The notes under the pieces were generated by a model, which worked only from the letters and a program-made list of their open reading frames with translations, ran no database searches and had not been told where the DNA came from. A DNA stretch of 64,000 nucleotides, from the NCBI GenBank assembly GCA_009917405.1, contig QZED01000004.1, forward strand, positions 1 through 64,000, in the 5' to 3' direction. Below are positions 1 through 64,000 of the stretch, piece by piece. Origin of the DNA: a bacterium c-19. GTDB taxonomy: Bacteria; Bacillota_I; Bacilli_A; Erysipelotrichales; Erysipelotrichaceae. The position numbers and the translations under genes were made by a program. Numbering within the stretch: the first letter of the stretch is position 1; each line of letters begins with the position of its first letter.

Positions 1-618
1 ATTGACAAAGATAAGGTTATATTAAAACCCTATCTCATCAAGAAATAGATAAGAAAAATTGGCTGTCAGCCCACTTAGTCTATTCACTTCAACAAGGTGG
101 AATTAAGTTTTTCATAAATTTTTGAACTGCTTTTTCTACCTGTTTTCGTTATGCCCTTTTTTGACTTATCTACATATACATTATAACTGAAAAACTAAAA
201 TCCACAAGACTTTTTTCTTGATATATCCTAGTCCTGTCTATCTGCTTTCTTTTTGTAACAGTAAATTCTACTTATTTTTATGTGCTTTTTGAAGTGGAAT
301 TTAACTTTTCACTTCAGGTTTATAATGTGCAACCCATAATTGTACTACTTTTATAATTCGACTTCATATATATCTGAAATTATCTATATAAAAACGGTTA
401 AGCATATTATTGCTGAAAAGCGATCAGTAAATACAACAAAATCGATGTAAAAAAATCGAGCTGCTTATGAAATATTCATGATGCATATTGAACTATGATC
501 AAATGATCGTTGTAATCATAAAAATCATAAGCAAAACATGTATTGAAGCAGAGATATTTCCGAGTGATGAAAAATACATATATCCCAGTGAAGTAACGGG
601 GAAAAAGCACTTTTAAGG
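1..618. other. AT-rich intergenic region, no recognised gene
   Basis: I see no supportable gene here. The first 48 bases are open in frame 1 and end in TAG, so they could be the last 15 codons of a gene entering from the left, but there is too little to identify it. The rest is AT-rich with stops in all frames and no convincing RNA fold. Confidence 0.5.
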
Positions 619-647
619 TTTACATCACTGGAAATGCTTGGTATAAT
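619..647 (+). promoter_or_regulatory. sigma-A-type promoter for rodZ-pgsA-pncC-recA
   Basis: A -35 box TTTACA and a -10 box TATAAT are separated by 17 bases. The -10 box lies about 40 bases before the rodZ start. The downstream genes are spaced tightly enough to be read as one transcript ending at the terminator after recA. Confidence 0.7.
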
Positions 648-686
648 AATATTGATTATATATAAGGTAAGATAGCGAGGTGCAAT

Positions 687-1631
687 ATGGATAAAATTGG
701 AAGCCTGCTGAAACAAAAGCGTTTGGAAAAAGGGTTAACCATTGAGGCTGTCAGTGAAAAAACTCGTTTGACAATAAAACACTTAAAAGCGATAGAGGAA
801 GGAGATATTTCTTATTTCAGAGATGATCTCTCTTATCTGCGTTTTTTCTTAAAGGCATATTGTAATGCACTTGATTTGGATTTTGATGAAATTAAAGTGG
901 AATTACAAGATTCTATTGAGGATTATACAACTTCTTTTACGAAAGAAGCTTTGAAAGAGCATGCGCAAATTGAAAGAGGTATAGCCAAAACCAATGAAAA
1001 AATGCGCAAGGCAGAGGCAGAAGAAATAAAGAAACCGAAGAAACAAAAGCCGAAGAAAAAGAAGGTGAAGAAGCATCATAAAATAGATGTATCATTAGTT
1101 TCTTTTTTAGCAATTATCGTAGTGATTGTTATCGGTTTAATCTTTGCGTTTGTGATGTGGTTTCAGGGAAATCAGACTCCTGATGAAGATGTGAATACCA
1201 GGCCGCCGGTTGCGGTTGCGACGAAGGATGCGAGTGTTCCTGTCGATCCGCCGGTTATAGATGAGCCGATTGAAAAGAAGGAAATGAGTATTTCTAAAAC
1301 AAAAGAAGAGGATGGGAAAGCTATTTATCAGATTGAAAATGTCGAAGCAGGTGAAGAGATCGATATTGAGGTAACCTTTGCTTCCGATTCCAGTTTCCGT
1401 GTTTTGGTAAATGATAAGGAATTGAACAATCCGCCTTCACGAGGTGTTCAATCACGAAAAACGGTTCTGCATATTCGTGAAAAGGCTGAAGCAGATAAAA
1501 AGATTTTACTGGCATTCGGTTTTATGCTGAACAACAGTATCAAGGTAAACGGAAAATCGATAGAAATTCCGGAAGTGCTTTCCTCTAAACAGGGAACGGC
1601 GTTAATTGAGTTTAATGTGAAGGGTGAATAA
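687..1631 (+). CDS. rodZ: RodZ-like helix-turn-helix membrane protein
   Basis: This is a 314-residue RodZ-family protein, a bitopic membrane protein that in rod-shaped bacteria links MreB to the elongation machinery. Residues 1-70 form an XRE-type helix-turn-helix domain. A Lys-rich stretch at about 113-132 precedes a single membrane helix at about 135-158, and the C-terminal 100 residues resemble the extracytoplasmic beta domain (DUF4115-like). The start is supported by a GAGGTG site 5 bases upstream. It overlaps or abuts pgsA, as in many Bacillota where rodZ-pgsA-cinA-recA are clustered. Confidence 0.85.
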   Translation: MDKIGSLLKQKRLEKGLTIEAVSEKTRLTIKHLKAIEEGDISYFRDDLSYLRFFLKAYCNALDLDFDEIKVELQDSIEDYTTSFTKEALKEHAQIERGIAKTNEKMRKAEAEEIKKPKKQKPKKKKVKKHHKIDVSLVSFLAIIVVIVIGLIFAFVMWFQGNQTPDEDVNTRPPVAVATKDASVPVDPPVIDEPIEKKEMSISKTKEEDGKAIYQIENVEAGEEIDIEVTFASDSSFRVLVNDKELNNPPSRGVQSRKTVLHIREKAEADKKILLAFGFMLNNSIKVNGKSIEIPEVLSSKQGTALIEFNVKGE

Positions 1632-1632
1632 A

Positions 1633-2226
1633 ATGAATCTGCCAAATCGATTGTCATTGGTTAGAATATGTATTGTTCCGCTGATTGCTTGTATTTATTT
1701 GTTTCCGTATGCACAGTTTGGCATTGAGGTTATGGAGCTTGATTTTGATTTTGTATCATTGAAAATCACTAATGTAATTGTGTTGGTTTTATTTGCGGCA
1801 GCGTCGATTACCGACTTTTTGGATGGCTATATCGCACGTAAGCATCAGTTGGTCACTTCTTTTGGTAAATTTATTGACCCGATCGCGGATAAGCTGTTGG
1901 TAAACACCATGTTACTGTTGTTTGCGGCAAATGGAACAGCGCCGATTGTACCAGTGTTGGTCATGATATGGCGTGATACAGTTGTGGATGGTTTACGTAT
2001 GACGGCAAGCAGTAAAGGAATCGTTGTGGCAGCTGGATTTATGGGGAAGGTAAAAACAGTGGCACAGATGATTACGATTATTGTATTACTGCTGAATAAT
2101 TTACCGTTTGAACTGCTGCGCTTTCCGATGGGTGAATTAATGTTGTGGTTTTCAATGTGTGTATCGGTAATCAGCGGCATTGCTTATTTCATGCAGCTGA
2201 AAGATGTAATTATGGAATCGATGTAA
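1633..2226 (+). CDS. pgsA: CDP-diacylglycerol-glycerol-3-phosphate 3-phosphatidyltransferase
   Basis: PgsA makes phosphatidylglycerol phosphate, the committed step to the acidic phospholipids phosphatidylglycerol and cardiolipin. The CDP-alcohol phosphotransferase motif is complete at residues 61-86 (DFLDGYIAR, then a GKFIDPIADK segment), with all the conserved Asp residues that bind metal and CDP. Several hydrophobic helices surround it. I chose the ATG at 1633 over a GTG at 1624 because an AGGGTG site lies 6 bases before the ATG and the MNLPN N-terminus matches the family. It starts just after the rodZ stop codon. Confidence 0.93.
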   Translation: MNLPNRLSLVRICIVPLIACIYLFPYAQFGIEVMELDFDFVSLKITNVIVLVLFAAASITDFLDGYIARKHQLVTSFGKFIDPIADKLLVNTMLLLFAANGTAPIVPVLVMIWRDTVVDGLRMTASSKGIVVAAGFMGKVKTVAQMITIIVLLLNNLPFELLRFPMGELMLWFSMCVSVISGIAYFMQLKDVIMESM

Positions 2227-2227
2227 T

Positions 2228-2689
2228 ATGGATGAGTTGTACTTGCTGTTAAAAAACAAAGGTTGGACGATTGGCAGCTGTGAAAGCTTGACTTCCGGCT
2301 TGTTTACGGCGCGTTTCGGGGAAGTGAGCGGTGTATCATCCGTGCTGAAGGGCGGCATTGTCACTTATCAAAGCGATGTAAAGGCTGATTTAGTCGGTGT
2401 AAAGCGAAGCTTGATTGAACAATATGGGGTTGTCAGTGAACCGTGTGCATCGGCAATGGCGTCACAGGCAAAAAAACTGTTAAAATGTGATTTGTGCGTA
2501 TCGTTTACCGGAAATGCGGGACCGACTGCCATGGACGGACAGCCGGTCGGCAGTGTATATTGTGCGATTGCTTTTCAAGATGAAGTTTTGCCGTATCATT
2601 TTCAGTTAAGCGGTAGTCGAAACGAAATCAGAGAACAGGTGATTGAATGTATGGTACAGGAATTAATTAAATTTATAAAAAGCAGATAA
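2228..2689 (+). CDS. pncC: nicotinamide-nucleotide amidohydrolase (CinA C-terminal domain only)
   Basis: This is the stand-alone C-terminal CinA domain, 153 residues, which in characterised members deamidates nicotinamide mononucleotide in pyridine-nucleotide salvage. The N-terminal motif GSCESLTSG and the following GGIVTYQ and SFTGNAGP segments match the family. The large N-terminal molybdopterin-binding-like domain found in many Bacillota CinA proteins is absent, so this is the short PncC form. Its ATG lies one base after the pgsA stop, and recA follows 12 bases downstream. Confidence 0.85.
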   Translation: MDELYLLLKNKGWTIGSCESLTSGLFTARFGEVSGVSSVLKGGIVTYQSDVKADLVGVKRSLIEQYGVVSEPCASAMASQAKKLLKCDLCVSFTGNAGPTAMDGQPVGSVYCAIAFQDEVLPYHFQLSGSRNEIREQVIECMVQELIKFIKSR

Positions 2690-2701
2690 GGAGATCGTTA
2701 C

Positions 2702-3763
2702 GTGGAAGATAAAAAAACGAAAAAGAGCGCAAAGGATACGGCTGCTGACAGCAGAGATGAGGCGCTCAGTAAAGCATTAAAGGAAATAGAAAAGCAATAC
2801 GGCAAGGGTGCCGTAATGAAATTAGGAGATCGTGGTGCAGTTGATGTGGATGCGATTTCTTCGGGGTCGATTAAAATTGATGAAGCGTTGGGAATCGGCG
2901 GCTTTCCTAAGGGACGTATTATTGAAATATACGGTCCGGAATCCAGCGGTAAAACGACACTGGCACTTCATGCGATCGCAGAGGCTCAAAAAAAGGGCGG
3001 TCGTGCTGCTTTTATCGACGCTGAAAATGCCATTGATCCGGTCTATGCGAAAAATTTAGGTGTAGATACTAATGAATTGATTCTGTCACAGCCGGACAGC
3101 GGAGAACAGGCATTGGAGATCACAGAGATGCTGATCAAAAGCGGAGCAATTGATTTAGTAGTTGTTGATTCCGTCGCTGCACTTGTACCGCAGGCGGAGC
3201 TAGACGGTGAGATGGGAGATGCGCAGGTCGGTTTACAGGCACGTCTTATGTCAAAAGCGATGCGTAAGTTAAGCGGCGTAATGAATCGCAGTGAATGTAC
3301 GGCAATTTTTATTAACCAGCTGCGTGAAAAAGTCGGCGTGATGTTCGGTAATCCGGAAACGACACCGGGCGGTCGTGCCTTAAAGTTTTATTCTTCGGTT
3401 CGTGTGGAAATTCGCCGCAGTGAAGCAATAAAAAACGGAACCGATATTATCGGTAATAAGGTCAATGTAAAGATTGTTAAAAATAAGGTGGCTCCACCAT
3501 TTAAAACAGCGCAGATTGAGATTATGTATGGTGAGGGTATTTCTTATATCGCCGAGGTATTGGATTTATGTGTGGATCATGAAATCATTCAAAAGAGCGG
3601 TGCATGGTTCTCTTATGACGGCAGCAAAATCGGACAGGGTAAGGAAAGCGCTAAACTTTATTTGAAGGAACATAAGGAAGTTTTGGAAGAGGTTGCGGCA
3701 AAATTGATGGATCAGCTGCATCCGAAACCAACTGATACTGAGAAGCCGGCGGCTGAAGCATAA
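2702..3763 (+). CDS. recA: recombinase RecA
   Basis: RecA, 353 residues, is the strand-exchange ATPase and SOS co-protease. The Walker A motif GPESSGKT is at residues 78-85, and the [19 protein letters not shown] segment carries the L2 DNA-binding loop. The conserved DAEHALDP segment reads DAENAIDP here, a mild variation. The start is a GTG with an AAGGAG site 7 bases upstream; no ATG upstream fits. The N-terminal 15 residues are Lys- and Asp-rich and poorly conserved. I saw no clear LexA box immediately upstream, which fits co-transcription from the rodZ promoter. Confidence 0.97.
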
Positions 3764-3774
3764 AAATATGTATA

Positions 3775-3797
3775 GACAGGAGCCAATCCTGTCTTTT
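3775..3797 (+). terminator. intrinsic terminator after recA
   Basis: A perfect 7-bp stem GACAGGA/TCCTGTC with a 5-base loop is followed by TTTT. It lies 11 bases after the recA stop and closes the rodZ-recA cluster. Confidence 0.8.
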
Positions 3798-3849
3798 GTA
3801 TAGGGATTGATTGAAAATCATTACCTAAGCAAGAAAAAGGAGAATTTAT

Positions 3850-4587
3850 ATGGAAATTACATCCATTCATAATCCGAAAGTAAAGGCATGGGCAAAGCTG
3901 AAAGAGAAAAAATATCGTGATCAAACTCAGATGTTTCTTGTGGCAGGTGAGCACTTGATTCAAGAAGCACAAAAAGCCGGCTGCTTGAGCGAATTGCTTG
4001 TGTGCAAAGGAATTGATCCGGTGATTGATGGTGTGACGACCTATGAGGTCACAAAGGAAATATTGCGTAAGCTGACATCACTTACCTCTTCAGAAAATTC
4101 TATTGGTGTTTGTCGTATGCCGCAACATACATTTGCGCAATGGGAACGAATTATCGTATTAGACGGAGTTCAGGATCCCGGCAATATGGGAACGATTATA
4201 CGTAATGCGATCGCCTTTAATTATCAGGCAGTAATTTTATCTACAGATTGCGTTGATATCTATAATGAAAAGGTTATTCGTGCCACTCAGGGAGCGCTAT
4301 TTCATCTTCCGATCTTACGATGCGATCTGACAAAACAGCTACCGCAGTTAAAGCAAGCGGGAATTACTCTGTACGCAACGGCGTTAAGACAAAGTGTTTC
4401 GCTTCAAAGTATCCGTGAAGTACATCGTCATGCGCTGATTTTCGGTAATGAGGGATCAGGCATTAAAGCAGAGATCATGGCGCTTGCGGATCATTGTATT
4501 AAAATTGAAATGGCAGCATTTGAATCTTTAAATGTCGCTGTAGCTTCAGGCATCTGTATGTATTATTTTTATCAGTTACAATTTTAA
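3850..4587 (+). CDS. TrmH/SpoU-family RNA 2'-O-methyltransferase
   Basis: This 245-residue protein is a SPOUT-class methyltransferase that should transfer methyl from S-adenosylmethionine to a ribose 2'-OH in rRNA or tRNA. The three family motifs are visible: VLDGVQDPGNMGTIIRNA, then FGNEGSGI, then ESLNVAVASGI near the C-terminus, which forms the trefoil-knot SAM site. The N-terminal 90 residues look like the L30e-like RNA-binding substrate domain. The precise target nucleotide cannot be told from sequence. It has a good AAAGGAG site and its own upstream terminator. Confidence 0.85.
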   Translation: MEITSIHNPKVKAWAKLKEKKYRDQTQMFLVAGEHLIQEAQKAGCLSELLVCKGIDPVIDGVTTYEVTKEILRKLTSLTSSENSIGVCRMPQHTFAQWERIIVLDGVQDPGNMGTIIRNAIAFNYQAVILSTDCVDIYNEKVIRATQGALFHLPILRCDLTKQLPQLKQAGITLYATALRQSVSLQSIREVHRHALIFGNEGSGIKAEIMALADHCIKIEMAAFESLNVAVASGICMYYFYQLQF

Positions 4588-4685
4588 TAATCGGTTGTTT
4601 GAGTAAATAATATGAAGTATTGAATGTTAAATCATCAATTCAATAATCAAATAAGTATTATCATATAATGGAAGAATAGGATTTC

Positions 4686-5411
4686 ATGCGAAGTACAAAG
4701 AGAGGAGAGTATAGGTTGTTTATACTTCGTTTTTTGTTAGGATTTGTAATCGGATATTTTATTTATACGATCAGTTTTTTATGTTGTGAGTGCTTGCGAA
4801 AGAAACAAGCCCTGTCTATCAAAACCATTGTTTGTGAATTTCAACACATTCACCGAAGTAAGATTGTCAGTGATTATTTCTTGATAATGACAAGTATCGC
4901 TCTAGTATCTTATCTTAGTAATTTTTATTATTCACAAATATGGCAGTCAGCTGTAATATGCGGCTTTTGTGCATGTCTTTGCGTTATTGCATATATCGAT
5001 AGGTGTACCATGTTAATACCGAATCACTGTTTAATATTGCTGAGCATACTTGGGATCGGTTTTTTGTTTCCGCCGTTGACTTGTTCTTGGACACAGCGTT
5101 TTTACGGTATGTTTTCGGTATCCGGTTTTATGTTACTGGTAAATTTGATACAAGAAGACAGTTTTGGCGGCGGGGATATTAAGTTGATAGCTATTTGCGG
5201 CTTTTATCTGGGCGCAGATCGCGTGATAACGGCAATGCTTATGGCAGTCTGCGGGGGCGGTCTGTATGCGTTATGGCTGATCTATATTAAAAAAATCGGC
5301 TTGAAAGCTCACATTGCGTTTGCGCCGTTTTTATGCACTTCATTGATGATCGCAATTTTTATCGGGGAACAGCTTGTTTCCGCATATATATCTTTGATTT
5401 TATTAAGTTGA
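4686..5411 (+). CDS. prepilin peptidase (A24 family)
   Basis: A 241-residue multi-pass membrane aspartyl protease of the type IV prepilin peptidase family, which cleaves the leader of type IV pilin-like proteins such as competence pseudopilins. The two catalytic Asp residues are visible: D105 in a segment ending in IPN, and D164 in the FGGGDIK motif. The N-terminal Cys-rich cytoplasmic methylase domain of long family members is missing, so this is a short form. A TTG at 4716 with a strong AGAGGAG site is a good alternative start and would remove a polar 10-residue extension. No pilin or comG genes lie nearby. Confidence 0.82.
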   Translation: MRSTKRGEYRLFILRFLLGFVIGYFIYTISFLCCECLRKKQALSIKTIVCEFQHIHRSKIVSDYFLIMTSIALVSYLSNFYYSQIWQSAVICGFCACLCVIAYIDRCTMLIPNHCLILLSILGIGFLFPPLTCSWTQRFYGMFSVSGFMLLVNLIQEDSFGGGDIKLIAICGFYLGADRVITAMLMAVCGGGLYALWLIYIKKIGLKAHIAFAPFLCTSLMIAIFIGEQLVSAYISLILLS

Positions 5412-5447
5412 TGAGTTTGACTTATACTTTGAAAAAAATAAAAATGA

Positions 5448-5476
5448 TTGAATTTTTAAGTGAAATCGTGTATACT
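5448..5476 (+). promoter_or_regulatory. promoter of the pheS T-box leader
   Basis: TTGAAT and TATACT are separated by 17 bases, just upstream of the T-box leader. Transcription would begin about position 5483, giving a leader of roughly 250 bases. Confidence 0.65.
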
Positions 5477-5483
5477 ATCGATT

Positions 5484-5715
5484 GTAAAGCGTTGATCGGG
5501 ACAAGTACGTGCGGAAAATCTTTTTATCAGGGATAGATGATCACAGACTGGAAGTCATCTTTAAAAAGCCCGGCGGAAATTCACCCGTAAGTGAGAGTAA
5601 TGATCTCCCGTACATGACGGTTATCCATGAACAGTAAATAAAGTGTGTCGTCAGACAAAGCAGGATGGTACCGCGCAGTTTTGCGTTCCTGCATCTGATG
5701 ACATTTTTCTTTATA
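5484..5715 (+). promoter_or_regulatory. T-box leader controlling pheST, Phe specifier TTC
   Basis: The T-box core GGATGGTACCGCG is at 5663-5675. An AGTA element lies near the 5' end at 5501-5504. A GGAA-A-TTC-AC context at 5575-5584 places the specifier codon TTC (Phe) at 5580-5582, as expected for a phenylalanyl-tRNA synthetase operon. A long terminator helix forms from about 5644 to 5704 (TGTCGTCAGA with TCTGATGACA, GCAGGA with TCCTGC), followed by TTTTT. Uncharged tRNA-Phe would stabilise the antiterminator and allow read-through. Confidence 0.92.
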
Positions 5716-5736
5716 CAGCAGGAAAGGATGAAAACA

Positions 5737-6777
5737 ATGGAAAATCTATCGACAATTAGAAAAGAAGCAGTCGAGAAAATCAAAGCCTGTAAGGACAACG
5801 GGGCATTGAATCAGCTGCGGATCCTTTACTTAGGTAAAAAGGGACCGATTCAGGAAGTAATGAAAACAATGAAGGATCTGTCAAAGGAAGAGCGCCCTGC
5901 GTTCGGCGCAAAAATCAATGAGATTAAACAGGAGCTATCCGCATTAATTGAAGATCGTAGAACGCTGTTGGCGGAAAAAGAGATGGCGGAACAAATGGAG
6001 CAGGAAAAACTGGATATCACATTGAGTGGTTTTGTGCCAAATGTCGGTAATCTGCATCCGCTTACGATTGTTCAACAAGAGCTGGAAGATTTATTTGTCG
6101 GTTTGGGCTACAGTGTCGCTGAGGGACCTGAGGTGGAATGTGATCTCTATAATTTTGAGCGTGCTAATATCCCGAAGGATCATCCAGCACGTGATATGCA
6201 AGATACTTTCTTCATTAATGTAGAAGAACTGCTGAGAACGCATACGACAGCGGTACAGATGCGTCAGCTGGAAAAATATCATGAAGAAGGAAAAGAACTG
6301 ATCAAAGTTATTTGTCCCGGCAAGGTATATCGCCGTGATGATGACGATGCGACCCATTCGCATCAGTTTATGCAGTGTGAAGGACTTGTGATCGGCAAGG
6401 ATATTCAGCTGTCTGATTTAAAGGGTACTTTGGACTTTATGGCAAAGAAAATGTTCGGTGAGAGCCGTGTCATTCGCTTTCGGCCGAGTTATTTCCAATT
6501 TACCGAGCCAAGCGTTGAGGTTGATGTTTCCTGTCATATCTGCGGCGGTAAGGGTTGCAGCGTCTGCAAGGGAACTGGCTGGATTGAAATACTGGGTGCC
6601 GGTATGGTACATCCGAATGTATTAGAAATGGCAGGCTATGATCCGAACGTCGTCAGCGGTTTTGCGTTCGGTGTCGGAATTGAACGTGTTGCCATGTTAA
6701 AATACGGCATTGATGACATTCGTAATTTTTATACGAACGATCTTCGCTTTTTGAAGATGTTCAATCGGTTTGAATAA
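5737..6777 (+). CDS. pheS: phenylalanyl-tRNA synthetase alpha subunit
   Basis: PheS, 346 residues, is the catalytic class II subunit of the heterotetrameric synthetase that charges tRNA-Phe. An N-terminal coiled coil (about residues 5-85) precedes the catalytic core with [11 protein letters not shown], a Cys-rich [12 protein letters not shown] insert, and the class II motif 3 segment [15 protein letters not shown] chose the ATG at 5737 because GGAAAGG lies 9 bases upstream; an ATG at 5728 is too close to it, and the longest open frame begins inside the T-box and is not credible. pheT follows after 12 bases. Confidence 0.95.
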
Positions 6778-6789
6778 GGAGGATTCGGC

Positions 6790-9192
6790 ATGTTGATCAG
6801 TAGAAAATGGTTAAGTCAATATATGGATATCAGCGATTTATCAATTACGGAAATTGCGGATCGTATAACGGCTGCCGGTTTGGAAGTAGAAGGCATCGAA
6901 AAAATGAGTGAAGGAACTCATTTAACCATCGGAGAGGTATTATCCTGTGAGGATCATCCTGACAGTGATCATCTGCATGTCTGCCAAGTAAATTTAGGGG
7001 ATCGTGCAGAACAAATTGTATGCGGTGCGCCTAATGTTGCCGCCGGACAGCGCGTGATCGTCGCACAGGTCGGTGCAAAGCTGCCGGGCGGTGAAATCAA
7101 AGCAGGGGTTATTCGTGGACAGGCATCCAACGGAATGATTTGTTCCTTAGCCGAATTAGGCGTTGATCCTCATTCGTTAAGTGAAGAAAGCAAAAACGGT
7201 ATTGAGGTATTGCCTCATGATGCACCGATCGGACATAAAGATCCGTTGGCGTATTTGGGCTTAGATGACGAAATATTAGATGTCGGCTTAACTCCGAACC
7301 GCAACGATTGTATGGCAGCGTGGGCAATGGCGATGGAAACCGGTGCCATATTAAACCGTGAGGTAAAGCTGCCTCAATGCAAAGGTGCTGCAATGCAAAA
7401 GGGAAATCCCACCGAATTGCAGGTAGCGAGTGAAAGTGATAAATGTCCGCTGTTTATGGGAAAGGTCATCAATCATGTAACGATCAAAGAAAGTCCGAAA
7501 TGGATGAAAGAGCTTTTGGCCGCTGCTGGAGTAAAGTCGATTAATAATGTTGTCGATATATCAAATATCGTTATGCTGGAAACAGGACAACCGATGCACT
7601 TTTATGATAAGGATGCGCTGCCGTCTTTAGAAATTACCGTAAAGGATCATATGAAAACCACATATACGGCATTAGACGGTGTTACTTACGAAATCGAGCC
7701 TGAGGATATTATGATCACCAATCAAGGCAAACCAATCGGTATTGCCGGTATTATGGGTGGAAATGATTCTAAAATTGAGGATACAACAAAAGCGATTGTT
7801 TTGGAAGCGGCAATTTTCCATCACGTATCAATTCGCAACACGGCACGCAGATTGAATCTGAATACGGATGCCAGTGTTCGTTATCAAAAGGGCATTGAAC
7901 CGCTGGCAACTTATAAGGCAATGGATCGTGCAGTAGCTCTGTTGCTTGAATACGCAGATGCATCTGGTCTTGAAGATACAGTTATAATCGGTTCCAATCA
8001 CTATGAGCCGATCAGTATTACAGTGAATCTGCCACGCATCAATCATTTATTAGGTACAGATTTTTCTATGCCTGAGGTTTTGGATGTATTACAGCGGTTA
8101 TCTTTAGAGCCGGTTCAAAATGAGCAAAACATTACTTTAACAATACCGAGCTATCGCCAAGATCTGCGAATTGAAGCGGATATTGCCGAGGAACTGATTC
8201 GCATTATCGGTTATGATCGTTTAAATGCGACGCTGCCGACGATGCCTGCGACTATGGGTGCCTTAGATGCACGCCAGCAATTACGCCGCCGCTTTCGTCA
8301 AGTACTAAGCGATAACGGATATCAAGAAGCTATCACTTATACGTTGGTCAGTGATCAGATGATTGAAGATGCGGTGATGGCACTGCCTGATCCGATTCAT
8401 TTGGCAGCGCCGATGAGTGAGGACCGCAAAACGGTAAGAACCGGAATTCTGCCTTCTTTACTCGGCAGCATCGCTTATAATCAGAATCGTTCTGTTAAGG
8501 ATATTGCCTTATTTGAAATATCCAATGTATACGGCAACAATCAAATGGAAGAGCATTTGGCGATCGCAATCAGCGGGTCTCTGCAAAAAAGTCGTTGGCA
8601 GGGCATTGATGTACCGGCAGATTTCTATGCGATGAAGGGAATGCTTGAGCTGTTATGCGAACGTGTCGGTTTCAGCGGAAAACGCTTGACTTGGAAAGTG
8701 AACAGCAAGGAAGTCATGTTCCACCCGTATCAGTCAGCTGCTCTGTATTTAGGTAAGGAATTACTGGCAATACTGGGAACGATTCATCCGGCAGCCGCAA
8801 AGCGTTACGGAGTCAGCAATGTTGTGATGGCAGAGATAAACTTAGAGGTGCTGTTAAAGAACAAGGCTGCTAAGGTAAAATATCAATTAATGTCAAAATA
8901 TCCGGCAGTGAATCAGGATTTGGCATTCGTCGTTGCGGAAGATGTGAAGGTCGGCGATATTATGGCTTGTATCGAGCGTCACGGCAAACTGGAAAAAGAA
9001 AACATTATCCAGCAGATTGAGGTATTTGATGTTTACACAGGAGAACATATGGAAAAAGGTTTCAAAAGCATTGCTTTATCAGTTTGTTTTCAATCATCGG
9101 TAAAAACATTAAGCGAAAAAGAGATCATGCAAATGCGCGAAACGATTTTAACCTCATTAAAAGAGGAAGTCGGCGCAAAGCTTCGCTCTTAA
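6790..9192 (+). CDS. pheT: phenylalanyl-tRNA synthetase beta subunit
   Basis: PheT, 800 residues, is the tRNA-binding and editing subunit. Visible domains in order are an N-terminal domain, an EMAP-II-like OB fold (about residues 40-150, containing the CGAPNV segment), the B3/B4 editing domain, the B5 domain, a catalytic-like class II core, and the C-terminal ferredoxin-fold anticodon-binding domain (about 705-798). The length is normal. An AAGGAGGA site precedes the ATG. It is co-transcribed with pheS under T-box control and ends at a strong terminator. Confidence 0.96.
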   Translation: MLISRKWLSQYMDISDLSITEIADRITAAGLEVEGIEKMSEGTHLTIGEVLSCEDHPDSDHLHVCQVNLGDRAEQIVCGAPNVAAGQRVIVAQVGAKLPGGEIKAGVIRGQASNGMICSLAELGVDPHSLSEESKNGIEVLPHDAPIGHKDPLAYLGLDDEILDVGLTPNRNDCMAAWAMAMETGAILNREVKLPQCKGAAMQKGNPTELQVASESDKCPLFMGKVINHVTIKESPKWMKELLAAAGVKSINNVVDISNIVMLETGQPMHFYDKDALPSLEITVKDHMKTTYTALDGVTYEIEPEDIMITNQGKPIGIAGIMGGNDSKIEDTTKAIVLEAAIFHHVSIRNTARRLNLNTDASVRYQKGIEPLATYKAMDRAVALLLEYADASGLEDTVIIGSNHYEPISITVNLPRINHLLGTDFSMPEVLDVLQRLSLEPVQNEQNITLTIPSYRQDLRIEADIAEELIRIIGYDRLNATLPTMPATMGALDARQQLRRRFRQVLSDNGYQEAITYTLVSDQMIEDAVMALPDPIHLAAPMSEDRKTVRTGILPSLLGSIAYNQNRSVKDIALFEISNVYGNNQMEEHLAIAISGSLQKSRWQGIDVPADFYAMKGMLELLCERVGFSGKRLTWKVNSKEVMFHPYQSAALYLGKELLAILGTIHPAAAKRYGVSNVVMAEINLEVLLKNKAAKVKYQLMSKYPAVNQDLAFVVAEDVKVGDIMACIERHGKLEKENIIQQIEVFDVYTGEHMEKGFKSIALSVCFQSSVKTLSEKEIMQMRETILTSLKEEVGAKLRS

Positions 9193-9200
9193 TACAACAA

Positions 9201-9232
9201 ATAACGGAAGGGCAATCCTTCCGTTATTTTCT
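9201..9232 (+). terminator. intrinsic terminator after pheT
   Basis: A perfect 11-bp stem ATAACGGAAGG/CCTTCCGTTAT with loop GCAAT is followed by a T-rich run. It begins 8 bases after the pheT stop. Confidence 0.88.
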
Positions 9233-9275
9233 TTTAAGCATTTAATCAATTTCAGAAAGCATGGAGTTATTCATC

Positions 9276-10208
9276 TCATTGATTCTTTGTTTCTTTTTCA
9301 GTCTCCTTGGTTTCCGATTGGTCATTCTTAGGTTCTGTTTTCTTTTCTTCGCTGCGTAGACGATAAACAAGCATCTGTGGCGGTGAAAATAAACGCATAT
9401 CCATTGCCGTTGTCCCTAATCCGTTTGAGACGTGAAGAATCGTTTGATTGATCGTGTGTTTGCCGTGATTATACTTCTTCGCTCCTTCATCACTGGATAA
9501 AGCGCCTAACAGCGGTACATAGATCTGAGCTCCGTGGGAATGACCTGCAAACATCAGATCGATATTTCCGCTCGGCAGATCTTCCAAGGTGATCGTATCG
9601 GGGCAATGTGTCAATAAGATATTGAATTCTTCTTGATTTACATTAGAGAATGCATTATTCACATCGATCGTACCACCGATTAACGAATCAAGTCCGATCA
9701 GTGTAATACTTGCCTGAGAACCATTTCTTAAACGTATCGAGCGATTATTCAATAATTCAAAATCACTTGTTTTTAATATATCGATTACCATATCACGTAC
9801 ATTCTTATCTACATTATCTTGTTCTCCGAGAACTGCGAATTTTCCTAACGGCGCTTGCAGCATTTTTAACAGCTGTGATACTTCCTGTTTTGTCGCATCA
9901 TTAGGAACATAGGTCAAAGGTAAATCAAATATATCTCCGCCGAATAAGATGATATCCGGTTTCACTTCATTAATTTTATGGATCATTTTGGTCAGACGTT
10001 CTTTGTTCATAAAATGATTGTATTCCAAATCGGTAATGAAAGCAATTTGAATATCATTCATATCTGAAGGAATTTTTTCACTTTGAATGGTATGATAGCT
10101 GACAGTTAAATTTTCTACCGATACAAAAATAGAATAAAAGAAAATACCGGCAAGCACTAATGCGACAATGATTAATACCGATACTGTTTTCAGCAGTTTT
10201 TTAATCAT
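9276..10208 (-). CDS. membrane-anchored calcineurin-like metallophosphoesterase, variant metal site
   Basis: A 310-residue protein with an N-terminal membrane helix (about residues 5-27) and a YkuE-like metallophosphoesterase fold outside the membrane. GGDIFD, LTHCPD and AGHSHGAQ match the family. Two key positions differ: the usual DLH reads TDLEYN, and the usual GNHD reads GEQDN, so two His residues are replaced. Activity or metal preference may therefore be altered. The C-terminal 25 residues are a charged Glu/Lys/Thr-rich tail. I prefer the ATG at 10208 with GAGGTG 9 bases upstream over a GTG at 10220. Confidence 0.8.
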   Translation of the reverse strand: MIKKLLKTVSVLIIVALVLAGIFFYSIFVSVENLTVSYHTIQSEKIPSDMNDIQIAFITDLEYNHFMNKERLTKMIHKINEVKPDIILFGGDIFDLPLTYVPNDATKQEVSQLLKMLQAPLGKFAVLGEQDNVDKNVRDMVIDILKTSDFELLNNRSIRLRNGSQASITLIGLDSLIGGTIDVNNAFSNVNQEEFNILLTHCPDTITLEDLPSGNIDLMFAGHSHGAQIYVPLLGALSSDEGAKKYNHGKHTINQTILHVSNGLGTTAMDMRLFSPPQMLVYRLRSEEKKTEPKNDQSETKETEKETKNQ

Positions 10209-10274
10209 GGAAATATACACCTCATATTCTTTTTTATTTTAACATAAATCAATCATAATGAAAATGAATAAATG

Positions 10275-10300
10275 AAAAAAGAAGCTTGATTCAAGCTTAG
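10275..10300 (-). terminator. intrinsic terminator after rnj
   Basis: On the minus strand an AGCTTGA/TCAAGCT stem is followed by CTTTTTT. The 5' arm overlaps the rnj stop codon. Confidence 0.75.
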
Positions 10301-12156
10301 CTTTCCTTCAAAACTTCTTCTGTATTTTGTACCTCATGTTGCTCTTGTGACTGCTTTATAACTTTCGACATTGAATTCGATCGATTGTTTCTGATCGCAG
10401 CCATTTGTTCCATCGCTTTCTTAGAATTCAGTATGACCGGAATCACAATCGGATTACGATGTGTCTTATGCCAAAGGAACGGTTCCAATGCGCCGCGAAT
10501 CGTATTTTTCAATTCTGAGAAGGTGGTGCGCTGTACCATTTTCTCTTTTAATGCATGATATACGACTTGTTCGGCTTCCTTTAACAATCCTTGAGAATCC
10601 TTGATAAAGACAAAGCCGCGTGATACGATCACTGGTTTGCATAGAATCCGATTTTCCGAAGAATCAATCGCAGTTACGACTGCCACAAGACCGTTGTTTG
10701 CCAAGATATTGCGATCCTTTAATACCGCTGTGGATACACCGCTAATATCATTGCCGTCTACATAAATATCATCTGCTTGAATTCGATATGTAGAAGGGAA
10801 GACTTTTTGATCACGCATGATCAGAACATCGCCGTTGGCGCAGGTAAAGATATTTTCTTCCGGTAATCCGGTTTCCATTGCTGTTTCCATATGCTGCTTC
10901 AGCATTTTATATTCTCCGTGAATCGGCATAAAATATTTCGGTTTAATCAGTTGCAGCATCAGCTTCTGTTCCTCTTGGGAAGCATGTCCCGTTGTGTGCA
11001 GATTCGTAAGTACTGATTTTGTTAATACGTTGGCACCGGCTCTGAACAGTTTGTTCACTACATGATTGACGCTTGTACCGTTGCCGGGAATAGGAGAAGA
11101 TGAGAATACGACCGTATCACCGGGTATCAGTTTGATATAGCGATGTGTTCCCGATGCGATCCTTGATAATGCCGCTAACGGTTCACCCTGACTTCCCGTA
11201 CACACGATACAGATCTTATTCGCCGGTACATGATTTAATTGGTCGGGAGTGATAAAGTGCTGTTCTCCGACCTTAATGGTACCGAGCTTTCTGCCGATCG
11301 TAACGACATTTTCCATACTGCGTCCGAAAATGATTACTTTTCTGCCACATGCGACTGCCGCTTCCAAAATCTGTGCAACACGATGAACATTTGACGCAAA
11401 GGTTGCGACAATCAAGCGTCCTTTCGTTTTACGGGTAATATCCAAGATTTCATTTGCTACCTTTTTCTCGGAAATTGAGAAATCCTCAACACCGGAATTG
11501 GTAGAATCACTCATTAGCATCGTTACACCGATCTGTCCAATATATGCCATAATCTGATAATCGGCATTAGTTCCTACCGGAGTCAGATCAAACTTGAAAT
11601 CGCCGGTGTGTACAACACGTCCGTTCGGCGTATTGATTAAAATTCCCAAAGAATCGGGTATAGAATGCACAGTATTAAAGAAACCACAAGTAAAATGTTG
11701 AGTCTTGACACTGGAAGTGCTGTTGACCTCGTGAATTCTGACTGTTCTTAACAGCTTTCTTTCTTCCAGCTTTTTGTTAATCAATGAAATTGCAAAACGA
11801 GGAGCATAGATATCAGCGATTTCCACTGTCTTTAATAAAAAGGGAATACCGCCGATATGATCCTCATGACCATGGGTGATAATCAATATTTTTTTCTTTG
11901 CTTTGTTTTTAACCAGATGCGCATAATCAGGAATGACATAATCAACTCCCAGCAAATTTTCTTCAGGAAAACGCACTCCGGAATCCACGATTAAAATTTC
12001 ATTTTCATGTTCAAAGCAGTACATATTTTTTCCGACTTCACCTAAACCGCCTAAAGCATAAATCAGTGTGTCGTTACGTTTATGGTCGATATGATGATAA
12101 TTGTTTTTATTGTTTCCTTGGGTTCTTGGCGCATTATTTCGATAATTGTTATTCAT
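10297..12156 (-). CDS. rnj: ribonuclease J
   Basis: RNase J, 619 residues, is a beta-CASP metallo-beta-lactamase-fold nuclease with 5'-3' exo- and endonuclease activity, central to mRNA decay and rRNA maturation in Bacillota. The THGHEDHIGG motif (HxHxDH) is present near residue 95. MLMSDSTNSG and PIHGEYKML segments mark the beta-CASP region, and a C-terminal domain of about 150 residues follows. A short Asn/Arg-rich N-terminal extension (about 25 residues) precedes the fold. GGAGG supports the start. It is transcribed alone and ends at an overlapping terminator. Confidence 0.95.
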   Translation of the reverse strand: MNNNYRNNAPRTQGNNKNNYHHIDHKRNDTLIYALGGLGEVGKNMYCFEHENEILIVDSGVRFPEENLLGVDYVIPDYAHLVKNKAKKKILIITHGHEDHIGGIPFLLKTVEIADIYAPRFAISLINKKLEERKLLRTVRIHEVNSTSSVKTQHFTCGFFNTVHSIPDSLGILINTPNGRVVHTGDFKFDLTPVGTNADYQIMAYIGQIGVTMLMSDSTNSGVEDFSISEKKVANEILDITRKTKGRLIVATFASNVHRVAQILEAAVACGRKVIIFGRSMENVVTIGRKLGTIKVGEQHFITPDQLNHVPANKICIVCTGSQGEPLAALSRIASGTHRYIKLIPGDTVVFSSSPIPGNGTSVNHVVNKLFRAGANVLTKSVLTNLHTTGHASQEEQKLMLQLIKPKYFMPIHGEYKMLKQHMETAMETGLPEENIFTCANGDVLIMRDQKVFPSTYRIQADDIYVDGNDISGVSTAVLKDRNILANNGLVAVVTAIDSSENRILCKPVIVSRGFVFIKDSQGLLKEAEQVVYHALKEKMVQRTTFSELKNTIRGALEPFLWHKTHRNPIVIPVILNSKKAMEQMAAIRNNRSNSMSKVIKQSQEQHEVQNTEEVLKES

Positions 12157-12387
12157 AACAGCCTCCTTGTCAGCACCTTATCTGATGAATATTATAGCAT
12201 ACTTTTGGGCATTTTATATGCTTTTACGGATAAAAAAAACGATTTTTAAGACGGAGAGCGCTTACAGATGAAAGAGATGAAAAATCAATGGTCAAATGTA
12301 GGCTTTTCAGTTGAAAAGGGAACTTTAATTGATTCAATAAACATTGTAAAAACAAATTGAAAAGAAAGTAAGAGTGCTGCATAAATA

Positions 12388-12409
12388 AAAAAACCGAAAT
12401 TCGGTTTTC
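12388..12409 (-). terminator. intrinsic terminator after def
   Basis: On the minus strand AAACCGAA/TTCGGTTT forms a stem followed by a run of seven T. It lies 7 bases after the def stop. Confidence 0.8.
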
Positions 12410-12415
12410 ATAACG

Positions 12416-12973
12416 CTATTCGATCACAAGTGCTTCTGCATCTTCCTTCCAAGGATTTGTCGGATCGATATGATCATAGAATAAATGTCCGCTGAGATGA
12501 TCAATTTCATGTTGAAGCACGATTGCCTCATAGCCGCTCAATTTAAAAGTAACTTCTTTTTTTGCAAGTGCATCATACGCTTTTACCGTAATGCGAGCAT
12601 GACGGAATACATGTCCCTCATGTTCATTCGCTACCGAAAGACAGCCTTCACCGTTTTTTAAATAGGCATTTCTGACGCTGTGCGATACAATGCGCGGATT
12701 TGCCAATGCATATTCGCTTTTTTCACCTTCTCCGTAATCAATAGAAACAGCAATCAACTGCTTTAAAATGCCGATTTGAACAGCTGAAATACCTACGGCA
12801 GGTCTTAAATTCAGTTCTTGTGCTTTCATCGGGTCTATGGAGTCTCGCACATATTGCAGCATATCCATCAATAAAATGTGATCTTCATCGGAAAGGGGAA
12901 CGGATACCTTTTCACTGGAACGACGAATCAAAGGGTTACTATCTTTTATAATAGTATCATTGTTGATTAGCAT
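12416..12973 (-). CDS. def: peptide deformylase
   Basis: Peptide deformylase, 185 residues, removes the formyl group from nascent proteins. The three family motifs are visible: GISAVQIG (motif 1), EGCLSV with the metal-binding Cys (motif 2) and QHEIDHLSG with the HExxH metal site (motif 3). Inserted loops and length fit the type 2 enzymes of Gram-positive bacteria. The start has AGGAGG upstream. It is monocistronic between rnj and the divergent ftsW gene. Confidence 0.95.
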   Translation of the reverse strand: MLINNDTIIKDSNPLIRRSSEKVSVPLSDEDHILLMDMLQYVRDSIDPMKAQELNLRPAVGISAVQIGILKQLIAVSIDYGEGEKSEYALANPRIVSHSVRNAYLKNGEGCLSVANEHEGHVFRHARITVKAYDALAKKEVTFKLSGYEAIVLQHEIDHLSGHLFYDHIDPTNPWKEDAEALVIE

Positions 12974-13109
12974 AGACTTCCTCCTAACTGTCTATTATTG
13001 TACCTGTTATTGCAAAGAAAGAAAAGTGATTTTTTTATTTTTCACTTAAAAACATCTTTACTTTATGGTATCATTATTATAACTGAAAAAGTAAGGAGGA
13101 CAATTCACT

Positions 13110-14288
13110 ATGGCAAAACAAAAATGGAAGCTTTCATTAAAAATGCCGCGAAAATATGATTTTTGGCTGCATTTGTCCTCTTTGGTATTGATTTTATTCG
13201 GTTCTTTAATGATTTTATCGACCAGTGTTGGAAGTACTTCTCAAAGTGATACGCTTGTTGTTGCCCGTGTGGTATTTAAGCAGACGGTCTTTGTAATCAT
13301 CGGTTATTTTATGATGATCTTCTTGGCAAATAATTTTACCATGTTGCGAACGCGAAGGCTGGGGAAGCTGATCGGCATTATTTTGATTATTGCCTGTTTT
13401 TCTACATTAGCGTTTGCGGCATCCGGCGGTTCTCGTGCATGGATTCGTATCGGACCGATCACCATTCAGCCAAGTGAATTTGTCAAAGTTTTTATGGTTG
13501 TAATGATTGCGGTGTCGATCGAAGTAGCGGGAAGGCGTAATTTTGATTGGTGGACGATGATTAAGACACCGTTTACGTTTTTATGTATTTTTGTCTTTAT
13601 TTTGATTTTACAACGTGATTTAGGTACTATGGTAGTAATTGGCATGTTATCGATTATTTCTTTTTTAATACCGTCGCATAAGAATTTACGAAAGGCGCAA
13701 AAACTGGTGAAAATCGGTTTGGTTGCCGCTTTTGTCGGAATACTGTTTTTAATGACTCCGCCTGGCTTGGAACTTGTAACCAAGATCCCGGTTTTCTCTC
13801 ATGTCGGAACGCGATTTGCGAATGCGGTCAATCCGTTTTCCGATCCTTACGGTGTCGGCTATCAAAATGTACAGGGACTTGTCGGTATCGCTGCCGGAGG
13901 AATCTTGGGTAAGGGAATCGGACAGTCACAACAGAAATTTGGCTTTTTAACACAGGCAGACAATGACTTTATTTTGGCAATCGTCATTGAAGAACTGGGA
14001 ATATTTGGACTTGCGATTATAGTAATCGGTTATACGATCATTATACAGCGTCTATTTCACTATGCCTATCGCACAAAAAGTGAAGGATATAAGATTATTT
14101 TAATCGGTACCGCGATGTATATCTTTCTTCATTTTTTCTTAAATGTCGGCGGTGTCGGCGGATTGATTCCGTTGACCGGAGTTCCGCTGATGTTTATTTC
14201 CAGCGGAGGTTCCTCACTGTTATCAGTCATGTGTGCCATCGGTATCTCGCAGGCGATCATTGCCAAGATTCGTCGACAGGGAGAATAG
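13110..14288 (+). CDS. ftsW: SEDS-family peptidoglycan polymerase FtsW
   Basis: A 392-residue multi-pass protein of the SEDS family (FtsW/RodA/SpoVE), which polymerises lipid II into glycan strands with a partner class B PBP. About ten membrane helices are evident. Signature segments include IQPSEFVK and, near the C-terminus, LIPLTGVPLMFISSGGSSLL, which is closest to FtsW/SpoVE. The N-terminal cytoplasmic tail is short and basic. An AAGGAGGA site precedes the ATG. No PBP or mur gene is adjacent, so assignment to division rather than elongation is by motif only. Confidence 0.88.
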   Translation: MAKQKWKLSLKMPRKYDFWLHLSSLVLILFGSLMILSTSVGSTSQSDTLVVARVVFKQTVFVIIGYFMMIFLANNFTMLRTRRLGKLIGIILIIACFSTLAFAASGGSRAWIRIGPITIQPSEFVKVFMVVMIAVSIEVAGRRNFDWWTMIKTPFTFLCIFVFILILQRDLGTMVVIGMLSIISFLIPSHKNLRKAQKLVKIGLVAAFVGILFLMTPPGLELVTKIPVFSHVGTRFANAVNPFSDPYGVGYQNVQGLVGIAAGGILGKGIGQSQQKFGFLTQADNDFILAIVIEELGIFGLAIIVIGYTIIIQRLFHYAYRTKSEGYKIILIGTAMYIFLHFFLNVGGVGGLIPLTGVPLMFISSGGSSLLSVMCAIGISQAIIAKIRRQGE

Positions 14289-14290
14289 GA

Positions 14291-14319
14291 AAAGCATTCC
14301 GAGATTCTCGGAATGCTTT
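14291..14319 (+). other. perfect 14-bp inverted repeat between ftsW and rsmD
   Basis: AAAGCATTCCGAGA and its exact complement are separated by a single base. The palindrome begins 2 bases after the ftsW stop. The arm ends in TTT but there is no longer T-run, so it could be a weak terminator, an RNA processing or stability hairpin, or both. Confidence 0.6.
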
Positions 14320-14423
14320 AAGAAAGGGAAGAGGAGAAACAAAGATTGGGGGGCGCATCCTTTATCGGATGCACTATTATGTTACCCGAGATCATCGGCT
14401 TTATACACGAGGAGTTGAAAAAA

Positions 14424-14972
14424 ATGCGAATAGTTGCAGGAACATATCGTTCAAGGGTCATTCAATCAGTACCCGGTGATTCTACAAGACCGACTCAAGC
14501 CAAGATCAAAGAGGCGATCTTTTCCCGCATTGGACCTTATTTTGACGGCGGGGATATGTTGGATCTGTTTGCGGGCAGCGGCAATATGGGATTTGAAGCA
14601 TTGTCTAGAGGGATTACGAGCGTTACCTTTTGTGATTGTAATTACAAGGCTGTTCAAACGATAAAGACGAATGCAGCGACTTTAAAAGCGAGTGCGCAGT
14701 GTCATATATTTAAAATGGATTATGAGCAGCTACTACAGCGACTGATTAAGGAAAAGCGCACATTTGACTTGATATATTTAGATCCGCCGTATCGTAAACA
14801 ACGGATTCATGAGATTTTAACATTGATCGATTGTAACGGTCTGTTAAAAGAGAGCGGCAATGTCGTATGTGAAAGCTTAAAAGAAGACAGTTTTTCAGAA
14901 AGTTACGGTTCCTTATATCAAGTAAAGAGTGTTGATTATGGAATCACTAAAATAACGTATTATAAGAGGTAA
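14424..14972 (+). CDS. rsmD: 16S rRNA (guanine966-N2)-methyltransferase
   Basis: RsmD, 182 residues, methylates G966 of 16S rRNA. The N-terminal MRIVAGTYRSR segment, the SAM-binding DLFAGSGNMGFEALSRG motif, and the catalytic DPPY motif are all present. I chose the ATG at 14424 because GAGGAG lies about 10 bases upstream and the family begins with MRI; the open frame extends 26 codons further upstream without support. coaD follows after 4 bases, the usual pairing in Bacillota. Confidence 0.93.
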   Translation: MRIVAGTYRSRVIQSVPGDSTRPTQAKIKEAIFSRIGPYFDGGDMLDLFAGSGNMGFEALSRGITSVTFCDCNYKAVQTIKTNAATLKASAQCHIFKMDYEQLLQRLIKEKRTFDLIYLDPPYRKQRIHEILTLIDCNGLLKESGNVVCESLKEDSFSESYGSLYQVKSVDYGITKITYYKR

Positions 14973-14976
14973 AGTT

Positions 14977-15450
14977 ATGAAAACAGCTATTTATCCGGGC
15001 AGCTTTGATCCGATAACAATTGGTCATATCGATATTGTAAAACGATCGGCAATGATGTTTGATGAGGTCATAGTCGTTATTTTAAACAATATGGCAAAGC
15101 AGCCTTTATTTACAAGCGAGGAACGCTGTCTTCTCGCTTCAGAAAGTTTAAAAGAATTATCTAATGTGAAGGTAGATGTATTTAACGGCTTGACCTTGGC
15201 TTATGCACGTCAGGTCAACGCGTGTGCATTAATTCGCGGGATCAGGAACAGTCTGGATTTTGAGTATGAGCAACAACAAGCTTTCTGTAACCGCCATATC
15301 GATCCCGACATTGAAACGGTTTTTTTGATGAGTGATCCTGCATATTCATTTATATCATCTTCGGCTGTCAAGGAATTCGCAGCCTATCGTCAAAGTTTAG
15401 ACGGACTTGTCAGTGATTGTGTAAAAGAAGCGATCATTCGTAAATTTTAA
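14977..15450 (+). CDS. coaD: phosphopantetheine adenylyltransferase
   Basis: CoaD, 157 residues, converts 4'-phosphopantetheine and ATP to dephospho-CoA, the penultimate step of coenzyme A synthesis. The nucleotidyltransferase motif YPGSFDPITIGHIDI is at the N-terminus (with the GH of the TxGH motif), followed by LIRGIRNSLDFEYE and the C-terminal ISSSAVKE. Length is normal. It is translationally close to rsmD. Confidence 0.95.
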   Translation: MKTAIYPGSFDPITIGHIDIVKRSAMMFDEVIVVILNNMAKQPLFTSEERCLLASESLKELSNVKVDVFNGLTLAYARQVNACALIRGIRNSLDFEYEQQQAFCNRHIDPDIETVFLMSDPAYSFISSSAVKEFAAYRQSLDGLVSDCVKEAIIRKF

Positions 15451-15514
15451 TGAGGTAAGCTTACAAATCATCACGTATGTGGTATACTAATAGCGTATAA
15501 GAGAGGTTGGTTTT

Positions 15515-16363
15515 ATGGATCCGATCAAATATACGGCGCATAAGCTGTTGGAAAAAAATAAATTGTTATTCCTGTTTTGTATTTTGTTCATTATGACAAG
15601 TTTGTTTCTCACTTGTTATGTTTTTTTCTTTCGTACAATCACGATTGATGTAACGAAACATATGGATATTGTATACAGTGGAGAAAGTGGTGACGCAACC
15701 GTTACTGTATCTAATAATGCATATAATTTAAATCAGCGGACACAGGAATTCTTGGATTCGATTACTTATCAGGTGTCTCCAAAAAGCAAACTGACAAACG
15801 GAACAAAGATTAAAATTGTCGCTAATTATGATCAGTCATTGATGAATAAGTATCATATTCAAGTGATTAATGAGACGAAGGAAATAATCGTTGAAGGATT
15901 GGAAGAGCGCTTCCAAGATGCAACAGCTATTGATACGGAATTTCAAAAGACTTTGGATGTATATGCACGGCGATACTTTGAAAAGAATCAAGAGGGAATT
16001 CTAAAACACGATTTTACAGATTTTTATAGCGGTTCTCATCGTGAAATGGTTAAAAATGAACGCCTATATCGAGTGTTTTTAAAGGCTGATACGCATGATA
16101 ATAAAGATAAGATTGTTGATATTTACAAGCTTACCGCAAAGGGAATGGTGAACACAGCAACTACCAAAGAAGAACTTACGGAGCAGGAAGCAGATTTGTA
16201 TTATATGATTACGTTTGATAATATAAATTCCTCTCGCAAATTGAAAGAAGAAAATGTGTTTGGTGAGAAAATACTTGGTATTGAAGTGACTGACCAGGAA
16301 TCTTTAACACAGGCGCTTCATCAGAAATATTTGTTAAGCTATCAATTCTTGATTGTACAATAG
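15515..16363 (+). CDS. hypothetical protein with one N-terminal membrane helix
   Basis: A 282-residue protein I do not recognise. A basic N-terminus is followed by one strong membrane helix at about residues 17-39; the remaining 240 residues are hydrophilic and probably extracytoplasmic. Residues 45-130 contain two short beta-rich segments (TVTVSNNAYNL and KLTNGTKIKIVANYD) reminiscent of repeated surface modules, but no motif is decisive. It has its own AGAGAGG site. A TATACT-like -10 element lies just upstream. Function unknown; envelope-associated by topology. Confidence 0.6.
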   Translation: MDPIKYTAHKLLEKNKLLFLFCILFIMTSLFLTCYVFFFRTITIDVTKHMDIVYSGESGDATVTVSNNAYNLNQRTQEFLDSITYQVSPKSKLTNGTKIKIVANYDQSLMNKYHIQVINETKEIIVEGLEERFQDATAIDTEFQKTLDVYARRYFEKNQEGILKHDFTDFYSGSHREMVKNERLYRVFLKADTHDNKDKIVDIYKLTAKGMVNTATTKEELTEQEADLYYMITFDNINSSRKLKEENVFGEKILGIEVTDQESLTQALHQKYLLSYQFLIVQ

Positions 16364-16415
16364 GAAGTTATGTCCTCATTTAGATACTCCTACATATACT
16401 ATAAAGGGGTATTCA

Positions 16416-16646
16416 ATGGAAGAGATGAAAATGAACTTGACGATTATAGCCTTATACTATGCACAGACGCTGATGAAGGATTTATTTGAAAATCATCAAG
16501 GGCATGTACTCGTACTTGATGAAAAAAAAGCGCAATTATTAGCATCAATTATTTTATCGGGTGTATTTGACAAGAAGATCGCAGAGGAAATCTTGGGTAT
16601 ACCCGGTTCCTTGTTTCAACGGATAAGACTTCATTTTCTCAATTAA
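16416..16646 (+). CDS. small hypothetical protein
   Basis: A 76-residue protein with no recognised family. It is mostly helical by composition, with alternating hydrophobic and charged residues and no membrane segment. An AAAGGGG site lies 7 bases before the ATG; the frame is open further upstream but overlaps the previous gene. It lies 52 bases after the preceding hypothetical gene and ends exactly at a terminator. Confidence 0.5.
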   Translation: MEEMKMNLTIIALYYAQTLMKDLFENHQGHVLVLDEKKAQLLASIILSGVFDKKIAEEILGIPGSLFQRIRLHFLN

Positions 16647-16671
16647 AAACAGCGGTTATCCGCTGTTTTCT
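16646..16671 (+). terminator. bidirectional terminator between convergent genes
   Basis: A 10-bp stem AAAACAGCGG/CCGCTGTTTT with loop TTAT has T- and A-runs on both sides, so it can serve both the small hypothetical gene and the convergent hit gene. Confidence 0.82.
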
Positions 16672-16672
16672 G

Positions 16673-17080
16673 TTAATATAGACAATCTAAATAAAGCAGT
16701 TCGGCTAAAGCTTTTAAATTTTGCGGCTGACTTTCCTTGAACTCAATGTTAATTGCATCATTCTCATCATAACGAGGAATTAGATGCACATGGAAGTGAG
16801 GAACCGTCTGACCGGCAATTTCATGAACATTGCTTAATACGTTCAATCCTTTTGCATCAGTCATTTCCAAAATATTTTGTCCGACTCTTTTAGCGACGCG
16901 CATCACTTCAAGCATAATATCATCTTCACAAGTTAACATATGTAAGGAATGTTCCTTCGGTATTACCAACGTATGACCTTTTGTAACCTGTGCAATATCT
17001 AAAAAAGCTAAAACAATACTATCCTCATAAACCTTATGTACAGGCACCTTACCTGCAATAATCTCACAAAATATACACAT
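16673..17080 (-). CDS. hit: HIT-family nucleotide hydrolase/transferase
   Basis: A 135-residue histidine-triad protein of the Hint branch, expected to hydrolyse purine nucleoside phosphoramidates. The catalytic triad segment HFHVHLIPRY is near residue 105 and the N-terminal CIFCEIIAGKVP segment, with its Cys residues, is typical. GGAGG precedes the ATG. The promoter must lie between 17081 and about 17200, just outside the left end of the mobile element remnant. Confidence 0.92.
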   Translation of the reverse strand: MCIFCEIIAGKVPVHKVYEDSIVLAFLDIAQVTKGHTLVIPKEHSLHMLTCEDDIMLEVMRVAKRVGQNILEMTDAKGLNVLSNVHEIAGQTVPHFHVHLIPRYDENDAINIEFKESQPQNLKALAELLYLDCLY

Positions 17081-17251
17081 ATTAATACCTCCCGATTGTT
17101 GTGTTTCATTTCTTTTTTATTATAACAGATTTCCGTTTTATGTAAATAGCAAATTAAATAAAAGAATATATTTGTATACATTTTTAATCAAAAATGGTTG
17201 ATTATCTCAAAAAAGCCTTGATTTACGGGCATACAAGCAGGATTTCAAGCT

Positions 17252-17285
17252 GAATTTACTACCAATTTACTACTTTTGAGGGAAA
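17252..17285 (+). repeat. left copy of an imperfect direct repeat at the element ends
   Basis: Two TTTACTAC units followed by TTTGAGGGAAA. A related copy in the same orientation lies at 26274-26310 just after the integrase. They may be integrase or excisionase arm sites or remnants of the same end sequence. Confidence 0.5.
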
Positions 17286-17361
17286 GAGCTTTGATATGCC
17301 GCCCGAAACCCTGCCGGCCCAGCCACCAGCAGACCAAACACAAGGACAGGGAGGTATCGCT

Positions 17362-17475
17362 ATGAAGCCGGAAATCAAGAAGCTGCTTATTCTCAATCTC
17401 TCGTATCTGCTCTTTGTGTACCTGTTCGACAAGGTGGGCGCGGCTGTCCGGCTTTCCCCCGGCATAGACGCAAGC
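17362..17475 (+). pseudogene. 5' fragment of VirD4/TraG coupling protein gene
   Basis: The first 38 codons resemble the N-terminus of the VirD4-type coupling ATPase of Tn1549-like elements: MKPEIKKLLILNLSYLLF, then a DKVG..VRLSPG segment forming the first membrane helix. AGGGAGG precedes the ATG, and another frame upstream ends in a TGA overlapping this ATG, like the tail of the usual preceding gene. Similarity stops at about 17475, where the sequence becomes the antisense of a relaxase gene. The ATPase domain is gone. Confidence 0.7.
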
Positions 17476-17480
17476 CAAAT

Positions 17481-17804
17481 GTGTATATGCCCCTTGTCAA
17501 TGTGTGTCGTGAGTACATATTCATGCTGCCCCTTTGTTACCGCGTCGGCAAGCTGCCGCCCGATCTCATGGGCTTTCTGATAGTCCACTTCTCCCGGAGC
17601 AAAGGACTGTATCAAGTGAAAGGCTAAGTTGTTGCCCTTATCCCGCGCTTGCGAGAGGGTATAGCCAAACTCAATATCTGCCGTTTCATAGCTGCACCCG
17701 AAAGAGGATATGAGCATTTTTTCGTCCGTCTTGTCCGGGTTTTCGATATAGTCAAGGACTTTGCTTAGAGTGCTTTTAACAGGCTTAATCTTTGTAACCG
17801 CCAT
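17481..17804 (-). pseudogene. 5' fragment of MOB-type relaxase gene
   Basis: The first 108 codons match the N-terminus of relaxases from Tn1549-like elements (MAVTKIKPVKSTLSKVLDYI and, at the end, HIDKGHIH from the three-His metal motif). The third His and everything after are missing: past 17481 the frame runs into the antisense of the virD4 fragment. The nicking active site is therefore incomplete. Its start overlaps the mobC end by 40 bases, the normal arrangement in these elements. Confidence 0.8.
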
Positions 17805-18094
17805 ATTTCCGCAAGCACCCCCTTGATTTCCTCTATATCCTCTTTGTAGGCGTTTCCCGTCGCGTTTACGCGACGTGCGATCTGATTGACATTGACCCCG
17901 ATCTTCTGTATCTCCGCTGTCATTGCTTTTATGTCCGTGTGGTCTACTTGGATAATGTACCCGTCAATGGCGATCTTGCGCAGATACGCCGCCATGTTGC
18001 TTGTGGGGACGAGCTTCATTTTTTCCTCAATCAGTTTCCTTTCTTCCTCTGTCACATAGAATTTGACCTGTATTGTCCTTTTGCGTCCGTTCAT
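17765..18094 (-). CDS. mobC: MobC-like relaxosome accessory protein
   Basis: A 109-residue MobC-family protein, which helps the relaxase melt oriT in mobilizable and conjugative elements. An N-terminal ribbon-helix-helix-like segment (RKRTIQVKFYVTEEERKLI) and the C-terminal MobC motif (IGVNVNQIARRVNATG) are visible. I chose the ATG at 18094 because AAAGGAG lies 8 bases upstream; an in-frame ATG 14 codons earlier lacks a site. It appears intact, although its partner relaxase is truncated. Confidence 0.85.
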   Translation of the reverse strand: MNGRKRTIQVKFYVTEEERKLIEEKMKLVPTSNMAAYLRKIAIDGYIIQVDHTDIKAMTAEIQKIGVNVNQIARRVNATGNAYKEDIEEIKGVLAEIWRLQRLSLLKAL

Positions 18095-18120
18095 GGTTTT
18101 TCGCTCCTTTCCGTTCTCAT

Positions 18121-18200
18121 AGAGGGTTTGGGACACTTCCCAACAAGCAATTTCTGACCGACCGAGCGAGCAGAAATACGGAAAAGGGTACTCTTTTCCT
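18121..18200. other. candidate origin of transfer (oriT)
   Basis: The gap upstream of mobC has three inverted repeats in 80 bases: TTGGGA/TCCCAA (18128-18143), ATTTCTG/CAGAAAT (18150-18177) and GGAAAAG/CTTTTCC (18180-18199). Clustered inverted repeats next to mobC-relaxase genes are typical of oriT. No nic site was identified. Confidence 0.5.
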
Positions 18201-18338
18201 ATGCTTGCTACGAAAGTTCTTCCTACTACCTACAACACCGGGAATGTCTGATTTGGCGGATTTCCGCAAAAGAAAAACGCTGCAACTGAAAAAATTGCAT
18301 CGCTTCTTAGTTCCTATTCAATTTTAGCCGGACAGCGG

Positions 18339-18692
18339 TTATTCTCTCACACCCTCAATCTCTGCAATCTCCCGCGCCGTGGCGGTGACTATCCGTATTC
18401 CCGTATCGCTCATATCGTCCAGCAAAGCGTTAAGCTGCCGCCGCTGGGTATTCTTCCCGGCGGGCTGCTCCAAAAGGAATTGGTCTACCGAGATATTGTA
18501 ACGCAGCATAAGCTCAAAGAATATCTGTAAACTGGGGTGCTGCCCCTTATTCTCAATATTCGTAAGGTAGCGCGGGGATATATACATTTCGTCGCATACC
18601 TTTTTCCGGCTTTCCTTGCGCCCTTTCCGGGCTGTCTTAATTGCTTCCCCAAAAGCCTTAAAGTCGTATCGTGGTACTGGTCTTTTTGCCAT
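18339..18692 (-). CDS. XRE-family regulator of the conjugative element
   Basis: A 117-residue helix-turn-helix protein; residues 10-70 form the XRE fold (KVCDEMYISPRYLTNIENKG as the recognition region). This type lies beside mobC and the relaxase in Tn1549-like elements and probably controls element gene expression. The ATG at 18692 has AGGGTGA 7 bases upstream; an ATG two codons earlier is too close. It is transcribed away from the pst operon, leaving a 200-base divergent promoter region. Confidence 0.82.
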   Translation of the reverse strand: MAKRPVPRYDFKAFGEAIKTARKGRKESRKKVCDEMYISPRYLTNIENKGQHPSLQIFFELMLRYNISVDQFLLEQPAGKNTQRRQLNALLDDMSDTGIRIVTATAREIAEIEGVRE

Positions 18693-18793
18693 ATTCATTC
18701 ACCCTATTACATTTTACTGTTCACCTTTCTTTTTGGATATGTCTACACAGTACCTATCAATAGCTTAAATAATTCCTATTTCTGCATAGAAAC

Positions 18794-18810
18794 TTTACAT
18801 CAATTTTACA
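18794..18810 (+). promoter_or_regulatory. tandem PhoP-box-like repeats upstream of pstS
   Basis: Two TTTACA hexamers start exactly 11 bases apart (18794 and 18805). This matches the Bacillota PhoP box, direct TT(A/T/C)ACA repeats spaced about one helical turn apart. A TATGAT -10-like element lies at 18843-18848. It suggests that the operon is activated by its own encoded PhoP on phosphate limitation. Confidence 0.55.
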
Positions 18811-18895
18811 ATGCTGCGATATTGGATTTGATTTTTGTCCTTTATGATATAGCTGTAAACTTCAAGAAAAACAAAAAGCAAAGGAGATTCAAAAA

Positions 18896-19789
18896 ATGAA
18901 AACATCAAAAAAATACTTGGCGTTTGCCCTTATGGGTGTTCTAATGCTGTCTGCATTAACGGGGTGCAGTAATAAGAACGAGGGCGATTCAGCCAAATTT
19001 GACACAGCAAGAGAGATCAATGTACTTACCCGCGAAGATGGCTCGGGGACACGCGGCGCGTTCATAGAGCTGTTTGGAATCGAGCAGAAAAATGAAGCGG
19101 GAGAAAAAATCGACTATACAGCAGCCACCGCCGCCGTTACAAATTCTACGTCTGTTATGATGACAACGGTTGCCGGGGATTTATACTCTATCGGATATAT
19201 TTCTCTTGGCTCCATGAATGATACTGTAAAGGCGATTCAGATCGACGGCAGCGAAGCAACGATTGAAAATATCAAAAATGGTACATATAAGATTGCGCGT
19301 CCCTTTAACATTGCGACAAAGGACGGTTTAAGTGACACAGCGCAGGATTTTATCGACTTCATTATGAGTGCGGACGGTCAAGCAGTGATTGAAGAAAATG
19401 GATATATTTCTGTATCTGACGCGGGAAGTTACAGCGGGGAAATGGATTCGGGCAAAATTATTGTAGCGGGTTCCAGTTCTGTCACCCCGGTTATGGAAAA
19501 ACTCAAAGAAGCCTATCTTGAGAGAAATCCGGGCGTTACGATTGAGATACAGCAAAGTGATTCTTCTACCGGTATGTCTGACACAATAGACGGAACCTGC
19601 GATATAGGCATGGCTTCCCGTGAGCTGAAAGATTCCGAAATGGAAAAAGGACTGACCGCTACCGCAATTGCAATGGACGGTATTACAGTGATTGTTAATA
19701 ATGACTGTCCCATAAATAACCTTACAAGTGAACAGGTAAAAGATATTTTTATGGGTAATGCGGTTCGTTGGAGTGAAATATCACAGTAG
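18896..19789 (+). CDS. pstS: phosphate-binding lipoprotein PstS, halves in swapped order
   Basis: A 297-residue lipoprotein (lipobox LTGC, Cys24) that should capture phosphate for the PstCAB transporter. The phosphate-binding segments are present, but their order differs from the textbook PstS. The part usually C-terminal (INVLTREDGSGTRGAF, about residues 41-175) comes first. The part usually N-terminal (GKIIVAGSSSVTPVMEKL, then a SDSSTGMS loop and GMASREL, about 186-297) comes second. It is thus a circular permutation of the common fold. AAAGGAG precedes the ATG. Confidence 0.87.
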   Translation: MKTSKKYLAFALMGVLMLSALTGCSNKNEGDSAKFDTAREINVLTREDGSGTRGAFIELFGIEQKNEAGEKIDYTAATAAVTNSTSVMMTTVAGDLYSIGYISLGSMNDTVKAIQIDGSEATIENIKNGTYKIARPFNIATKDGLSDTAQDFIDFIMSADGQAVIEENGYISVSDAGSYSGEMDSGKIIVAGSSSVTPVMEKLKEAYLERNPGVTIEIQQSDSSTGMSDTIDGTCDIGMASRELKDSEMEKGLTATAIAMDGITVIVNNDCPINNLTSEQVKDIFMGNAVRWSEISQ

Positions 19790-19846
19790 GATTTTAAGGG
19801 GCTACGGTAAGAAAGCCGCCGCCCCTTTTCAATAAGGAGCATGATT

Positions 19847-20695
19847 ATGAAGAATATAAAAGAAAAAGTGATGAAACTGCTTTTTTTCTTGACAGCCCTT
19901 GTTTCCATAGCAGCGGTAATTCTAATCTGCATATTCCTGTTTGCAAGCGGTATCCCTGCAATAAAAGAAATAGGCGTTTTCAAATTTTTGCTGGGTACAA
20001 GCTGGAAACCCGAAAATAATCTCTATGGGATTCTCCCTATGATCGTCGGCTCTTTCTATGTAACTGCCGGAGCATTGATTATTGGCGTACCGATTGGAAT
20101 ATTGACAGCGGTATTCATGGCAAGATTTGCTCCGAGAAGTATCTATGCGCCTTTGAAAGCTGCTGTTAATCTAATGGCGGGGATTCCGTCGGTTGTGTAC
20201 GGTTTTTTTGGATTGGTAGTCTTAGTGCCTTTTATTCGGGAAGCCTTTGGCGGGCGCGGTATGAGTGTACTTACTGCTTCTGTCCTGCTGGGGCTGATGA
20301 TTTTACCTACCATTATCAGCGTTTCGGAAACTTCAATCCGGGCTGTCCCGGAAAGTTACTATGAGGGAGGGCTTGCTCTTGGAGCTTCCCATGAAAGAAG
20401 TGTATTTTTTACGGTTCTTCCCGCAGCAAAGAGCGGTATTTTTGCAGGGGTTGTATTAGGGATTGGGCGGGCAGTCGGTGAAACAATGGCGGTTATGATG
20501 ATTGCCGGAAATCAACCGGTTATCCCGGACAGTATTCTTTCCGGCGTTCGGACACTGACCACAAACATTGTATTGGAAATGGGATATTCTACGGATTTAC
20601 ACCGTGAAGCGTTAATTGGTACGGCTGTTGTCCTGTTTGTTTTCATTCTCATTATCAATCTATCCCTCTCCCTGTTCAAAAGGGGGGTGAAATAA
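19847..20695 (+). CDS. pstC: phosphate ABC transporter permease PstC
   Basis: PstC, 282 residues, is one of the two membrane subunits of the high-affinity phosphate importer. It has six predicted helices and the ABC permease EAA-type loop (ESYYEGGLALGASHERSVF). The ATG at 19847 is 6 bases after AAGGAGC; an ATG two codons earlier abuts that site. It directly abuts pstA, indicating coupled translation. All parts expected of a functional permease are present. Confidence 0.93.
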   Translation: MKNIKEKVMKLLFFLTALVSIAAVILICIFLFASGIPAIKEIGVFKFLLGTSWKPENNLYGILPMIVGSFYVTAGALIIGVPIGILTAVFMARFAPRSIYAPLKAAVNLMAGIPSVVYGFFGLVVLVPFIREAFGGRGMSVLTASVLLGLMILPTIISVSETSIRAVPESYYEGGLALGASHERSVFFTVLPAAKSGIFAGVVLGIGRAVGETMAVMMIAGNQPVIPDSILSGVRTLTTNIVLEMGYSTDLHREALIGTAVVLFVFILIINLSLSLFKRGVK

Positions 20696-21562
20696 ATGGT
20701 TGGAAAATTGAAACGGAAATGGTGCGCATACAGACGCGACCCTAAATCTTTTGTTCTCTTTCTTTCTGTATGCCTTGCAGCATTGATTACAATGCTTGCG
20801 CTTATTTTTATTATTGCATACATATTGATAAAAGGGATTCCAAATTTAACGCTGGATTTATTTGACAGCAAATATACAACAGAAAATGTGTCCCTGCTTC
20901 CAGCACTTATCAATACACTGTTCATCATGCTGCTTTCCCTGCTGTTTGCGGTTCCCGTAGGAATTGGTGCTGCAATTTATCTGACAGAATACGCAAGACG
21001 GGGAAATAAGCTGGTTCATATCGTAGGTATTACCGCTGAAACATTGTCCGGGATTCCGTCAATCGTTTATGGGCTGTTCGGTTCCCTTTTCTTCGTGAAA
21101 TATCTTGGGCTGGGGTTGTCTTTGCTGTCCGGGGCTTTGACATTAAGCATTATGATTTTGCCGCTTATTATGCGGACAACAGAAGAAGCCTTGCGAAGCG
21201 TTCCCGACAGTTACCGCGAGGGCAGCTTCGGGCTTGGAGCCGGAAAGCTACGAACCGTATTCTCTATTGTCCTGCCCTGCGCCGTTCCGGGTATCTTGTC
21301 CGGCGTTATTCTTGGAATCGGGCGTATCGTCGGGGAATCGGCGGCACTGATCTTTACTTCCGGAACCGTTGCAGAAATAGCAACAAGTATTTTTTCTTCG
21401 GCAAGAACTTTATCCGTCCATATGTATTCTATTTCGGGTGAGGGACTGTATATCAAGCAGACTTACGCAACTGCGGTTGTATTATTGGTTGTTGTCATTC
21501 TGATAAATGCACTTTCTGGGTTTGTGGCAAAAAAGATAGGAGGTAAAAACACAGATGGATAA
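20696..21562 (+). CDS. pstA: phosphate ABC transporter permease PstA
   Basis: PstA, 288 residues, is the second permease of the phosphate importer. Six membrane helices and the EAA loop ([19 protein letters not shown]) are visible, with the [10 protein letters not shown] segment shared by Pst permeases. It starts immediately after the pstC stop and overlaps pstB by 8 bases. Confidence 0.93.
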
Positions 21563-22304
21563 AATTGTGGTTGAGGATTTGGATTTATTCTACGGAAACT
21601 TTCAAGCCTTGAAAAAAATAAATGTGGCGTTTAAGGAACACGAAATTACCGCGCTGATCGGACCGTCGGGCTGCGGTAAATCGACATTATTAAAAACATT
21701 GAACCGAATGAATGACTTGGTGGAGGGCTGCCACATCAAAGGGACTATCCGTTTAGACGGTGAAGATATTTATGGAAATATGGATATTAACCTACTGCGT
21801 AAACGTGTGGGAATGGTATTTCAAAAACCGAATCCGTTCCCTATGAGCATTTATGACAATGTTGCCTTTGGAGCAAGGATGCATGGTATCCGTTCTAAAG
21901 CTGCGCTGGACGAAATTGTAGAGCGTTCCTTAAAAGGGGCGGCAATTTGGGACGAGGTAAAAGACAGGCTGAAAAAATCTGCGCTTGGTATGTCGGGCGG
22001 TCAACAGCAGCGTCTTTGCATTGCCCGCGCTTTGGCAGTGGAGCCGGAAGTTTTGTTGATGGACGAACCGACCAGCGCACTTGACCCTATTTCTACGGCA
22101 AAGGTAGAGGAACTTGCCGCAGAATTAAAAAAGGACTATACCATTGTCATTGTGACACATAATATGCAGCAAGCACTCCGAATTTCCGATAGGACAGCGT
22201 TTTTCCTGCTTGGGGAAATGGTGGAGTTTGGAGAAACAGAAAAATTATTCTCCATGCCGCAGGACAAGCGGACAGAGGATTATATTACGGGGAGGTTTGG
22301 ATAA
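21555..22304 (+). CDS. pstB: phosphate ABC transporter ATPase PstB
   Basis: PstB, 249 residues, powers phosphate uptake. Walker [10 protein letters not shown], signature [15 protein letters not shown] and Walker [14 protein letters not shown] are all intact, followed by the switch His in VTHNM. An AGGAGG site lies inside the end of pstA. Its stop overlaps the phoU start by one base, so the operon is translationally coupled. Confidence 0.95.
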
Positions 22305-22945
22305 TGCGCCTAAAATTTGATGAACAGTTAGATTTATTAAATAAAGAGTTGATTACAATGGGGGCTTTTTGTGAAAATGCGATTGCTATGTCCGCAAAAG
22401 CTCTGACAGAGGGGAATCCCGCGCTTGCAAAGGCTGTTCCCGATCTCTCTGTTCAGATAGACCACAAGGAGCGCGAAATTGAAACTATGTGTCTAAAGCT
22501 ACTCTTACAGCAGCAGCCCGTGGCAAAAGATTTGAGGGTTGTATCGTCTGCGCTGAAAATGGTGACAGATATGGCAAGAATCGGAGATCAATCCGCAGAC
22601 ATAGCGGAAATTATCACATTAGCCAATATCCACGCCACCGACGACACACAAGTTATCCATGATATGTCGGTTGCTGTCATTAAAATGGTAACGGACAGTA
22701 TTGACGCTTTTGTGAAAAAGGATATGCAGATGGCGAAAGCCGTGATAGATTATGATGATGTGGTGGATTCCTTTTTCGATAAGGTGAAGAAAATGCTGAT
22801 TGAACTTTTCAGCAAGCCCGAAACAGACGGTGAGTATGCCATAGACCTGTTAATGATTGCAAAATATTTTGAACGTATCGGAGATCATGCGGTCAATATT
22901 GCAAAATGGGTTCTGTTCTCAATCACAGGGAACAAAGAGGGGTGA
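22304..22945 (+). CDS. phoU: phosphate signalling protein PhoU
   Basis: PhoU, 213 residues, is an all-helical regulator that links Pst transporter state to the PhoR sensor and limits phosphate uptake. Two similar three-helix repeats are visible, each with the E/D-x3-D metal-binding pattern (ARIGDQSADIAE and ERIGDHAVNIAK). It overlaps pstB by one base and is followed after about 80 bases by the two-component genes. Confidence 0.93.
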   Translation: MRLKFDEQLDLLNKELITMGAFCENAIAMSAKALTEGNPALAKAVPDLSVQIDHKEREIETMCLKLLLQQQPVAKDLRVVSSALKMVTDMARIGDQSADIAEIITLANIHATDDTQVIHDMSVAVIKMVTDSIDAFVKKDMQMAKAVIDYDDVVDSFFDKVKKMLIELFSKPETDGEYAIDLLMIAKYFERIGDHAVNIAKWVLFSITGNKEG

Positions 22946-23028
22946 ACATACCGCCATTGATGAAATATAGGTAATATGGTATGATTGAGTTCGGAATATT
23001 GCCACAGGAAAGAAAGGAGCAGATTTAC

Positions 23029-23703
23029 ATGATTTATTGTGTTGAGGACGACAGCTCTATCCGTGATCTGATGATATACACATTAAATTCTGCCGGATTT
23101 GAAGCAAAAGGTTTTGACGGCGCGGACACCCTTTTTGACGCTTTGCAGACAGAAAAACCCCAGCTTATTATGCTTGATATAATGCTTCCCGGCGAAGATG
23201 GCATTTCCATATTGAAAAAGCTGCGTATGCAGGGGACGACAGAGGATATTCCTGTTATTATGGCGACAGCCAAAGGAACCGAATACGACAAAGTAACCGG
23301 GCTTGATTTGGGAGCTGATGATTACCTTGCAAAGCCGTTTGGCATGATGGAAATGATTTCCCGTGTGAAAGCGGTATTGCGCCGTACAAGTCCGAAAGAA
23401 GAAACTAAAAAGCTAAAAATTGGTAATTTAGAATTGAATTTGGAAACATATATTGTACTTGTAAACAACGAACGGGTTCAGTTGACACTGAAAGAACATA
23501 AGCTGCTCCATACTTTTATGGAAAACCCCGGACGGGTGTTTACACGCGATCAGCTTCTTGAAATGATATGGGGCATTGACTACATAGGAGAAACCCGAAC
23601 CGTAGATGTTCACATTGGAACACTCCGAACAAAATTAGGCGAATGTGGGAGCTATATTGAAACGGTACGGGGAGTTGGGTATCGAATGGAGGGGGAAGTA
23701 TGA
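23029..23703 (+). CDS. phoP: PhoP/PhoB-type response regulator
   Basis: A 224-residue OmpR-family response regulator. The receiver domain has the acidic pair EDD at residues 6-8, phospho-acceptor Asp50 in LIMLDIMLP and the KPF switch Lys; the C-terminal 95 residues form a winged helix (GETRTVDVHIGTLRTKLG). I chose the ATG at 23029 with AAAGGAG 8 bases upstream, not the earlier in-frame ATG at 22981. The gene overlaps phoR by 4 bases. Its position after pst-phoU points to phosphate control. Confidence 0.9.
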   Translation: MIYCVEDDSSIRDLMIYTLNSAGFEAKGFDGADTLFDALQTEKPQLIMLDIMLPGEDGISILKKLRMQGTTEDIPVIMATAKGTEYDKVTGLDLGADDYLAKPFGMMEMISRVKAVLRRTSPKEETKKLKIGNLELNLETYIVLVNNERVQLTLKEHKLLHTFMENPGRVFTRDQLLEMIWGIDYIGETRTVDVHIGTLRTKLGECGSYIETVRGVGYRMEGEV

Positions 23704-25355
23704 CGAAACGAATTTTTCGTTCAATCTGCCTTGTCGCATTGACTGTTTTTCTTGCGTCTGTTGTCCTGTTCATGGGTGTTCTGTATGAATACTTTTCAAA
23801 TGTTGAACAGACACAGCTAAAAATGCAGACAACCCTTGCCGCACAGGGCGTTACAAATGAGGGCATTGATTATTTCCATGATTTGAAAGTGAAAAATTAT
23901 CGTATATCATGGATTGATACAGAGGGAAATGTTATTTTTGATAGTGCGTCTGATACTGCGGAAATGGAAAATCATTTAGAGCGGGAAGAAGTGCGGGAAG
24001 CCCTTTCTTCGGGCTATGGTGAAAGTAAACGGTATTCTGCTACTTTGATGGAGCGTTCGTTTTATTCCGCGCAGAAACTTGATGATGGCACTGTATTACG
24101 GCTTTCCATATCTCAAAATTCTATTTTGACGCTCCTTTTAGGTATGATACAGCCGATTTGCATTATATTTGTGATCGCGCTGATTCTTTCCATTGTTTTA
24201 GCTATTCAAGTTTCAAAAAAAATAGTAAAGCCATTAAATGAAATTGATCTTGATAATCCGTTGTCAAATGAGGGCTATGATGAGCTTTCCCCTTTTTTAC
24301 GGCGTATTGACAGCCAGCAAAGACAGCTACGGGGGCAGAAAGCCGAGCTTCTCCAAAAAGAGAATGAATTAAATACGATTATCGGCAGCATGAATGAGGG
24401 CATGATTCTCCTAAATCAAAAAGGGAAAATTATCAGTATAAACCCTGCGGCAAGAAAACTGTTGGACGCTGGCACAGACTGTATCGGTTCTGATATGCTG
24501 TCCTTATGCCGTAATCTTGAATTGCAGGAAATCCTTACGAAAGCCTTGCACGGAGAACGGGGCGAAAACATTATCCGGCTACATGGAGAAAGCTATCAAA
24601 TTGACGCTGACCTGATCACTTCTGAAAACATTGTGAAAGGAGCCGTGCTTTTCTTTTTCAATGTGACAGAAAAAGAAAAAGCGGAACAGATACGGCGCGA
24701 ATTTACCGCTAATGTGTCCCATGAATTAAAAACCCCGCTTCACTCCATTTCCGGGTATGCGGAGCTTTTGAAAAACGATATGGTAAAGGAGAATGATAAA
24801 ATACCCTTTGCCGGAAAGATTTATGATGAAGCCGGACGAATGATACGGCTTGTGGAGGACATTATCAGTCTTTCGCACCTTGACGAAGGTGCGGACGATA
24901 TGCAGAGAGAAAATATCGACCTATACACATTGGCAGAAAAGGCGGTACGGAGCTTAGAGCCACAGGCAGATACCGTATGTGTTGCATTGGAGCTTTCCGG
25001 CGTCCCGGCTCCCCTTAACGGCATACCACAGCTTTTATACAGTGTGATTTATAATCTTTGTGACAATGCGATTAAGTATAACCATGAAAACGGAAAAGTA
25101 ATGGTGAACATACAGAATGAAAACGGCATGGTAGTTTTATCAGTGGAGGACACGGGGATAGGAATTGCACCCGAACATCAAGAGCGGATTTTTGAGCGTT
25201 TCTATCGTGTTGATAAGAGCCATTCTAAGGCAGTAGGGGGAACCGGGCTTGGGCTTTCTATTGTGAAACACGCCGCTAAAATCCATAATGCTAAAGTTGA
25301 TGTAAAAAGTCATGTCGGAAAAGGCACGACGGTTATTGTAACATTTCCAAAATGA
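23700..25355 (+). CDS. phoR: PhoR-type sensor histidine kinase
   Basis: A 551-residue membrane kinase. A first helix (about residues 8-28), an extracytoplasmic domain of about 110 residues and a second helix (about 145-168) are followed by a linker, a PAS domain (about 215-320), the HisKA box (NVSHELKTPLHSISGYAELL, phospho-His) and the HATPase domain with DNAIKY (N box), EDTGIGI (G1) and GGTGLGLSI (G2). All catalytic motifs are intact. It ends 20-30 bases before the integrase fragment, suggesting that the deletion junction lies there. Confidence 0.92.
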   Translation: MTKRIFRSICLVALTVFLASVVLFMGVLYEYFSNVEQTQLKMQTTLAAQGVTNEGIDYFHDLKVKNYRISWIDTEGNVIFDSASDTAEMENHLEREEVREALSSGYGESKRYSATLMERSFYSAQKLDDGTVLRLSISQNSILTLLLGMIQPICIIFVIALILSIVLAIQVSKKIVKPLNEIDLDNPLSNEGYDELSPFLRRIDSQQRQLRGQKAELLQKENELNTIIGSMNEGMILLNQKGKIISINPAARKLLDAGTDCIGSDMLSLCRNLELQEILTKALHGERGENIIRLHGESYQIDADLITSENIVKGAVLFFFNVTEKEKAEQIRREFTANVSHELKTPLHSISGYAELLKNDMVKENDKIPFAGKIYDEAGRMIRLVEDIISLSHLDEGADDMQRENIDLYTLAEKAVRSLEPQADTVCVALELSGVPAPLNGIPQLLYSVIYNLCDNAIKYNHENGKVMVNIQNENGMVVLSVEDTGIGIAPEHQERIFERFYRVDKSHSKAVGGTGLGLSIVKHAAKIHNAKVDVKSHVGKGTTVIVTFPK

Positions 25356-25380
25356 AACATTAAATTGTATAACCATTTTT

Positions 25381-26265
25381 CAAAAAATACGGCTGATGAA
25401 GCTGCTGGAAGCGGATAAACTTGGTTCCTGCCCCATTGACAGTGTGAAGCTGTCCGACGCGAAAGAATGGGCGTTGCGCATGAAAGAAAAGGGAATATCC
25501 TACAAGACCATAAGCAATGACAAGCGTTCTCTGAAAGCTGCTTTTTACACAGCGATACAGGACGACTGTATAAGGAAAACCCCCTTTAACTTCCAGCTAA
25601 ACACCGTGATCGAGGACGACACAGAGCCGAGAGTACCCCTCACAGGAGAACAGGAAGAAAGCCTTTTATCCTTTATGCAAAGTGATAGCGTCTATCAGAA
25701 ATACCGTGACGAAGTTATCATACTGCTGGGGACAGGGCTTAGGATTTCCGAACTCTGCGGACTGACTGAAACCGACCTTGACTTTGAAAACCGGGTAATC
25801 AATGTAGACCACCAGCTTTTACGGAGCGCGGAAACAGGCTACTACATAGAGAAGCCCAAAACACAGAGCGGTATCAGACAAATTCCAATGAGTGAAAAAG
25901 TGTATGAAGCGTTGGGGCGCGTGTTGGAGAACCGCAAGGGAGCGAAGAAAATCACCATTGACGGTTACAGCAATTTCCTTTTCCTCAACCGGGACGGCTG
26001 CCCGAAAACGAATGTGAACTATGCTACCATGTTCCGGGGGCTTGCGAAAAAGTACAACAAGTGCCATGAGGAAGCCTTACCCAAAGTAATGACACCCCAC
26101 ACCCTGTGCCATACATTCTGCACCAACTTAGCCAATGCGGGCATGAACCCGAAAGCGTTACAGTATATCATGGGACATTCCAACATCACCATGACGCTGA
26201 ACTATTACGCACACGCAACATTCGCTTCCGCAAGGGCTGAAATGGAAAGGCTGATTGCAGCATAG
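25381..26265 (+). pseudogene. 5'-truncated Tn916-type tyrosine integrase with mutated catalytic Arg
   Basis: About 295 codons of a Tn916/Tn1549-family integrase. The core-binding and catalytic domains are present, but about 100 N-terminal residues (arm-binding domain) are missing. Of the catalytic residues, Arg in GLRISELCGLT, Lys in KPKTQSGIRQIP, His in HTLC, the later His in MGHSN and Tyr in NYYAH remain. The box II Arg (HxxR) is Cys (TGC, one transition from CGC). It is therefore very probably inactive twice over. The first in-frame ATG is at 25396. Confidence 0.88.
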
Positions 26266-26273
26266 CCGCGGAC

Positions 26274-26310
26274 GGATTTACTACTTCTTTTACTACCATT
26301 GAGAGGGAAA
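26274..26310 (+). repeat. right copy of the imperfect direct repeat at the element ends
   Basis: Two TTTACTAC units and TTGAGAGGGAAA, aligned with 17252-17285 at the opposite end of the element, same orientation, with a few mismatches and small gaps. It begins 8 bases after the integrase stop. Confidence 0.5.
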
Positions 26311-26330
26311 ACCTAAGAGGTTATGAGGGT

Positions 26331-26407
26331 ATATAAGAACTTCTCCCCATATCTAAAATGCCGGGAAAGCCCGAAAATACGGGCTATACCGACATATAAG
26401 AACTTCT
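26331..26407 (+). repeat. paired 14-bp direct repeats near the right end of the element
   Basis: ATATAAGAACTTCT occurs at 26331-26344 and again at 26394-26407, exactly 63 bases apart. Between them is a small hairpin AGCCCG/CGGGCT. Pairs of such repeats at the integrase-proximal end are typical integrase arm-binding (DR2-type) sites of Tn916-family elements. Confidence 0.6.
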
Positions 26408-26482
26408 AAAGAGATAATCTAAATTCACCATAAATTTTATTATCAAAACATAAATCAGGAATAAAAATGATGTTTTGCGGAT

Positions 26483-26514
26483 AAAAAAAGAATGCATCTG
26501 CATTCTTTTTTTTT
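26483..26514 (-). terminator. terminator after the prsA pair
   Basis: GAATGCA/TGCATTC with a 2-base loop is flanked by an A-run and a T-run, so it works on both strands. It lies directly after the foldase stop codon and marks host sequence just beyond the element. Confidence 0.82.
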
Positions 26515-26515
26515 A

Positions 26516-27415
26516 TTAATCCTCACTGTCCTGAACAAGATAATCAGGTTTGCTGGCCTTATAATTGTTATAGATATCAATGTCATACACATGGAAGTTG
26601 TATTCCTTTAAGAAATGAACCATCGCTTCCTGTTTGATTGTAGTTGAATGATCTAAAATTGATTGCAGTGCTTCTTCTTTGAATTCCTCTGAAGCTTTCG
26701 TATTTGTGACTTTTACAACATAATACATCGATTTTTCAGAATCACTCGTATCAGCAATTACCTCATTGATCATTGCTTCCTTATCGGTAATGACACTGAT
26801 CTTAGCCCAAACCGGAGAGGGAAGCTGACTCGCTTGATTTACAACTATTTCTTTTCCGTTATAAGTATCGGTTTTGCCGTACTGTTTCGCAGCGGATTCA
26901 AAGGATTCTCCGCCGTTTACGGCACTCAATGCCTGCTTGGCATTTCCTTCATTTGTACATGCGATAATACGCGCTTTTACCGGTTTATAGGTAGTTAACT
27001 GATCCGCGGCATTCGCGTCCAAATATTTCTTTGCCAGCTTATTGTTCTGAACGCTTGGCACGATGTATTTTTCATAATATTCATCAATGTCCTTGCATCC
27101 TGCTTGCGTTAATACTGCTTCTAAATTTTCGCCGGCAGATTTTTTAAATTCTTCCAGCTGTTTTTTTGCTTCTTTTGTTACCTCATCATTGATCGGTACT
27201 TCTTTTTCAAAAATAATTTTGCTGACTGCCATATTTACCTGTGAAAATCCACCGCTCAAGAACAGCGGACGGAAAATATCATCATTGGTTACTTTTGTTG
27301 AACCGACGGTTAATAGCACTTCACTCCCGTTGGAAATATCTGCACTGGCATCTTTACATCCAAAGAGTGTTGTCAGCATTACTGCCGCAAAACATAATGA
27401 CGTTGCTTTTTTCAT
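26516..27415 (-). CDS. PrsA-like lipoprotein foldase
   Basis: A 299-residue lipoprotein (lipobox LTTLFGC, Cys20) resembling PrsA-type peptidyl-prolyl isomerases that fold secreted proteins at the outer membrane face. Residues 30-130 look like a SurA-N-type chaperone domain. The central parvulin-like region (KPVKARIIACTNEGNAKQAL onward) is divergent and some parvulin residues are not obvious, so isomerase activity is uncertain. It follows a second foldase gene by 13 bases in the same operon. Confidence 0.72.
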   Translation of the reverse strand: MKKATSLCFAAVMLTTLFGCKDASADISNGSEVLLTVGSTKVTNDDIFRPLFLSGGFSQVNMAVSKIIFEKEVPINDEVTKEAKKQLEEFKKSAGENLEAVLTQAGCKDIDEYYEKYIVPSVQNNKLAKKYLDANAADQLTTYKPVKARIIACTNEGNAKQALSAVNGGESFESAAKQYGKTDTYNGKEIVVNQASQLPSPVWAKISVITDKEAMINEVIADTSDSEKSMYYVVKVTNTKASEEFKEEALQSILDHSTTIKQEAMVHFLKEYNFHVYDIDIYNNYKASKPDYLVQDSED

Positions 27416-27428
27416 GTTTGTGTCCTCC

Positions 27429-28421
27429 TTATTCCTTGATGCCCATGTAATCCATCAACAATTTTTTTACATCATCATTGCCGTAAACAATGTTGACATC
27501 CTTGCTTTTTTCCCAAACGATCTTTTTCCTTAAGTCGCTGTCGGCATTCATAATTGCTTGATAAATTTGATTTTTAACCGTATCGGTATCATCTTCATAC
27601 TTTACGATTTTATCTTTGTCAGTTTCGATCACCATAATCTTGTGCCATCCTTGATAGTTTGTGGATGCCACCTTAACCCAATCGCTAACTTCGTCCTTTT
27701 TCATCTTCAACGCCGTTTTCTTGAAATCCTCTACAAGCTGACTGTCCTCATCGGTATAACCGACTAAACCACCGGTAGAAGCAGAAGAATCATCGCTGAA
27801 TTCCTTCGCTACATCAGCAAATTTTTTACCTGATTTAAGTGCTTCATCAACCTTATTTACTTTTTCTTTCTCTTCATCGGTAGGATTTTTACTGTCTTCC
27901 ATTTTAATTAAGATATGAGCGACAATACGACCGTTCTTATCCTTATGAATCGGGGTAAATAATTCATCCATATGCTCATCCATATAGTTGGTAAACAGCT
28001 TTTGTACCTTTGTGGAAGTTAAGCAGTATTCATACAGATCAGAATATCCGCTTGCTTCCAATTGACTCTGAATCGTTGTTTTATAATTCGTCGGATCAGT
28101 TGATTTGAAATATTCCTCTGTCTGTTCCTGTTGCAGTTTCGCAGTCGATTTAATATCATCATCGGTAGCGATGACCTCATTTGCCACTGCATCCTGAAAT
28201 TTCTGATATAAATAAGCATCGGCAGCTTGTGTTTTCAATTCATTGAAAATATCATCTACAAAAATGTTTTGATCGGCAACACTTGCAATAACGTCTTTAC
28301 CGTCTGCTTTTTTACCTGCCAGCTTTCCTTTGTTCGTATCCCAAATGCTGAATATCGCAAAGGAGATGAGGATTACCGCAATCAGTACGACAAACCACTG
28401 CTTTTTTAAAATCTCTATCAT
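27429..28421 (-). CDS. membrane-anchored PpiC-type peptidyl-prolyl isomerase
   Basis: A 330-residue protein with an N-terminal membrane helix (about residues 10-28), an N-terminal helical domain and a recognisable parvulin domain (about 160-270: AHILIKMEDS, then KKFADVAKEFSDDSSASTGGLVGY). It is expected to assist folding of exported proteins. It is anchored by a helix, while its downstream neighbour is a lipoprotein, so the two may work as a pair. AGGAGG precedes the ATG. Confidence 0.82.
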   Translation of the reverse strand: MIEILKKQWFVVLIAVILISFAIFSIWDTNKGKLAGKKADGKDVIASVADQNIFVDDIFNELKTQAADAYLYQKFQDAVANEVIATDDDIKSTAKLQQEQTEEYFKSTDPTNYKTTIQSQLEASGYSDLYEYCLTSTKVQKLFTNYMDEHMDELFTPIHKDKNGRIVAHILIKMEDSKNPTDEEKEKVNKVDEALKSGKKFADVAKEFSDDSSASTGGLVGYTDEDSQLVEDFKKTALKMKKDEVSDWVKVASTNYQGWHKIMVIETDKDKIVKYEDDTDTVKNQIYQAIMNADSDLRKKIVWEKSKDVNIVYGNDDVKKLLMDYMGIKE

Positions 28422-28476
28422 ATTATGCCTCCTAATATTTCATTCCGTATTATTATAAAATAAAATTAATTAAAAA

Positions 28477-28519
28477 GCAATTTCTGTATGGTACTAACAT
28501 AATTTCCCATAATATTTAA
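28477..28519 (+). repeat. first copy of a 43-44 bp imperfect direct repeat
   Basis: Begins GCAATTTCTGTATGGTACT. The copy at 28981-29024 begins GCAATTTCGGTATGGCACT, and both end in CATAATAT plus TTAA. About 37 of 43 positions agree by eye. Confidence 0.6.
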
Positions 28520-28980
28520 AATTGCCGCAGAGACTGAAAGGTATTATCGATTCTTGCTTCATATAATTTTCTGCAATTCTTTCATGTGTTGATAGGACGT
28601 TAATAAAATGTTTTCTCTGTTTTCCGCTAAAGAAACGTTTATTTCTTTATAAAATTTTTTAATAGACTTTAGGTGCTCAAAGATCTATATCTCATTGAAA
28701 ATATTTAATGTGATCATACACAATAACTTCATATAATACATGTGTTTAAACAATTACTTAATATTTTGATCTTTTCCGAGGATCAAGGAATACAAATCAC
28801 ATACACCTCTTATCTTCATGATTTTCAGAAAATAGATTATTTCATAACAGTATCTTTTCTTAAATATAATATGAAGGAATACATCACTATTATAGAATAA
28901 TGCCATCCGTTATTACATGACAAACAATAAATATGAATATAGAACTTAAGAAAATTGTTTTGATTAAATAATCGTTAATC

Positions 28981-29024
28981 GCAATTTCGGTATGGCACTG
29001 ACAGAATTTCTCATAATATCTTAA
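28981..29024 (+). repeat. second copy of the imperfect direct repeat
   Basis: Same orientation as 28477-28519, about 500 bases away, in otherwise unrelated AT-rich DNA upstream of sufC. It may be a decayed duplication or a shared regulatory site. Confidence 0.6.
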
Positions 29025-29145
29025 GAAAGCAAAAATATTTCTATGCTGATACGCAGCTGTATAGATTTTGTTTACGAGTGATAAAACAGAAAATGATGAA
29101 TGCTTTCAATCACTGTTACTCAGTAAAACTTAAAAATCGTTTTGA

Positions 29146-29174
29146 TTGTCGTAAAGCTGTTTTTTTGGTATGAT
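29146..29174 (+). promoter_or_regulatory. promoter of the suf operon
   Basis: TTGTCG and TATGAT are 17 bases apart, about 60 bases before the sufC start. The -35 is weak, which leaves room for an activator. Confidence 0.5.
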
Positions 29175-29234
29175 ATACACTGTTTAAGAACGATATAGAA
29201 AAAAATAATATTGGAAAAGAAAGAAGGTCACGCT

Positions 29235-30056
29235 ATGACAACATTACAAATAAAGGATTTGCATGTTTCAGTTGCCGATAAAGAGATATTAAAGGGTGTA
29301 AACCTTTGTATCAACAGTGATGAGACTCACGCGTTGATGGGCCCGAACGGAAACGGGAAATCAACTTTACTGGCTGCGATCATGGGAAATCCGAAATATA
29401 CAGTAACTAAAGGAAGTATCACTTTAGACGGAAAAGATGTGTTGCAGATGGAAGTTGATGAGCGAAGTCGCGCCGGTTTATTTTTGGGGATGCAGTATCC
29501 CAGTGAGATCAGTGGAATTACCAACTCTGATTTTTTACGTTCCGCAATCAATGCCAGAAGAGAACGTCCGATTGCATTGTTTCAGTTTATTAAGGAGATG
29601 GAGCAGGCGATCGGCGATATGGAGATGAAAAGCGATTTAGCACATCGGTTTTTAAATGAAGGCTTTTCCGGCGGTGAGAAAAAACGCAATGAGATCGTAC
29701 AGATGAAGCTGTTAAAGCCGTCTTTGGCAATGCTTGATGAAATTGACAGCGGTTTGGATGTAGATGCCTTAAAACTGGTAGCCCATGCTGTGCAGGAAAT
29801 TCAAAAACAGCAGCACACTGGATTGCTGGTGGTTTCTCATTATGAGCGCTTTTATGATTTGCTGAAACCGACCCATGCGCATGTGTTGATTGATGGGGTA
29901 ATCGTATTGAGCGGTGATGCATCATTGACACAAAAGATTGATACACAAGGGTATGATTGGATTGAAAATGAACTTGGTATTTCACTTGTTCAAGAGCAGC
30001 GGCAGCAAAATGCTGGTGTTTTAGGTGTTTGTCATGCGGCGAAAAAAGGTGCCTAG
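29235..30056 (+). CDS. sufC: Fe-S cluster assembly ATPase SufC
   Basis: SufC, 273 residues, is the ABC-type ATPase of the SufBCD scaffold. Walker A GPNGNGKST, signature FSGGEKKRNE and the Asp/Glu of LAMLDEIDSGLD are intact. I chose the ATG at 29235 with AGAAGG about 8 bases upstream; a TTG 8 codons earlier is possible but lacks a site. It is the first gene of sufCDSUB, the standard Bacillota order, and sufD starts one base after its stop. Confidence 0.95.
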   Translation: MTTLQIKDLHVSVADKEILKGVNLCINSDETHALMGPNGNGKSTLLAAIMGNPKYTVTKGSITLDGKDVLQMEVDERSRAGLFLGMQYPSEISGITNSDFLRSAINARRERPIALFQFIKEMEQAIGDMEMKSDLAHRFLNEGFSGGEKKRNEIVQMKLLKPSLAMLDEIDSGLDVDALKLVAHAVQEIQKQQHTGLLVVSHYERFYDLLKPTHAHVLIDGVIVLSGDASLTQKIDTQGYDWIENELGISLVQEQRQQNAGVLGVCHAAKKGA

Positions 30057-30057
30057 T

Positions 30058-30867
30058 ATGAAAGAGATCACAGCGAAAAAGGCCCAGATAGATATTACCA
30101 ACGGGTTTTCCGCATACTGCATACACAATGAGGAAACAACGGAATTGCGTTTGTATGCCGACAAAGGCACAAACGGTGAGCTGTTGATTGCATATGATGG
30201 TACACAAGCTGATTTGCATATCGATGTAGAAGCGCAGGCAGATTGTGAGCTGCGTATGCTGTTTTGGAACCGTATTACCGATAAACTGTCCTTTCATTTA
30301 ACGATGAATGAGATCGGCAACAGCACTGTTCATATCGCGATTGCCGATTTGGAAGAATGCGCTGCCGATTATCATATTACGTCGACTTTATCCACTTCAG
30401 ATGCAAGCGTTCAAGTGACGACGGTCTGCATGGCGAAGCATAAGCACTGGCTGATGAAGATGAACCATCATCATGAACATACACACTCGGTGATGCGGAA
30501 TTTTGCGGTTGTGGATGAAAATGGCGATTATCGCATGGAAGCTGGCGGAGTGATCCAAAAGGGTGCCTATGAAAGCAGCACACATCAACAGACACGAGTC
30601 TTAACTATGAGTGAAAATCAGAAAAGCGAGGTTTTGCCAATTCTATTGATTGATGAAAATGAGGTAAAGGCATCGCATGCGACGACTTTAGGACAACCTG
30701 ATGCAGATCAGCTGTATTATCTTCAGTCACGGGGGTTGACATTAAAGCAGGCGCTCGGTTTGATGAAATTGGGCTATCTGTTTCCGATTACAGAGATATT
30801 CACTGACGCTGAATTACAAAAACAGCTTCGGCGGCAGGTAGAGGAAAAGGTGATGAATCATGATTGA
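30058..30867 (+). CDS. sufD: Fe-S cluster assembly protein SufD
   Basis: A 269-residue SufD, the partner of SufB in the cluster scaffold. The C-terminal SufB/SufD core is recognisable (EVKASHATTLGQPDADQLYY, then SRGLTLKQALGLMKLGYL). At 269 residues it is clearly shorter than typical SufD (about 430), lacking most of the N-terminal domain, a reduced form. The ATG at 30058 has AAAGGTG upstream. It overlaps sufS by 8 bases. Confidence 0.88.
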   Translation: MKEITAKKAQIDITNGFSAYCIHNEETTELRLYADKGTNGELLIAYDGTQADLHIDVEAQADCELRMLFWNRITDKLSFHLTMNEIGNSTVHIAIADLEECAADYHITSTLSTSDASVQVTTVCMAKHKHWLMKMNHHHEHTHSVMRNFAVVDENGDYRMEAGGVIQKGAYESSTHQQTRVLTMSENQKSEVLPILLIDENEVKASHATTLGQPDADQLYYLQSRGLTLKQALGLMKLGYLFPITEIFTDAELQKQLRRQVEEKVMNHD

Positions 30868-32092
30868 TATAACGGCAATTCGTCGAGATTTTCCGATGTT
30901 ACAGAATAAAAAAATGCAGTCACACGATTTGATCTATTTGGATAACGGTGCCACAACATTTAAGCCTAAGCAGGTAATCGATGCACTGACGCACTATTAT
31001 ACGGATCTGTCCTGCAATGCACACAGAGGTGATTATGAACTTGCATATCGACTGGATCAGGAATTTGAGGCGGCACGTGCAAGCGCAGCGCAATTCATTC
31101 ATGCGGATGAGCGGGAGATTATTTTTACTTCAGGTGCCAGTGAAGGATTGAATACGGTGGCACAAGGGTATGGAAGAAAATTTTTGCGTCCCGGTGATGT
31201 TGTGCTGAGCAGTGAAGCGGAACATGCTTCCTGTATTTTGCCGTGGATGCGTGTCTGTGAAGAAACCGGGGCATCATTGGAATATATTCCGTTAGATGAA
31301 CAAGGACGCATCGGAGCGGATACTGTTGCCGGAATGATGAATGAAAATGTAAAGGTGATCGTTTTGGCGCATATATCTAATGTATTGGGATATGAGGCAC
31401 CGATTAGAGATATTTGCAGAATTGCGCATCAGTACGGTGCTGTTGTAGTGGTTGATGGAGCGCAGAGTGTTCCACATATGCCGATTGATGTCGTCGATCT
31501 TGATTGTGATTTCTTAGCCTTCAGCGCTCATAAAATGTGCGGACCTACAGGTATTGGTGTATTATACGGTAAATATGCATTACTGGATGCAATGGATCCG
31601 CTGTATTTAGGGGGCGGCAGTAACGCTCGTTTCGATATGTGCGGAAATATTTTATTAAAACAGCCGCCGTATAAGTTTGAAAGTGGAACGGCTAATATTG
31701 CTGGTATTCTCGGTATGAAAGCTGCATTTGATTATTTGTCAAATATCGGTATGGAAACAATTCATGCGTATGAGCAGACGCTTCATAAAAGCTTGGTTGA
31801 TCGCTTACGAACAATGGATAATATTCATCTGTATAATCCGAATGCTGATGCCGCAATTGTCACATTTAATGTAAAAGATGTCTTTGCACAAGATGCCGCC
31901 ACTTATTTCAGTGCCAACGGTGTTGCGGTACGCAGCGGGCAGCATTGTGCAAAGCTGTTATGCGATAAATTGAATACAAGTGCCACAGTACGCGCTTCAT
32001 TGTATTTTTATAATGATATGAAAGAAATTGAGCGTTTTGCACAGCTATGTGAAGGCGCCGATATGCAAACATGCTTAGATGTTTATTTTTAA
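30860..32092 (+). CDS. sufS: cysteine desulfurase SufS
   Basis: SufS, 410 residues, is the PLP-dependent enzyme that takes sulfur from cysteine as a persulfide. The PLP Lys225 lies in FSAHKMCGPTG and the catalytic Cys363 in RSGQHCAKLLC. Both are intact, as is the N-terminal YLDNGATTFKP segment. Length matches group II desulfurases. It overlaps sufD and is followed by its sulfur acceptor SufU. Confidence 0.95.
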   Translation: MIDITAIRRDFPMLQNKKMQSHDLIYLDNGATTFKPKQVIDALTHYYTDLSCNAHRGDYELAYRLDQEFEAARASAAQFIHADEREIIFTSGASEGLNTVAQGYGRKFLRPGDVVLSSEAEHASCILPWMRVCEETGASLEYIPLDEQGRIGADTVAGMMNENVKVIVLAHISNVLGYEAPIRDICRIAHQYGAVVVVDGAQSVPHMPIDVVDLDCDFLAFSAHKMCGPTGIGVLYGKYALLDAMDPLYLGGGSNARFDMCGNILLKQPPYKFESGTANIAGILGMKAAFDYLSNIGMETIHAYEQTLHKSLVDRLRTMDNIHLYNPNADAAIVTFNVKDVFAQDAATYFSANGVAVRSGQHCAKLLCDKLNTSATVRASLYFYNDMKEIERFAQLCEGADMQTCLDVYF

Positions 32093-32104
32093 AGGAGGAA
32101 TTTG

Positions 32105-32557
32105 ATGTCAGAACTGCTGCATGATCCGATGATTCTGCGACAGATCATTATGGATCATTACGAGTATCCGCGTAATCATGAATTGAGCGAGGATGAAGGA
32201 TATTTGGCTAAACATATGGCTTCCGCTTCCTGTATCGATGATATTCATGTACAGGCGAAGCTCAATAATAATGTAATTGAGGATATCCGCTTTGACGGTA
32301 TCGCCTGTACGATTTCTACTGCTTCTACCTCAATTATGAGTGAACTTTTGCAGGGAAAAACGACGACTGAGGCAAAAGCGATCATAGATGCTTATTATGC
32401 GATGATTAACGGTGAGCCGTATGACAGCGAGCTGTTACAGGAAGCGGTTGCTTTTCATACGGTTGGAAAACAGGCAAATCGAATCAAGTGCGCAACCATT
32501 GGATGGGAAGCAATGAAGCAGATCATTGAAGAGGGGGAAGCACATGAACAAAAATGA
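32105..32557 (+). CDS. sufU: sulfur-relay protein SufU
   Basis: SufU, 150 residues, is the zinc-dependent sulfurtransferase that accepts the persulfide from SufS. The three ligand Cys are present (ASCIDD, IACTIS and IKCATI), along with the Asp after the first Cys. The usual NPxCGD context reads SASCIDD here, a divergent first motif. AAAGGAGG lies 7 bases before the ATG at 32105. It overlaps sufB by 14 bases. Confidence 0.9.
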
Positions 32558-33944
32558 AATCCCTAAACATGAAGAATATCAGTACGGTTTTCATGATGAG
32601 GATGTTTCCGTATATAAAACAAAAAAAGGCTTAAGCAGAGATACCGTCATAGAGATTTCTCGAATCAAGAAGGAGCCGCAATGGATGCTAGAACGGCGCT
32701 TACAGGCATATGATGCTTTTTGTGAAATGCCGATTCAAGAGTGGGGACCGGATGTCAGTGATATTAATTTTGATGAATATACATATTATATTAAGCCGAG
32801 TGAGCAGGGAAAACAAAATTGGGAAGAAGTTCCCGAAACGATCAAGAATACGTTTGATAAGCTTGGAATTCCCGAGGCAGAGGCTAAATACTTATCCGGT
32901 GTAACAACACAGTATGAAAGCGAAGCCGTTTATCACAATATGTTAGATGAGGTAAAAGAAAAAGGAATTATCTTTTTGGATACGGACAGCGCATTAAAGC
33001 AAGTTCCTGATTTGTTTCAAAAATATTTCGGGAAGCTTGTATCCTATCGTGATAATAAGTTTGCGGCATTAAACAGCTGTGTTTGGTCAGGCGGAAGCTT
33101 TATTTATATTCCGAAAAATGTAAAGCTGGATAAGCCGCTGCAATCCTATTTTCGCATTAATTCACAATCAATGGGACAATTTGAGCGAACGATGATCATT
33201 GTGGATGACGGGGCTGAGGTGCATTATGTAGAAGGGTGTACCGCACCGACGTATTCCAAGGATTCGCTACATGCCGCAGTTGTTGAAATCTTTGTCGGTA
33301 AGCATGCAAAATGTCGCTACAGCACTGTACAAAACTGGTCAGGTAATATTTTAAATCTTGTTACTAAGCGCGCTACAGTTGATGATTACGGTGTGATGGA
33401 ATGGATTGACGGCAATATTGGTTCCCATATCACAATGAAGTATCCTGCCTGTGTGCTTGCCGGTAAAGGCGCACGAGGAATGACAATTTCGATTGCTGTA
33501 GCCGGAGCGAAGCAAATTCAGGATGCCGGTGCGAAAATGATCCATCTCGGTGAAAATACAAGCTCGACGATTATCTCTAAATCTGTTTCACGAAACGGCG
33601 GAGAAGTGAATTATCGCGGCTTAATTCAACATGGCAAGCATGCACATCATGCCAAAAGCAAAGTGGAATGCGATACCCTTATCCTTGATAAGCAATCTCG
33701 CAGTGATACCGTTCCGGTAAATATTACAAGAAATCAAACGAGTCAGATTGAGCATGAAGCAACAGTATCTAATATTTCCGAGGAACAACTGTTTTATTTG
33801 ATGAGCCGCGGCTTATCTAAGAGTGCTGCTACGGAAATGATTGTTATGGGTTTTTTAGAACCGTTTACAAGGGAACTGCCGATGGAATATGCGGTGGAGT
33901 TAAATCAGCTGTTAAAGCTGGATATGAGTGATTCCGTTGGATAA
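32544..33944 (+). CDS. sufB: Fe-S cluster scaffold SufB
   Basis: SufB, 466 residues, is the main scaffold on which the cluster forms. The conserved core includes [35 protein letters not shown] and [20 protein letters not shown] near the C-terminal cluster site. The ATG at 32544 has GAGGGGG upstream; an ATG six codons earlier is less well placed. It is the last suf gene and overlaps the next gene by about 17 bases. Confidence 0.95.
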
Positions 33945-34485
33945 TCAAGCAATTCGGCGTTCTAAAATTAAGCAATGTAAAGCGTTATCGACTGATCAAA
34001 GAAACATTCTCAGTCAAAGAATCGCACACAGTTGTCAAAACTTTATTAAAGAACAGGAAGTAATTGGACTTTTTATGCCGATGTCTCATGAGCCTGATAT
34101 TACTTCACTGTATCATGATTATCATCAGTATCATCACTTTGCGTTGCCTAAGGTGACCTCAGAAACCACAATGGATTTTGTACAGTGGAATGAAACAACC
34201 GAATTTCAAAGGGGTGCCTTTGATATTTCTGAGCCGATTCATGCAGAGCTAATCGATCCCAAGGCACTAACGCTGCTGTTTATTCCGCTTGTGGCATTTA
34301 ATCATCGCTGTGAGCGATTGGGACATGGAAACGGTTATTATGATCGTTATTTGAAACAAAGCGATGCATTGAAAATCGGTGTTGCTTTTTCGTTCCAACA
34401 AAGCGAAGAACTGAAATACTTTCCTCATGATATTGCACTGGATGTGATCATTACGGAACAGGACTGTTTCTTCAGAAAGAAATAA
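33928..34485 (+). CDS. 5-formyltetrahydrofolate cyclo-ligase
   Basis: A 185-residue member of the 5-formyl-THF cyclo-ligase (YgfA/FAU1) family, which returns 5-formyl-THF to the folate pool. N-terminal basic residues and the C-terminal motif [13 protein letters not shown] are clear. The GTG start at 33928 overlaps sufB; a TTG three codons later is an alternative. Fusion of this housekeeping gene onto the suf transcript is not mechanistically explained. Confidence 0.9.
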
Positions 34486-34533
34486 AATTCAGCATAGATA
34501 ATTCAGATCATAGCTTTAAAAATAAGATGGAAA

Positions 34534-34561
34534 GGTGACGGATATGCTCTGTCATCTTTTT
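34534..34561 (+). terminator. terminator of the suf operon
   Basis: A 9-bp stem GGTGACGGA/TCTGTCATC (with two G-U pairs) and loop TATGC is followed by TTTTT. Confidence 0.78.
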
Positions 34562-34804
34562 ACTTCTTGCGATTGAAAAAGGAAAGGTGTGTATCATTAT
34601 ATCAAGGGGACCTTGTTAATTTACGAATGCAACATCAGGTACAAATGCGATTCGATTTGCGCAGACTATTGAAATAAGCGCTGTGATAGAGTAAAATAAC
34701 CTTAAAGAAATGAGATTAATTACAAACCGTAGCGGTATTAGGCTATAAACATTGCCGTCAGGCAAATTGCTTGCGGAGTGATTGAGGAAAAGGAGAATTC
34801 ATTG

Positions 34805-35422
34805 ATGAATAAGCGAAAAACACGTTCTTTATTCTGTTTCTTGTTGGCTTTTATGTTTTTGTTGACAGGTTGTTCGCAGGAAAACAGCGTAAGCGATGAG
34901 GACAAAGAAAGTACAGAAGTATTGTTGCCTGTCGGTATTAACGGGACAGAGATCAAAGTAGGAGAGACAACAATTCAAAGCTTGTTGGATCAAGGTCTTG
35001 AGATTTCTTGGGTAGATGAAGATTATAATCGCATTATCGTAGATCCAACTACTGAATTGGAACCGAAAACCTATTACACCGGCGGAAGCATTAATTTGAG
35101 CGATAATGTGTTTTTCAAGGTTTCTTTTGTGACAGATAAAAAGAAGGTTCCTTTAGGAGAAGCAGTCATTGCCTATATTGAACTGCATGCGTTACAGTCG
35201 GAACAAACTATCCTTGATCAAATAACCTTTGACGGTGTACCGATTAAAGAACTGACGCAAAAGAAAGCAGTTGAGAAATATCCAAAATGGAGCGGGGATG
35301 AGATTATGTGGCTGAACTACGGCTTGGATTATAAGTATCTTTTAACCTTTGATATTTCTTCGGGAAATATGACCGGCTTTACTGTTGAACGCAACTATGA
35401 TGTAGACTGGACGAAAAAGTAA
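34805..35422 (+). CDS. putative lipoprotein of unknown function
   Basis: A 205-residue protein with a lipoprotein signal peptide (basic MNKRKTR, hydrophobic core, lipobox LLTGC). The mature part begins with an acidic Ser/Glu linker. The motif VGINGTEIKVGETTIQSLLDQG resembles a small domain seen in other Bacillota lipoproteins, but I cannot name it. No enzymatic motif is visible. AAGGAG precedes the ATG. It is monocistronic with its own terminator. Likely surface-exposed; role unknown. Confidence 0.65.
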   Translation: MNKRKTRSLFCFLLAFMFLLTGCSQENSVSDEDKESTEVLLPVGINGTEIKVGETTIQSLLDQGLEISWVDEDYNRIIVDPTTELEPKTYYTGGSINLSDNVFFKVSFVTDKKKVPLGEAVIAYIELHALQSEQTILDQITFDGVPIKELTQKKAVEKYPKWSGDEIMWLNYGLDYKYLLTFDISSGNMTGFTVERNYDVDWTKK

Positions 35423-35480
35423 ATAATAGTGGTAAGTAAATATTAAATTGTTCTAATACTGAGCCGATAATTAAAAATGA

Positions 35481-35509
35481 TCGCCTTTTCATTGAAGGGG
35501 CGCTTTTTA
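35481..35509 (+). terminator. terminator after the lipoprotein gene
   Basis: An imperfect CGCC/GGCG-based stem is followed by TTTTT, about 60 bases after the stop. Confidence 0.55.
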
Positions 35510-35613
35510 TATTATGTTTTTCTATCGTTTTTGATCTGTTTTATGCCTTTTTCAATGAATTTGTATGAATCTGTTTCCATCAACCACACTAAGAATAATC
35601 AGGAGTGATCAGC

Positions 35614-36786
35614 TTGGATAAACGAATGAAACTAAAATACTATTGTTTAAACTTTCTTGCTTTTGCGGCAATTTCAATGGTAAACACACAGATGATACCT
35701 TATTTGACCTCAATCGGCTATGATGTAGTTGCACGCGGCTATATATTGGCAGCCAATGCGATAATTGCTATTGTCGGACAGCTATTCTTCGGTTATATCT
35801 GTGATAAATATAAAAAAATAAAGCCATTTTTTGCGCTTGCCTATGCACTTTTAGTCATCAGTGCATTACTCATGTTCGCTTATCAAAAACAGGTGTTTTG
35901 GTATCATTTGTTGACGGTTGCGGTAATGGGCGGTATGGTGAAGGTGATTATGGGATTGGATGAAACATGGATGTTGGAGGCAGACAGCGATAATTACGGA
36001 ACGCTCAGAGCATACGGTGCTTTGGGACTGACAATCGGTTCACCGATAGCCGGCTTTTTGGTCGATAACTTTGGCTATTTGGCACTGTCTTTCACTCTAG
36101 GCTTTATCAGCGCCCTGTGCTTTTTATGTATTTGGCTTGTCAAGGATGTGTCAAAAAGCGGCGAGGCAATTCAGTTTTCCTCATTAAAAAAGCTGCTTCA
36201 AAATAAGTCGTATTTATTACTAGTTCTAATTTATCTGTTGATCTATATGATTGGAACCGCAGATCAATATGTCGTCATCGATAAAATGCTGGAAATGAAG
36301 GCTGATCATGCCGTCGTCGGTTTTAAATGGGCGCTACAGTCCTTTATGGAAATTCCGTTGTTTCTGCTCGCACATCGCATTCTAAATAAATATAAGCCAT
36401 CTGCTTTACTGATCTTTGGTACACTGATGTACGCATTAAAATTCGTTCTGTACGGATGGGCAGATAACAGCTGGTGGATTCTTGCGGCTGCCTCGCTTCA
36501 GCTTTTGACCTTGCCGGTAATTATGTTGACAAGCAAGGTATTGATTAAAGAAATTACCCCTAAAGAGCTGTTTAGCAGTGCGCAAATGTTTGCGATGGCG
36601 ATCTTTATCGGTGTTTCAGGACTTGTCACACCGATAATCACTTCATATCTTTCCGATATGTTCGGCTTTGATTTAACCCTTTATCTTGTTGCCGGATTTG
36701 CCGTTTTGCCGCTGTTTTTAATATTTATTTATTTGCATATCAGAAAAACATCACAATCAGATCAGGAATGCTTGCGAAATCAATAA
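35614..36786 (+). CDS. MFS transporter
   Basis: A 390-residue major facilitator superfamily protein with about 12 membrane helices. The GQLFFGYICDKYKKIKP segment is the loop 2-3 motif of the superfamily. The N-terminal MKLKYYCLNFLAF and overall pattern recall the LacY/nucleoside-symporter-like group, but the substrate cannot be read from sequence. I prefer the TTG at 35614, 8 bases after AGGAG, over a GTG at 35605 that overlaps that site. Confidence 0.85.
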   Translation: MDKRMKLKYYCLNFLAFAAISMVNTQMIPYLTSIGYDVVARGYILAANAIIAIVGQLFFGYICDKYKKIKPFFALAYALLVISALLMFAYQKQVFWYHLLTVAVMGGMVKVIMGLDETWMLEADSDNYGTLRAYGALGLTIGSPIAGFLVDNFGYLALSFTLGFISALCFLCIWLVKDVSKSGEAIQFSSLKKLLQNKSYLLLVLIYLLIYMIGTADQYVVIDKMLEMKADHAVVGFKWALQSFMEIPLFLLAHRILNKYKPSALLIFGTLMYALKFVLYGWADNSWWILAAASLQLLTLPVIMLTSKVLIKEITPKELFSSAQMFAMAIFIGVSGLVTPIITSYLSDMFGFDLTLYLVAGFAVLPLFLIFIYLHIRKTSQSDQECLRNQ

Positions 36787-36823
36787 AAAGCCGTTACAAT
36801 GTTGTCAGTAAAGGATGAATAGT

Positions 36824-37330
36824 ATGGAAGAATTACGAATTGTAAAACACTCAGATCACGGTGATGCAATTATGCAGCAAGAAGTTTGTTTTTATAATGC
36901 TGATTATCATCAAAATAAAAATCAATCAATTTTGGAGCTGAAAAATGCATATGATACGGTAATCATGACTTTAACGACAATGAAAAATTCCGGTTTTCAT
37001 TTATTTCGCGCTCATAAGGGTGTAAGTGTAGAAATTAAAGCGGCACAAGCCTCAGGAAGCTTAACGACAGATGATCATTGTTATGTATGGTCACAGGATG
37101 CGAATTATTGCTTTTATTGTACGAAGCAAGATCAACAACTCACGTTTGTTATGTGCGATCGTAACAGCAGGATAGGGTATATGAAAGAAGATTGCGGCTA
37201 TGTAAAATCACTGATGTACAGTGCGGTATTCTGTGCCTTTTGGTTATGGCTTCGACAACGAGCGGATATCAAGGCTGAAATCGTATATGATGAAACGCAT
37301 TACAATCAATGGATGGATCAATCAATATGA
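36824..37330 (+). CDS. hypothetical protein
   Basis: A 168-residue protein without a recognised family. It has several Cys residues spread over the middle (CYVWSQDANYCFYC, then MCDRN) and a C-terminal Trp-rich helix that could be amphipathic or membrane-associated (VFCAFWLWLRQRAD). AAAGGATG precedes the ATG at 36824. Its stop overlaps the start of the HAD phosphatase gene, so they are likely coupled. Confidence 0.55.
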   Translation: MEELRIVKHSDHGDAIMQQEVCFYNADYHQNKNQSILELKNAYDTVIMTLTTMKNSGFHLFRAHKGVSVEIKAAQASGSLTTDDHCYVWSQDANYCFYCTKQDQQLTFVMCDRNSRIGYMKEDCGYVKSLMYSAVFCAFWLWLRQRADIKAEIVYDETHYNQWMDQSI

Positions 37331-38109
37331 TAACGATAGATCCTAATAAGACATACCTCATTGATTTAGACGGTACGATGTATCGCGGTAATCAAGTAAT
37401 ACCGGAAGCCGTCACCTTTATGCAAATGTTGCAGAAGCATCATGTTAATTATGTATTTGTGACCAATAATGCGACCAGAACCGCAAAACAAAACTTGCAA
37501 CATATGGAAACACTGGGATTTACTAATTTGAAGGAATCAGATTTCTTTACTTCAGCTATGGCGGCTGTCTTGTATATGAAAAAGCACAGCGATGCCCGCT
37601 ACGTGTACGCAATAGGCGAAGCAGGACTCACGGAAGCGATCGCTAAGGGTGGTTATGAGCTTGATGAACAGCGGGCGGAACTGGTATTTGTCGGCTTAAT
37701 GCACAATGCGGATTATTCATTATATTCAAAGGCAGCGCGTATTTTAAGACAAAATCACGCTATTTTAGTCGGTACGAATCAAGATCGCCGCATTCCGGAC
37801 GGGGATGCATTTTCCATCGGCAACGGTGCGATCATAGAAATGCTGAAGTATGCAAGTGAAGCAGAAACTGTCATGATCGGTAAGCCGAATTCGCCGATGA
37901 TGGAAGAGGTCTTATCTTATGTCGGTAAAACCAAGGCGGAGTGTATCATGATCGGTGATAATTTAGAAACCGACATTGCGTTTGCGAAAGATAACGGTTT
38001 ATTCAGTATTATGGTGTGCAGCGGTGTTCATACCAAGAAAGATGCATTAAGCTTTCGGGTTCAGAGTGATGAAGTGATTGCGTCATTAAATGAGCTTTCT
38101 ATAAAATAA
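37327..38109 (+). CDS. HAD-superfamily phosphatase, NagD/phosphoglycolate type
   Basis: A 260-residue class IIA HAD hydrolase. Motif I LIDLDGTMYRGN holds the nucleophile Asp; motif II TNNATR and the C-terminal IGDNLETDIAFAKDNG holds the Mg-binding Asp residues. The inserted cap is of NagD size. Members dephosphorylate small sugar or nucleotide phosphates; the substrate here is unknown. The ATG overlaps the upstream stop (ATGA). Confidence 0.9.
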   Translation: MITIDPNKTYLIDLDGTMYRGNQVIPEAVTFMQMLQKHHVNYVFVTNNATRTAKQNLQHMETLGFTNLKESDFFTSAMAAVLYMKKHSDARYVYAIGEAGLTEAIAKGGYELDEQRAELVFVGLMHNADYSLYSKAARILRQNHAILVGTNQDRRIPDGDAFSIGNGAIIEMLKYASEAETVMIGKPNSPMMEEVLSYVGKTKAECIMIGDNLETDIAFAKDNGLFSIMVCSGVHTKKDALSFRVQSDEVIASLNELSIK

Positions 38110-38168
38110 AAATATGCTGTACATAAAATAATTGCTTGAGTCGTACAATATTAGCGGAGGACTGCGAT

Positions 38169-38726
38169 ATGTCGATTCAAGAATTTTTTATTGTTTGGAA
38201 AGATATAGGTTTAATACTCTATGCGATTTTAAAGGCTTTTTTACCGCTTCCCTCACTCGAAGTTGTATTGGTTCCGATCATGATGGCAAATCCATCCGAC
38301 TGGCTCTTATATTCGATAGAGGGGGCTGTAGGAACATTGATCGGCGGCGGTATCGGATATTGGCTGGCACATCGCTGCGGGCGTAAGGTTTTGGCTCATA
38401 TGGCATCGCAAAGTGATATTGATAAAGGGGAAGAGCTGATGAATCGCTACGGTGTTTGGGCAGTGTTTATCGGCGGAATTACACCTATCCCTGATTTTCT
38501 ACTGGCATACCTTGCCGGATTTACACATATGCGCTTTTCGTTGTTTGCGTTTTGTGATGCGTTTGCCCGCTTATTAAGATCACTGCTTGTCTGTTACAGT
38601 CTGCTGAAGCTTGGGGAAGTAATCAATATCGATTGGTTCGGAACCGTATTTTCATTGGTTATTTTTGCTTGGCTGTTGTTTCGATGGGGAAAGGAAAAGC
38701 TTCGCCTGCGCCGACAAGCTGATTGA
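38169..38726 (+). CDS. DedA/YqaA-family membrane protein
   Basis: A 185-residue protein with four to five membrane helices of the DedA/VTT (SNARE-associated) family. The pattern is an early amphipathic re-entrant region, the segment PLPSLEVVLVP, and a RYGVWAVFIGGITPIPDF stretch with the conserved Pro and Arg. The family is linked to lipid scrambling and envelope homeostasis. The ATG at 38169 has GGAGG upstream. Its last 68 bases overlap the convergent amidotransferase gene. Confidence 0.78.
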   Translation: MSIQEFFIVWKDIGLILYAILKAFLPLPSLEVVLVPIMMANPSDWLLYSIEGAVGTLIGGGIGYWLAHRCGRKVLAHMASQSDIDKGEELMNRYGVWAVFIGGITPIPDFLLAYLAGFTHMRFSLFAFCDAFARLLRSLLVCYSLLKLGEVINIDWFGTVFSLVIFAWLLFRWGKEKLRLRRQAD

Positions 38727-39357
38727 TGAAGTAGGGAATGATTTGATCTTGATTCAGCTTTTCGGGATGCCATTGTACTCCTATGATCGGTAGCTTTTGA
38801 TGATATATTGCTTCAATACGGCCATCTGACGATAAGACTCCGACATGAAGTTGTTCACCTAAATGATCGATACATTGATGATGATAGCTGTTGATCGTCG
38901 CATCTTGTTTTAACAGCTGTGTAAAAATCGTATCGCTCAGCGGTGTGGCACGATGCTCATTCGGTTGTTCCTCATGCGATGCCGTATCAAAATGCTGGCA
39001 CAGAGTACCGTGAAAATACACATTGATCAACTGTAAACCGCGACATATTCCTAAGATCGGTTTGCGCTGCTTTACAAATGCGTCAATGAGTAAAAAATCA
39101 TAATAATCCTGTGGACGCTCATAAAAGTGAACATTCTTATGGCATGCTTGATGAAAATAATGCGGTGCGACATCATATCCGCCGGTAACGAGCAAACCGT
39201 CACAGCTTTCGGCAATCTCATCTGTATAGGAGAAAGACAACGGGCATTCAATTAAAAGGCGATAGGGCTGTAAAGCTGTGATATAGCTTTCATTCACAAA
39301 ATATTTCCATGCATGGTCTATATATTCAATTCTCGGTGTCAGTAACAGTCGTTTCAT
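38659..39357 (-). CDS. class I glutamine amidotransferase-like hydrolase (PuuD-like)
   Basis: A 232-residue peptidase C26-type protein resembling gamma-glutamyl-gamma-aminobutyrate hydrolase. The catalytic Cys is in ILGICRGLQLINVYFHG, and the His-Glu pair is in GVQWHPEKL. It lacks a synthase domain and is therefore a stand-alone gamma-glutamyl hydrolase candidate. The final 22 codons are antisense to the end of the DedA gene. Confidence 0.86.
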   Translation of the reverse strand: MKRLLLTPRIEYIDHAWKYFVNESYITALQPYRLLIECPLSFSYTDEIAESCDGLLVTGGYDVAPHYFHQACHKNVHFYERPQDYYDFLLIDAFVKQRKPILGICRGLQLINVYFHGTLCQHFDTASHEEQPNEHRATPLSDTIFTQLLKQDATINSYHHQCIDHLGEQLHVGVLSSDGRIEAIYHQKLPIIGVQWHPEKLNQDQIIPYFINQLVGAGEAFPFPIETTAKQK

Positions 39358-39551
39358 TATTTCATCTCCGTCTTAATCTATGCGAAGATAACGAATATGG
39401 TTAATTAAATAAATACATGATCTTTAAGATAAAGAGGGGATTCACCACCGTGAAAAGCAGAAATGAACATGCAAGTTGTTAAATTCTGCTCTTAAAATAA
39501 TTGAGGTATTCTTAATTATGCAAAAAAACTAATAAATTTTTTAATATATCA

Positions 39552-39580
39552 TTGACAATACATCATAGTTATTGTATTAT
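39552..39580 (+). promoter_or_regulatory. strong promoter of a candidate small RNA
   Basis: A perfect -35 TTGACA and a -10 TATTAT are separated by exactly 17 bases. No start codon with a ribosome site follows; instead a folded, terminator-closed transcript does. Confidence 0.78.
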
Positions 39581-39586
39581 TATTAC

Positions 39587-39743
39587 AGGTGCTGGGCACC
39601 TCAGGGGCACCCATCCTAGCCTATCTTTTCTTCCCCCACCCATATGGATAGGCCTAGTATCTCCCCCAAATTTTAACCTAATAAAAAAACCGGGTGCCAC
39701 TTGTAAATACAGGTATCGAGATTACTCGATGCCTTTTGTTTTT
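39587..39743 (+). ncRNA. candidate C-rich small regulatory RNA
   Basis: An RNA of about 157 nt is bounded by a strong promoter and an intrinsic terminator. It can fold into a 5' hairpin GGTGC/GCACC (39588-39600), a long-range helix GGCACCC/GGGTGCC (39606-39612 with 39692-39698), and inside it a stem CTAGCCTATC/GATAGGCCTAG (39616-39657). Two C-rich single-stranded stretches result: TTCCCCCACCC in the apical loop and CTCCCCC at 39661-39667. Such C-rich motifs in Gram-positive sRNAs (RsaE/RoxS type) pair with ribosome sites. It does not match SRP, 6S, tmRNA or RNase P cores that I know. Confidence 0.6.
39712..39743 (+). terminator. intrinsic terminator of the candidate small RNA
   Basis: GGTATCGAG/CTCGATGCC (one G-U pair) with loop ATTA is followed by TTTTGTTTTT. 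Confidence 0.82.
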
Positions 39744-39807
39744 ATATTAAATTTATTTTATCTTTTATTCTTTGATTAATAAGAAAAATATTTATGCGGA
39801 AGTAAAC

Positions 39808-39840
39808 AAAAGTGCCAGACAATGAAGTCAAGGCACTTTT
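39808..39840 (-). terminator. terminator of the YhcC-like radical-SAM gene
   Basis: AAAGTGCC/GGCACTTT forms a stem with a 15-base loop and runs of A and T on both sides. It abuts the minus-strand stop codon. Confidence 0.65.
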
Positions 39841-40796
39841 TAAATACCGTTTGCTTGATAAAATTTTCCTTGCCATGTATTACGCTTTACCATTTCTTTA
39901 TCAATATCATTTAACACAATCACTTTTTTACAGGTCCATTGCGGTGCTAATAAATTCTGTTGAACTCCGTCTCCGGTCAAGCGCTGTATGACAAGGTGCG
40001 GCGGAAACAGCTCCAGCTGTCGAATTACAATATCTATATATTGTTCTTTTGTTAACAGCGGGAAGGATTCACGAATATATTGAGCAGCCATTTTCGTACC
40101 TTTCATCAGATGAAGCATATGCAGTTTTACGGCATGAATCGGCAGTGTTGACAACACTCTTGCGCTTTCTAACATCATCGTATCGCTCTCAAAGGGAAGT
40201 CCGTTTATCAAATGCACGCAGATTTTTAAATTGCTGCCTTTTAAGCGCTGAATACAATCAAGAAAATCCGCAAAGCTGTGTCCGCGATTCACCATGCGTG
40301 CAGTCGTATCATGAATGCTTTGCAGTCCTAATTCAATCCAAATATCCTTTTTTTCGCTGCATTCTTGTAACCACGCGATTTTATCATCTTCGAGACAATC
40401 CGCACGTGTTGCGATACATAATGCCTTGACATCTTCAGCCTCAATAAACGGTGTAAAGGTTTGTTTCAATACAGAAAGCGGCGCATAAGTATTCGTATAT
40501 GCTTGAAAATATGCCATGCCTTTGCCGTTTGGCCATTTGCTGCGCATGAGCTGTAATCCCTTTTGGTATTGCGTCATTAAATCATCTTCAACATCTCCGG
40601 CACAATCACCGCTGCCCAATGCCGTACAAAATGTACAGCCGCCGATTCCGCATGTACCGTCACGATTCGGACAGGAAAAATTCGCATTCAATGCGACCTT
40701 AAAAACCTTTTCTTGATAATGTTTTTTCAAATAATAGTTCCATGTATGATAGCGTTTATTATCATCACTGTAATAAAACGGATTTTGTTTTTTCAT
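39840..40796 (-). CDS. radical-SAM protein, YhcC/TIGR01212 family
   Basis: A 318-residue radical S-adenosylmethionine protein. The cluster region NFSCPNRDGTCGIGGCTFC has the longer spacing typical of the YhcC family rather than simple CxxxCxxC, followed by GSGDCAG. Downstream motifs such as YFQAYTNTYAP and ELGLQSIHD are family features. The substrate of YhcC proteins is unknown. The gene is monocistronic. Confidence 0.88.
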   Translation of the reverse strand: MKKQNPFYYSDDNKRYHTWNYYLKKHYQEKVFKVALNANFSCPNRDGTCGIGGCTFCTALGSGDCAGDVEDDLMTQYQKGLQLMRSKWPNGKGMAYFQAYTNTYAPLSVLKQTFTPFIEAEDVKALCIATRADCLEDDKIAWLQECSEKKDIWIELGLQSIHDTTARMVNRGHSFADFLDCIQRLKGSNLKICVHLINGLPFESDTMMLESARVLSTLPIHAVKLHMLHLMKGTKMAAQYIRESFPLLTKEQYIDIVIRQLELFPPHLVIQRLTGDGVQQNLLAPQWTCKKVIVLNDIDKEMVKRNTWQGKFYQANGI

Positions 40797-41185
40797 GAGA
40801 TCACCTATGCTATTGTATCACAGATACACTTTCTTTTAAAACCGTCATCAGATAAATGAAGTATATTTTTCATAAATATATAAATTTTATAAAAAAAAGC
40901 ATTTTGACTGACAGCTTTGTTTATCTGTATGCTTTATAAAAAATAACGCTGTTAAAGAGCCGAAAAAGCGTTATCATTATATGAAAAATCATTAAATATT
41001 TCATTTCTTTTTTAATACTTTTATGAGATAATAATATTACTGTGATTGACTAAAAAAGAAATGCATGTTTGATCATAAACGATAAATACGCATGAAATAA
41101 AATCAGAATACAGATCAATAATCAGCAGCTAAATAATCAATATAAGCAAATAGATTAGAATAAGAAGAATAAAGGAACGATGCGC
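40797..41185. other. AT-rich intergenic region
   Basis: About 390 bases between divergent genes. A TTGACT/TATGCT pair (18-base spacing, near 40904-40932) could drive the metalloprotease gene with a long leader. A weak hairpin AACGCT/AGCGTT follows. Nothing else is apparent. Confidence 0.4.
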
Positions 41186-41863
41186 ATGGAACCGAGAACA
41201 ATACAATGTAAGAAATATCCCATTGCTTATACATTGTTAATAAAAAAGGTAAAAAATATTAATATGAGAATCAATGAAAACGGTGAAATTGTTGTCAGTG
41301 CTAATGCCTTTGTACCGTTGGAGCGCATTGATGAATTCGTTTCTGCTAAGATTGAGTGGATCAGAAAGCATCAACAGGCGCGTCTTTCACAAAGTCAGCG
41401 TGTGTTGTTGTCTGAGCATCAGTTGATGTTGTTCGGAAAGCAATATAAGATTAAATACGTACAGGGTAACTATGAACATGTGACTTATGAGGATGGCATT
41501 GTTCATGTGATCCTGAAAAAGAATTCCGATAAGGAAAAGGTAATCAGACGTTTTTTAGATCGACTGTGTCATGATATATTCCATGATATTGCCGATATTA
41601 CAAGGAATATGTTGGCAGATTATGAGTTGAAGGAGCCGGTGATCAAGGTGCGTATGATGAAAAGTCGTTGGGGCAGCTGTATTCCGCTGAAGCATCAAAT
41701 TACATTGAATAAGCGCTTGATTCATTATCCGATTGAATTTATTGAATATGTTATCCTGCATGAATTTGTGCATTTTATTCAACCGAATCATTCAAAGGCT
41801 TTTTATGCGATTATTGAGAATTATATGCCGGATTATAAAAGAAGAATTCAATTGGCATGTTAA
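41186..41863 (+). CDS. YgjP-like metal-dependent hydrolase (M48-type, WLM/SprT-like)
   Basis: A 225-residue YgjP/DUF45-family protein. The zinc site HEFVH is in VILHEFVHFIQPNHSKAFY, and the preceding RMMKSRWGSC segment is diagnostic. Homologues are presumed metalloproteases; substrate unknown. The ATG at 41186 is 9 bases after AAAGGA; the ATG two codons upstream is only 3 bases away. Confidence 0.87.
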   Translation: MEPRTIQCKKYPIAYTLLIKKVKNINMRINENGEIVVSANAFVPLERIDEFVSAKIEWIRKHQQARLSQSQRVLLSEHQLMLFGKQYKIKYVQGNYEHVTYEDGIVHVILKKNSDKEKVIRRFLDRLCHDIFHDIADITRNMLADYELKEPVIKVRMMKSRWGSCIPLKHQITLNKRLIHYPIEFIEYVILHEFVHFIQPNHSKAFYAIIENYMPDYKRRIQLAC

Positions 41864-41948
41864 ACAAGCAATGTTCACTACTCATTATTTATCAGAAAAG
41901 TGATGCATCAGCTTATAAAAATTATTAAAAATAAGAAAAGGCGCAAAG

Positions 41949-42317
41949 ATGATGGCAAGAAGCTTAAAAAATAAAGAATTGATAAATACGAGACTGGCAG
42001 CGAATTACGGTGGATGGATGTATTGTGATCAATGCAATGAAAATATCGGTTATTTATGTTATTCTACGTATGATCATCTAGAGCTGCATTATCAATGTAA
42101 TTGCGGCAGTAAAGGCAGTGCCGATATAACGTTTGAGGACAGTAAAACGGGCAGTGAATGCGATGATGAAATGATTACGATTAAAAATCGATTCTGTTGT
42201 CCGAAGGATCAAGAGCCGTTGATTACGATTTTGGATAAAAAGGTAATGAGCTATGAAATGAAAATTACCTGTAAGGATTGCGGGAGCATTTATAAAAGGG
42301 TTAAGGTTGGTGAATAG
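41949..42317 (+). CDS. hypothetical zinc-ribbon-like protein
   Basis: A 122-residue protein with four Cys pairs: YCDQCNEN, LCYSTYD with CNCGS, FCCPKD, and TCKDCGS. The pattern suggests one or two zinc ribbons binding nucleic acid or protein, but I do not recognise the family. It lies 85 bases after the metalloprotease gene and may share its transcript. AAAAGG precedes the ATG. Confidence 0.6.
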   Translation: MMARSLKNKELINTRLAANYGGWMYCDQCNENIGYLCYSTYDHLELHYQCNCGSKGSADITFEDSKTGSECDDEMITIKNRFCCPKDQEPLITILDKKVMSYEMKITCKDCGSIYKRVKVGE

Positions 42318-42536
42318 GTAACTTCATGCTTATAGAAATGAAAAAAGAAGGCTCCTTGGGGTTTTAAAAGCATGTGTAAGGGCGCTTCTATAGGATGTGC
42401 CGTCAATCAAATAAAGTATTGCGGTGAAAATTACAATGAGAATAAAGATGACAGTTTATATTCCTTATAAGAGTATGTACTGAATTCTTATTCTCTGTTA
42501 AGATCTTTTGATCTCAATAATCGATGAAATATAAAC

Positions 42537-42584
42537 AGCCGGCAGTTTTGTGAGTAATGAACTCACAGAGCGTCGGTTTTTTTG
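42537..42584 (+). terminator. intrinsic terminator before the HxlR gene
   Basis: A two-part stem, GCCGGC with GTCGGT and TGTGAGT with ACTCACA (loop AATGA), is followed by a run of T. About 220 bases after the zinc-ribbon gene. Between them I see no gene. Confidence 0.75.
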
Positions 42585-42616
42585 TGTAAAATAATGTATA
42601 GCTGTTATACGATTCT

Positions 42617-42949
42617 TTATTGTACATTAAGGTTTTCATCTCCCCATTGTTTTATATTTTTCAAAACAGGAATAAAACTTTTTCCTAGCTCAGTAAGATT
42701 ATATTCCACACGGAGAGGTATTTCTTTGTAATCATAACGACTTATAAAGCCGTCTGCTTCTAATTCCCGAAGCTGCTTTGCTAAACTTGATTCCGTAATG
42801 TCACCGATATGTCTGCGAAGTTCCCCAAAACGGTGTATGTTCTGAAAGGCAATATAATAAATGATTTCGATTTTCCATTTGCCGCCTAAAATCTTTTGTA
42901 CGGTAGAAATTGTTTTGCAGCGCTCAACAGATAATGTACTCTTTTTCAT
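42617..42949 (-). CDS. HxlR-family transcriptional regulator
   Basis: A 110-residue winged-helix regulator of the HxlR/YodB type. The N-terminal Cys11 in SVERCKTI is at the position of the redox-sensing Cys of YodB/HypR, and the GGKWKIEIIYYI and FGELRRHI segments are family hallmarks. The ATG at 42949 is preferred over an unsupported upstream extension. It is divergent from a radical-SAM gene and probably controls it through the palindrome at 43029-43041. Confidence 0.85.
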   Translation of the reverse strand: MKKSTLSVERCKTISTVQKILGGKWKIEIIYYIAFQNIHRFGELRRHIGDITESSLAKQLRELEADGFISRYDYKEIPLRVEYNLTELGKSFIPVLKNIKQWGDENLNVQ

Positions 42950-43028
42950 TTTTACCACTTCTTTCTTAAATAGTATAACATACCTTATCTTAAAAACAAT
43001 GTGCTGTTTCAATATAGATACTATAAAA

Positions 43029-43067
43029 AAGTACAGTACTTGTAAAACAATTATACAAAAGTATAAT
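43029..43067 (+). promoter_or_regulatory. operator palindrome and promoter for the radical-SAM pair
   Basis: AAGTAC-A-GTACTT is a perfect inverted repeat at 43029-43041. It overlaps a -35-like TTGTAA (43040-43045), followed 16 bases later by TATAAT (43062-43067), about 30 bases before the start codon. HxlR bound here would block transcription. A second palindrome, TATACaaaaGTATA, overlaps the -10. Confidence 0.6.
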
Positions 43068-43097
43068 AAGTATAAATTACAGAAAAGGAGAGATTTT

Positions 43098-43997
43098 ATG
43101 CACTATACAGGAACGATTTGGCGGCCGCCGTATGAAGCGGCATCACTTTTGCTGGAAGTAACGGCAGGATGTACGCATCATAAGTGTAAATTTTGCACTT
43201 TGTATCATGATTTACCATTCAAATTCAGAATGTCCCCTCTGGAGAATGTTGAGTGTGATTTAAAGGAAGCTAAAGAGGCATTGAAAGATCGAAACATAGA
43301 ATGTCTTGATCGAGTATTTTTGACAGGAGCTAATCCGTTTGTTTTATCCTATAACAAATTAACTATAATTGGAGAACTGATTCACAAATATCTTCCGTCC
43401 GTGAAAACAATCGGCTCGTTTGCAAGGATTACAGATATTACGTCGAAAACCGATGAGGAGCTCACCGAACTGCGAATTATGGGGTATGACGGTTTGACAA
43501 TCGGTATAGAAACAGGCGATGATGAAGCCTTGCGTTTTATGAACAAGGGATATTCCTCTTTTGACATTGTACAACAATGCAAAAGATTAGATGAAGCGGG
43601 CATTCATTACAGTTTCTTTTATTTGGTCAGTATTTCAGGAGCAGGACGCGGAAAAATCGGAGCAAAATTGACAGCTGATATATGCAATCAGATACACCCT
43701 ACGCTAATTGGGGCAAATATGCTTACAATTTATCCTTATTCCGATCTTTATGCTGAAATTCAACAGGGTAACTGGCAGGAGGAAAGTGAAGTCGAAAAAT
43801 ATAAAGAAATACGAACATTCGTTGAACATCTTCAGATACCTACCACCTTTGCGGCGATGGGAGCTTCCAATGCATATCGATTTCACGGTCAACTGCCGGA
43901 AGACAAGGAAAAAATGATCGCATTTCTCGATGATATTATAGAAAATGTCAGCGAAAAAGAACTTCGGCAGTATAGAAAAAACCTTCATCATTTGTAA
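43098..43997 (+). CDS. radical-SAM protein, first of two paralogues
   Basis: A 299-residue radical-SAM protein. The cluster motif is CTHHKCKFC (CxxxxCxxC), preceded by WRPPYEA. GIETGDDEALRFMNKGY is the later SAM-binding region. I chose the ATG at 43098 with AAAAGGAG upstream; the open frame continues about 79 codons upstream without a ribosome site and overlaps the HxlR gene. Substrate unknown. The next gene is a close paralogue. Confidence 0.85.
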   Translation: MHYTGTIWRPPYEAASLLLEVTAGCTHHKCKFCTLYHDLPFKFRMSPLENVECDLKEAKEALKDRNIECLDRVFLTGANPFVLSYNKLTIIGELIHKYLPSVKTIGSFARITDITSKTDEELTELRIMGYDGLTIGIETGDDEALRFMNKGYSSFDIVQQCKRLDEAGIHYSFFYLVSISGAGRGKIGAKLTADICNQIHPTLIGANMLTIYPYSDLYAEIQQGNWQEESEVEKYKEIRTFVEHLQIPTTFAAMGASNAYRFHGQLPEDKEKMIAFLDDIIENVSEKELRQYRKNLHHL

Positions 43998-44015
43998 AGG
44001 AAAGGAGTAATCATT

Positions 44016-44537
44016 ATGCACTTTTCCGGGAGAACTTGGCGACCGCCGTATGAAGCACATTCAGTTATCATACAAGCTACTTCGGGATGTACTTATAATA
44101 AATGTAAGTTTTGTAACCTATATAAAAACGAGTGTTTCAGAATGTCACCCATTGAGGAATTTGAGGAAGATTTAGCAGAGATTAAACGTTATCAACCCAA
44201 TGCACGAAGAATATTCTGGACGGGAGCGAATCCGTTCGCAATGAGCTATGAAAATTTGAAACTGCGGGCGTTGACAGTAAGGGACTATTTGATTAAATGT
44301 CAAACAATGGCTATGTTTGCAAGTATTCGTGATATAAAAGGTAAAGATGTACGGCAACTTAGAAAATTAAGAGCAATGGGTATTAACGGACTTAGCATCG
44401 GGGTGGAAAGCGGCGATGATGAAACACTTGCTCTTGCCGATAAGGGATATACTTCAAAGGATGTTTTGGAGCAGTGCAGGAAATTGGATGAAGCAGCTAT
44501 TGAATACTATTTTGTTTATATGACAGGACTTGCGGGA
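44016..44537 (+). pseudogene. 5' part of a split radical-SAM paralogue
   Basis: 174 codons closely resembling the upstream gene: MHFSGRTWRPPYEA, the cluster CTYNKCKFC, and GVESGDDETLALADKGY, ending in MTGLAG. Immediately after this glycine the sequence enters the mobile element and meets a stop at 44580-44582. The matching C-terminus resumes at 46950. Joining 44537 to 46950 gives GLAG-NARNSAKLFN in frame. Confidence 0.88.
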
Positions 44538-44625
44538 ATGCTCATGTACGGTAAAGAAGCAGAAACTAAAAATAAGAGATAGACCGCCAGCACCACACTA
44601 TTCCGAACCAAAGACCAAAAGACAA

Positions 44626-44776
44626 GCATTGTGGAAATGTGCATAACAGGCTATGGAATTATGGGTAACTCTATTCACAGCACATGGAAAAGCTAAAGTG
44701 CAGCTTTCCCACGTCCTGCAAACAGAGTTACCCACAATTCCATGAGATAGCCAGTTATACACATTACGCACAATGC
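44626..44776. repeat. 150-bp imperfect palindrome
   Basis: The outer ends GCATTGTG and CACAATGC pair, and the arms continue inward with few mismatches (for example GGTAACTCT with AGAGTTACC, and AAAGCT with AGCTTT near the centre at about 44698). Each arm is about 75 bases. As single-stranded DNA or RNA this forms a very long hairpin. It lies 88 bases inside the left end of the element. Confidence 0.75.
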
Positions 44777-44841
44777 CGACTACTACGAAATTCATATCTG
44801 TTTTATATTAAAAAAATAGAACAATCATTAATTTTTAGGTA

Positions 44842-44890
44842 TTGACTTATATTCAAAAAAGAAATAAAATAGCAATGTTACTAATAGTAA
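44842..44890 (+). promoter_or_regulatory. promoter and operator of the PadR-hydrolase operon
   Basis: TTGACT and TAAAAT are 17 bases apart (44842-44870). A perfect inverted repeat TTACTA-A-TAGTAA at 44878-44890 lies on the expected start site. It is a likely PadR autoregulatory operator. Confidence 0.62.
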
Positions 44891-44905
44891 TATAAAGGAG
44901 GAAAA

Positions 44906-45445
44906 ATGGATAATATTATACTTGGTCTTTTAATTTTAGAAAGTAGAACAATTTATCAGTTAAGGGAGCGAATCAGTAAGGGTATGAACTTAATGTACAG
45001 TAACAGCATGGGTAGCATACAAGCTGCTATTAAAAAACTGTTGAATCATGGGTATATCAGTTATGAAGAAAATATCGAAGACGGAAAATATAAAAAAATT
45101 TATTCTATAACTGATAGTGGAAAACGCTACTTTTTTGAGTGGATAAATACCCCCTTTGATACGCAAAATATGAAAAATCCAGAATTGGTAAAAGTATATT
45201 TTATGGGTCTTTCAGATGAGACACATAGAAAAAATAACATTGAGAAATATTTGTCTTATTTGGCAGAAAGGTATCATATGCTGGAAACTATCTGCGACGA
45301 AGCAAAAAAAATTGAAGTCACAAAAGAAAATAAGGATATTATTTTTTATCAACTTGCAACGGCTCGTTACGGAAAAGATTTTATGAAGTTTAATATAGAA
45401 TGGTATAAAAAACTTATCAAAGATATGGAGGATGAAGAACTATGA
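44906..45445 (+). CDS. PadR-family transcriptional regulator
   Basis: A 179-residue PadR regulator. The N-terminal winged helix (LGLLILESRTIYQLRERI and GSIQAAIKKLLNHGYISYEE) and the longer C-terminal dimerisation helices (about residues 95-175) fit the group of PadR proteins that sense small molecules. AAAGGAGG precedes the ATG. It overlaps the hydrolase gene by 4 bases, so it probably represses a two-gene cargo operon. Base composition is more AT-rich than the sigma-like gene downstream. Confidence 0.88.
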   Translation: MDNIILGLLILESRTIYQLRERISKGMNLMYSNSMGSIQAAIKKLLNHGYISYEENIEDGKYKKIYSITDSGKRYFFEWINTPFDTQNMKNPELVKVYFMGLSDETHRKNNIEKYLSYLAERYHMLETICDEAKKIEVTKENKDIIFYQLATARYGKDFMKFNIEWYKKLIKDMEDEEL

Positions 45446-46227
45446 GGCAATGCAAATTAAATAATTCCCCAATTATATATTATATCAGTGGAAATGACCA
45501 CAATGAATGGTGTCTATTTCTTCACGCTGCGTTTGTTAACCATAAAATGTATAAATCACAAATTGAATATTTTGAAAAAAAATATAACGTGTTAGTGGTT
45601 GATATCATTGGGCATGGACAGTCAACAAATACAAAAAAGGGTGACAGTATAGATAAAATGTCAGCATGGCTATACGATATTATGAAAGCAGAAAAGATTG
45701 AAAAAGTGCATATTGTCGGCGTTTCATTAGGGGCAATTTTGGCACAGGATTTTGCAAACCGGTATCCTGATTCAGTAAATTCGCTTGCCTGTTTTGGTGG
45801 ATATGATATTAATAATTTTGATGCGAAAATGCAGAAAGAAAATGGTGCTTCGCAGATGTTAATGATGTTAAAAGCATTGGTTTCTATAAAATGGTTTGCA
45901 AAAGCAAATAAGCAGATATCAGCCTATACCTTGCAGGCTCAAAATGAATTTTATGATATGAATATTCTATTTCCAAAGAAATCATTTATGTATTTGGCAT
46001 CTTTAAATAGCATGGTAAATACACACCAAACAAAGCAAAGAATGTATCCTTTATTAATTGGGTGCGGAAAATTTGATATACCAATGGAATTGTCAGCGGT
46101 AGAAATGTGGAAAAACAGAGAACCGCAGGCTAAAGTTGTTATTTTTGAAGATGCAGGACATTGTGTAAATATGGATGTACCCCAAAAGTTTAATGAGGTG
46201 ATGGAGAAATTTTGGAGAAATAGCTAA
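45442..46227 (+). CDS. alpha/beta hydrolase
   Basis: A 261-residue alpha/beta hydrolase. The nucleophile elbow GVSLG holds the catalytic Ser, VVDIIGHGQS is the preceding strand-loop and AGHCVNMD holds the catalytic His; an Asp in CGKFDIP is the likely third member. It has no signal peptide and is cytosolic. Substrate unknown; coupling to PadR suggests induction by a compound it may hydrolyse. It is cargo of the inserted element. Confidence 0.85.
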   Translation: MRQCKLNNSPIIYYISGNDHNEWCLFLHAAFVNHKMYKSQIEYFEKKYNVLVVDIIGHGQSTNTKKGDSIDKMSAWLYDIMKAEKIEKVHIVGVSLGAILAQDFANRYPDSVNSLACFGGYDINNFDAKMQKENGASQMLMMLKALVSIKWFAKANKQISAYTLQAQNEFYDMNILFPKKSFMYLASLNSMVNTHQTKQRMYPLLIGCGKFDIPMELSAVEMWKNREPQAKVVIFEDAGHCVNMDVPQKFNEVMEKFWRNS

Positions 46228-46265
46228 CATTGTTTTCCTTTTGGGAGGAAAGAAGGGGATTTTCC

Positions 46266-46709
46266 GTGGCTTGTACAGAAGCATACAAAGAACACATCAT
46301 GTATACTTTTAATGGTTTCTGCAAAGTTGTTATACGCTATGCCGCTATCAACGCATGGCGGGAACGGAGCAGGCGGCGGCAAAGAGAAATATCCTTTGAA
46401 TACCTCACAGAAGAAAAATTCTATTCTCTAAATACATCAGACAATCCTTTTACAGCACACTACGAAGAACACCCCGTTACGATTTGCGGTCAGACAATTA
46501 TCCTCACTAACGGGGAACTTGCCGCCGCCCTGTTATCCCTGCCGGAAAAGGAAAAAGAAATCATTTACCTTTACTTTTTCGGGAGCTACACACAGCAGGA
46601 AATGGGGAAAATGTACAGACGCGCACGAAGTACCATGAGTCGCCACTTACACAGTGCCTTGCAGATGTTGCAGAAAGAAATGGAGGTGCTTTCACATGAG
46701 GAAACCTAG
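46266..46709 (+). CDS. sigma-70-like regulator of conjugative-element type
   Basis: A 147-residue protein of the sigma-like family carried by Tn916/Tn1549/CTn elements. MYTFNGFCKVVIRYAAINAWRER is characteristic. The C-terminal region 4-type helix-turn-helix (SYTQQEMGKMYRRARSTMSRHLHSAL) binds promoters. I chose the GTG at 46266 with AAGGGGA upstream; an ATG at 46230 is possible. In complete elements it controls excision genes. It overlaps the next fragment. Confidence 0.8.
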   Translation: MACTEAYKEHIMYTFNGFCKVVIRYAAINAWRERSRRRQREISFEYLTEEKFYSLNTSDNPFTAHYEEHPVTICGQTIILTNGELAAALLSLPEKEKEIIYLYFFGSYTQQEMGKMYRRARSTMSRHLHSALQMLQKEMEVLSHEET

Positions 46710-46848
46710 CCTTGTGCCATATGAAACCATCGTCAGAGCGACCAGCGGAGAGCCGGAAGCCCTTGACGGGAAACGCCGGGGGAAGCTCCGCAGACAGGAA
46801 ATCGAAATCTATTACTCTTTTGTCGGCAAGGTAGAATTGCCCGACTAA
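46696..46848 (+). pseudogene. fusion of a conjugative-element HTH gene start to a serine-recombinase tail
   Basis: Fifty codons. The first half, MRKPSLVPYETIVRATSGEP, is the N-terminus of the small helix-turn-helix protein that normally follows the sigma-like gene. The second half, RRQEIEIYYSFVGKVELPD, resembles the extreme C-terminus of large serine recombinases (DUF4368-like tail). A deletion has fused them and removed the recombinase catalytic region. GGAGGTG precedes the ATG. Confidence 0.65.
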
Positions 46849-46858
46849 AGCCCGACCC

Positions 46859-46877
46859 GTCCGGCAGTCAGCCGGAC
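46859..46877 (+). terminator. hairpin near the right end of the element
   Basis: GTCCGGC/GCCGGAC with a 5-base loop, 10 bases after the recombinase-like tail. A T-run (ATTTTTT) lies 15 bases further on, so termination is plausible but not certain. Confidence 0.5.
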
Positions 46878-46949
46878 AGGGAACGGCAAAATTTTTTACA
46901 CTTCTTTTACTTCTTTATCTCACATAAGCAAAAAGGCAAAGGAGAACGA

Positions 46950-47291
46950 AATGCAAGAAACAGTGCAAAGCTGTTCAATCGACTTAATCCGTATTTCATT
47001 TCCGTGGACTCTCTCACGCTTTTTTTAGACACGGAGCTATATCGGATGGCACAGCATGGTTTATTTGTACCTGCCTTAGAAAAGGAACGCATTCGTGAAT
47101 TACAAACTCTGATCAATGACCTAAATATACGTACACATCTTTTGGGAAACACGATTTCTAATTTTACGCCGGTAACAGCATTCTTGCCGTATGATCGTGA
47201 AAAGGTAACGAGCAGGTTACAATTTGTATTAGACAACACGGACGAAAAAGAGATGCAGAAATATAGAAGCAATTTGAAATCTTTGGGTTAA
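46950..47291 (+). pseudogene. 3' part of the split radical-SAM paralogue
   Basis: 113 codons beginning NARNSAKLFNRLNPYF and ending KYRSNLKSLG, aligned with the C-terminal third of the intact paralogue (43098-43997). Read alone it could start only at a weak GTG (47004), and it lacks the cluster motif. It is the downstream exon-like remainder of 44016-44537. Confidence 0.87.
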
Positions 47292-47454
47292 GTTTGTTGT
47301 TTAAGTTAAGCTCACTAAATTAAATACAGCGTTTGGCAGAATGAAGCTTTATTTCAATCGAAAGCACTTTAGCTTCCTAACAGCTTTAGATTAGAGGAAT
47401 TTTTTATATATTATTAAGCAGTATTCTATATACTGTGTAATACAGCGTTGTCTT

Positions 47455-47491
47455 ATATAAAAAAGCTGTAACGAAGTATATTACAGCTTTT
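47455..47491 (-). terminator. terminator of the DAHP synthase operon
   Basis: AAAAGCTGTAA/TTACAGCTTTT forms an 11-bp stem; on the minus strand it is followed by more T. It lies 10 bases after the stop. Confidence 0.78.
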
Positions 47492-47500
47492 CTTTTGATT

Positions 47501-48517
47501 TTACATATCTCTGCCGATAACCTGCGCAATTGCTTTTCCTTTACGGATAACTTCGGCGAAGCGCTCCGGCTTTAACGATTGAGCGCCGTCAGACCATGCA
47601 CATTCCGGATTGTTATGAACTTCAATGATTAAACCGTCGGCTCCTGCCGCAATCGCAGCCAAAGACATAGATTCAATCAGTTTCCAATCACCGGTTGCGT
47701 GGCTTGGATCGATGATGATCGGTAAATGTGTTTTTTCTTTGATGATCGGCACAACACTTAAATCTAATGTATTGCGTGTATATTTTTCAAAGGTACGAAT
47801 ACCACGTTCACAGAAAATGACATTTTGATTGCCTTCGGACATGATATATTCCGCTGCCATGATCCATTCCTCAATCGTATTTGCCAAGCCGCGTTTTAAC
47901 AATACCGGCTTATTCACTTTTCCGACTGCCTTAAGCAAGTCGAAATTCTGCATATTTCGCGCACCGATTTGAATCAGATCGACATATTCCACGAATTCGT
48001 CCAGCTTATCGGCACTCATCAATTCAGAGACGATCGGTAAACCAGTTTGCTTGCGTGCTTCCACCATAGCCAACACGCCTTCGGTTCCCATACCCTGAAA
48101 TGCATACGGGGAAGTTCTCGGCTTATAAGCACCGCCGCGCAGCATATCCGCTCCGGCATCTTTTACCGCTTCGGCAATTTCTAAGGTTTCATTCGCACCC
48201 TCGATCGAGCAGGGACCGCCGATCACGACGATTTTCTCGTTTCCGCCGATTTTAATGCCGGCGACATCAATTACACTGTCCTGTGGGTGAAATAAGCGGT
48301 TGGCTTTTTTATATGGTGCCGCAATTCGCGTAACTTCCTCAACAAACGGATTGGCACGAATCGTTTTATCATCCAAACCGGCAGTATCACCGACTAAGCC
48401 GAAAACATTGTAGTTATCACCGTGAATCAGAGTAACCTGTAATCCACGTTTTTCAAAGCCTTGAATCAGCTTATCGATTTCCTGTTGCGGTGCTTCTTTC
48501 TTTACTGTAATAATCAT
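47501..48517 (-). CDS. aroF: 3-deoxy-7-phosphoheptulonate (DAHP) synthase
   Basis: A 338-residue class I-beta DAHP synthase, the first enzyme of aromatic amino acid synthesis. It has a ferredoxin-like N-terminal regulatory domain (residues 1-70) followed by the TIM barrel (GPCSIEG, RGGAYKPRTSPYAFQG, IIDPSHATGDW). The domain layout and length match the Thermotoga-type enzyme that is feedback-inhibited by Phe and Tyr. AAGGAG precedes the ATG. It follows aroE-aroK by 34 bases, so both are under the same leader-peptide attenuator. Confidence 0.93.
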   Translation of the reverse strand: MIITVKKEAPQQEIDKLIQGFEKRGLQVTLIHGDNYNVFGLVGDTAGLDDKTIRANPFVEEVTRIAAPYKKANRLFHPQDSVIDVAGIKIGGNEKIVVIGGPCSIEGANETLEIAEAVKDAGADMLRGGAYKPRTSPYAFQGMGTEGVLAMVEARKQTGLPIVSELMSADKLDEFVEYVDLIQIGARNMQNFDLLKAVGKVNKPVLLKRGLANTIEEWIMAAEYIMSEGNQNVIFCERGIRTFEKYTRNTLDLSVVPIIKEKTHLPIIIDPSHATGDWKLIESMSLAAIAAGADGLIIEVHNNPECAWSDGAQSLKPERFAEVIRKGKAIAQVIGRDM

Positions 48518-48551
48518 TTTGATTTCTCCTTTTCTTCTATTGTTCTTTTTA

Positions 48552-49796
48552 TTATTTCTTATATGTAAACGCAGATATAATCTGTGTTACCGCCTGTTCA
48601 ATATCAGCATTATTTTCAATCTCAAAATCTGCATATTGTTCGTATAATGCTTTGCGCTCCTGCCATAAGGCTGCGATTGCTTCCTTGCTGGAGGATAGGG
48701 GACGATTGTCATCGACCAGCAGCTGTTCGATTGGACGCTTGATATAAAACAAGGTTCCGTTCATCGATAACAGCTCCGGATTGATCGGATTCTTAATGAC
48801 CCCGCCGCCGGTAGCGATAATTAAGCTCTGTTGTTTACTGATTTGTTTGACGACTTCGCTTTCCAGTCTGCGAAATTCAGCTTCGCCGCCTTCTGCCATA
48901 ATTGTTTTAATGGATTTCTGTTGCTGGTCGACCAGCATTTCATCTAAGTCAACAACCTCACGATTCATGCGCTTTGCTAATGCTTGCGCAATCGTGGTTT
49001 TTCCGCAAGAGGGCATTCCGATTAAAACGATATTGCGTTTTTCACTCATAAGCTGTGTAACTATGGTATCAATAACGGTATCTGCCAGCTTTGTCTGCTT
49101 AAAGAATTCAACGGCATATTTTGCCTGTGCCACAAGCATTTCCAAGCCGCCGGCACAGCGAATATTGCGTTTCTTTGCCTGCACGCAAAGTCTTGTTTGC
49201 AGCGGATTATAAATCAGATCGACTACTGCCTCACAATCAGGAAAGGCTGCTAAGTCCAGCGGCCTGTCTAAATGATTCGGGTACATGCCGCAGGGCGAGG
49301 TATTAACGATAATTTGGCAGTCATGATGCTTGATACATGCTTCCTCATAAGTAATCGTATCCGCTGTTTTCGTTCTGCGTATCGAGATTATCTCACGACA
49401 TCCTTCATCTTGCAGCACTGCCTTTACCGCCTGTGCCGCACCGCCGTCACCGCAGATCAACACCTTTTTATCCTTTACGTTGATTTGATGCTTTTTCAAC
49501 GTGTACCAGAAGCCATCATAATCTGTATTTGTACCGTACAGTTTACCGTCCTTTTTCAGAATCGTATTTACTGCCTGTATATTCTCAGCTTTTGTATCCA
49601 TGTGATCTAAATAGGGAATAACTGCCTGTTTATAAGGGATCGTTACATTAATTGCCGTAAATTCACGCTGTTCCATAAAGCTTTTAAATTCCTGATGATT
49701 CAGCGGCTTAAGTTCATAGCTGTAATCAGCCAACTGTTCATGGATGATTTTTGAAAAGCTGTGTCCGAGCTTTTCTCCGATAAGTCCGTATTCCAT
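48552..49796 (-). CDS. bifunctional shikimate dehydrogenase / shikimate kinase (AroE-AroK fusion)
   Basis: A 414-residue fusion. Residues 1-250 are shikimate dehydrogenase: GHSFSKIIHE, NVTIPYKQ with the catalytic Lys, GTNTDYDG and the NADP-site motif ICGDGGAAQAV. Residues about 255-410 are shikimate kinase: Walker A LIGMPSCGKTT, DLDEM and GGEAEFRRLE, with GGGVI. Both active sites look complete. It thus does steps 4 and 5 of the pathway in one chain. The ATG at 49796 has GGAGGCAGG upstream. Confidence 0.93.
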   Translation of the reverse strand: MEYGLIGEKLGHSFSKIIHEQLADYSYELKPLNHQEFKSFMEQREFTAINVTIPYKQAVIPYLDHMDTKAENIQAVNTILKKDGKLYGTNTDYDGFWYTLKKHQINVKDKKVLICGDGGAAQAVKAVLQDEGCREIISIRRTKTADTITYEEACIKHHDCQIIVNTSPCGMYPNHLDRPLDLAAFPDCEAVVDLIYNPLQTRLCVQAKKRNIRCAGGLEMLVAQAKYAVEFFKQTKLADTVIDTIVTQLMSEKRNIVLIGMPSCGKTTIAQALAKRMNREVVDLDEMLVDQQQKSIKTIMAEGGEAEFRRLESEVVKQISKQQSLIIATGGGVIKNPINPELLSMNGTLFYIKRPIEQLLVDDNRPLSSSKEAIAALWQERKALYEQYADFEIENNADIEQAVTQIISAFTYKK

Positions 49797-49817
49797 ATCC
49801 TGCCTCCTTCGATTTGA

Positions 49818-49850
49818 ATAAAAAAAGCACCAACGTTTTTCGTTCGATGC
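49818..49850 (-). terminator. attenuator terminator of the aro operon
   Basis: On the minus strand GCATC-G-AACG pairs with CGTT-GGTGC (one bulge, loop AAAAA), followed by seven T. It lies between the leader peptide and aroE-aroK, about 22 bases before the gene. It would stop transcription when aromatic amino acids are plentiful. Confidence 0.8.
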
Positions 49851-49856
49851 CTGTAT

Positions 49857-49910
49857 GCCCCATATGGTAAAAAACAACCAAATAACATGTTGATTGGCTT
49901 TTTACGGGGC
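49857..49910 (-). promoter_or_regulatory. leader hairpin preceding the attenuator
   Basis: GCCCC/GGGGC and, inside it, GTAAAAA/TTTTTAC plus CCAAAT/ATTGG pair across a central loop. One foot coincides with the leader stop codon, so a ribosome there would disturb it. It may be a pause or protector structure; the competing antiterminator could not be resolved by eye. Confidence 0.6.
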
Positions 49911-49954
49911 TATCTAAAGGTAAAGTAGTAAAAGAATGAATGATGCAGTTTCAT
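49910..49954 (-). CDS. aromatic-rich leader peptide of the aro operon
   Basis: A 14-codon open frame, MKLHHSFFYYFTFR, with an AGGAGTG ribosome site 7 bases before its ATG. Six of the eight codons from position 7 are Phe or Tyr (FFYYF-T-F). A promoter lies just upstream and a terminator just downstream. This is the classic layout of ribosome-mediated attenuation (as with the pheA leader in enterobacteria), in which a shortage of charged tRNA-Phe or tRNA-Tyr stalls the ribosome and lets transcription proceed. Confidence 0.8.
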   Translation of the reverse strand: MKLHHSFFYYFTFR

Positions 49955-49978
49955 TAATATCACTCCTGTTTTGCCATA

Positions 49979-50007
49979 ATCATACAGGAAATGAAAATGA
50001 ATTGCAA
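49979..50007 (-). promoter_or_regulatory. promoter of the aro leader
   Basis: On the minus strand TTGCAA and TATGAT are separated by 17 bases. The -10 box lies about 25 bases before the leader peptide ATG. Confidence 0.75.
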
Positions 50008-50285
50008 GTATTTTTTTATAAAATGAAACTAAATGTAACATAATGTAAAATGAAAGGGGTGGCTTTTTTTCGGTTTTCCTGTATAATAAGGATTAGCAAA
50101 ATGAATGTGCGGCATGAATGAAAATATCTAGGAAGTCATAAGAGTATTATTGTGATATAAAGCTTTGATCGGTATAATGCCGGGGAAGTATGAGTGATAG
50201 AAACTATCATAAATATTGTATCAACATAAAAAGTAAGCAACTGATTATTAAACATAAATTATAAAATAAAAAGATAGGAGTAATT

Positions 50286-51050
50286 ATGAGAAATCATATA
50301 GTAAATCGTTTGATAGATACATCTAAAGTAAATGTTTGTGTACCGTTATGCGGGTCAAATGTTGAGGAGCTCAAGCAGGAAATTACTTTACTGGAAACCG
50401 GCATTGATATGGTTGAGTGGCGTATGGATTGTTTCTGTGCAGAGTCAGCACAGGATTGGATACAAGCGCTGAAAAAGCTTCGTCCGTTAATGAAGGATTA
50501 TGTATTATTAGCTACATGGCGCAGTGAAAAGGAAGGCGGCAGACAGAATTGTGCCTTTTATGAGGAATTACTGAAAGCAGTAATTCAAAGCGGCTTGGTT
50601 GATATGATCGATATTGAACTGTTTCAACCGGAAAGCTGTGTAAAGGACTTAACGAGGTATGCTCATGAGCATCATGTGGCAGTGGTAATTTCCAATCACG
50701 CTATGACGAATACGCCTGATAATGAAGCGATGATGATTCGTTTACAAGCGATGCGCAGAATGGGCGCCGATATTGTAAAGCTTGCGGTTATGCCGAATAC
50801 GGTACAAGATGTATGGAGATTATTGGAAACAAGTACAAGCTTTCATGAACAGGTAAAGGATTGTTATCTTGTGACTATGGCAATGGGCGAAATGGGAGTC
50901 ATCAGTCGTATTTGTGCCGAAATGAGCGGATCGATCATCAGCTTTGCGGCGCTGAAGGAAGCAAGTGCGCCGGGGCAGTTGCCTTGGAAACAGCTTGATC
51001 AGTTGTTATATCAGTTCCATCAGGCTTATCAAGGTAAAAAAGCTGAATAA
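50286..51050 (+). CDS. aroD: type I 3-dehydroquinate dehydratase
   Basis: AroD, 254 residues, catalyses step 3 of the shikimate pathway by a Schiff-base mechanism. The N-terminal EWRMDCF (substrate Glu and Arg), TWRSEKEGG, and the Schiff-base Lys in GADIVKLAVMP are visible. ATAGGAG precedes the ATG. It diverges from the aroE-aroK operon; the 270-base gap holds both promoters. A TATAAT at about 50092 is a likely -10 box. Confidence 0.93.
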   Translation: MRNHIVNRLIDTSKVNVCVPLCGSNVEELKQEITLLETGIDMVEWRMDCFCAESAQDWIQALKKLRPLMKDYVLLATWRSEKEGGRQNCAFYEELLKAVIQSGLVDMIDIELFQPESCVKDLTRYAHEHHVAVVISNHAMTNTPDNEAMMIRLQAMRRMGADIVKLAVMPNTVQDVWRLLETSTSFHEQVKDCYLVTMAMGEMGVISRICAEMSGSIISFAALKEASAPGQLPWKQLDQLLYQFHQAYQGKKAE

Positions 51051-51095
51051 GAACGAATGTGATTTTTGATTTAACCAAAAGGAAGATAATAATAT

Positions 51096-51124
51096 AGGCG
51101 GGTATAAAATGCCTGTTTTTTTTA
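51096..51124 (+). terminator. probable terminator after aroD
   Basis: A short stem AGGC/GCCT is followed by eight T, about 45 bases after the stop. The stem is short, so confidence is limited. Confidence 0.45.
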
Positions 51125-51324
51125 GCGAAAGATACTTCTTTAAAAACTTTATGGCAATGTTATCAAAAGCTATCTTGATACTGAATGCTTTCGTGTTCCA
51201 TGAGTGCTGTAAGCAGTGTAATATCAATTAATACAAAGGGCTGTTCTTGAATTTTCCATATACAAAAAAAGACGATGTGTTTATATATTGTGAACATCTG
51301 TTTAAAAAATAAATACGGTTTGAC

Positions 51325-51353
51325 TTGCACTTCAAACTAAAAACATGTAAAAT
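51325..51353 (+). promoter_or_regulatory. promoter of nfnAB with a structured leader
   Basis: TTGCAC and TAAAAT are 17 bases apart. The leader of about 115 bases contains CCTAT/ATAGG and an outer GCCTA/TAGGC pairing. I recognise no riboswitch. The rest of the gap, 51125-51324, shows nothing. Confidence 0.5.
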
Positions 51354-51475
51354 AATAGCTATGTAATTTATAAGCAGAAACTGCCTATAGATTGCGATAG
51401 GTATAAGCGATAATTTCATCTGCATACAATGAATACTGTAGGCAAATGGAATCAGGAAGGAATGGTGATGAACAG

Positions 51476-52315
51476 ATGTATACGATATTACAGAAGGAGC
51501 GATTAAATCCAACTGTTTCTAAAATGGTTGTATCGGCACCTAAGGTTGCTAAAAAAGCAAAGGCAGGGCAGTTTATTATTTTACGCGTTCATGAAAACGG
51601 AGAGCGTATTCCGCTTACGATTGCGGATTACGATCGCGAGCAGGGATCGATCACGATTATCTATCAGATTGTCGGTCGTACAACCATGCTGTTGGATCAA
51701 TTAACGGTCGGTGAAGCAATTTTGGATTTTGTCGGACCGTTAGGAAAACCGAGTGAAATTGAAGGTTTGCATAAGGTATGCGTAATCGGAGGCGGTGTCG
51801 GCTGTGCCATTGCATATCCGACCGCAAAGGCTTTATATGAAAACGGTGCCGAGGTCACTGTCATCACCGGATTCAGAAATAAGGACTTGGTTATTTTACA
51901 GGATGAATTCCAAAAAGTCTGCAAGGATCTTCACCTTGTCAGCGATGACGGCTCTACGGGTAAGCAGGGGTTAGTAACGAATGTACTTGAGGAATTGATT
52001 CAAAACGGCGAACAGTTTGATGAGGTAATTGCCATCGGTCCGCTCGTAATGATGAAATTTGTTTGTCAGCTGACAAAGAAATACGAAATTAAAACCGTTG
52101 TCAGTATGAATCCGATTATGATTGACGGTACCGGAATGTGTGGCGGCTGTCGTTTAAGCGTCGGCGGAAAAACCTGCTTTGCATGTGTGGACGGTCCTGA
52201 TTTCGACGGTCATGCAGTGGATTTTGATGAAGCGATTTCTCGCAGCAGCAGCTATCGCAATGAAGAACAGCATGCACGTGAAACAACATGTAATCTGCTG
52301 AACAAGGAGGCGTAA
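51476..52315 (+). CDS. nfnA: NADH-dependent ferredoxin:NADP oxidoreductase small subunit (NfnA-like)
   Basis: A 279-residue flavoprotein. The N-terminal domain has RIPLTIADYD (FAD), and the NAD-binding domain has CVIGGGVGCAIAYP. The C-terminal GTGMCGGCRLSVGGKTCFAC segment binds a [2Fe-2S] cluster. Together with the next gene it should form NfnAB, the bifurcating transhydrogenase linking NADH, NADPH and ferredoxin in anaerobes. The ATG at 51476 is supported by position and homology. The next gene starts 5 bases after the stop. Confidence 0.88.
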   Translation: MYTILQKERLNPTVSKMVVSAPKVAKKAKAGQFIILRVHENGERIPLTIADYDREQGSITIIYQIVGRTTMLLDQLTVGEAILDFVGPLGKPSEIEGLHKVCVIGGGVGCAIAYPTAKALYENGAEVTVITGFRNKDLVILQDEFQKVCKDLHLVSDDGSTGKQGLVTNVLEELIQNGEQFDEVIAIGPLVMMKFVCQLTKKYEIKTVVSMNPIMIDGTGMCGGCRLSVGGKTCFACVDGPDFDGHAVDFDEAISRSSSYRNEEQHARETTCNLLNKEA

Positions 52316-52320
52316 TCAAT

Positions 52321-53706
52321 ATGGCGAATATGGCTAATGAAAAAGTGAAAATGCCGGTGCAGGACGGAATTGTCCGCAGCGGTAATTTTGATGAAGTCGC
52401 ACTCGGATATGATGAAGTGATGGCGGTTGAGGAAGCAACGCGCTGTTTAAATTGTGTGAATCGTCCGTGTGTCAGTGGATGTCCGGTAAAGGTTAAAATT
52501 CCTGATTTTATCGCTGAGGTCGCGAAGGGTGATTTTAAAAAGGCATATGAGGTGATTCATGAAACCAGCTCTTTGCCGGCAGTTTGCGGTCGTGTATGTC
52601 CGCAGGAAACGCAGTGTGAACATAAATGTGTGCGCGGCATTAAAGGTGAAAGCGTCGCAATCGGTCGCTTGGAGCGTTTTGTCGCTGATTGGTATCGTAA
52701 AAATTGTAAGGATGCTTTACCGAAGCCTCAATCAAACGGTCATAAAGTAGCAATCGTCGGTTCCGGTCCCGCAGGTTTGACCTGTGCCGGTGATTTGGCG
52801 AAACTCGGCTATCATGTTTCGGTTTTTGAGGCATTACATGTAGCGGGCGGTGTATTGATGTATGGTATCCCGGAATTCCGTTTACCGAAAGAAATCGTCC
52901 AGCATGAAATTGAAGGCTTGAAACAGCAAGGCGTAGAGATTGAATGCAATACGGTCATCGGTCGCAGTGAATCGATTGATGAGTTGTTTGAGGAAGGCTA
53001 TGAAGCTGTATTTATCGGAAGCGGTGCCGGATTGCCTAATTTTATGAATTTACCCGGTGAAAATTTAAAGGGTGTATATTCCGCCAACGAGTTTTTAACG
53101 CGTTGTAATTTAATGAAAGCATATCAAGAAGGTGTCGATACACCAATTCAACGACCTGAAAAAGCAGTTATCGTCGGCGGCGGCAATGTCGCAATGGATG
53201 CGGCTCGTTGTGCAAAGCGTTTGGGCGTCAAGGAAGTGTCGATAGTTTATCGCAGATCAATGGAAGAGCTTCCGGCTCGTAAGGAAGAGGTTGAGCATGC
53301 GATGGAAGAAGGAATTCAATTTTGTCTGCTGCGTAACCCGGTGCGTGTACTTGGCAATGAGGAAGGCTGGGTCAAGGGTGTTGAATGTGTTGAGATGGAG
53401 TTGGGTGAACCTGATGAAAGCGGACGTCGTCGCCCGGTAGAGAAGGCAAACAGCAATTTCGTTATTGAAGCCGACTGTATGATTATGGCAATCGGAACTT
53501 CACCGAATCCGCTCATCCGCTCTACAACAGAGGGGCTTGATACAAATCGCAAAGGCTGCTTGATTACTGATGAAAGCGGTAAAACCACAAGAGAGGGCGT
53601 ATTTGCCGGCGGTGATGCCGTTACCGGTGCAGCTACTGTCATTTTGGCAATGGGTGCCGGAAAAACAGCTGCCAAAGCGATTGATGAATATATTCAAAAT
53701 AAATAA
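52321..53706 (+). CDS. nfnB: NfnB / glutamate-synthase-small-subunit-like flavoprotein
   Basis: A 461-residue protein. Two [4Fe-4S] sites are visible near the N-terminus (CLNCVNRPCVSGCP and CGRVCPQETQCEHKC), followed by an FAD-binding VGSGPAGLTCAG and an NADPH-binding VGGGNVAMDAAR. It is often annotated GltA/GltD, but pairing with the small flavoprotein upstream indicates NfnB. AAGGAGG lies upstream of the ATG. Confidence 0.9.
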   Translation: MANMANEKVKMPVQDGIVRSGNFDEVALGYDEVMAVEEATRCLNCVNRPCVSGCPVKVKIPDFIAEVAKGDFKKAYEVIHETSSLPAVCGRVCPQETQCEHKCVRGIKGESVAIGRLERFVADWYRKNCKDALPKPQSNGHKVAIVGSGPAGLTCAGDLAKLGYHVSVFEALHVAGGVLMYGIPEFRLPKEIVQHEIEGLKQQGVEIECNTVIGRSESIDELFEEGYEAVFIGSGAGLPNFMNLPGENLKGVYSANEFLTRCNLMKAYQEGVDTPIQRPEKAVIVGGGNVAMDAARCAKRLGVKEVSIVYRRSMEELPARKEEVEHAMEEGIQFCLLRNPVRVLGNEEGWVKGVECVEMELGEPDESGRRRPVEKANSNFVIEADCMIMAIGTSPNPLIRSTTEGLDTNRKGCLITDESGKTTREGVFAGGDAVTGAATVILAMGAGKTAAKAIDEYIQNK

Positions 53707-53722
53707 TTATAATCTTATGATC

Positions 53723-53757
53723 AAAAAAAGAAGGCATGAGAAATCGTGTCTTTTTTT
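53723..53757 (+). terminator. terminator after nfnB
   Basis: An A-rich 5' arm with GGCATGA pairs with TCGTGTC and a seven-T run, loop GAAA. Confidence 0.75.
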
Positions 53758-53839
53758 GTAATACAGCGTGCAACTCATTTTAAGCAAGCGAATAAGCACT
53801 CATTTGGTACACTATATATTGATTTATATTAACCGGTTC

Positions 53840-53889
53840 TTATTTAAGTAAATAATTTATTGACTTGAAACCGATAAGCTGCGTATAAT
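53840..53889 (+). promoter_or_regulatory. promoter and candidate operator of the XRE-ImmA-PIN operon
   Basis: TTGACT (53860) and TATAAT (53884) are separated by 18 bases. Just upstream is an inverted repeat TTATTT-AAGT-AAATAA (53840-53855), a plausible binding site for the encoded XRE repressor. A palindrome AACCGGTT lies at 53831-53838. Confidence 0.65.
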
Positions 53890-53912
53890 ATAAATGAAAA
53901 GGAGGTATTTGT

Positions 53913-54290
53913 ATGATCGATATGAAAGCGATTATCGCGAAGAATATCAGTCTTGCACTTAAAAAATCCGGAAAGAAGCAATATGAGCTTGCGAATGCAC
54001 TGGGATACTCAAAGCAGGTTGTCAGCAATATGCTTTTAGGTTCTCGTATGGTAAATGCAGTGGATTTAAAAAGAATTGCGATTTTTTGTAATGTGTCTAT
54101 GGACAGTCTGGTAGAAATACCTCAACAACCTGTTGAAGAAAATGTTGTTCGGGCATTTATGGGCGATGTGAATTCAGCTGAAGCAAAAAAGGGAATTGAA
54201 ATTGCAGATCGATTAATTGATATGTATTTGTTTCATGCCCGTATCTATAAAAGCGGTGTCATCGGTATGAAGAAGCGGAGCAGTTTATAA
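53913..54290 (+). CDS. XRE-family regulator of an ImmA-PIN operon
   Basis: A 125-residue protein. The N-terminal 65 residues form an XRE helix-turn-helix (KKQYELANALGYSKQVVSNM). The C-terminal half is helical and may bind the protease encoded next. It has a strong AAGGAGG site. Its stop overlaps the ATG of the ImmA-like gene (TAATG), so the two are coupled. By analogy with ImmR it is probably a repressor cleaved or released by the protease; that is inference. Confidence 0.82.
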   Translation: MIDMKAIIAKNISLALKKSGKKQYELANALGYSKQVVSNMLLGSRMVNAVDLKRIAIFCNVSMDSLVEIPQQPVEENVVRAFMGDVNSAEAKKGIEIADRLIDMYLFHARIYKSGVIGMKKRSSL

Positions 54291-55111
54291 TGAATAAGGT
54301 GATAGAAAACAGCTTGTTTAAGCGAAATACGGCACGTTTTCAAGAACTTCAAAGATGTGTTAAAGAATTTAATATATCTTATAACGGCAGTAATATTATT
54401 CAAGATGATATTTATAATATTTTAAAAAACTATGCGACAAAAAATAATCATCACTTAGAAATTTTTAAGTTGCCGATTCAAGACGATGATTTTTGTGCAT
54501 TTACCTGTATTCGTGAGGGACAACTTTTCACTGTTATTAATTCTGCACTACCTATTTCTAAGCAAATATTTGCGGCAGCACATGAACTGTATCATATATG
54601 GTGTTATATCTCTGATCAAGATGATGTATTATCTCATAGCGGTTCATTTTTAACAGCGGAATGTATGGATGAGCAAGCCGTAAACAGAGAAGATATTGAA
54701 GCGAATGCTTTTGCCGGTCTGCTTCTTGTACCGGCATCCTTATTATATGAACAAATTGAAATATATGATATTGATCGCAAACAAATGAACTTGGATTCAG
54801 TTGTTCGTTTAATGGATATTTTTGCGGTACCGTATAAAGCAATACTGCTTCGTCTTTTTGAAGAAAATATAATCAGTGAAAAAACTGTAAATCAATTGGC
54901 AGAAGAGGGAATACCAGATAGGCTAAGGATTTCTATGCAGATGAGAAATATTGCGGAGCGATGGCAGAAACGAACTCCAAATGAAATTGATATGGGTGTT
55001 TTACCAAACCGGGTAAAGCAAAACAAGGAAGCGGGGCTTTTATCTGAATCTCGCATCCTTGAGGATGAAAAACAGCTTGAAGATATGATGGCGTATCTTT
55101 TAAGAAAGTAG
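54290..55111 (+). CDS. ImmA/IrrE-type metallopeptidase
   Basis: A 273-residue protein. The zinc motif HELYH is at residues 98-102 and the third ligand Glu137 is in EANAFAGLLLVP, as in ImmA/IrrE proteases that cleave XRE-type repressors on stress. The N-terminal 80 residues and the C-terminal helical part (155-273) are less conserved. It overlaps the XRE gene upstream and is followed after 6 bases by the PIN-like gene. Confidence 0.87.
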   Translation: MNKVIENSLFKRNTARFQELQRCVKEFNISYNGSNIIQDDIYNILKNYATKNNHHLEIFKLPIQDDDFCAFTCIREGQLFTVINSALPISKQIFAAAHELYHIWCYISDQDDVLSHSGSFLTAECMDEQAVNREDIEANAFAGLLLVPASLLYEQIEIYDIDRKQMNLDSVVRLMDIFAVPYKAILLRLFEENIISEKTVNQLAEEGIPDRLRISMQMRNIAERWQKRTPNEIDMGVLPNRVKQNKEAGLLSESRILEDEKQLEDMMAYLLRK

Positions 55112-55117
55112 GATGAT

Positions 55118-55921
55118 ATGGGAGATAGAGGATGTGCTTTATTAGATACTGATTTTATTTCTAAGCTGTATGATACAAAAATAAATGAGTCGGATATGCT
55201 TATAAAAAGAATCGTAAGCATTGAAAAATTTCATTTCGTTTGTCATTATCAAACAGTGGTTGAACTTAAAAGCTATCATGTATCAGTATCTGATTGGGTG
55301 GAAAATAATGGAAAGATTACCGTTTATACAGATCGTACATTACTCCGACTTTTGCTTGGTTATTTCGGATCTGCGGCATATGGTTTGTATTTGAATATGC
55401 TTAAAGTAAGCTGTGATACGTTTTCTTACGGTTATTTTGAAAAGTATTACGCTTCATTGATACATTATCATAAAAGCACATGGTTAGATTGCAATATGAC
55501 TGATTTTATTAAACAGTTGCAAAAGTGTGATGAAGGTGTCGGAAAGGATAATAACTTAGGGGAAATTAAGCTTTATACTACTGCACAATTATTAGAAGCA
55601 ACAGGAATTGAGAATTTGTATATTTTCTGTTCAGATGATCGTAAAGCACGCTCAGTATTAGTAAATCAAGAGAATATTGATTGTGTAAGTGCAATAGCTT
55701 CGTTTTATTTAGCTAAAAAATATTTAAGTATGGATAAAGATACTGCCCGGTTATTCTTTGATTCATGGATGGAATTACATAAGAATTATAATCAAGCATA
55801 TTTTCGCGTATATCGAGCAGATGATTTTCAGATGGAAAGAGTCTTAGGTCAAGATCTATTTGATATGCTGTATGAGGATAAACTATATTTACAAAAGGAT
55901 GGACTTTTTAAAATGAAATAA
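55118..55921 (+). CDS. PIN-like nuclease, possible effector of the XRE-ImmA operon
   Basis: A 267-residue protein with PIN-fold acidic residues: LLDTDFI near the N-terminus (Asp10, Asp12), VVELKSYH (Glu49), NLGEIKLYTTAQLL (Glu149) and FCSDDRKAR (Asp173/Asp174). The GE-x-n-A and SDD-x-x-AR spacing is typical of PIN RNases. The middle insert (70-140) and C-terminal tail are unusual, so it is larger than VapC toxins. It is the last gene of a three-gene operon and would fit an RNase effector. Confidence 0.65.
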   Translation: MGDRGCALLDTDFISKLYDTKINESDMLIKRIVSIEKFHFVCHYQTVVELKSYHVSVSDWVENNGKITVYTDRTLLRLLLGYFGSAAYGLYLNMLKVSCDTFSYGYFEKYYASLIHYHKSTWLDCNMTDFIKQLQKCDEGVGKDNNLGEIKLYTTAQLLEATGIENLYIFCSDDRKARSVLVNQENIDCVSAIASFYLAKKYLSMDKDTARLFFDSWMELHKNYNQAYFRVYRADDFQMERVLGQDLFDMLYEDKLYLQKDGLFKMK

Positions 55922-56017
55922 AAATAGTACAACGTTTTTGGTTCTTTATGAAAACAGATGAGCTTAAATCACTGATTTTGATGAGTGAATATAACGAAAT
56001 AATATTTATGATAGGGG

Positions 56018-56046
56018 TTACATTTTGGTTTGTTTTATGATATAAT
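56018..56046 (+). promoter_or_regulatory. possible promoter of a hairpin-rich transcript
   Basis: TTACAT and TATAAT, 17 bases apart, about 100 bases after the PIN-like gene. No coding frame follows. Confidence 0.5.
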
Positions 56047-56052
56047 GCATAT

Positions 56053-56331
56053 AGAAATAAGATTTATTTCTGATTCATAATGAAGCGGCACTTGATTATG
56101 AATTGTGAATGATTCCGTTATTCTTCCTCTTTTCATGGAATTATTCATCATTATCGAATTTCCTTTCGATAACTAACTACGGAAAGGCACGTGGCAAGCG
56201 TGTCTTTCATTCTGTAAGGGATTGAGGGAATTGGATGAAGATGTACAGCGCTTAGTGAGAGGACTTGTTTTCGCAACTATTTTACTGTTCGGTATTTTCC
56301 CAAAGAATGATTTGACAAATCATTTCTTCGG
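56053..56331 (+). ncRNA. unexplained hairpin array, possible structured RNA
   Basis: In 280 bases there are five successive inverted repeats: ATTCATAAT/ATTATGAAT (56073-56103), GAATGATTCC/GGAATTATTC (56107-56146), ATCGAA/TTCGAT (56153-56170), GAAAGGCACG/CGTGTCTTTC (56182-56208) and AATGATTT/AAATCATT (56306-56324). A promoter-like element precedes them. A weak 43-codon frame (56231-56359) overlaps but has poor support. I see no match to a known RNA family. The flanking 55922-56017 and 56332-56552 show nothing else. Confidence 0.4.
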
Positions 56332-56552
56332 TTGTATTTGCGTTATAGATTCTCATTGATTATGAGGCTAATGTCTGGATAATTAACAGAGCCGTTGATT
56401 GAAAAAACCTTTTATCATTCAATGTACAGAGATTCTAATTATGATTAGTTTAGATAAACGCTTTATATGTTTTGGTATTAATAAAAAGTTATTAAGTTGA
56501 TCTATCATATCATTATAAAAAATATAAGAAAAAGGTTCTAAATAGGAATCTT

Positions 56553-56771
56553 TTATTTTTTATTGTTTTTTAAACCAAGTAAATAGTCTGAAGAAACATG
56601 ATAAAATTTGCATAATGTAATAAGATGATGAATCGGAAGCTCATTGGCGCCTCGCTCATACCGAGCATACATTGTTTGTGAAGTCTTTAAAACATCGGCA
56701 ATATTGCTTTGAGTCAGATCATTATCTTCACGCAAGTCTCGCAGTCTTTTCAGTAGTATATTTTGCTTCAT
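56553..56771 (-). CDS. small XRE-family DNA-binding protein
   Basis: A 72-residue protein that is essentially one helix-turn-helix domain (LREDNDLTQSNIADVLKTSQ). The ATG at 56771 has AGGTG upstream; an in-frame ATG 11 codons earlier lacks a site. It is divergent from the secreted-protein pseudogene and may control it or the hairpin region. Confidence 0.8.
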   Translation of the reverse strand: MKQNILLKRLRDLREDNDLTQSNIADVLKTSQTMYARYERGANELPIHHLITLCKFYHVSSDYLLGLKNNKK

Positions 56772-56924
56772 TTTTTCACCTGCACAAACTATAGCATAGT
56801 ACATATATTTACTATTGAATTTAGTAAATATTTGTACTATAATTAAATTATCCCGAACTTGATACTTTATGTATTAAAATAAATTTTATTGAAATCAGGG
56901 ATAATTAAACGAAGGAGAGAAAAT

Positions 56925-58362
56925 ATGAAGAAATTAATAAAATGGGGAATGATTGTGTTTTTATGTTTAACCAGAACCAAAAATTGATTTTTTAAACTTA
57001 GGTTTGATCAGTGCAGAGTTTGAATTAGGCAGAACTTATGAAATAGATGTTGATACAATATCCTTGGCACCTTATAAATATTGTTTAGATGCCGGTTATT
57101 ATAACCATTCATCAATAACAACAATTCTTTTACCTGGTTTATGGGATAAAAAATTCACAGATAAACTTACTGATAAAGATAATACATCAATCAAAAGTTA
57201 TGGACATTTTGAAGAGGATGGTTTTGTCGATGAGTGTACAAGGAAATACGGCGATTTAAAAGGTTTTATCCATAAACAAGATGGTACTGAAAGTTTACCA
57301 TTAATATATGCGGAAATCATATTAAGTAAGGAAGGAAAAATAGTTGATTCTGTTAAAAGTGGGTCAAACGGATATTTCAGTTTTAATAAAATAAAAAAGG
57401 GTAAGTATGATGTTATTGTAAGAAGTAATTACTATGAAACTTATAAAGGAAAAACAGAGGTGAAAGGAGGAAAAGAAACAGACTTAGGTATTATTTTATT
57501 AAAGCCTTATGCTGATTCAGTTATTGTAAAAGGCAAAATTTATGATTCAAAAACAAAAGAGGGAATTGCTGAAGCAGAAGTTTCAGTAGATGGTTATGCA
57601 GATAGAACAGTAATTACTGATGATGCTGGTTATTATAGTTTAGAAGTTCCGAAAGGGAATCATAAAATTAATGTAAATGCTAAAAATTACGCGTCTAATA
57701 CATATCAATCGGATTTTACTATTGATAGAGATCAATTAGATATAGGATTAGATAAACAGTATGATTATAAGGTTTTAACAATTAATCCTGGCGAATCTTA
57801 TGAATTAAATTTCAAAAAATCAAAAAATATTTATGTTATATTTGATAAAGATACTGAATACAGTGCGGCTTTTGATAGTAATCTAGTCTATCATGCGCAA
57901 GAGGAGGCAAAAACAGAATTTTGGAGTCCTGTTAATAATGGATCGCATTGGGAGATTAAAGTTTATTCAGGGCTATTAACCGTTTTTGTAAGCGAAGATT
58001 TTGATATGGGGCCATGTGAAGATCTTACGAATTATGCTGATTATAATAATTTAAATGGATTAGAGCCTTTGATTGCTTACGAATTAACAGCCGGGCAAAC
58101 AATAACTTTTGATAACCAAAATGATGATTTTGGAACAATTAGATACTATGCTTATTCAAATGATGTGTCATTTAAAGAAACATGTGAAAATTACTATTAC
58201 ACTAATCATTTTGGTTGGGATCCGGATATAGAAGTAATTGAAGAAAGCGGTAAACAAAACTTTTGGTCTTATATAGGTGGCTTATCAAGAGTAACATTTG
58301 AAATAAAAAGTGGCTCTTTAACACTTTACTTTTACCGACGGGAAAAATTAACAGTCTATTAA
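56925..58362 (+). pseudogene. secreted protein with repeated Ig-like carboxypeptidase-regulatory domains, frameshifted near its start
   Basis: An ATG at 56925 with GAAGGAG begins a signal-peptide-like frame (MKKLIKWGMIVFLCL) that stops at 56985-56987. The rest, over 450 codons, is open in the +1 frame from 56971. It holds two CNA-B/carboxypeptidase-regulatory-like domains (FIHKQDGTESLPLIYAEI to LGIILLKPY, and VKGKIYDSKTKEGIAEAEVS to KNYASNTYQ) and two beta-rich C-terminal modules. One extra A in the AAAAA run at about 56979-56983 would explain the shift. It could also be phase variation or a sequencing error. Confidence 0.7.
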
Positions 58363-58445
58363 TTAATGGTATAAATATCTAAAACAAGAGTGAGAAACAT
58401 TAAGAAGGAAAGAGGGAACAATATTTGATATTTCTGTATCAAATA

Positions 58446-58475
58446 TTGACAAACGCTTTCCTTTTCCGTTATAAT
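58446..58475 (+). promoter_or_regulatory. promoter of the leuS T-box leader
   Basis: A consensus TTGACA and TATAAT are separated by 18 bases, just upstream of the leader. Confidence 0.78.
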
Positions 58476-58484
58476 CATTACGAA

Positions 58485-58702
58485 ATAAAGGCAGTGAATT
58501 AGAGTAGTACGTAAAAGCCTGTATCAAGAGAGCAGTTGGTCGGTGAAAAACTGTTATATGCTTTTAGGGAACTCACTAAGGAGCCGATAATGAAAAGTTA
58601 TACGTAGCCTTGCGTTAAAAGGTGAAGTGCATATATTTATATGAATATATGAAGCAAGGTGGTACCGCGTATATTACGTCCTCGCAGGGACGTTTTTTTA
58701 TG
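58485..58702 (+). promoter_or_regulatory. T-box leader controlling leuS, Leu specifier CTC
   Basis: The T-box core AGGTGGTACCGCG is at 58657-58669. An AGAGAGC AG-bulge element and GGTCGGTG distal-loop element are at about 58529-58546. The GGGAA-CTC-AC context places the specifier CTC (Leu) at 58572-58574. The terminator ACGTCC/GGGACGT with a T-run is at 58676-58699. This is the expected control for leucyl-tRNA synthetase. Confidence 0.93.
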
Positions 58703-58722
58703 CTAAGAAAGGTGGAAATAAG

Positions 58723-61119
58723 ATGGGCTTTGATCATCAGAAAATTGAAAAGAAATGGCAGGCATACTGGGAAGAAAATAAAACCTTTGTATGTGATGTA
58801 TGGGATTTTGATAAACCGAAATTTTATGCAGTAGATATGTTCCCTTATCCGAGCGGACAGGGACTGCATGTCGGTCATCCGGAAGGCTATACGGCAAGTG
58901 ATATTGTATGCAGAATGAAGAAGATGCAGGGATATAATGTGTTGCATCCGATGGGTTTTGATTCTTTCGGTTTACCGGCGGAACAATATGCAATACAGAC
59001 CGGTAATCATCCGGAAGGCTTTACATTAGAAAATATTGCGACCTTTACTCGTCAGTTAAAAATGTTAGGATTCGGACTTGATTGGGATAAACAGGTTTCA
59101 ACATGCGATCCGAGCTATTATAAATGGACTCAATGGATCTTTAAACAGCTGTATGAGGACGGCTTGGCGCGCTATGTCAATATTCCGGTAAATTGGTGTG
59201 AGGAACTGGGAACAGTATTGGCAAATGATGAAATTATTGATGGTAAAAGTGAGCGCGGCGGTTATCCGGTCGTGCGCAAAAATATGATGCAGTGGGTGAT
59301 TGATATTGTAAAATATGCCGATCGCTTATTAGAGGGATTGGACACATTAGATTGGCCGAATTCTACAAAGGAAATGCAGCGTCATTGGATCGGTCGTTCC
59401 TATGGTGCGCACGTTGATTTTAAGGTCGCCGGGCATGATGAGCAATTCACCGTATTTACGACACGCTGCGATACACTGTTCGGTGCTACCTATTGTGTTC
59501 TTGCGCCTGAGCATGAGTTAGTTGCCAAAATCACTACTGCCGCACAAAAGGCAGAGGTAGAAAAATACATAGCTTCCTGCGCTCATAAATCAGAACTGGA
59601 GCGTACCGAGTTAAACAAAGAAAAGACCGGTGTATTTACCGGTGCCTATGCGATCAATCCCGTGAATAATAAGCAGATTCCGATTTGGATTTCAGATTAT
59701 GTATTGGCATCATACGGAACCGGCGCAATTATGGCTGTTCCGGCGCATGATGAACGTGATTATGCATTTGCGAAAAAGTTTGAACTTGAGATTATTCCGG
59801 TACTTCAAGGCGGAGATATTACCAAAGAAGCGTGGACACAGGATGGTGTACATATCAATTCCGATTTCTTAAACGGTATGAACAAAGAAGATGCGATTGC
59901 TGCTATGATCGCTTATTTAGAAACAAATAAATGCGGACGTTCACAGGTGAATTATCGTTTGCGTGAATGGATCTTTGCCCGTCAGCGCTATTGGGGTGAG
60001 CCGATTCCGGTTGTTCATATGGAAGACGGAAAGAGTGTTGCCTTAGCCGATGATGAGCTTCCGCTCGTGTTGCCGCCGTTAGCCGATTACTCCCCGAGCA
60101 AGAGCGGTGCCAGTCCGTTAGAAAAGGCGGTAGATTGGGTCAATGTAGAAAGAAACGGTCAAAAAGGGAAGCGTGAAACAAGCACAATGCCGGGCAGTGC
60201 GGGATCCAGCTGGTATTTCTTACGCTATATCGATCCGCACAACGATAAAGCGTTTGCCGATCAGCGTCTGTTAAAACACTGGCTTCCGGTCGATTTATAT
60301 ATCGGCGGAAGTGAGCATGCGGTAGGGCATCTGTTGTATTCCCGTATGTGGAACAATTACCTTTATGATAAAGGCTTAGTGCCGGTAAAGGAACCGTTTC
60401 AGCGTTTATTCCATCAAGGTATGATCTTGGGTGAAAACAATGAAAAGATGTCAAAATCACGCGGTAATGTCGTAAATCCTGATGATATTACCGAGCGCTA
60501 CGGTGCCGATACCTTACGTTTATATGAAATGTTTATGGGACCGTTGGAAGCCAGCAAGCCATGGGCGGACAGCGGAGTCGAAGGCAGCCGTAAATGGCTT
60601 GATCGCGTATGGCGCTTATTTATGGAATCAGATAAGCTGAGTGATGAAAACGACGGGACGCTGGATTACAGTTATCACTATACGGTAAAAAAGGTTACCA
60701 ATGATTTTGAATCATTAAATATGAATACGGCGATCTCACAAATGATGATCTTTATCAATGACTGCTACAAGGCGGATAAAATTTATCGTCCGTATGCACT
60801 TGATTTTATCAAAATGCTGTCTTGTGTTGCACCGCATGTATGTGAGGAAATGTATACGACCTTAACACAAAAGCCATGTATCGCTGATGAAGCGTGGCCG
60901 ATTTATGATGAAAAACAGCTAGTTAAGAGTGAAATCGAAATTATCGTACAGGTAAACGGAAAACTGCGCGGTAAATTCATGATCGATGCAGAAGCTGATG
61001 AAGAAGCCATCAAGCAGGAAGCTTTACAGGTACCGAACGTACTGACACAGATCGAGGGAAAAACAGTACGCAAAATCATTGTCGTAAAGGGCAAGGTTGT
61101 AAATATTGTCGCAAACTAA
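58723..61119 (+). CDS. leuS: leucyl-tRNA synthetase
   Basis: LeuS, 798 residues, is a class I synthetase. The HIGH motif reads HVGH at residues 49-52 and the KMSKS motif is intact in [10 protein letters not shown]. The CP1 editing domain ([12 protein letters not shown] and the [15 protein letters not shown] segment) is present, so mischarged tRNA should be cleared. The anticodon-binding helical domain and the C-terminal domain follow. AAAGGTGG precedes the ATG. Under T-box control and closed by its own terminator. Confidence 0.97.
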
Positions 61120-61145
61120 AAGTGATTATTTTAATCGCTTTTTAG
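61118..61145 (+). terminator. terminator after leuS
   Basis: AAAAGTGATT/AATCGCTTTT (with a G-U pair) forms a 10-bp stem followed by T. The 5' arm overlaps the leuS stop codon. Confidence 0.75.
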
Positions 61146-61182
61146 TTTATAATAGAAAATAAAAACAGAAAGAAGGGATAGG

Positions 61183-62403
61183 ATGCTGCAACGATATCGA
61201 GGCTTAAGAAAAGAAATCTACGTGCTGTTTTACGGACGTGTCGTTACGAGTATGGGGGCAATGATTTGGCCGATGATGACTTTGATTCTAACCAATAAAA
61301 TGAATATGGGGGCTTCTGATGCCGCCTTTCTTTTATTGATATTCGGACTCGGACAGCTGCCTTTTACGCTGTTCGGCGGTGTGCTTGCCGATCGTTTTAA
61401 CAAGAAAAATAATATTATTATTTGTGATTTAATTACGGTGATCAGCTATGCGATTTGTGCCTTTATTCCCTTATCAACGATTTCGTTATTCTTTATGTTT
61501 ACGGCAAGTGCCTTTGCGGCCTTTGAGCATCCTTCCTATCAGGCACTGCTTGCGGATTTATCCGCTTCCGATGAGCGTGAGCAGGTATACAGCCTGTCGT
61601 ATTTAGGCATGAATCTCGGCTTTGTGATTGCGCCTGCCTTAGGCGGTTTATTATTCGAGCATTATTTACCGGTTGCATTTTTACTGACATCGCTTGCGAC
61701 CTTAAGTTCTACCTTATTGATCGCTTTCTTAGTCAAAGATATCAAGCGTAGGGAATCAAAACAGGTCAATATATATGAACAGGGAAGCGGTAATTTATCG
61801 GTTTGTAAAGTATTGAAACAAAATCCGTGTGTCGCACTGTTTATCTTTATCATTGGTGCTTCAACGCTCGTTTATACACAGCTTAATTTTTTACTGCCGC
61901 TCAATATGGAACGAAGCTTCGGCGTTGACGGTGCGCGATATTACGGTCTGTTATCCAGCGTTAATGCGCTTGTCGTGATTGTGGCGACACCGCTATTCAC
62001 CACTTTACTGACACGAATTCAAGATACCAAAAAGCTGCGCTTAGGCTTGGCGATACAGGTACTCGGATTTACGATGTTTATGTTTATTCAAGGGATCTTG
62101 TGGCTGCATTATGTTGCGATTATTATCTTTACTTTCGGTGAGGTGATCGTTACACTCGGCATGGCTCCTTATGTCAGCCGCCGCATTCCTGCCTTATATC
62201 GCGGACGTATGAGTGCGGTGGAAATGGTTTTCAGAAATCTGTTTGAGGTTTTCTCCAGACAAGGCATTGCCTGTCTTGTCGAGCTGATCAGCATAGTGCA
62301 GGTTTGGGGATTCATCGGTATCTACGGTTTTATTCTCGTCTTGCTTGTAACAGTGCTGATTCATATGGATCGACGGTATTATCCACTGCTTCAGCAATCC
62401 TAA
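61183..62403 (+). CDS. MFS transporter, drug-efflux-like
   Basis: A 406-residue major facilitator protein with about 12 membrane helices. GGVLADRFNKKN is the loop 2-3 superfamily motif. The overall pattern resembles multidrug exporters of the 12-helix type, but the substrate is unknown. The ATG has AGAAGGGATAGG upstream. It is monocistronic. Confidence 0.85.
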   Translation: MLQRYRGLRKEIYVLFYGRVVTSMGAMIWPMMTLILTNKMNMGASDAAFLLLIFGLGQLPFTLFGGVLADRFNKKNNIIICDLITVISYAICAFIPLSTISLFFMFTASAFAAFEHPSYQALLADLSASDEREQVYSLSYLGMNLGFVIAPALGGLLFEHYLPVAFLLTSLATLSSTLLIAFLVKDIKRRESKQVNIYEQGSGNLSVCKVLKQNPCVALFIFIIGASTLVYTQLNFLLPLNMERSFGVDGARYYGLLSSVNALVVIVATPLFTTLLTRIQDTKKLRLGLAIQVLGFTMFMFIQGILWLHYVAIIIFTFGEVIVTLGMAPYVSRRIPALYRGRMSAVEMVFRNLFEVFSRQGIACLVELISIVQVWGFIGIYGFILVLLVTVLIHMDRRYYPLLQQS

Positions 62404-62441
62404 AGCGCAGGGAAGAAGATGAATTCCGAGTCAATATTTAT

Positions 62442-62471
62442 TTGCCATGCCCTTTTGCTTTATGGTATAAT
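62442..62471 (+). promoter_or_regulatory. promoter of yebC
   Basis: TTGCCA and TATAAT are separated by 18 bases, about 68 bases before the start codon. Confidence 0.65.
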
Positions 62472-62538
62472 AAACATTGAAGTGATTACATAAATAATAG
62501 TAATACACTACCGTTTGATTTTGAAAGGTGATGAAACA

Positions 62539-63270
62539 ATGGGTAGACATTTTGAAGTACGTGCCGCATCAATGGCAAAAACTGCAGCGGCGAAGGCAAA
62601 GCTGTATTCTCGTTACGGTAAAGAAATTTTAGTGGCAGCGAAAAACGGTGTTCCCGATCCGGATATGAATGCTGCTTTGAAAAAGGTAATTGAACGTGCC
62701 AAAGCCAATCAAGTACCGGCAGATGTAATTAAGCGTGCAATCGACAAGGCTAAGGGCGGTACCGGTGAAAACTATTCTCCGGCTTCTTATGAGGGCTTCG
62801 GAAGCGGCGGTGCCGCAACTGTGATTATCGATTGCTTAACCGATAATACGAATCGCACGATCGCAGATTTACGTGCATGCTTCAATAAATCTCATGCAAA
62901 AATGGGTGTCAGCGGATCAGTTTCCTTTAACTACGAAAAGGTCGGCTTTATTTCCTTAAAATATGAAGATGAAGAAACGATGATGGAATCTTTGATCATG
63001 GCTGAGGTTGATTTAAAGGATATCGAAACCGAAGAAGGACAAATGACGATTACAGTAGAGCCTTCTGATTTGAATAAGGCAAAGGAAGCGATTGAAGCAA
63101 TGATTCCCGATGTTTCCTTTGATGCATTAGAGCTGACAATGCTTCCTAATGAATATGTAGAGTTGGAAGGTGAGGACTTAGAGCTGTTCCAACGCTTGAT
63201 TCGCTTATTGGACGATGTTGACGATGTACAGAATGTATATCATAATGTTTCTAATCTAAACCAAGAATAA
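62539..63270 (+). CDS. yebC: YebC/PmpR-family protein
   Basis: A 243-residue YebC-family protein. The N-terminal GRHFEVRAASMAKTAAAKAK, the three-domain layout and the central GFGSGGAATVIIDCLTDN region are typical. The family was named for transcription regulation, and members are now linked to ribosome rescue at difficult peptide motifs. The ATG at 62539 has AAAGGTG upstream. The common SKWxxIKH N-terminal box is replaced by the RHFEVR form seen in one subfamily. Confidence 0.9.
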   Translation: MGRHFEVRAASMAKTAAAKAKLYSRYGKEILVAAKNGVPDPDMNAALKKVIERAKANQVPADVIKRAIDKAKGGTGENYSPASYEGFGSGGAATVIIDCLTDNTNRTIADLRACFNKSHAKMGVSGSVSFNYEKVGFISLKYEDEETMMESLIMAEVDLKDIETEEGQMTITVEPSDLNKAKEAIEAMIPDVSFDALELTMLPNEYVELEGEDLELFQRLIRLLDDVDDVQNVYHNVSNLNQE

Positions 63271-63287
63271 CAACGAATTAAATAAAG

Positions 63288-63329
63288 AGATGATGCAGGA
63301 ATGATATTCCGAGGTATCATCTTTTTTTG
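63288..63329 (+). terminator. terminator after yebC
   Basis: AGATGAT/ATCATCT encloses GGAAT/ATTCC and is followed by a seven-T run. Confidence 0.82.
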
Positions 63330-63404
63330 ATATAAAATTTATCAATTTTGACATAAAATCATAAAGCTGATAAGCATATCGGGCATGAATGTAAGATGCA
63401 TCTG

Positions 63405-63962
63405 TCATTCAATGCTTTTTTGTAAACGCAACCGCACTTCCCAATACAGCACATTCCACAGACGGAAATATTCAATCAAGTATTCGTAAAAGGAATCCTT
63501 TGTCGATGCCTTTGCTATATAGGCGTGATCATAGAATTTTCTTGCAAAAAAATAGGCGCGACGACAATGTGCAGCACTTGTGATAATGAGAATATGCTCC
63601 TTGCCATACATCTTTTTTGTGTACTGAAAGTTTTGAAAGGTATTACGTGCCTTACATTCCGTTTCAATCTGACATGCGTTCAGCTGTTCTTTTAAATACT
63701 GCGCCATTGCTTTAGCTTCGATTGCCTCATTATGTACAGCACCGCCGGAGATGATGATGCGTCTGCATTCTGTGATGCTTTGATAGTGAATGCATGTTTC
63801 AAGGCGCTGTTTTTGTTTGTTTGATAATTGTCCGTTATGCTCACACGGACAGCCAAGCACTAATAAATAATCGATCGCTTCTTTTTGATAACGCTTCGGC
63901 TTGGAAATGATGAAAAACGGGAATAACAGCAACAGTGCGATCAATAATAAAATTATAAGCAT
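63405..63962 (-). CDS. DUF218/YdcF-like protein, possibly incomplete at the N-terminus
   Basis: A 185-residue protein with an N-terminal membrane helix (about residues 2-20) and a DUF218 domain: LLVLGCPCEHNG, IIISGGAV, and ARNTFQNFQYTKKM, then IITSAAHCRRAYFFAR. The family includes SanA/YdcF-like envelope proteins of unclear function. The frame stays open upstream through the window edge, and an AAGGAG site lies 14 bases before this ATG, so the true start may be outside the window. Confidence 0.75.
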   Translation of the reverse strand: MLIILLLIALLLLFPFFIISKPKRYQKEAIDYLLVLGCPCEHNGQLSNKQKQRLETCIHYQSITECRRIIISGGAVHNEAIEAKAMAQYLKEQLNACQIETECKARNTFQNFQYTKKMYGKEHILIITSAAHCRRAYFFARKFYDHAYIAKASTKDSFYEYLIEYFRLWNVLYWEVRLRLQKSIE

Positions 63963-64000
63963 AACGGCGGCTGTAGCTCCTTTTCGCTCAGCTTTTGTTT

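Follow-up and report, generated by a model that had tools for sequence, protein, structure and literature searches.

A putative Phe/Tyr leader-peptide attenuator ahead of aromatic biosynthesis operons in the Erysipelotrichaceae

The leader that precedes the fused aroE-aroK gene of an Erysipelotrichaceae bacterium is very probably a transcription attenuator through which the ribosome senses the supply of charged tRNA-Phe and tRNA-Tyr, a reading drawn from sequence comparison and computed folding. Seen in the sequence itself are a translated-looking frame with terminal Phe and Tyr codons, a hairpin at its stop codon and a terminator, which together form one conserved and repeated unit. The initial annotation had described this leader in front of aroE-aroK, where it is indeed present; it is not, however, a single case, in that the genome carries at least two such leaders and these belong to a family-wide regulon.

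In the window, the whole 64,000-nt stretch of DNA that was analysed, the minus-strand sequence bears out each of the parts that had been proposed: promoter-like pair, Shine-Dalgarno sequence, Phe/Tyr frame, hairpin at the stop codon and a seven-T terminator before aroE-aroK. A promoter-like pair, TTGCAA-17-TATGAT (50007-49979), is followed by the Shine-Dalgarno sequence AGGAG (49967-49963) and the leader ORF MKLHHSFFYYFTFR with its UAG stop (49954-49910), of which codons 7-13 (FFYYFTF, 49916-49936) are the putative sensor codons. Hairpin 1 spans 54 nt (49910-49857) with a predicted energy of -20.8 kcal/mol, and its pairing begins at the G of the UAG stop; its outer stem covaries family-wide, and it encloses a conserved, pause-like inner CCA...UGG stem followed by a U-tract (49869-49897). 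After a gap of 5 nt comes the intrinsic terminator GGCAUC(G)AACG-AAAAA-CGUUGGUGCU and its T7 run (49820-49851, stem 49851-49826), then the Shine-Dalgarno sequence AAGGAGG (49803-49809) of aroEK, which encodes a fused shikimate dehydrogenase-shikimate kinase (48552-49796, start at 49796). The second gene of the operon encodes DAHP synthase, the first enzyme of the pathway (47501-48517), of the PRK08673/DAHP_synth_Bsub type. Taken singly, the promoter-like pair is not significant (score 9/12, with 3.6 such sites expected), and the fold of the leader is moderately better than that of shuffled sequences (z = -2.57; 3 of 200 shuffles equally good), so that conservation becomes the deciding evidence. 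The TTGC...TATnnT layout does recur 5' of other leaders.

Two features lie further upstream. An operator-like motif, TTACATTTAGTTTCAT / TTACATTTnnTTTCAT, sits 5' of the promoter (50038-50023, minus strand) and is also found before several other leaders, some others having a similar ATGTAACA..TTTTCA in that position, so that one form or the other stands 5' of many promoters of aro leaders; the TTACATTTnnTTTCAT-type motif may be the operator of some regulator. Divergent from the aroEK leader is aroD, for a type I 3-dehydroquinase (50286-51050, plus strand); TTGTGA-17-TATAAT at 50150-50178 resembles a promoter, and no attenuator was noticed before the gene.

The same layout was found in the same genus and family upstream of AroEK homologues that are only 48-62% identical, with the leader peptides MKLHHSFFYCFTFR, MKQSIRLNAYFTFR, MTIHSAIPFYFIFQ, MMKQTSSKFYFYFR, MKHSLIFVFPFTFR, MHTTTYETFYFYFR, MHVAVSFYFIFS, MHLATSSVFYFYFQ, MHMILNSSYYFYF, MFLIPNHFYFYFQ, MNTSRHYYFYFK, MNNSRQYYYYFK and MKNLISVSYFMFTFK. 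Across 15 aligned leaders the invariant elements are CUUUnnAUAGC, which covers the final Phe codon together with the stop, and CAU in the terminator, and the hairpin stems vary with compensation. A first covariance model (R1) matched in 26 of 273 family genomes, and a second (R2), built from 38 aligned matches, in 40 of the 273 at E <= 0.01; in many other members of the family aroEK lies within a longer operon and has no leader immediately before it. Sampling 295 genomes of the order and 395 of the class yielded one match outside the family (G605), which proved to be an ordinary terminator after an unrelated gene, and a scan of contigs returned one near-identical genome as its sole match. In the 38-sequence alignment, which was fitted to the structure and in which three rows are weak extra matches, 15 of the 17 pairs have changed on both sides, and none of 500 shuffles reached this level; the signal drops sharply once the pairing partners are slid. 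A few members depart from the norm. In L038 the leader stop is UAA followed at once by UAG, the UAGCC of the hairpin being kept and the frame shortened by one codon; in L034 (G073:C1:750400-750510) a variant 18-residue leader meets its UGA stop within the 5' arm of hairpin 1, which shifts the usual register of stop and hairpin; and L214, an accepted match, has Tyr codons without a clean stop at the expected place.

Conservation of the Phe and Tyr codons and of the hairpins in relatives, which the initial annotation had put forward as a check, is thus strongly positive, and the codons carry a signal of their own. Among 34 complete leaders, F and Y make up 72% of the last six residues against 9% of those before them, and over the last eight codons they account for 59% in frame 0, the other two frames reaching 24% and 15%, with stops per frame of 0/1/23. 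The matches gained only with R2 again end in Y/F-rich tails (for example MLKFNLNHSYYYYYR, MLFNRYYYS and MSKPFSYYYFQ), and since that model is blind to codons they serve as an independent check. Conservation across many genera, covariation of hairpin and terminator and a Phe/Tyr run confined to frame 0 together establish that the layout is not due to chance.

The same codon data bear on what the frame is for. That it encodes a functional small peptide and not a sensor is scarcely credible: frame and length (10-18 residues) are conserved, but F/Y identity close to the stop is all that is preserved, F and Y interchange, and the frame is always coupled to a terminator and to aro genes. Nor is it at all probable that the frame is incidental to a riboswitch, a T-box or a protein-bound leader. 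The conserved inner CCA...UGG stem and U-tract could bind something other than a ribosome; against this stand the frame-specific enrichment of F and Y, the drift of N-terminal codons beside a preserved F/Y tail, the good Shine-Dalgarno sequence in most members and the lack of a match to any Rfam family. Rfam covariance models for amino-acid leaders, the T-box and others gave no match in the window leader and 20 related loci, the best scores (E 1.6-9.8 in the leader, 0.34 elsewhere) all being chance hits, and the leader holds only four scattered (G/U)AG triplets where a TRAP-type array has about 11. A few relatives look leaderless in place of having a Shine-Dalgarno sequence: in L154, L155, L157, L159-L162, L043, L048 and L010 about 6 nt separate the end of the -10 box from the leader ATG, so that these leader peptides are probably translated from leaderless mRNA.

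The leaders head four kinds of operon, namely aroEK(-DAHPS), aroB-aroC(-DAHPS-aroA-tyrA), aroB-aroC-aroEK and DAHP synthase alone, and all of the family matches inspected for context (E <= 1e-3) lie before aroEK, aroB-aroC or DAHP synthase. No such leader was found at pheA in the window's genome or its relatives. The second leader of the window's genome, MRNNAYFYYYE (G000:C31:5739-5850), precedes aroB-aroC-DAHPS-aroA-tyrA. Each of the two leader-controlled operons of this genome contains a DAHP synthase, both enzymes being of the same type: that of the C31 operon stands under the Tyr-rich leader, that of the window under the Phe-richer one. More generally, aroB-aroC leaders are richer in Tyr (27 Y to 9 F) than aroEK leaders (30 Y to 46 F; Fisher p = 5e-4), and in each of six genomes that have both types the aroB-aroC leader is the Tyr-richer one.

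The contrast that had been drawn with T-box control in this genome also holds and extends further. T-box matches precede pheS and leuS, and likewise tyrS and trpS, whereas the T-box model (RF00230), which matches 18 times genome-wide, finds nothing before either aro operon (G000:C130:49800-50007 and G000:C31:5700-5900). The leuS T-box is strong (window 58485-58686). That of pheS (window 5483-5693, plus strand) scores 67.8 bits against an Rfam gathering score of 93 and would therefore be missed by default annotation.

How might such a leader work? The leaders show what attenuators in general show, an ORF with a Shine-Dalgarno sequence and rich in codons for the products of the pathway, and an intrinsic terminator before the first gene. 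In the proposed mechanism, an ample supply of Phe and Tyr would let the ribosome reach the stop codon and mask the 5' side of hairpin 1, upon which the terminator would form and transcription would end; when charged tRNA-Phe or tRNA-Tyr is scarce, the ribosome would stall on the Phe/Tyr codons, hairpin 1 would stay folded and the polymerase would continue past the terminator to the aro genes. The inner hairpin and its U-tract probably pause the polymerase, letting the ribosome catch up. Computed folding, in which the downstream reach of the ribosome was set at its helicase edge, shows that ribosome position alters the RNA structure between the ORF and the terminator: in most members hairpin 1 keeps about 11 bp with a ribosome on the F/Y codons and 0-5 bp with a ribosome at the stop, and some aroB-aroC leaders fold differently when no ribosome is present. 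This switch geometry, in which the position of the ribosome opens or keeps a hairpin, is shared with trpL and pheL. Counting against the proposed attenuation mechanism, the terminator is predicted to form at equilibrium in almost all of the ribosome states.

It is on this point that the initial claim of classic leader-peptide attenuation stands only in part. The leader-peptide layout is conserved, but nested secondary-structure folding of these leaders turned up no antiterminator incompatible with the terminator, although that of Escherichia coli pheL was recovered by the same calculation. In that positive control, run on a pheL sequence that 5,395 of 5,426 E. coli genomes were confirmed to contain, the antiterminator formed when the ribosome stood on the Phe codons but not when it stood at the stop, and the missing antiterminator is therefore a property of the leader family under nested secondary structure. 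Since a mutually exclusive antiterminator was sought and not found, the leaders are not members of the pheL type.

A classic switch of the pheL/trpL type could still be built if hairpin 1, extended at its base by pairing of CUUU-n-RAU with AUY-nn-AAAG, acted as the antiterminator, such that a ribosome stalled on the first Phe/Tyr codons would let the extended hairpin take the foot of the terminator stem. RNAfold does show the base extension in truncated transcripts of several leaders, and throughout the aroEK set a C directly precedes the last Phe codon, while the residue that this C helps encode varies (T/Y/I). We nevertheless regard this switch as unlikely: the energy of the extension is no better than with shuffled flanks (mean z +0.35) or with flanks swapped between genomes (mean z -0.09), the extension is missing in the aroB-aroC leaders, and the terminator still wins at equilibrium. 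Two further pairings were considered and rejected. An apparent covariation between the codon before the stop and the terminator arm (GAU:GCAUC to AAU:GCAUU in L006) fails in L036, L038 and L041, and a pairing between the terminator and the region of the start codon, judged by eye, is inconsistent between leaders.

What a pheL-type switch does not explain is the constancy of the start and end of the hairpin and of the inner CCA...UGG stem with its U-tract. Although hairpin 1 varies in length from about 41 to 56 nt, in nearly all leaders it begins -2 to +2 nt from where the stop codon ends and leaves a gap of 3-9 nt to the terminator; for L034 and L160 its limits were assigned automatically and are incorrect or displaced. 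Of 33 sequence groups, 28 have the inner stem and U-tract, where 1.0 was expected, and the distance from the first base of the stop codon to the end of the U-tract is 32-47 nt, in most cases 37-40 nt. We read this element as a candidate polymerase pause site, such sites being known in leader regions, that of pheL among them (PMC9291695).

The fixed geometry invites a steric version of the mechanism, which we put forward tentatively as a possibility well short of an even chance. Hairpin 1 would act as a folding spacer: with the hairpin folded, a ribosome stalled on the C-terminal Phe/Tyr codons would sit at its foot, 3-9 nt from the terminator, and hinder the latter, and a ribosome at the stop would unzip the hairpin, lengthen the distance to 40-60 nt and let the terminator work. 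Consistent with this version are the fixed bounds of the hairpin and its opening by a ribosome at the stop but not by one on the F/Y codons, together with the repression of E. coli terminators placed less than about 20-27 nt from a ribosome (PMC4824070); known attenuators keep more than 20 bp between the two (PMC4824070). The arrangement suggests that a folded hairpin 1 may park the stalled ribosome against the terminator. The argument is one of geometry only, and the intervening helix would leave the terminator arm near the ribosome, not inside it. An antiterminator-free attenuator that combines a post-stop hairpin as collapsible spacer with a pause at the inner hairpin, at the point where a stop-codon ribosome would touch the polymerase, is a more speculative proposal that we consider improbable as a whole.

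Leader-peptide attenuation has long been known in Proteobacteria. The closest likeness there is to pheL-pheA of E. coli, with which the present leaders share a peptide of 14-15 residues whose Phe run extends up to the stop, a structure of about 50 nt just after the stop, an intrinsic terminator and a gene of aromatic synthesis. They differ in that the post-stop structure of pheL overlaps the 5' arm of the terminator as an antiterminator, whereas the present hairpin ends before it, and in having Phe plus Tyr codons, shikimate-pathway operons, another phylum and no Rfam match. Among previously described motifs, uORFC-13-1 was found in Acholeplasma and environmental sequences only, exclusively upstream of aroF and with at least one Phe codon (PMC8632094). 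Compared by description, both combine a predicted uORF that contains U-rich Phe codon(s) with a further stem and a terminator before a DAHP synthase gene, but the present leaders belong to another family, carry long Phe and Tyr runs and head four kinds of aro operon. In Firmicutes, the ilv-leu operon of Staphylococcus aureus has a Leu-rich leader-peptide attenuator (PMC5794164); this too is an attenuator of amino acid synthesis whose proposed antiterminator fold spares the terminator stem, though it uses Leu codons, other genes and another structure, with an upstream motif proposed to pair with the poly-U tail (PMC5794164). His leader peptides were described for hisZ and hisS* of bacilli (PMC2965389), which likewise have a leader peptide in place of a T-box but use His codons and precede other genes. 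No report of the present leader set was found in the literature searched, whose coverage excluded subscription journals. The principle is thus known, and the Gram-positive set as a whole and its unusual RNA layout seem undescribed.

For the biology of the family, the leaders point to a Gram-positive lineage that splits its sensing of aromatic amino acids, with T-boxes assigned to the tRNA synthetases and translation of Phe/Tyr codons to biosynthesis. Within the latter branch there would be a further division of labour, the Tyr-rich leaders standing before the operon whose last gene is tyrA, the Phe-richer ones before aroEK-DAHP synthase. Many gut genomes would gain a regulatory annotation, and the leaders, compact and well conserved, lend themselves to testing whether termination can be governed by a ribosome when no antiterminator competes.
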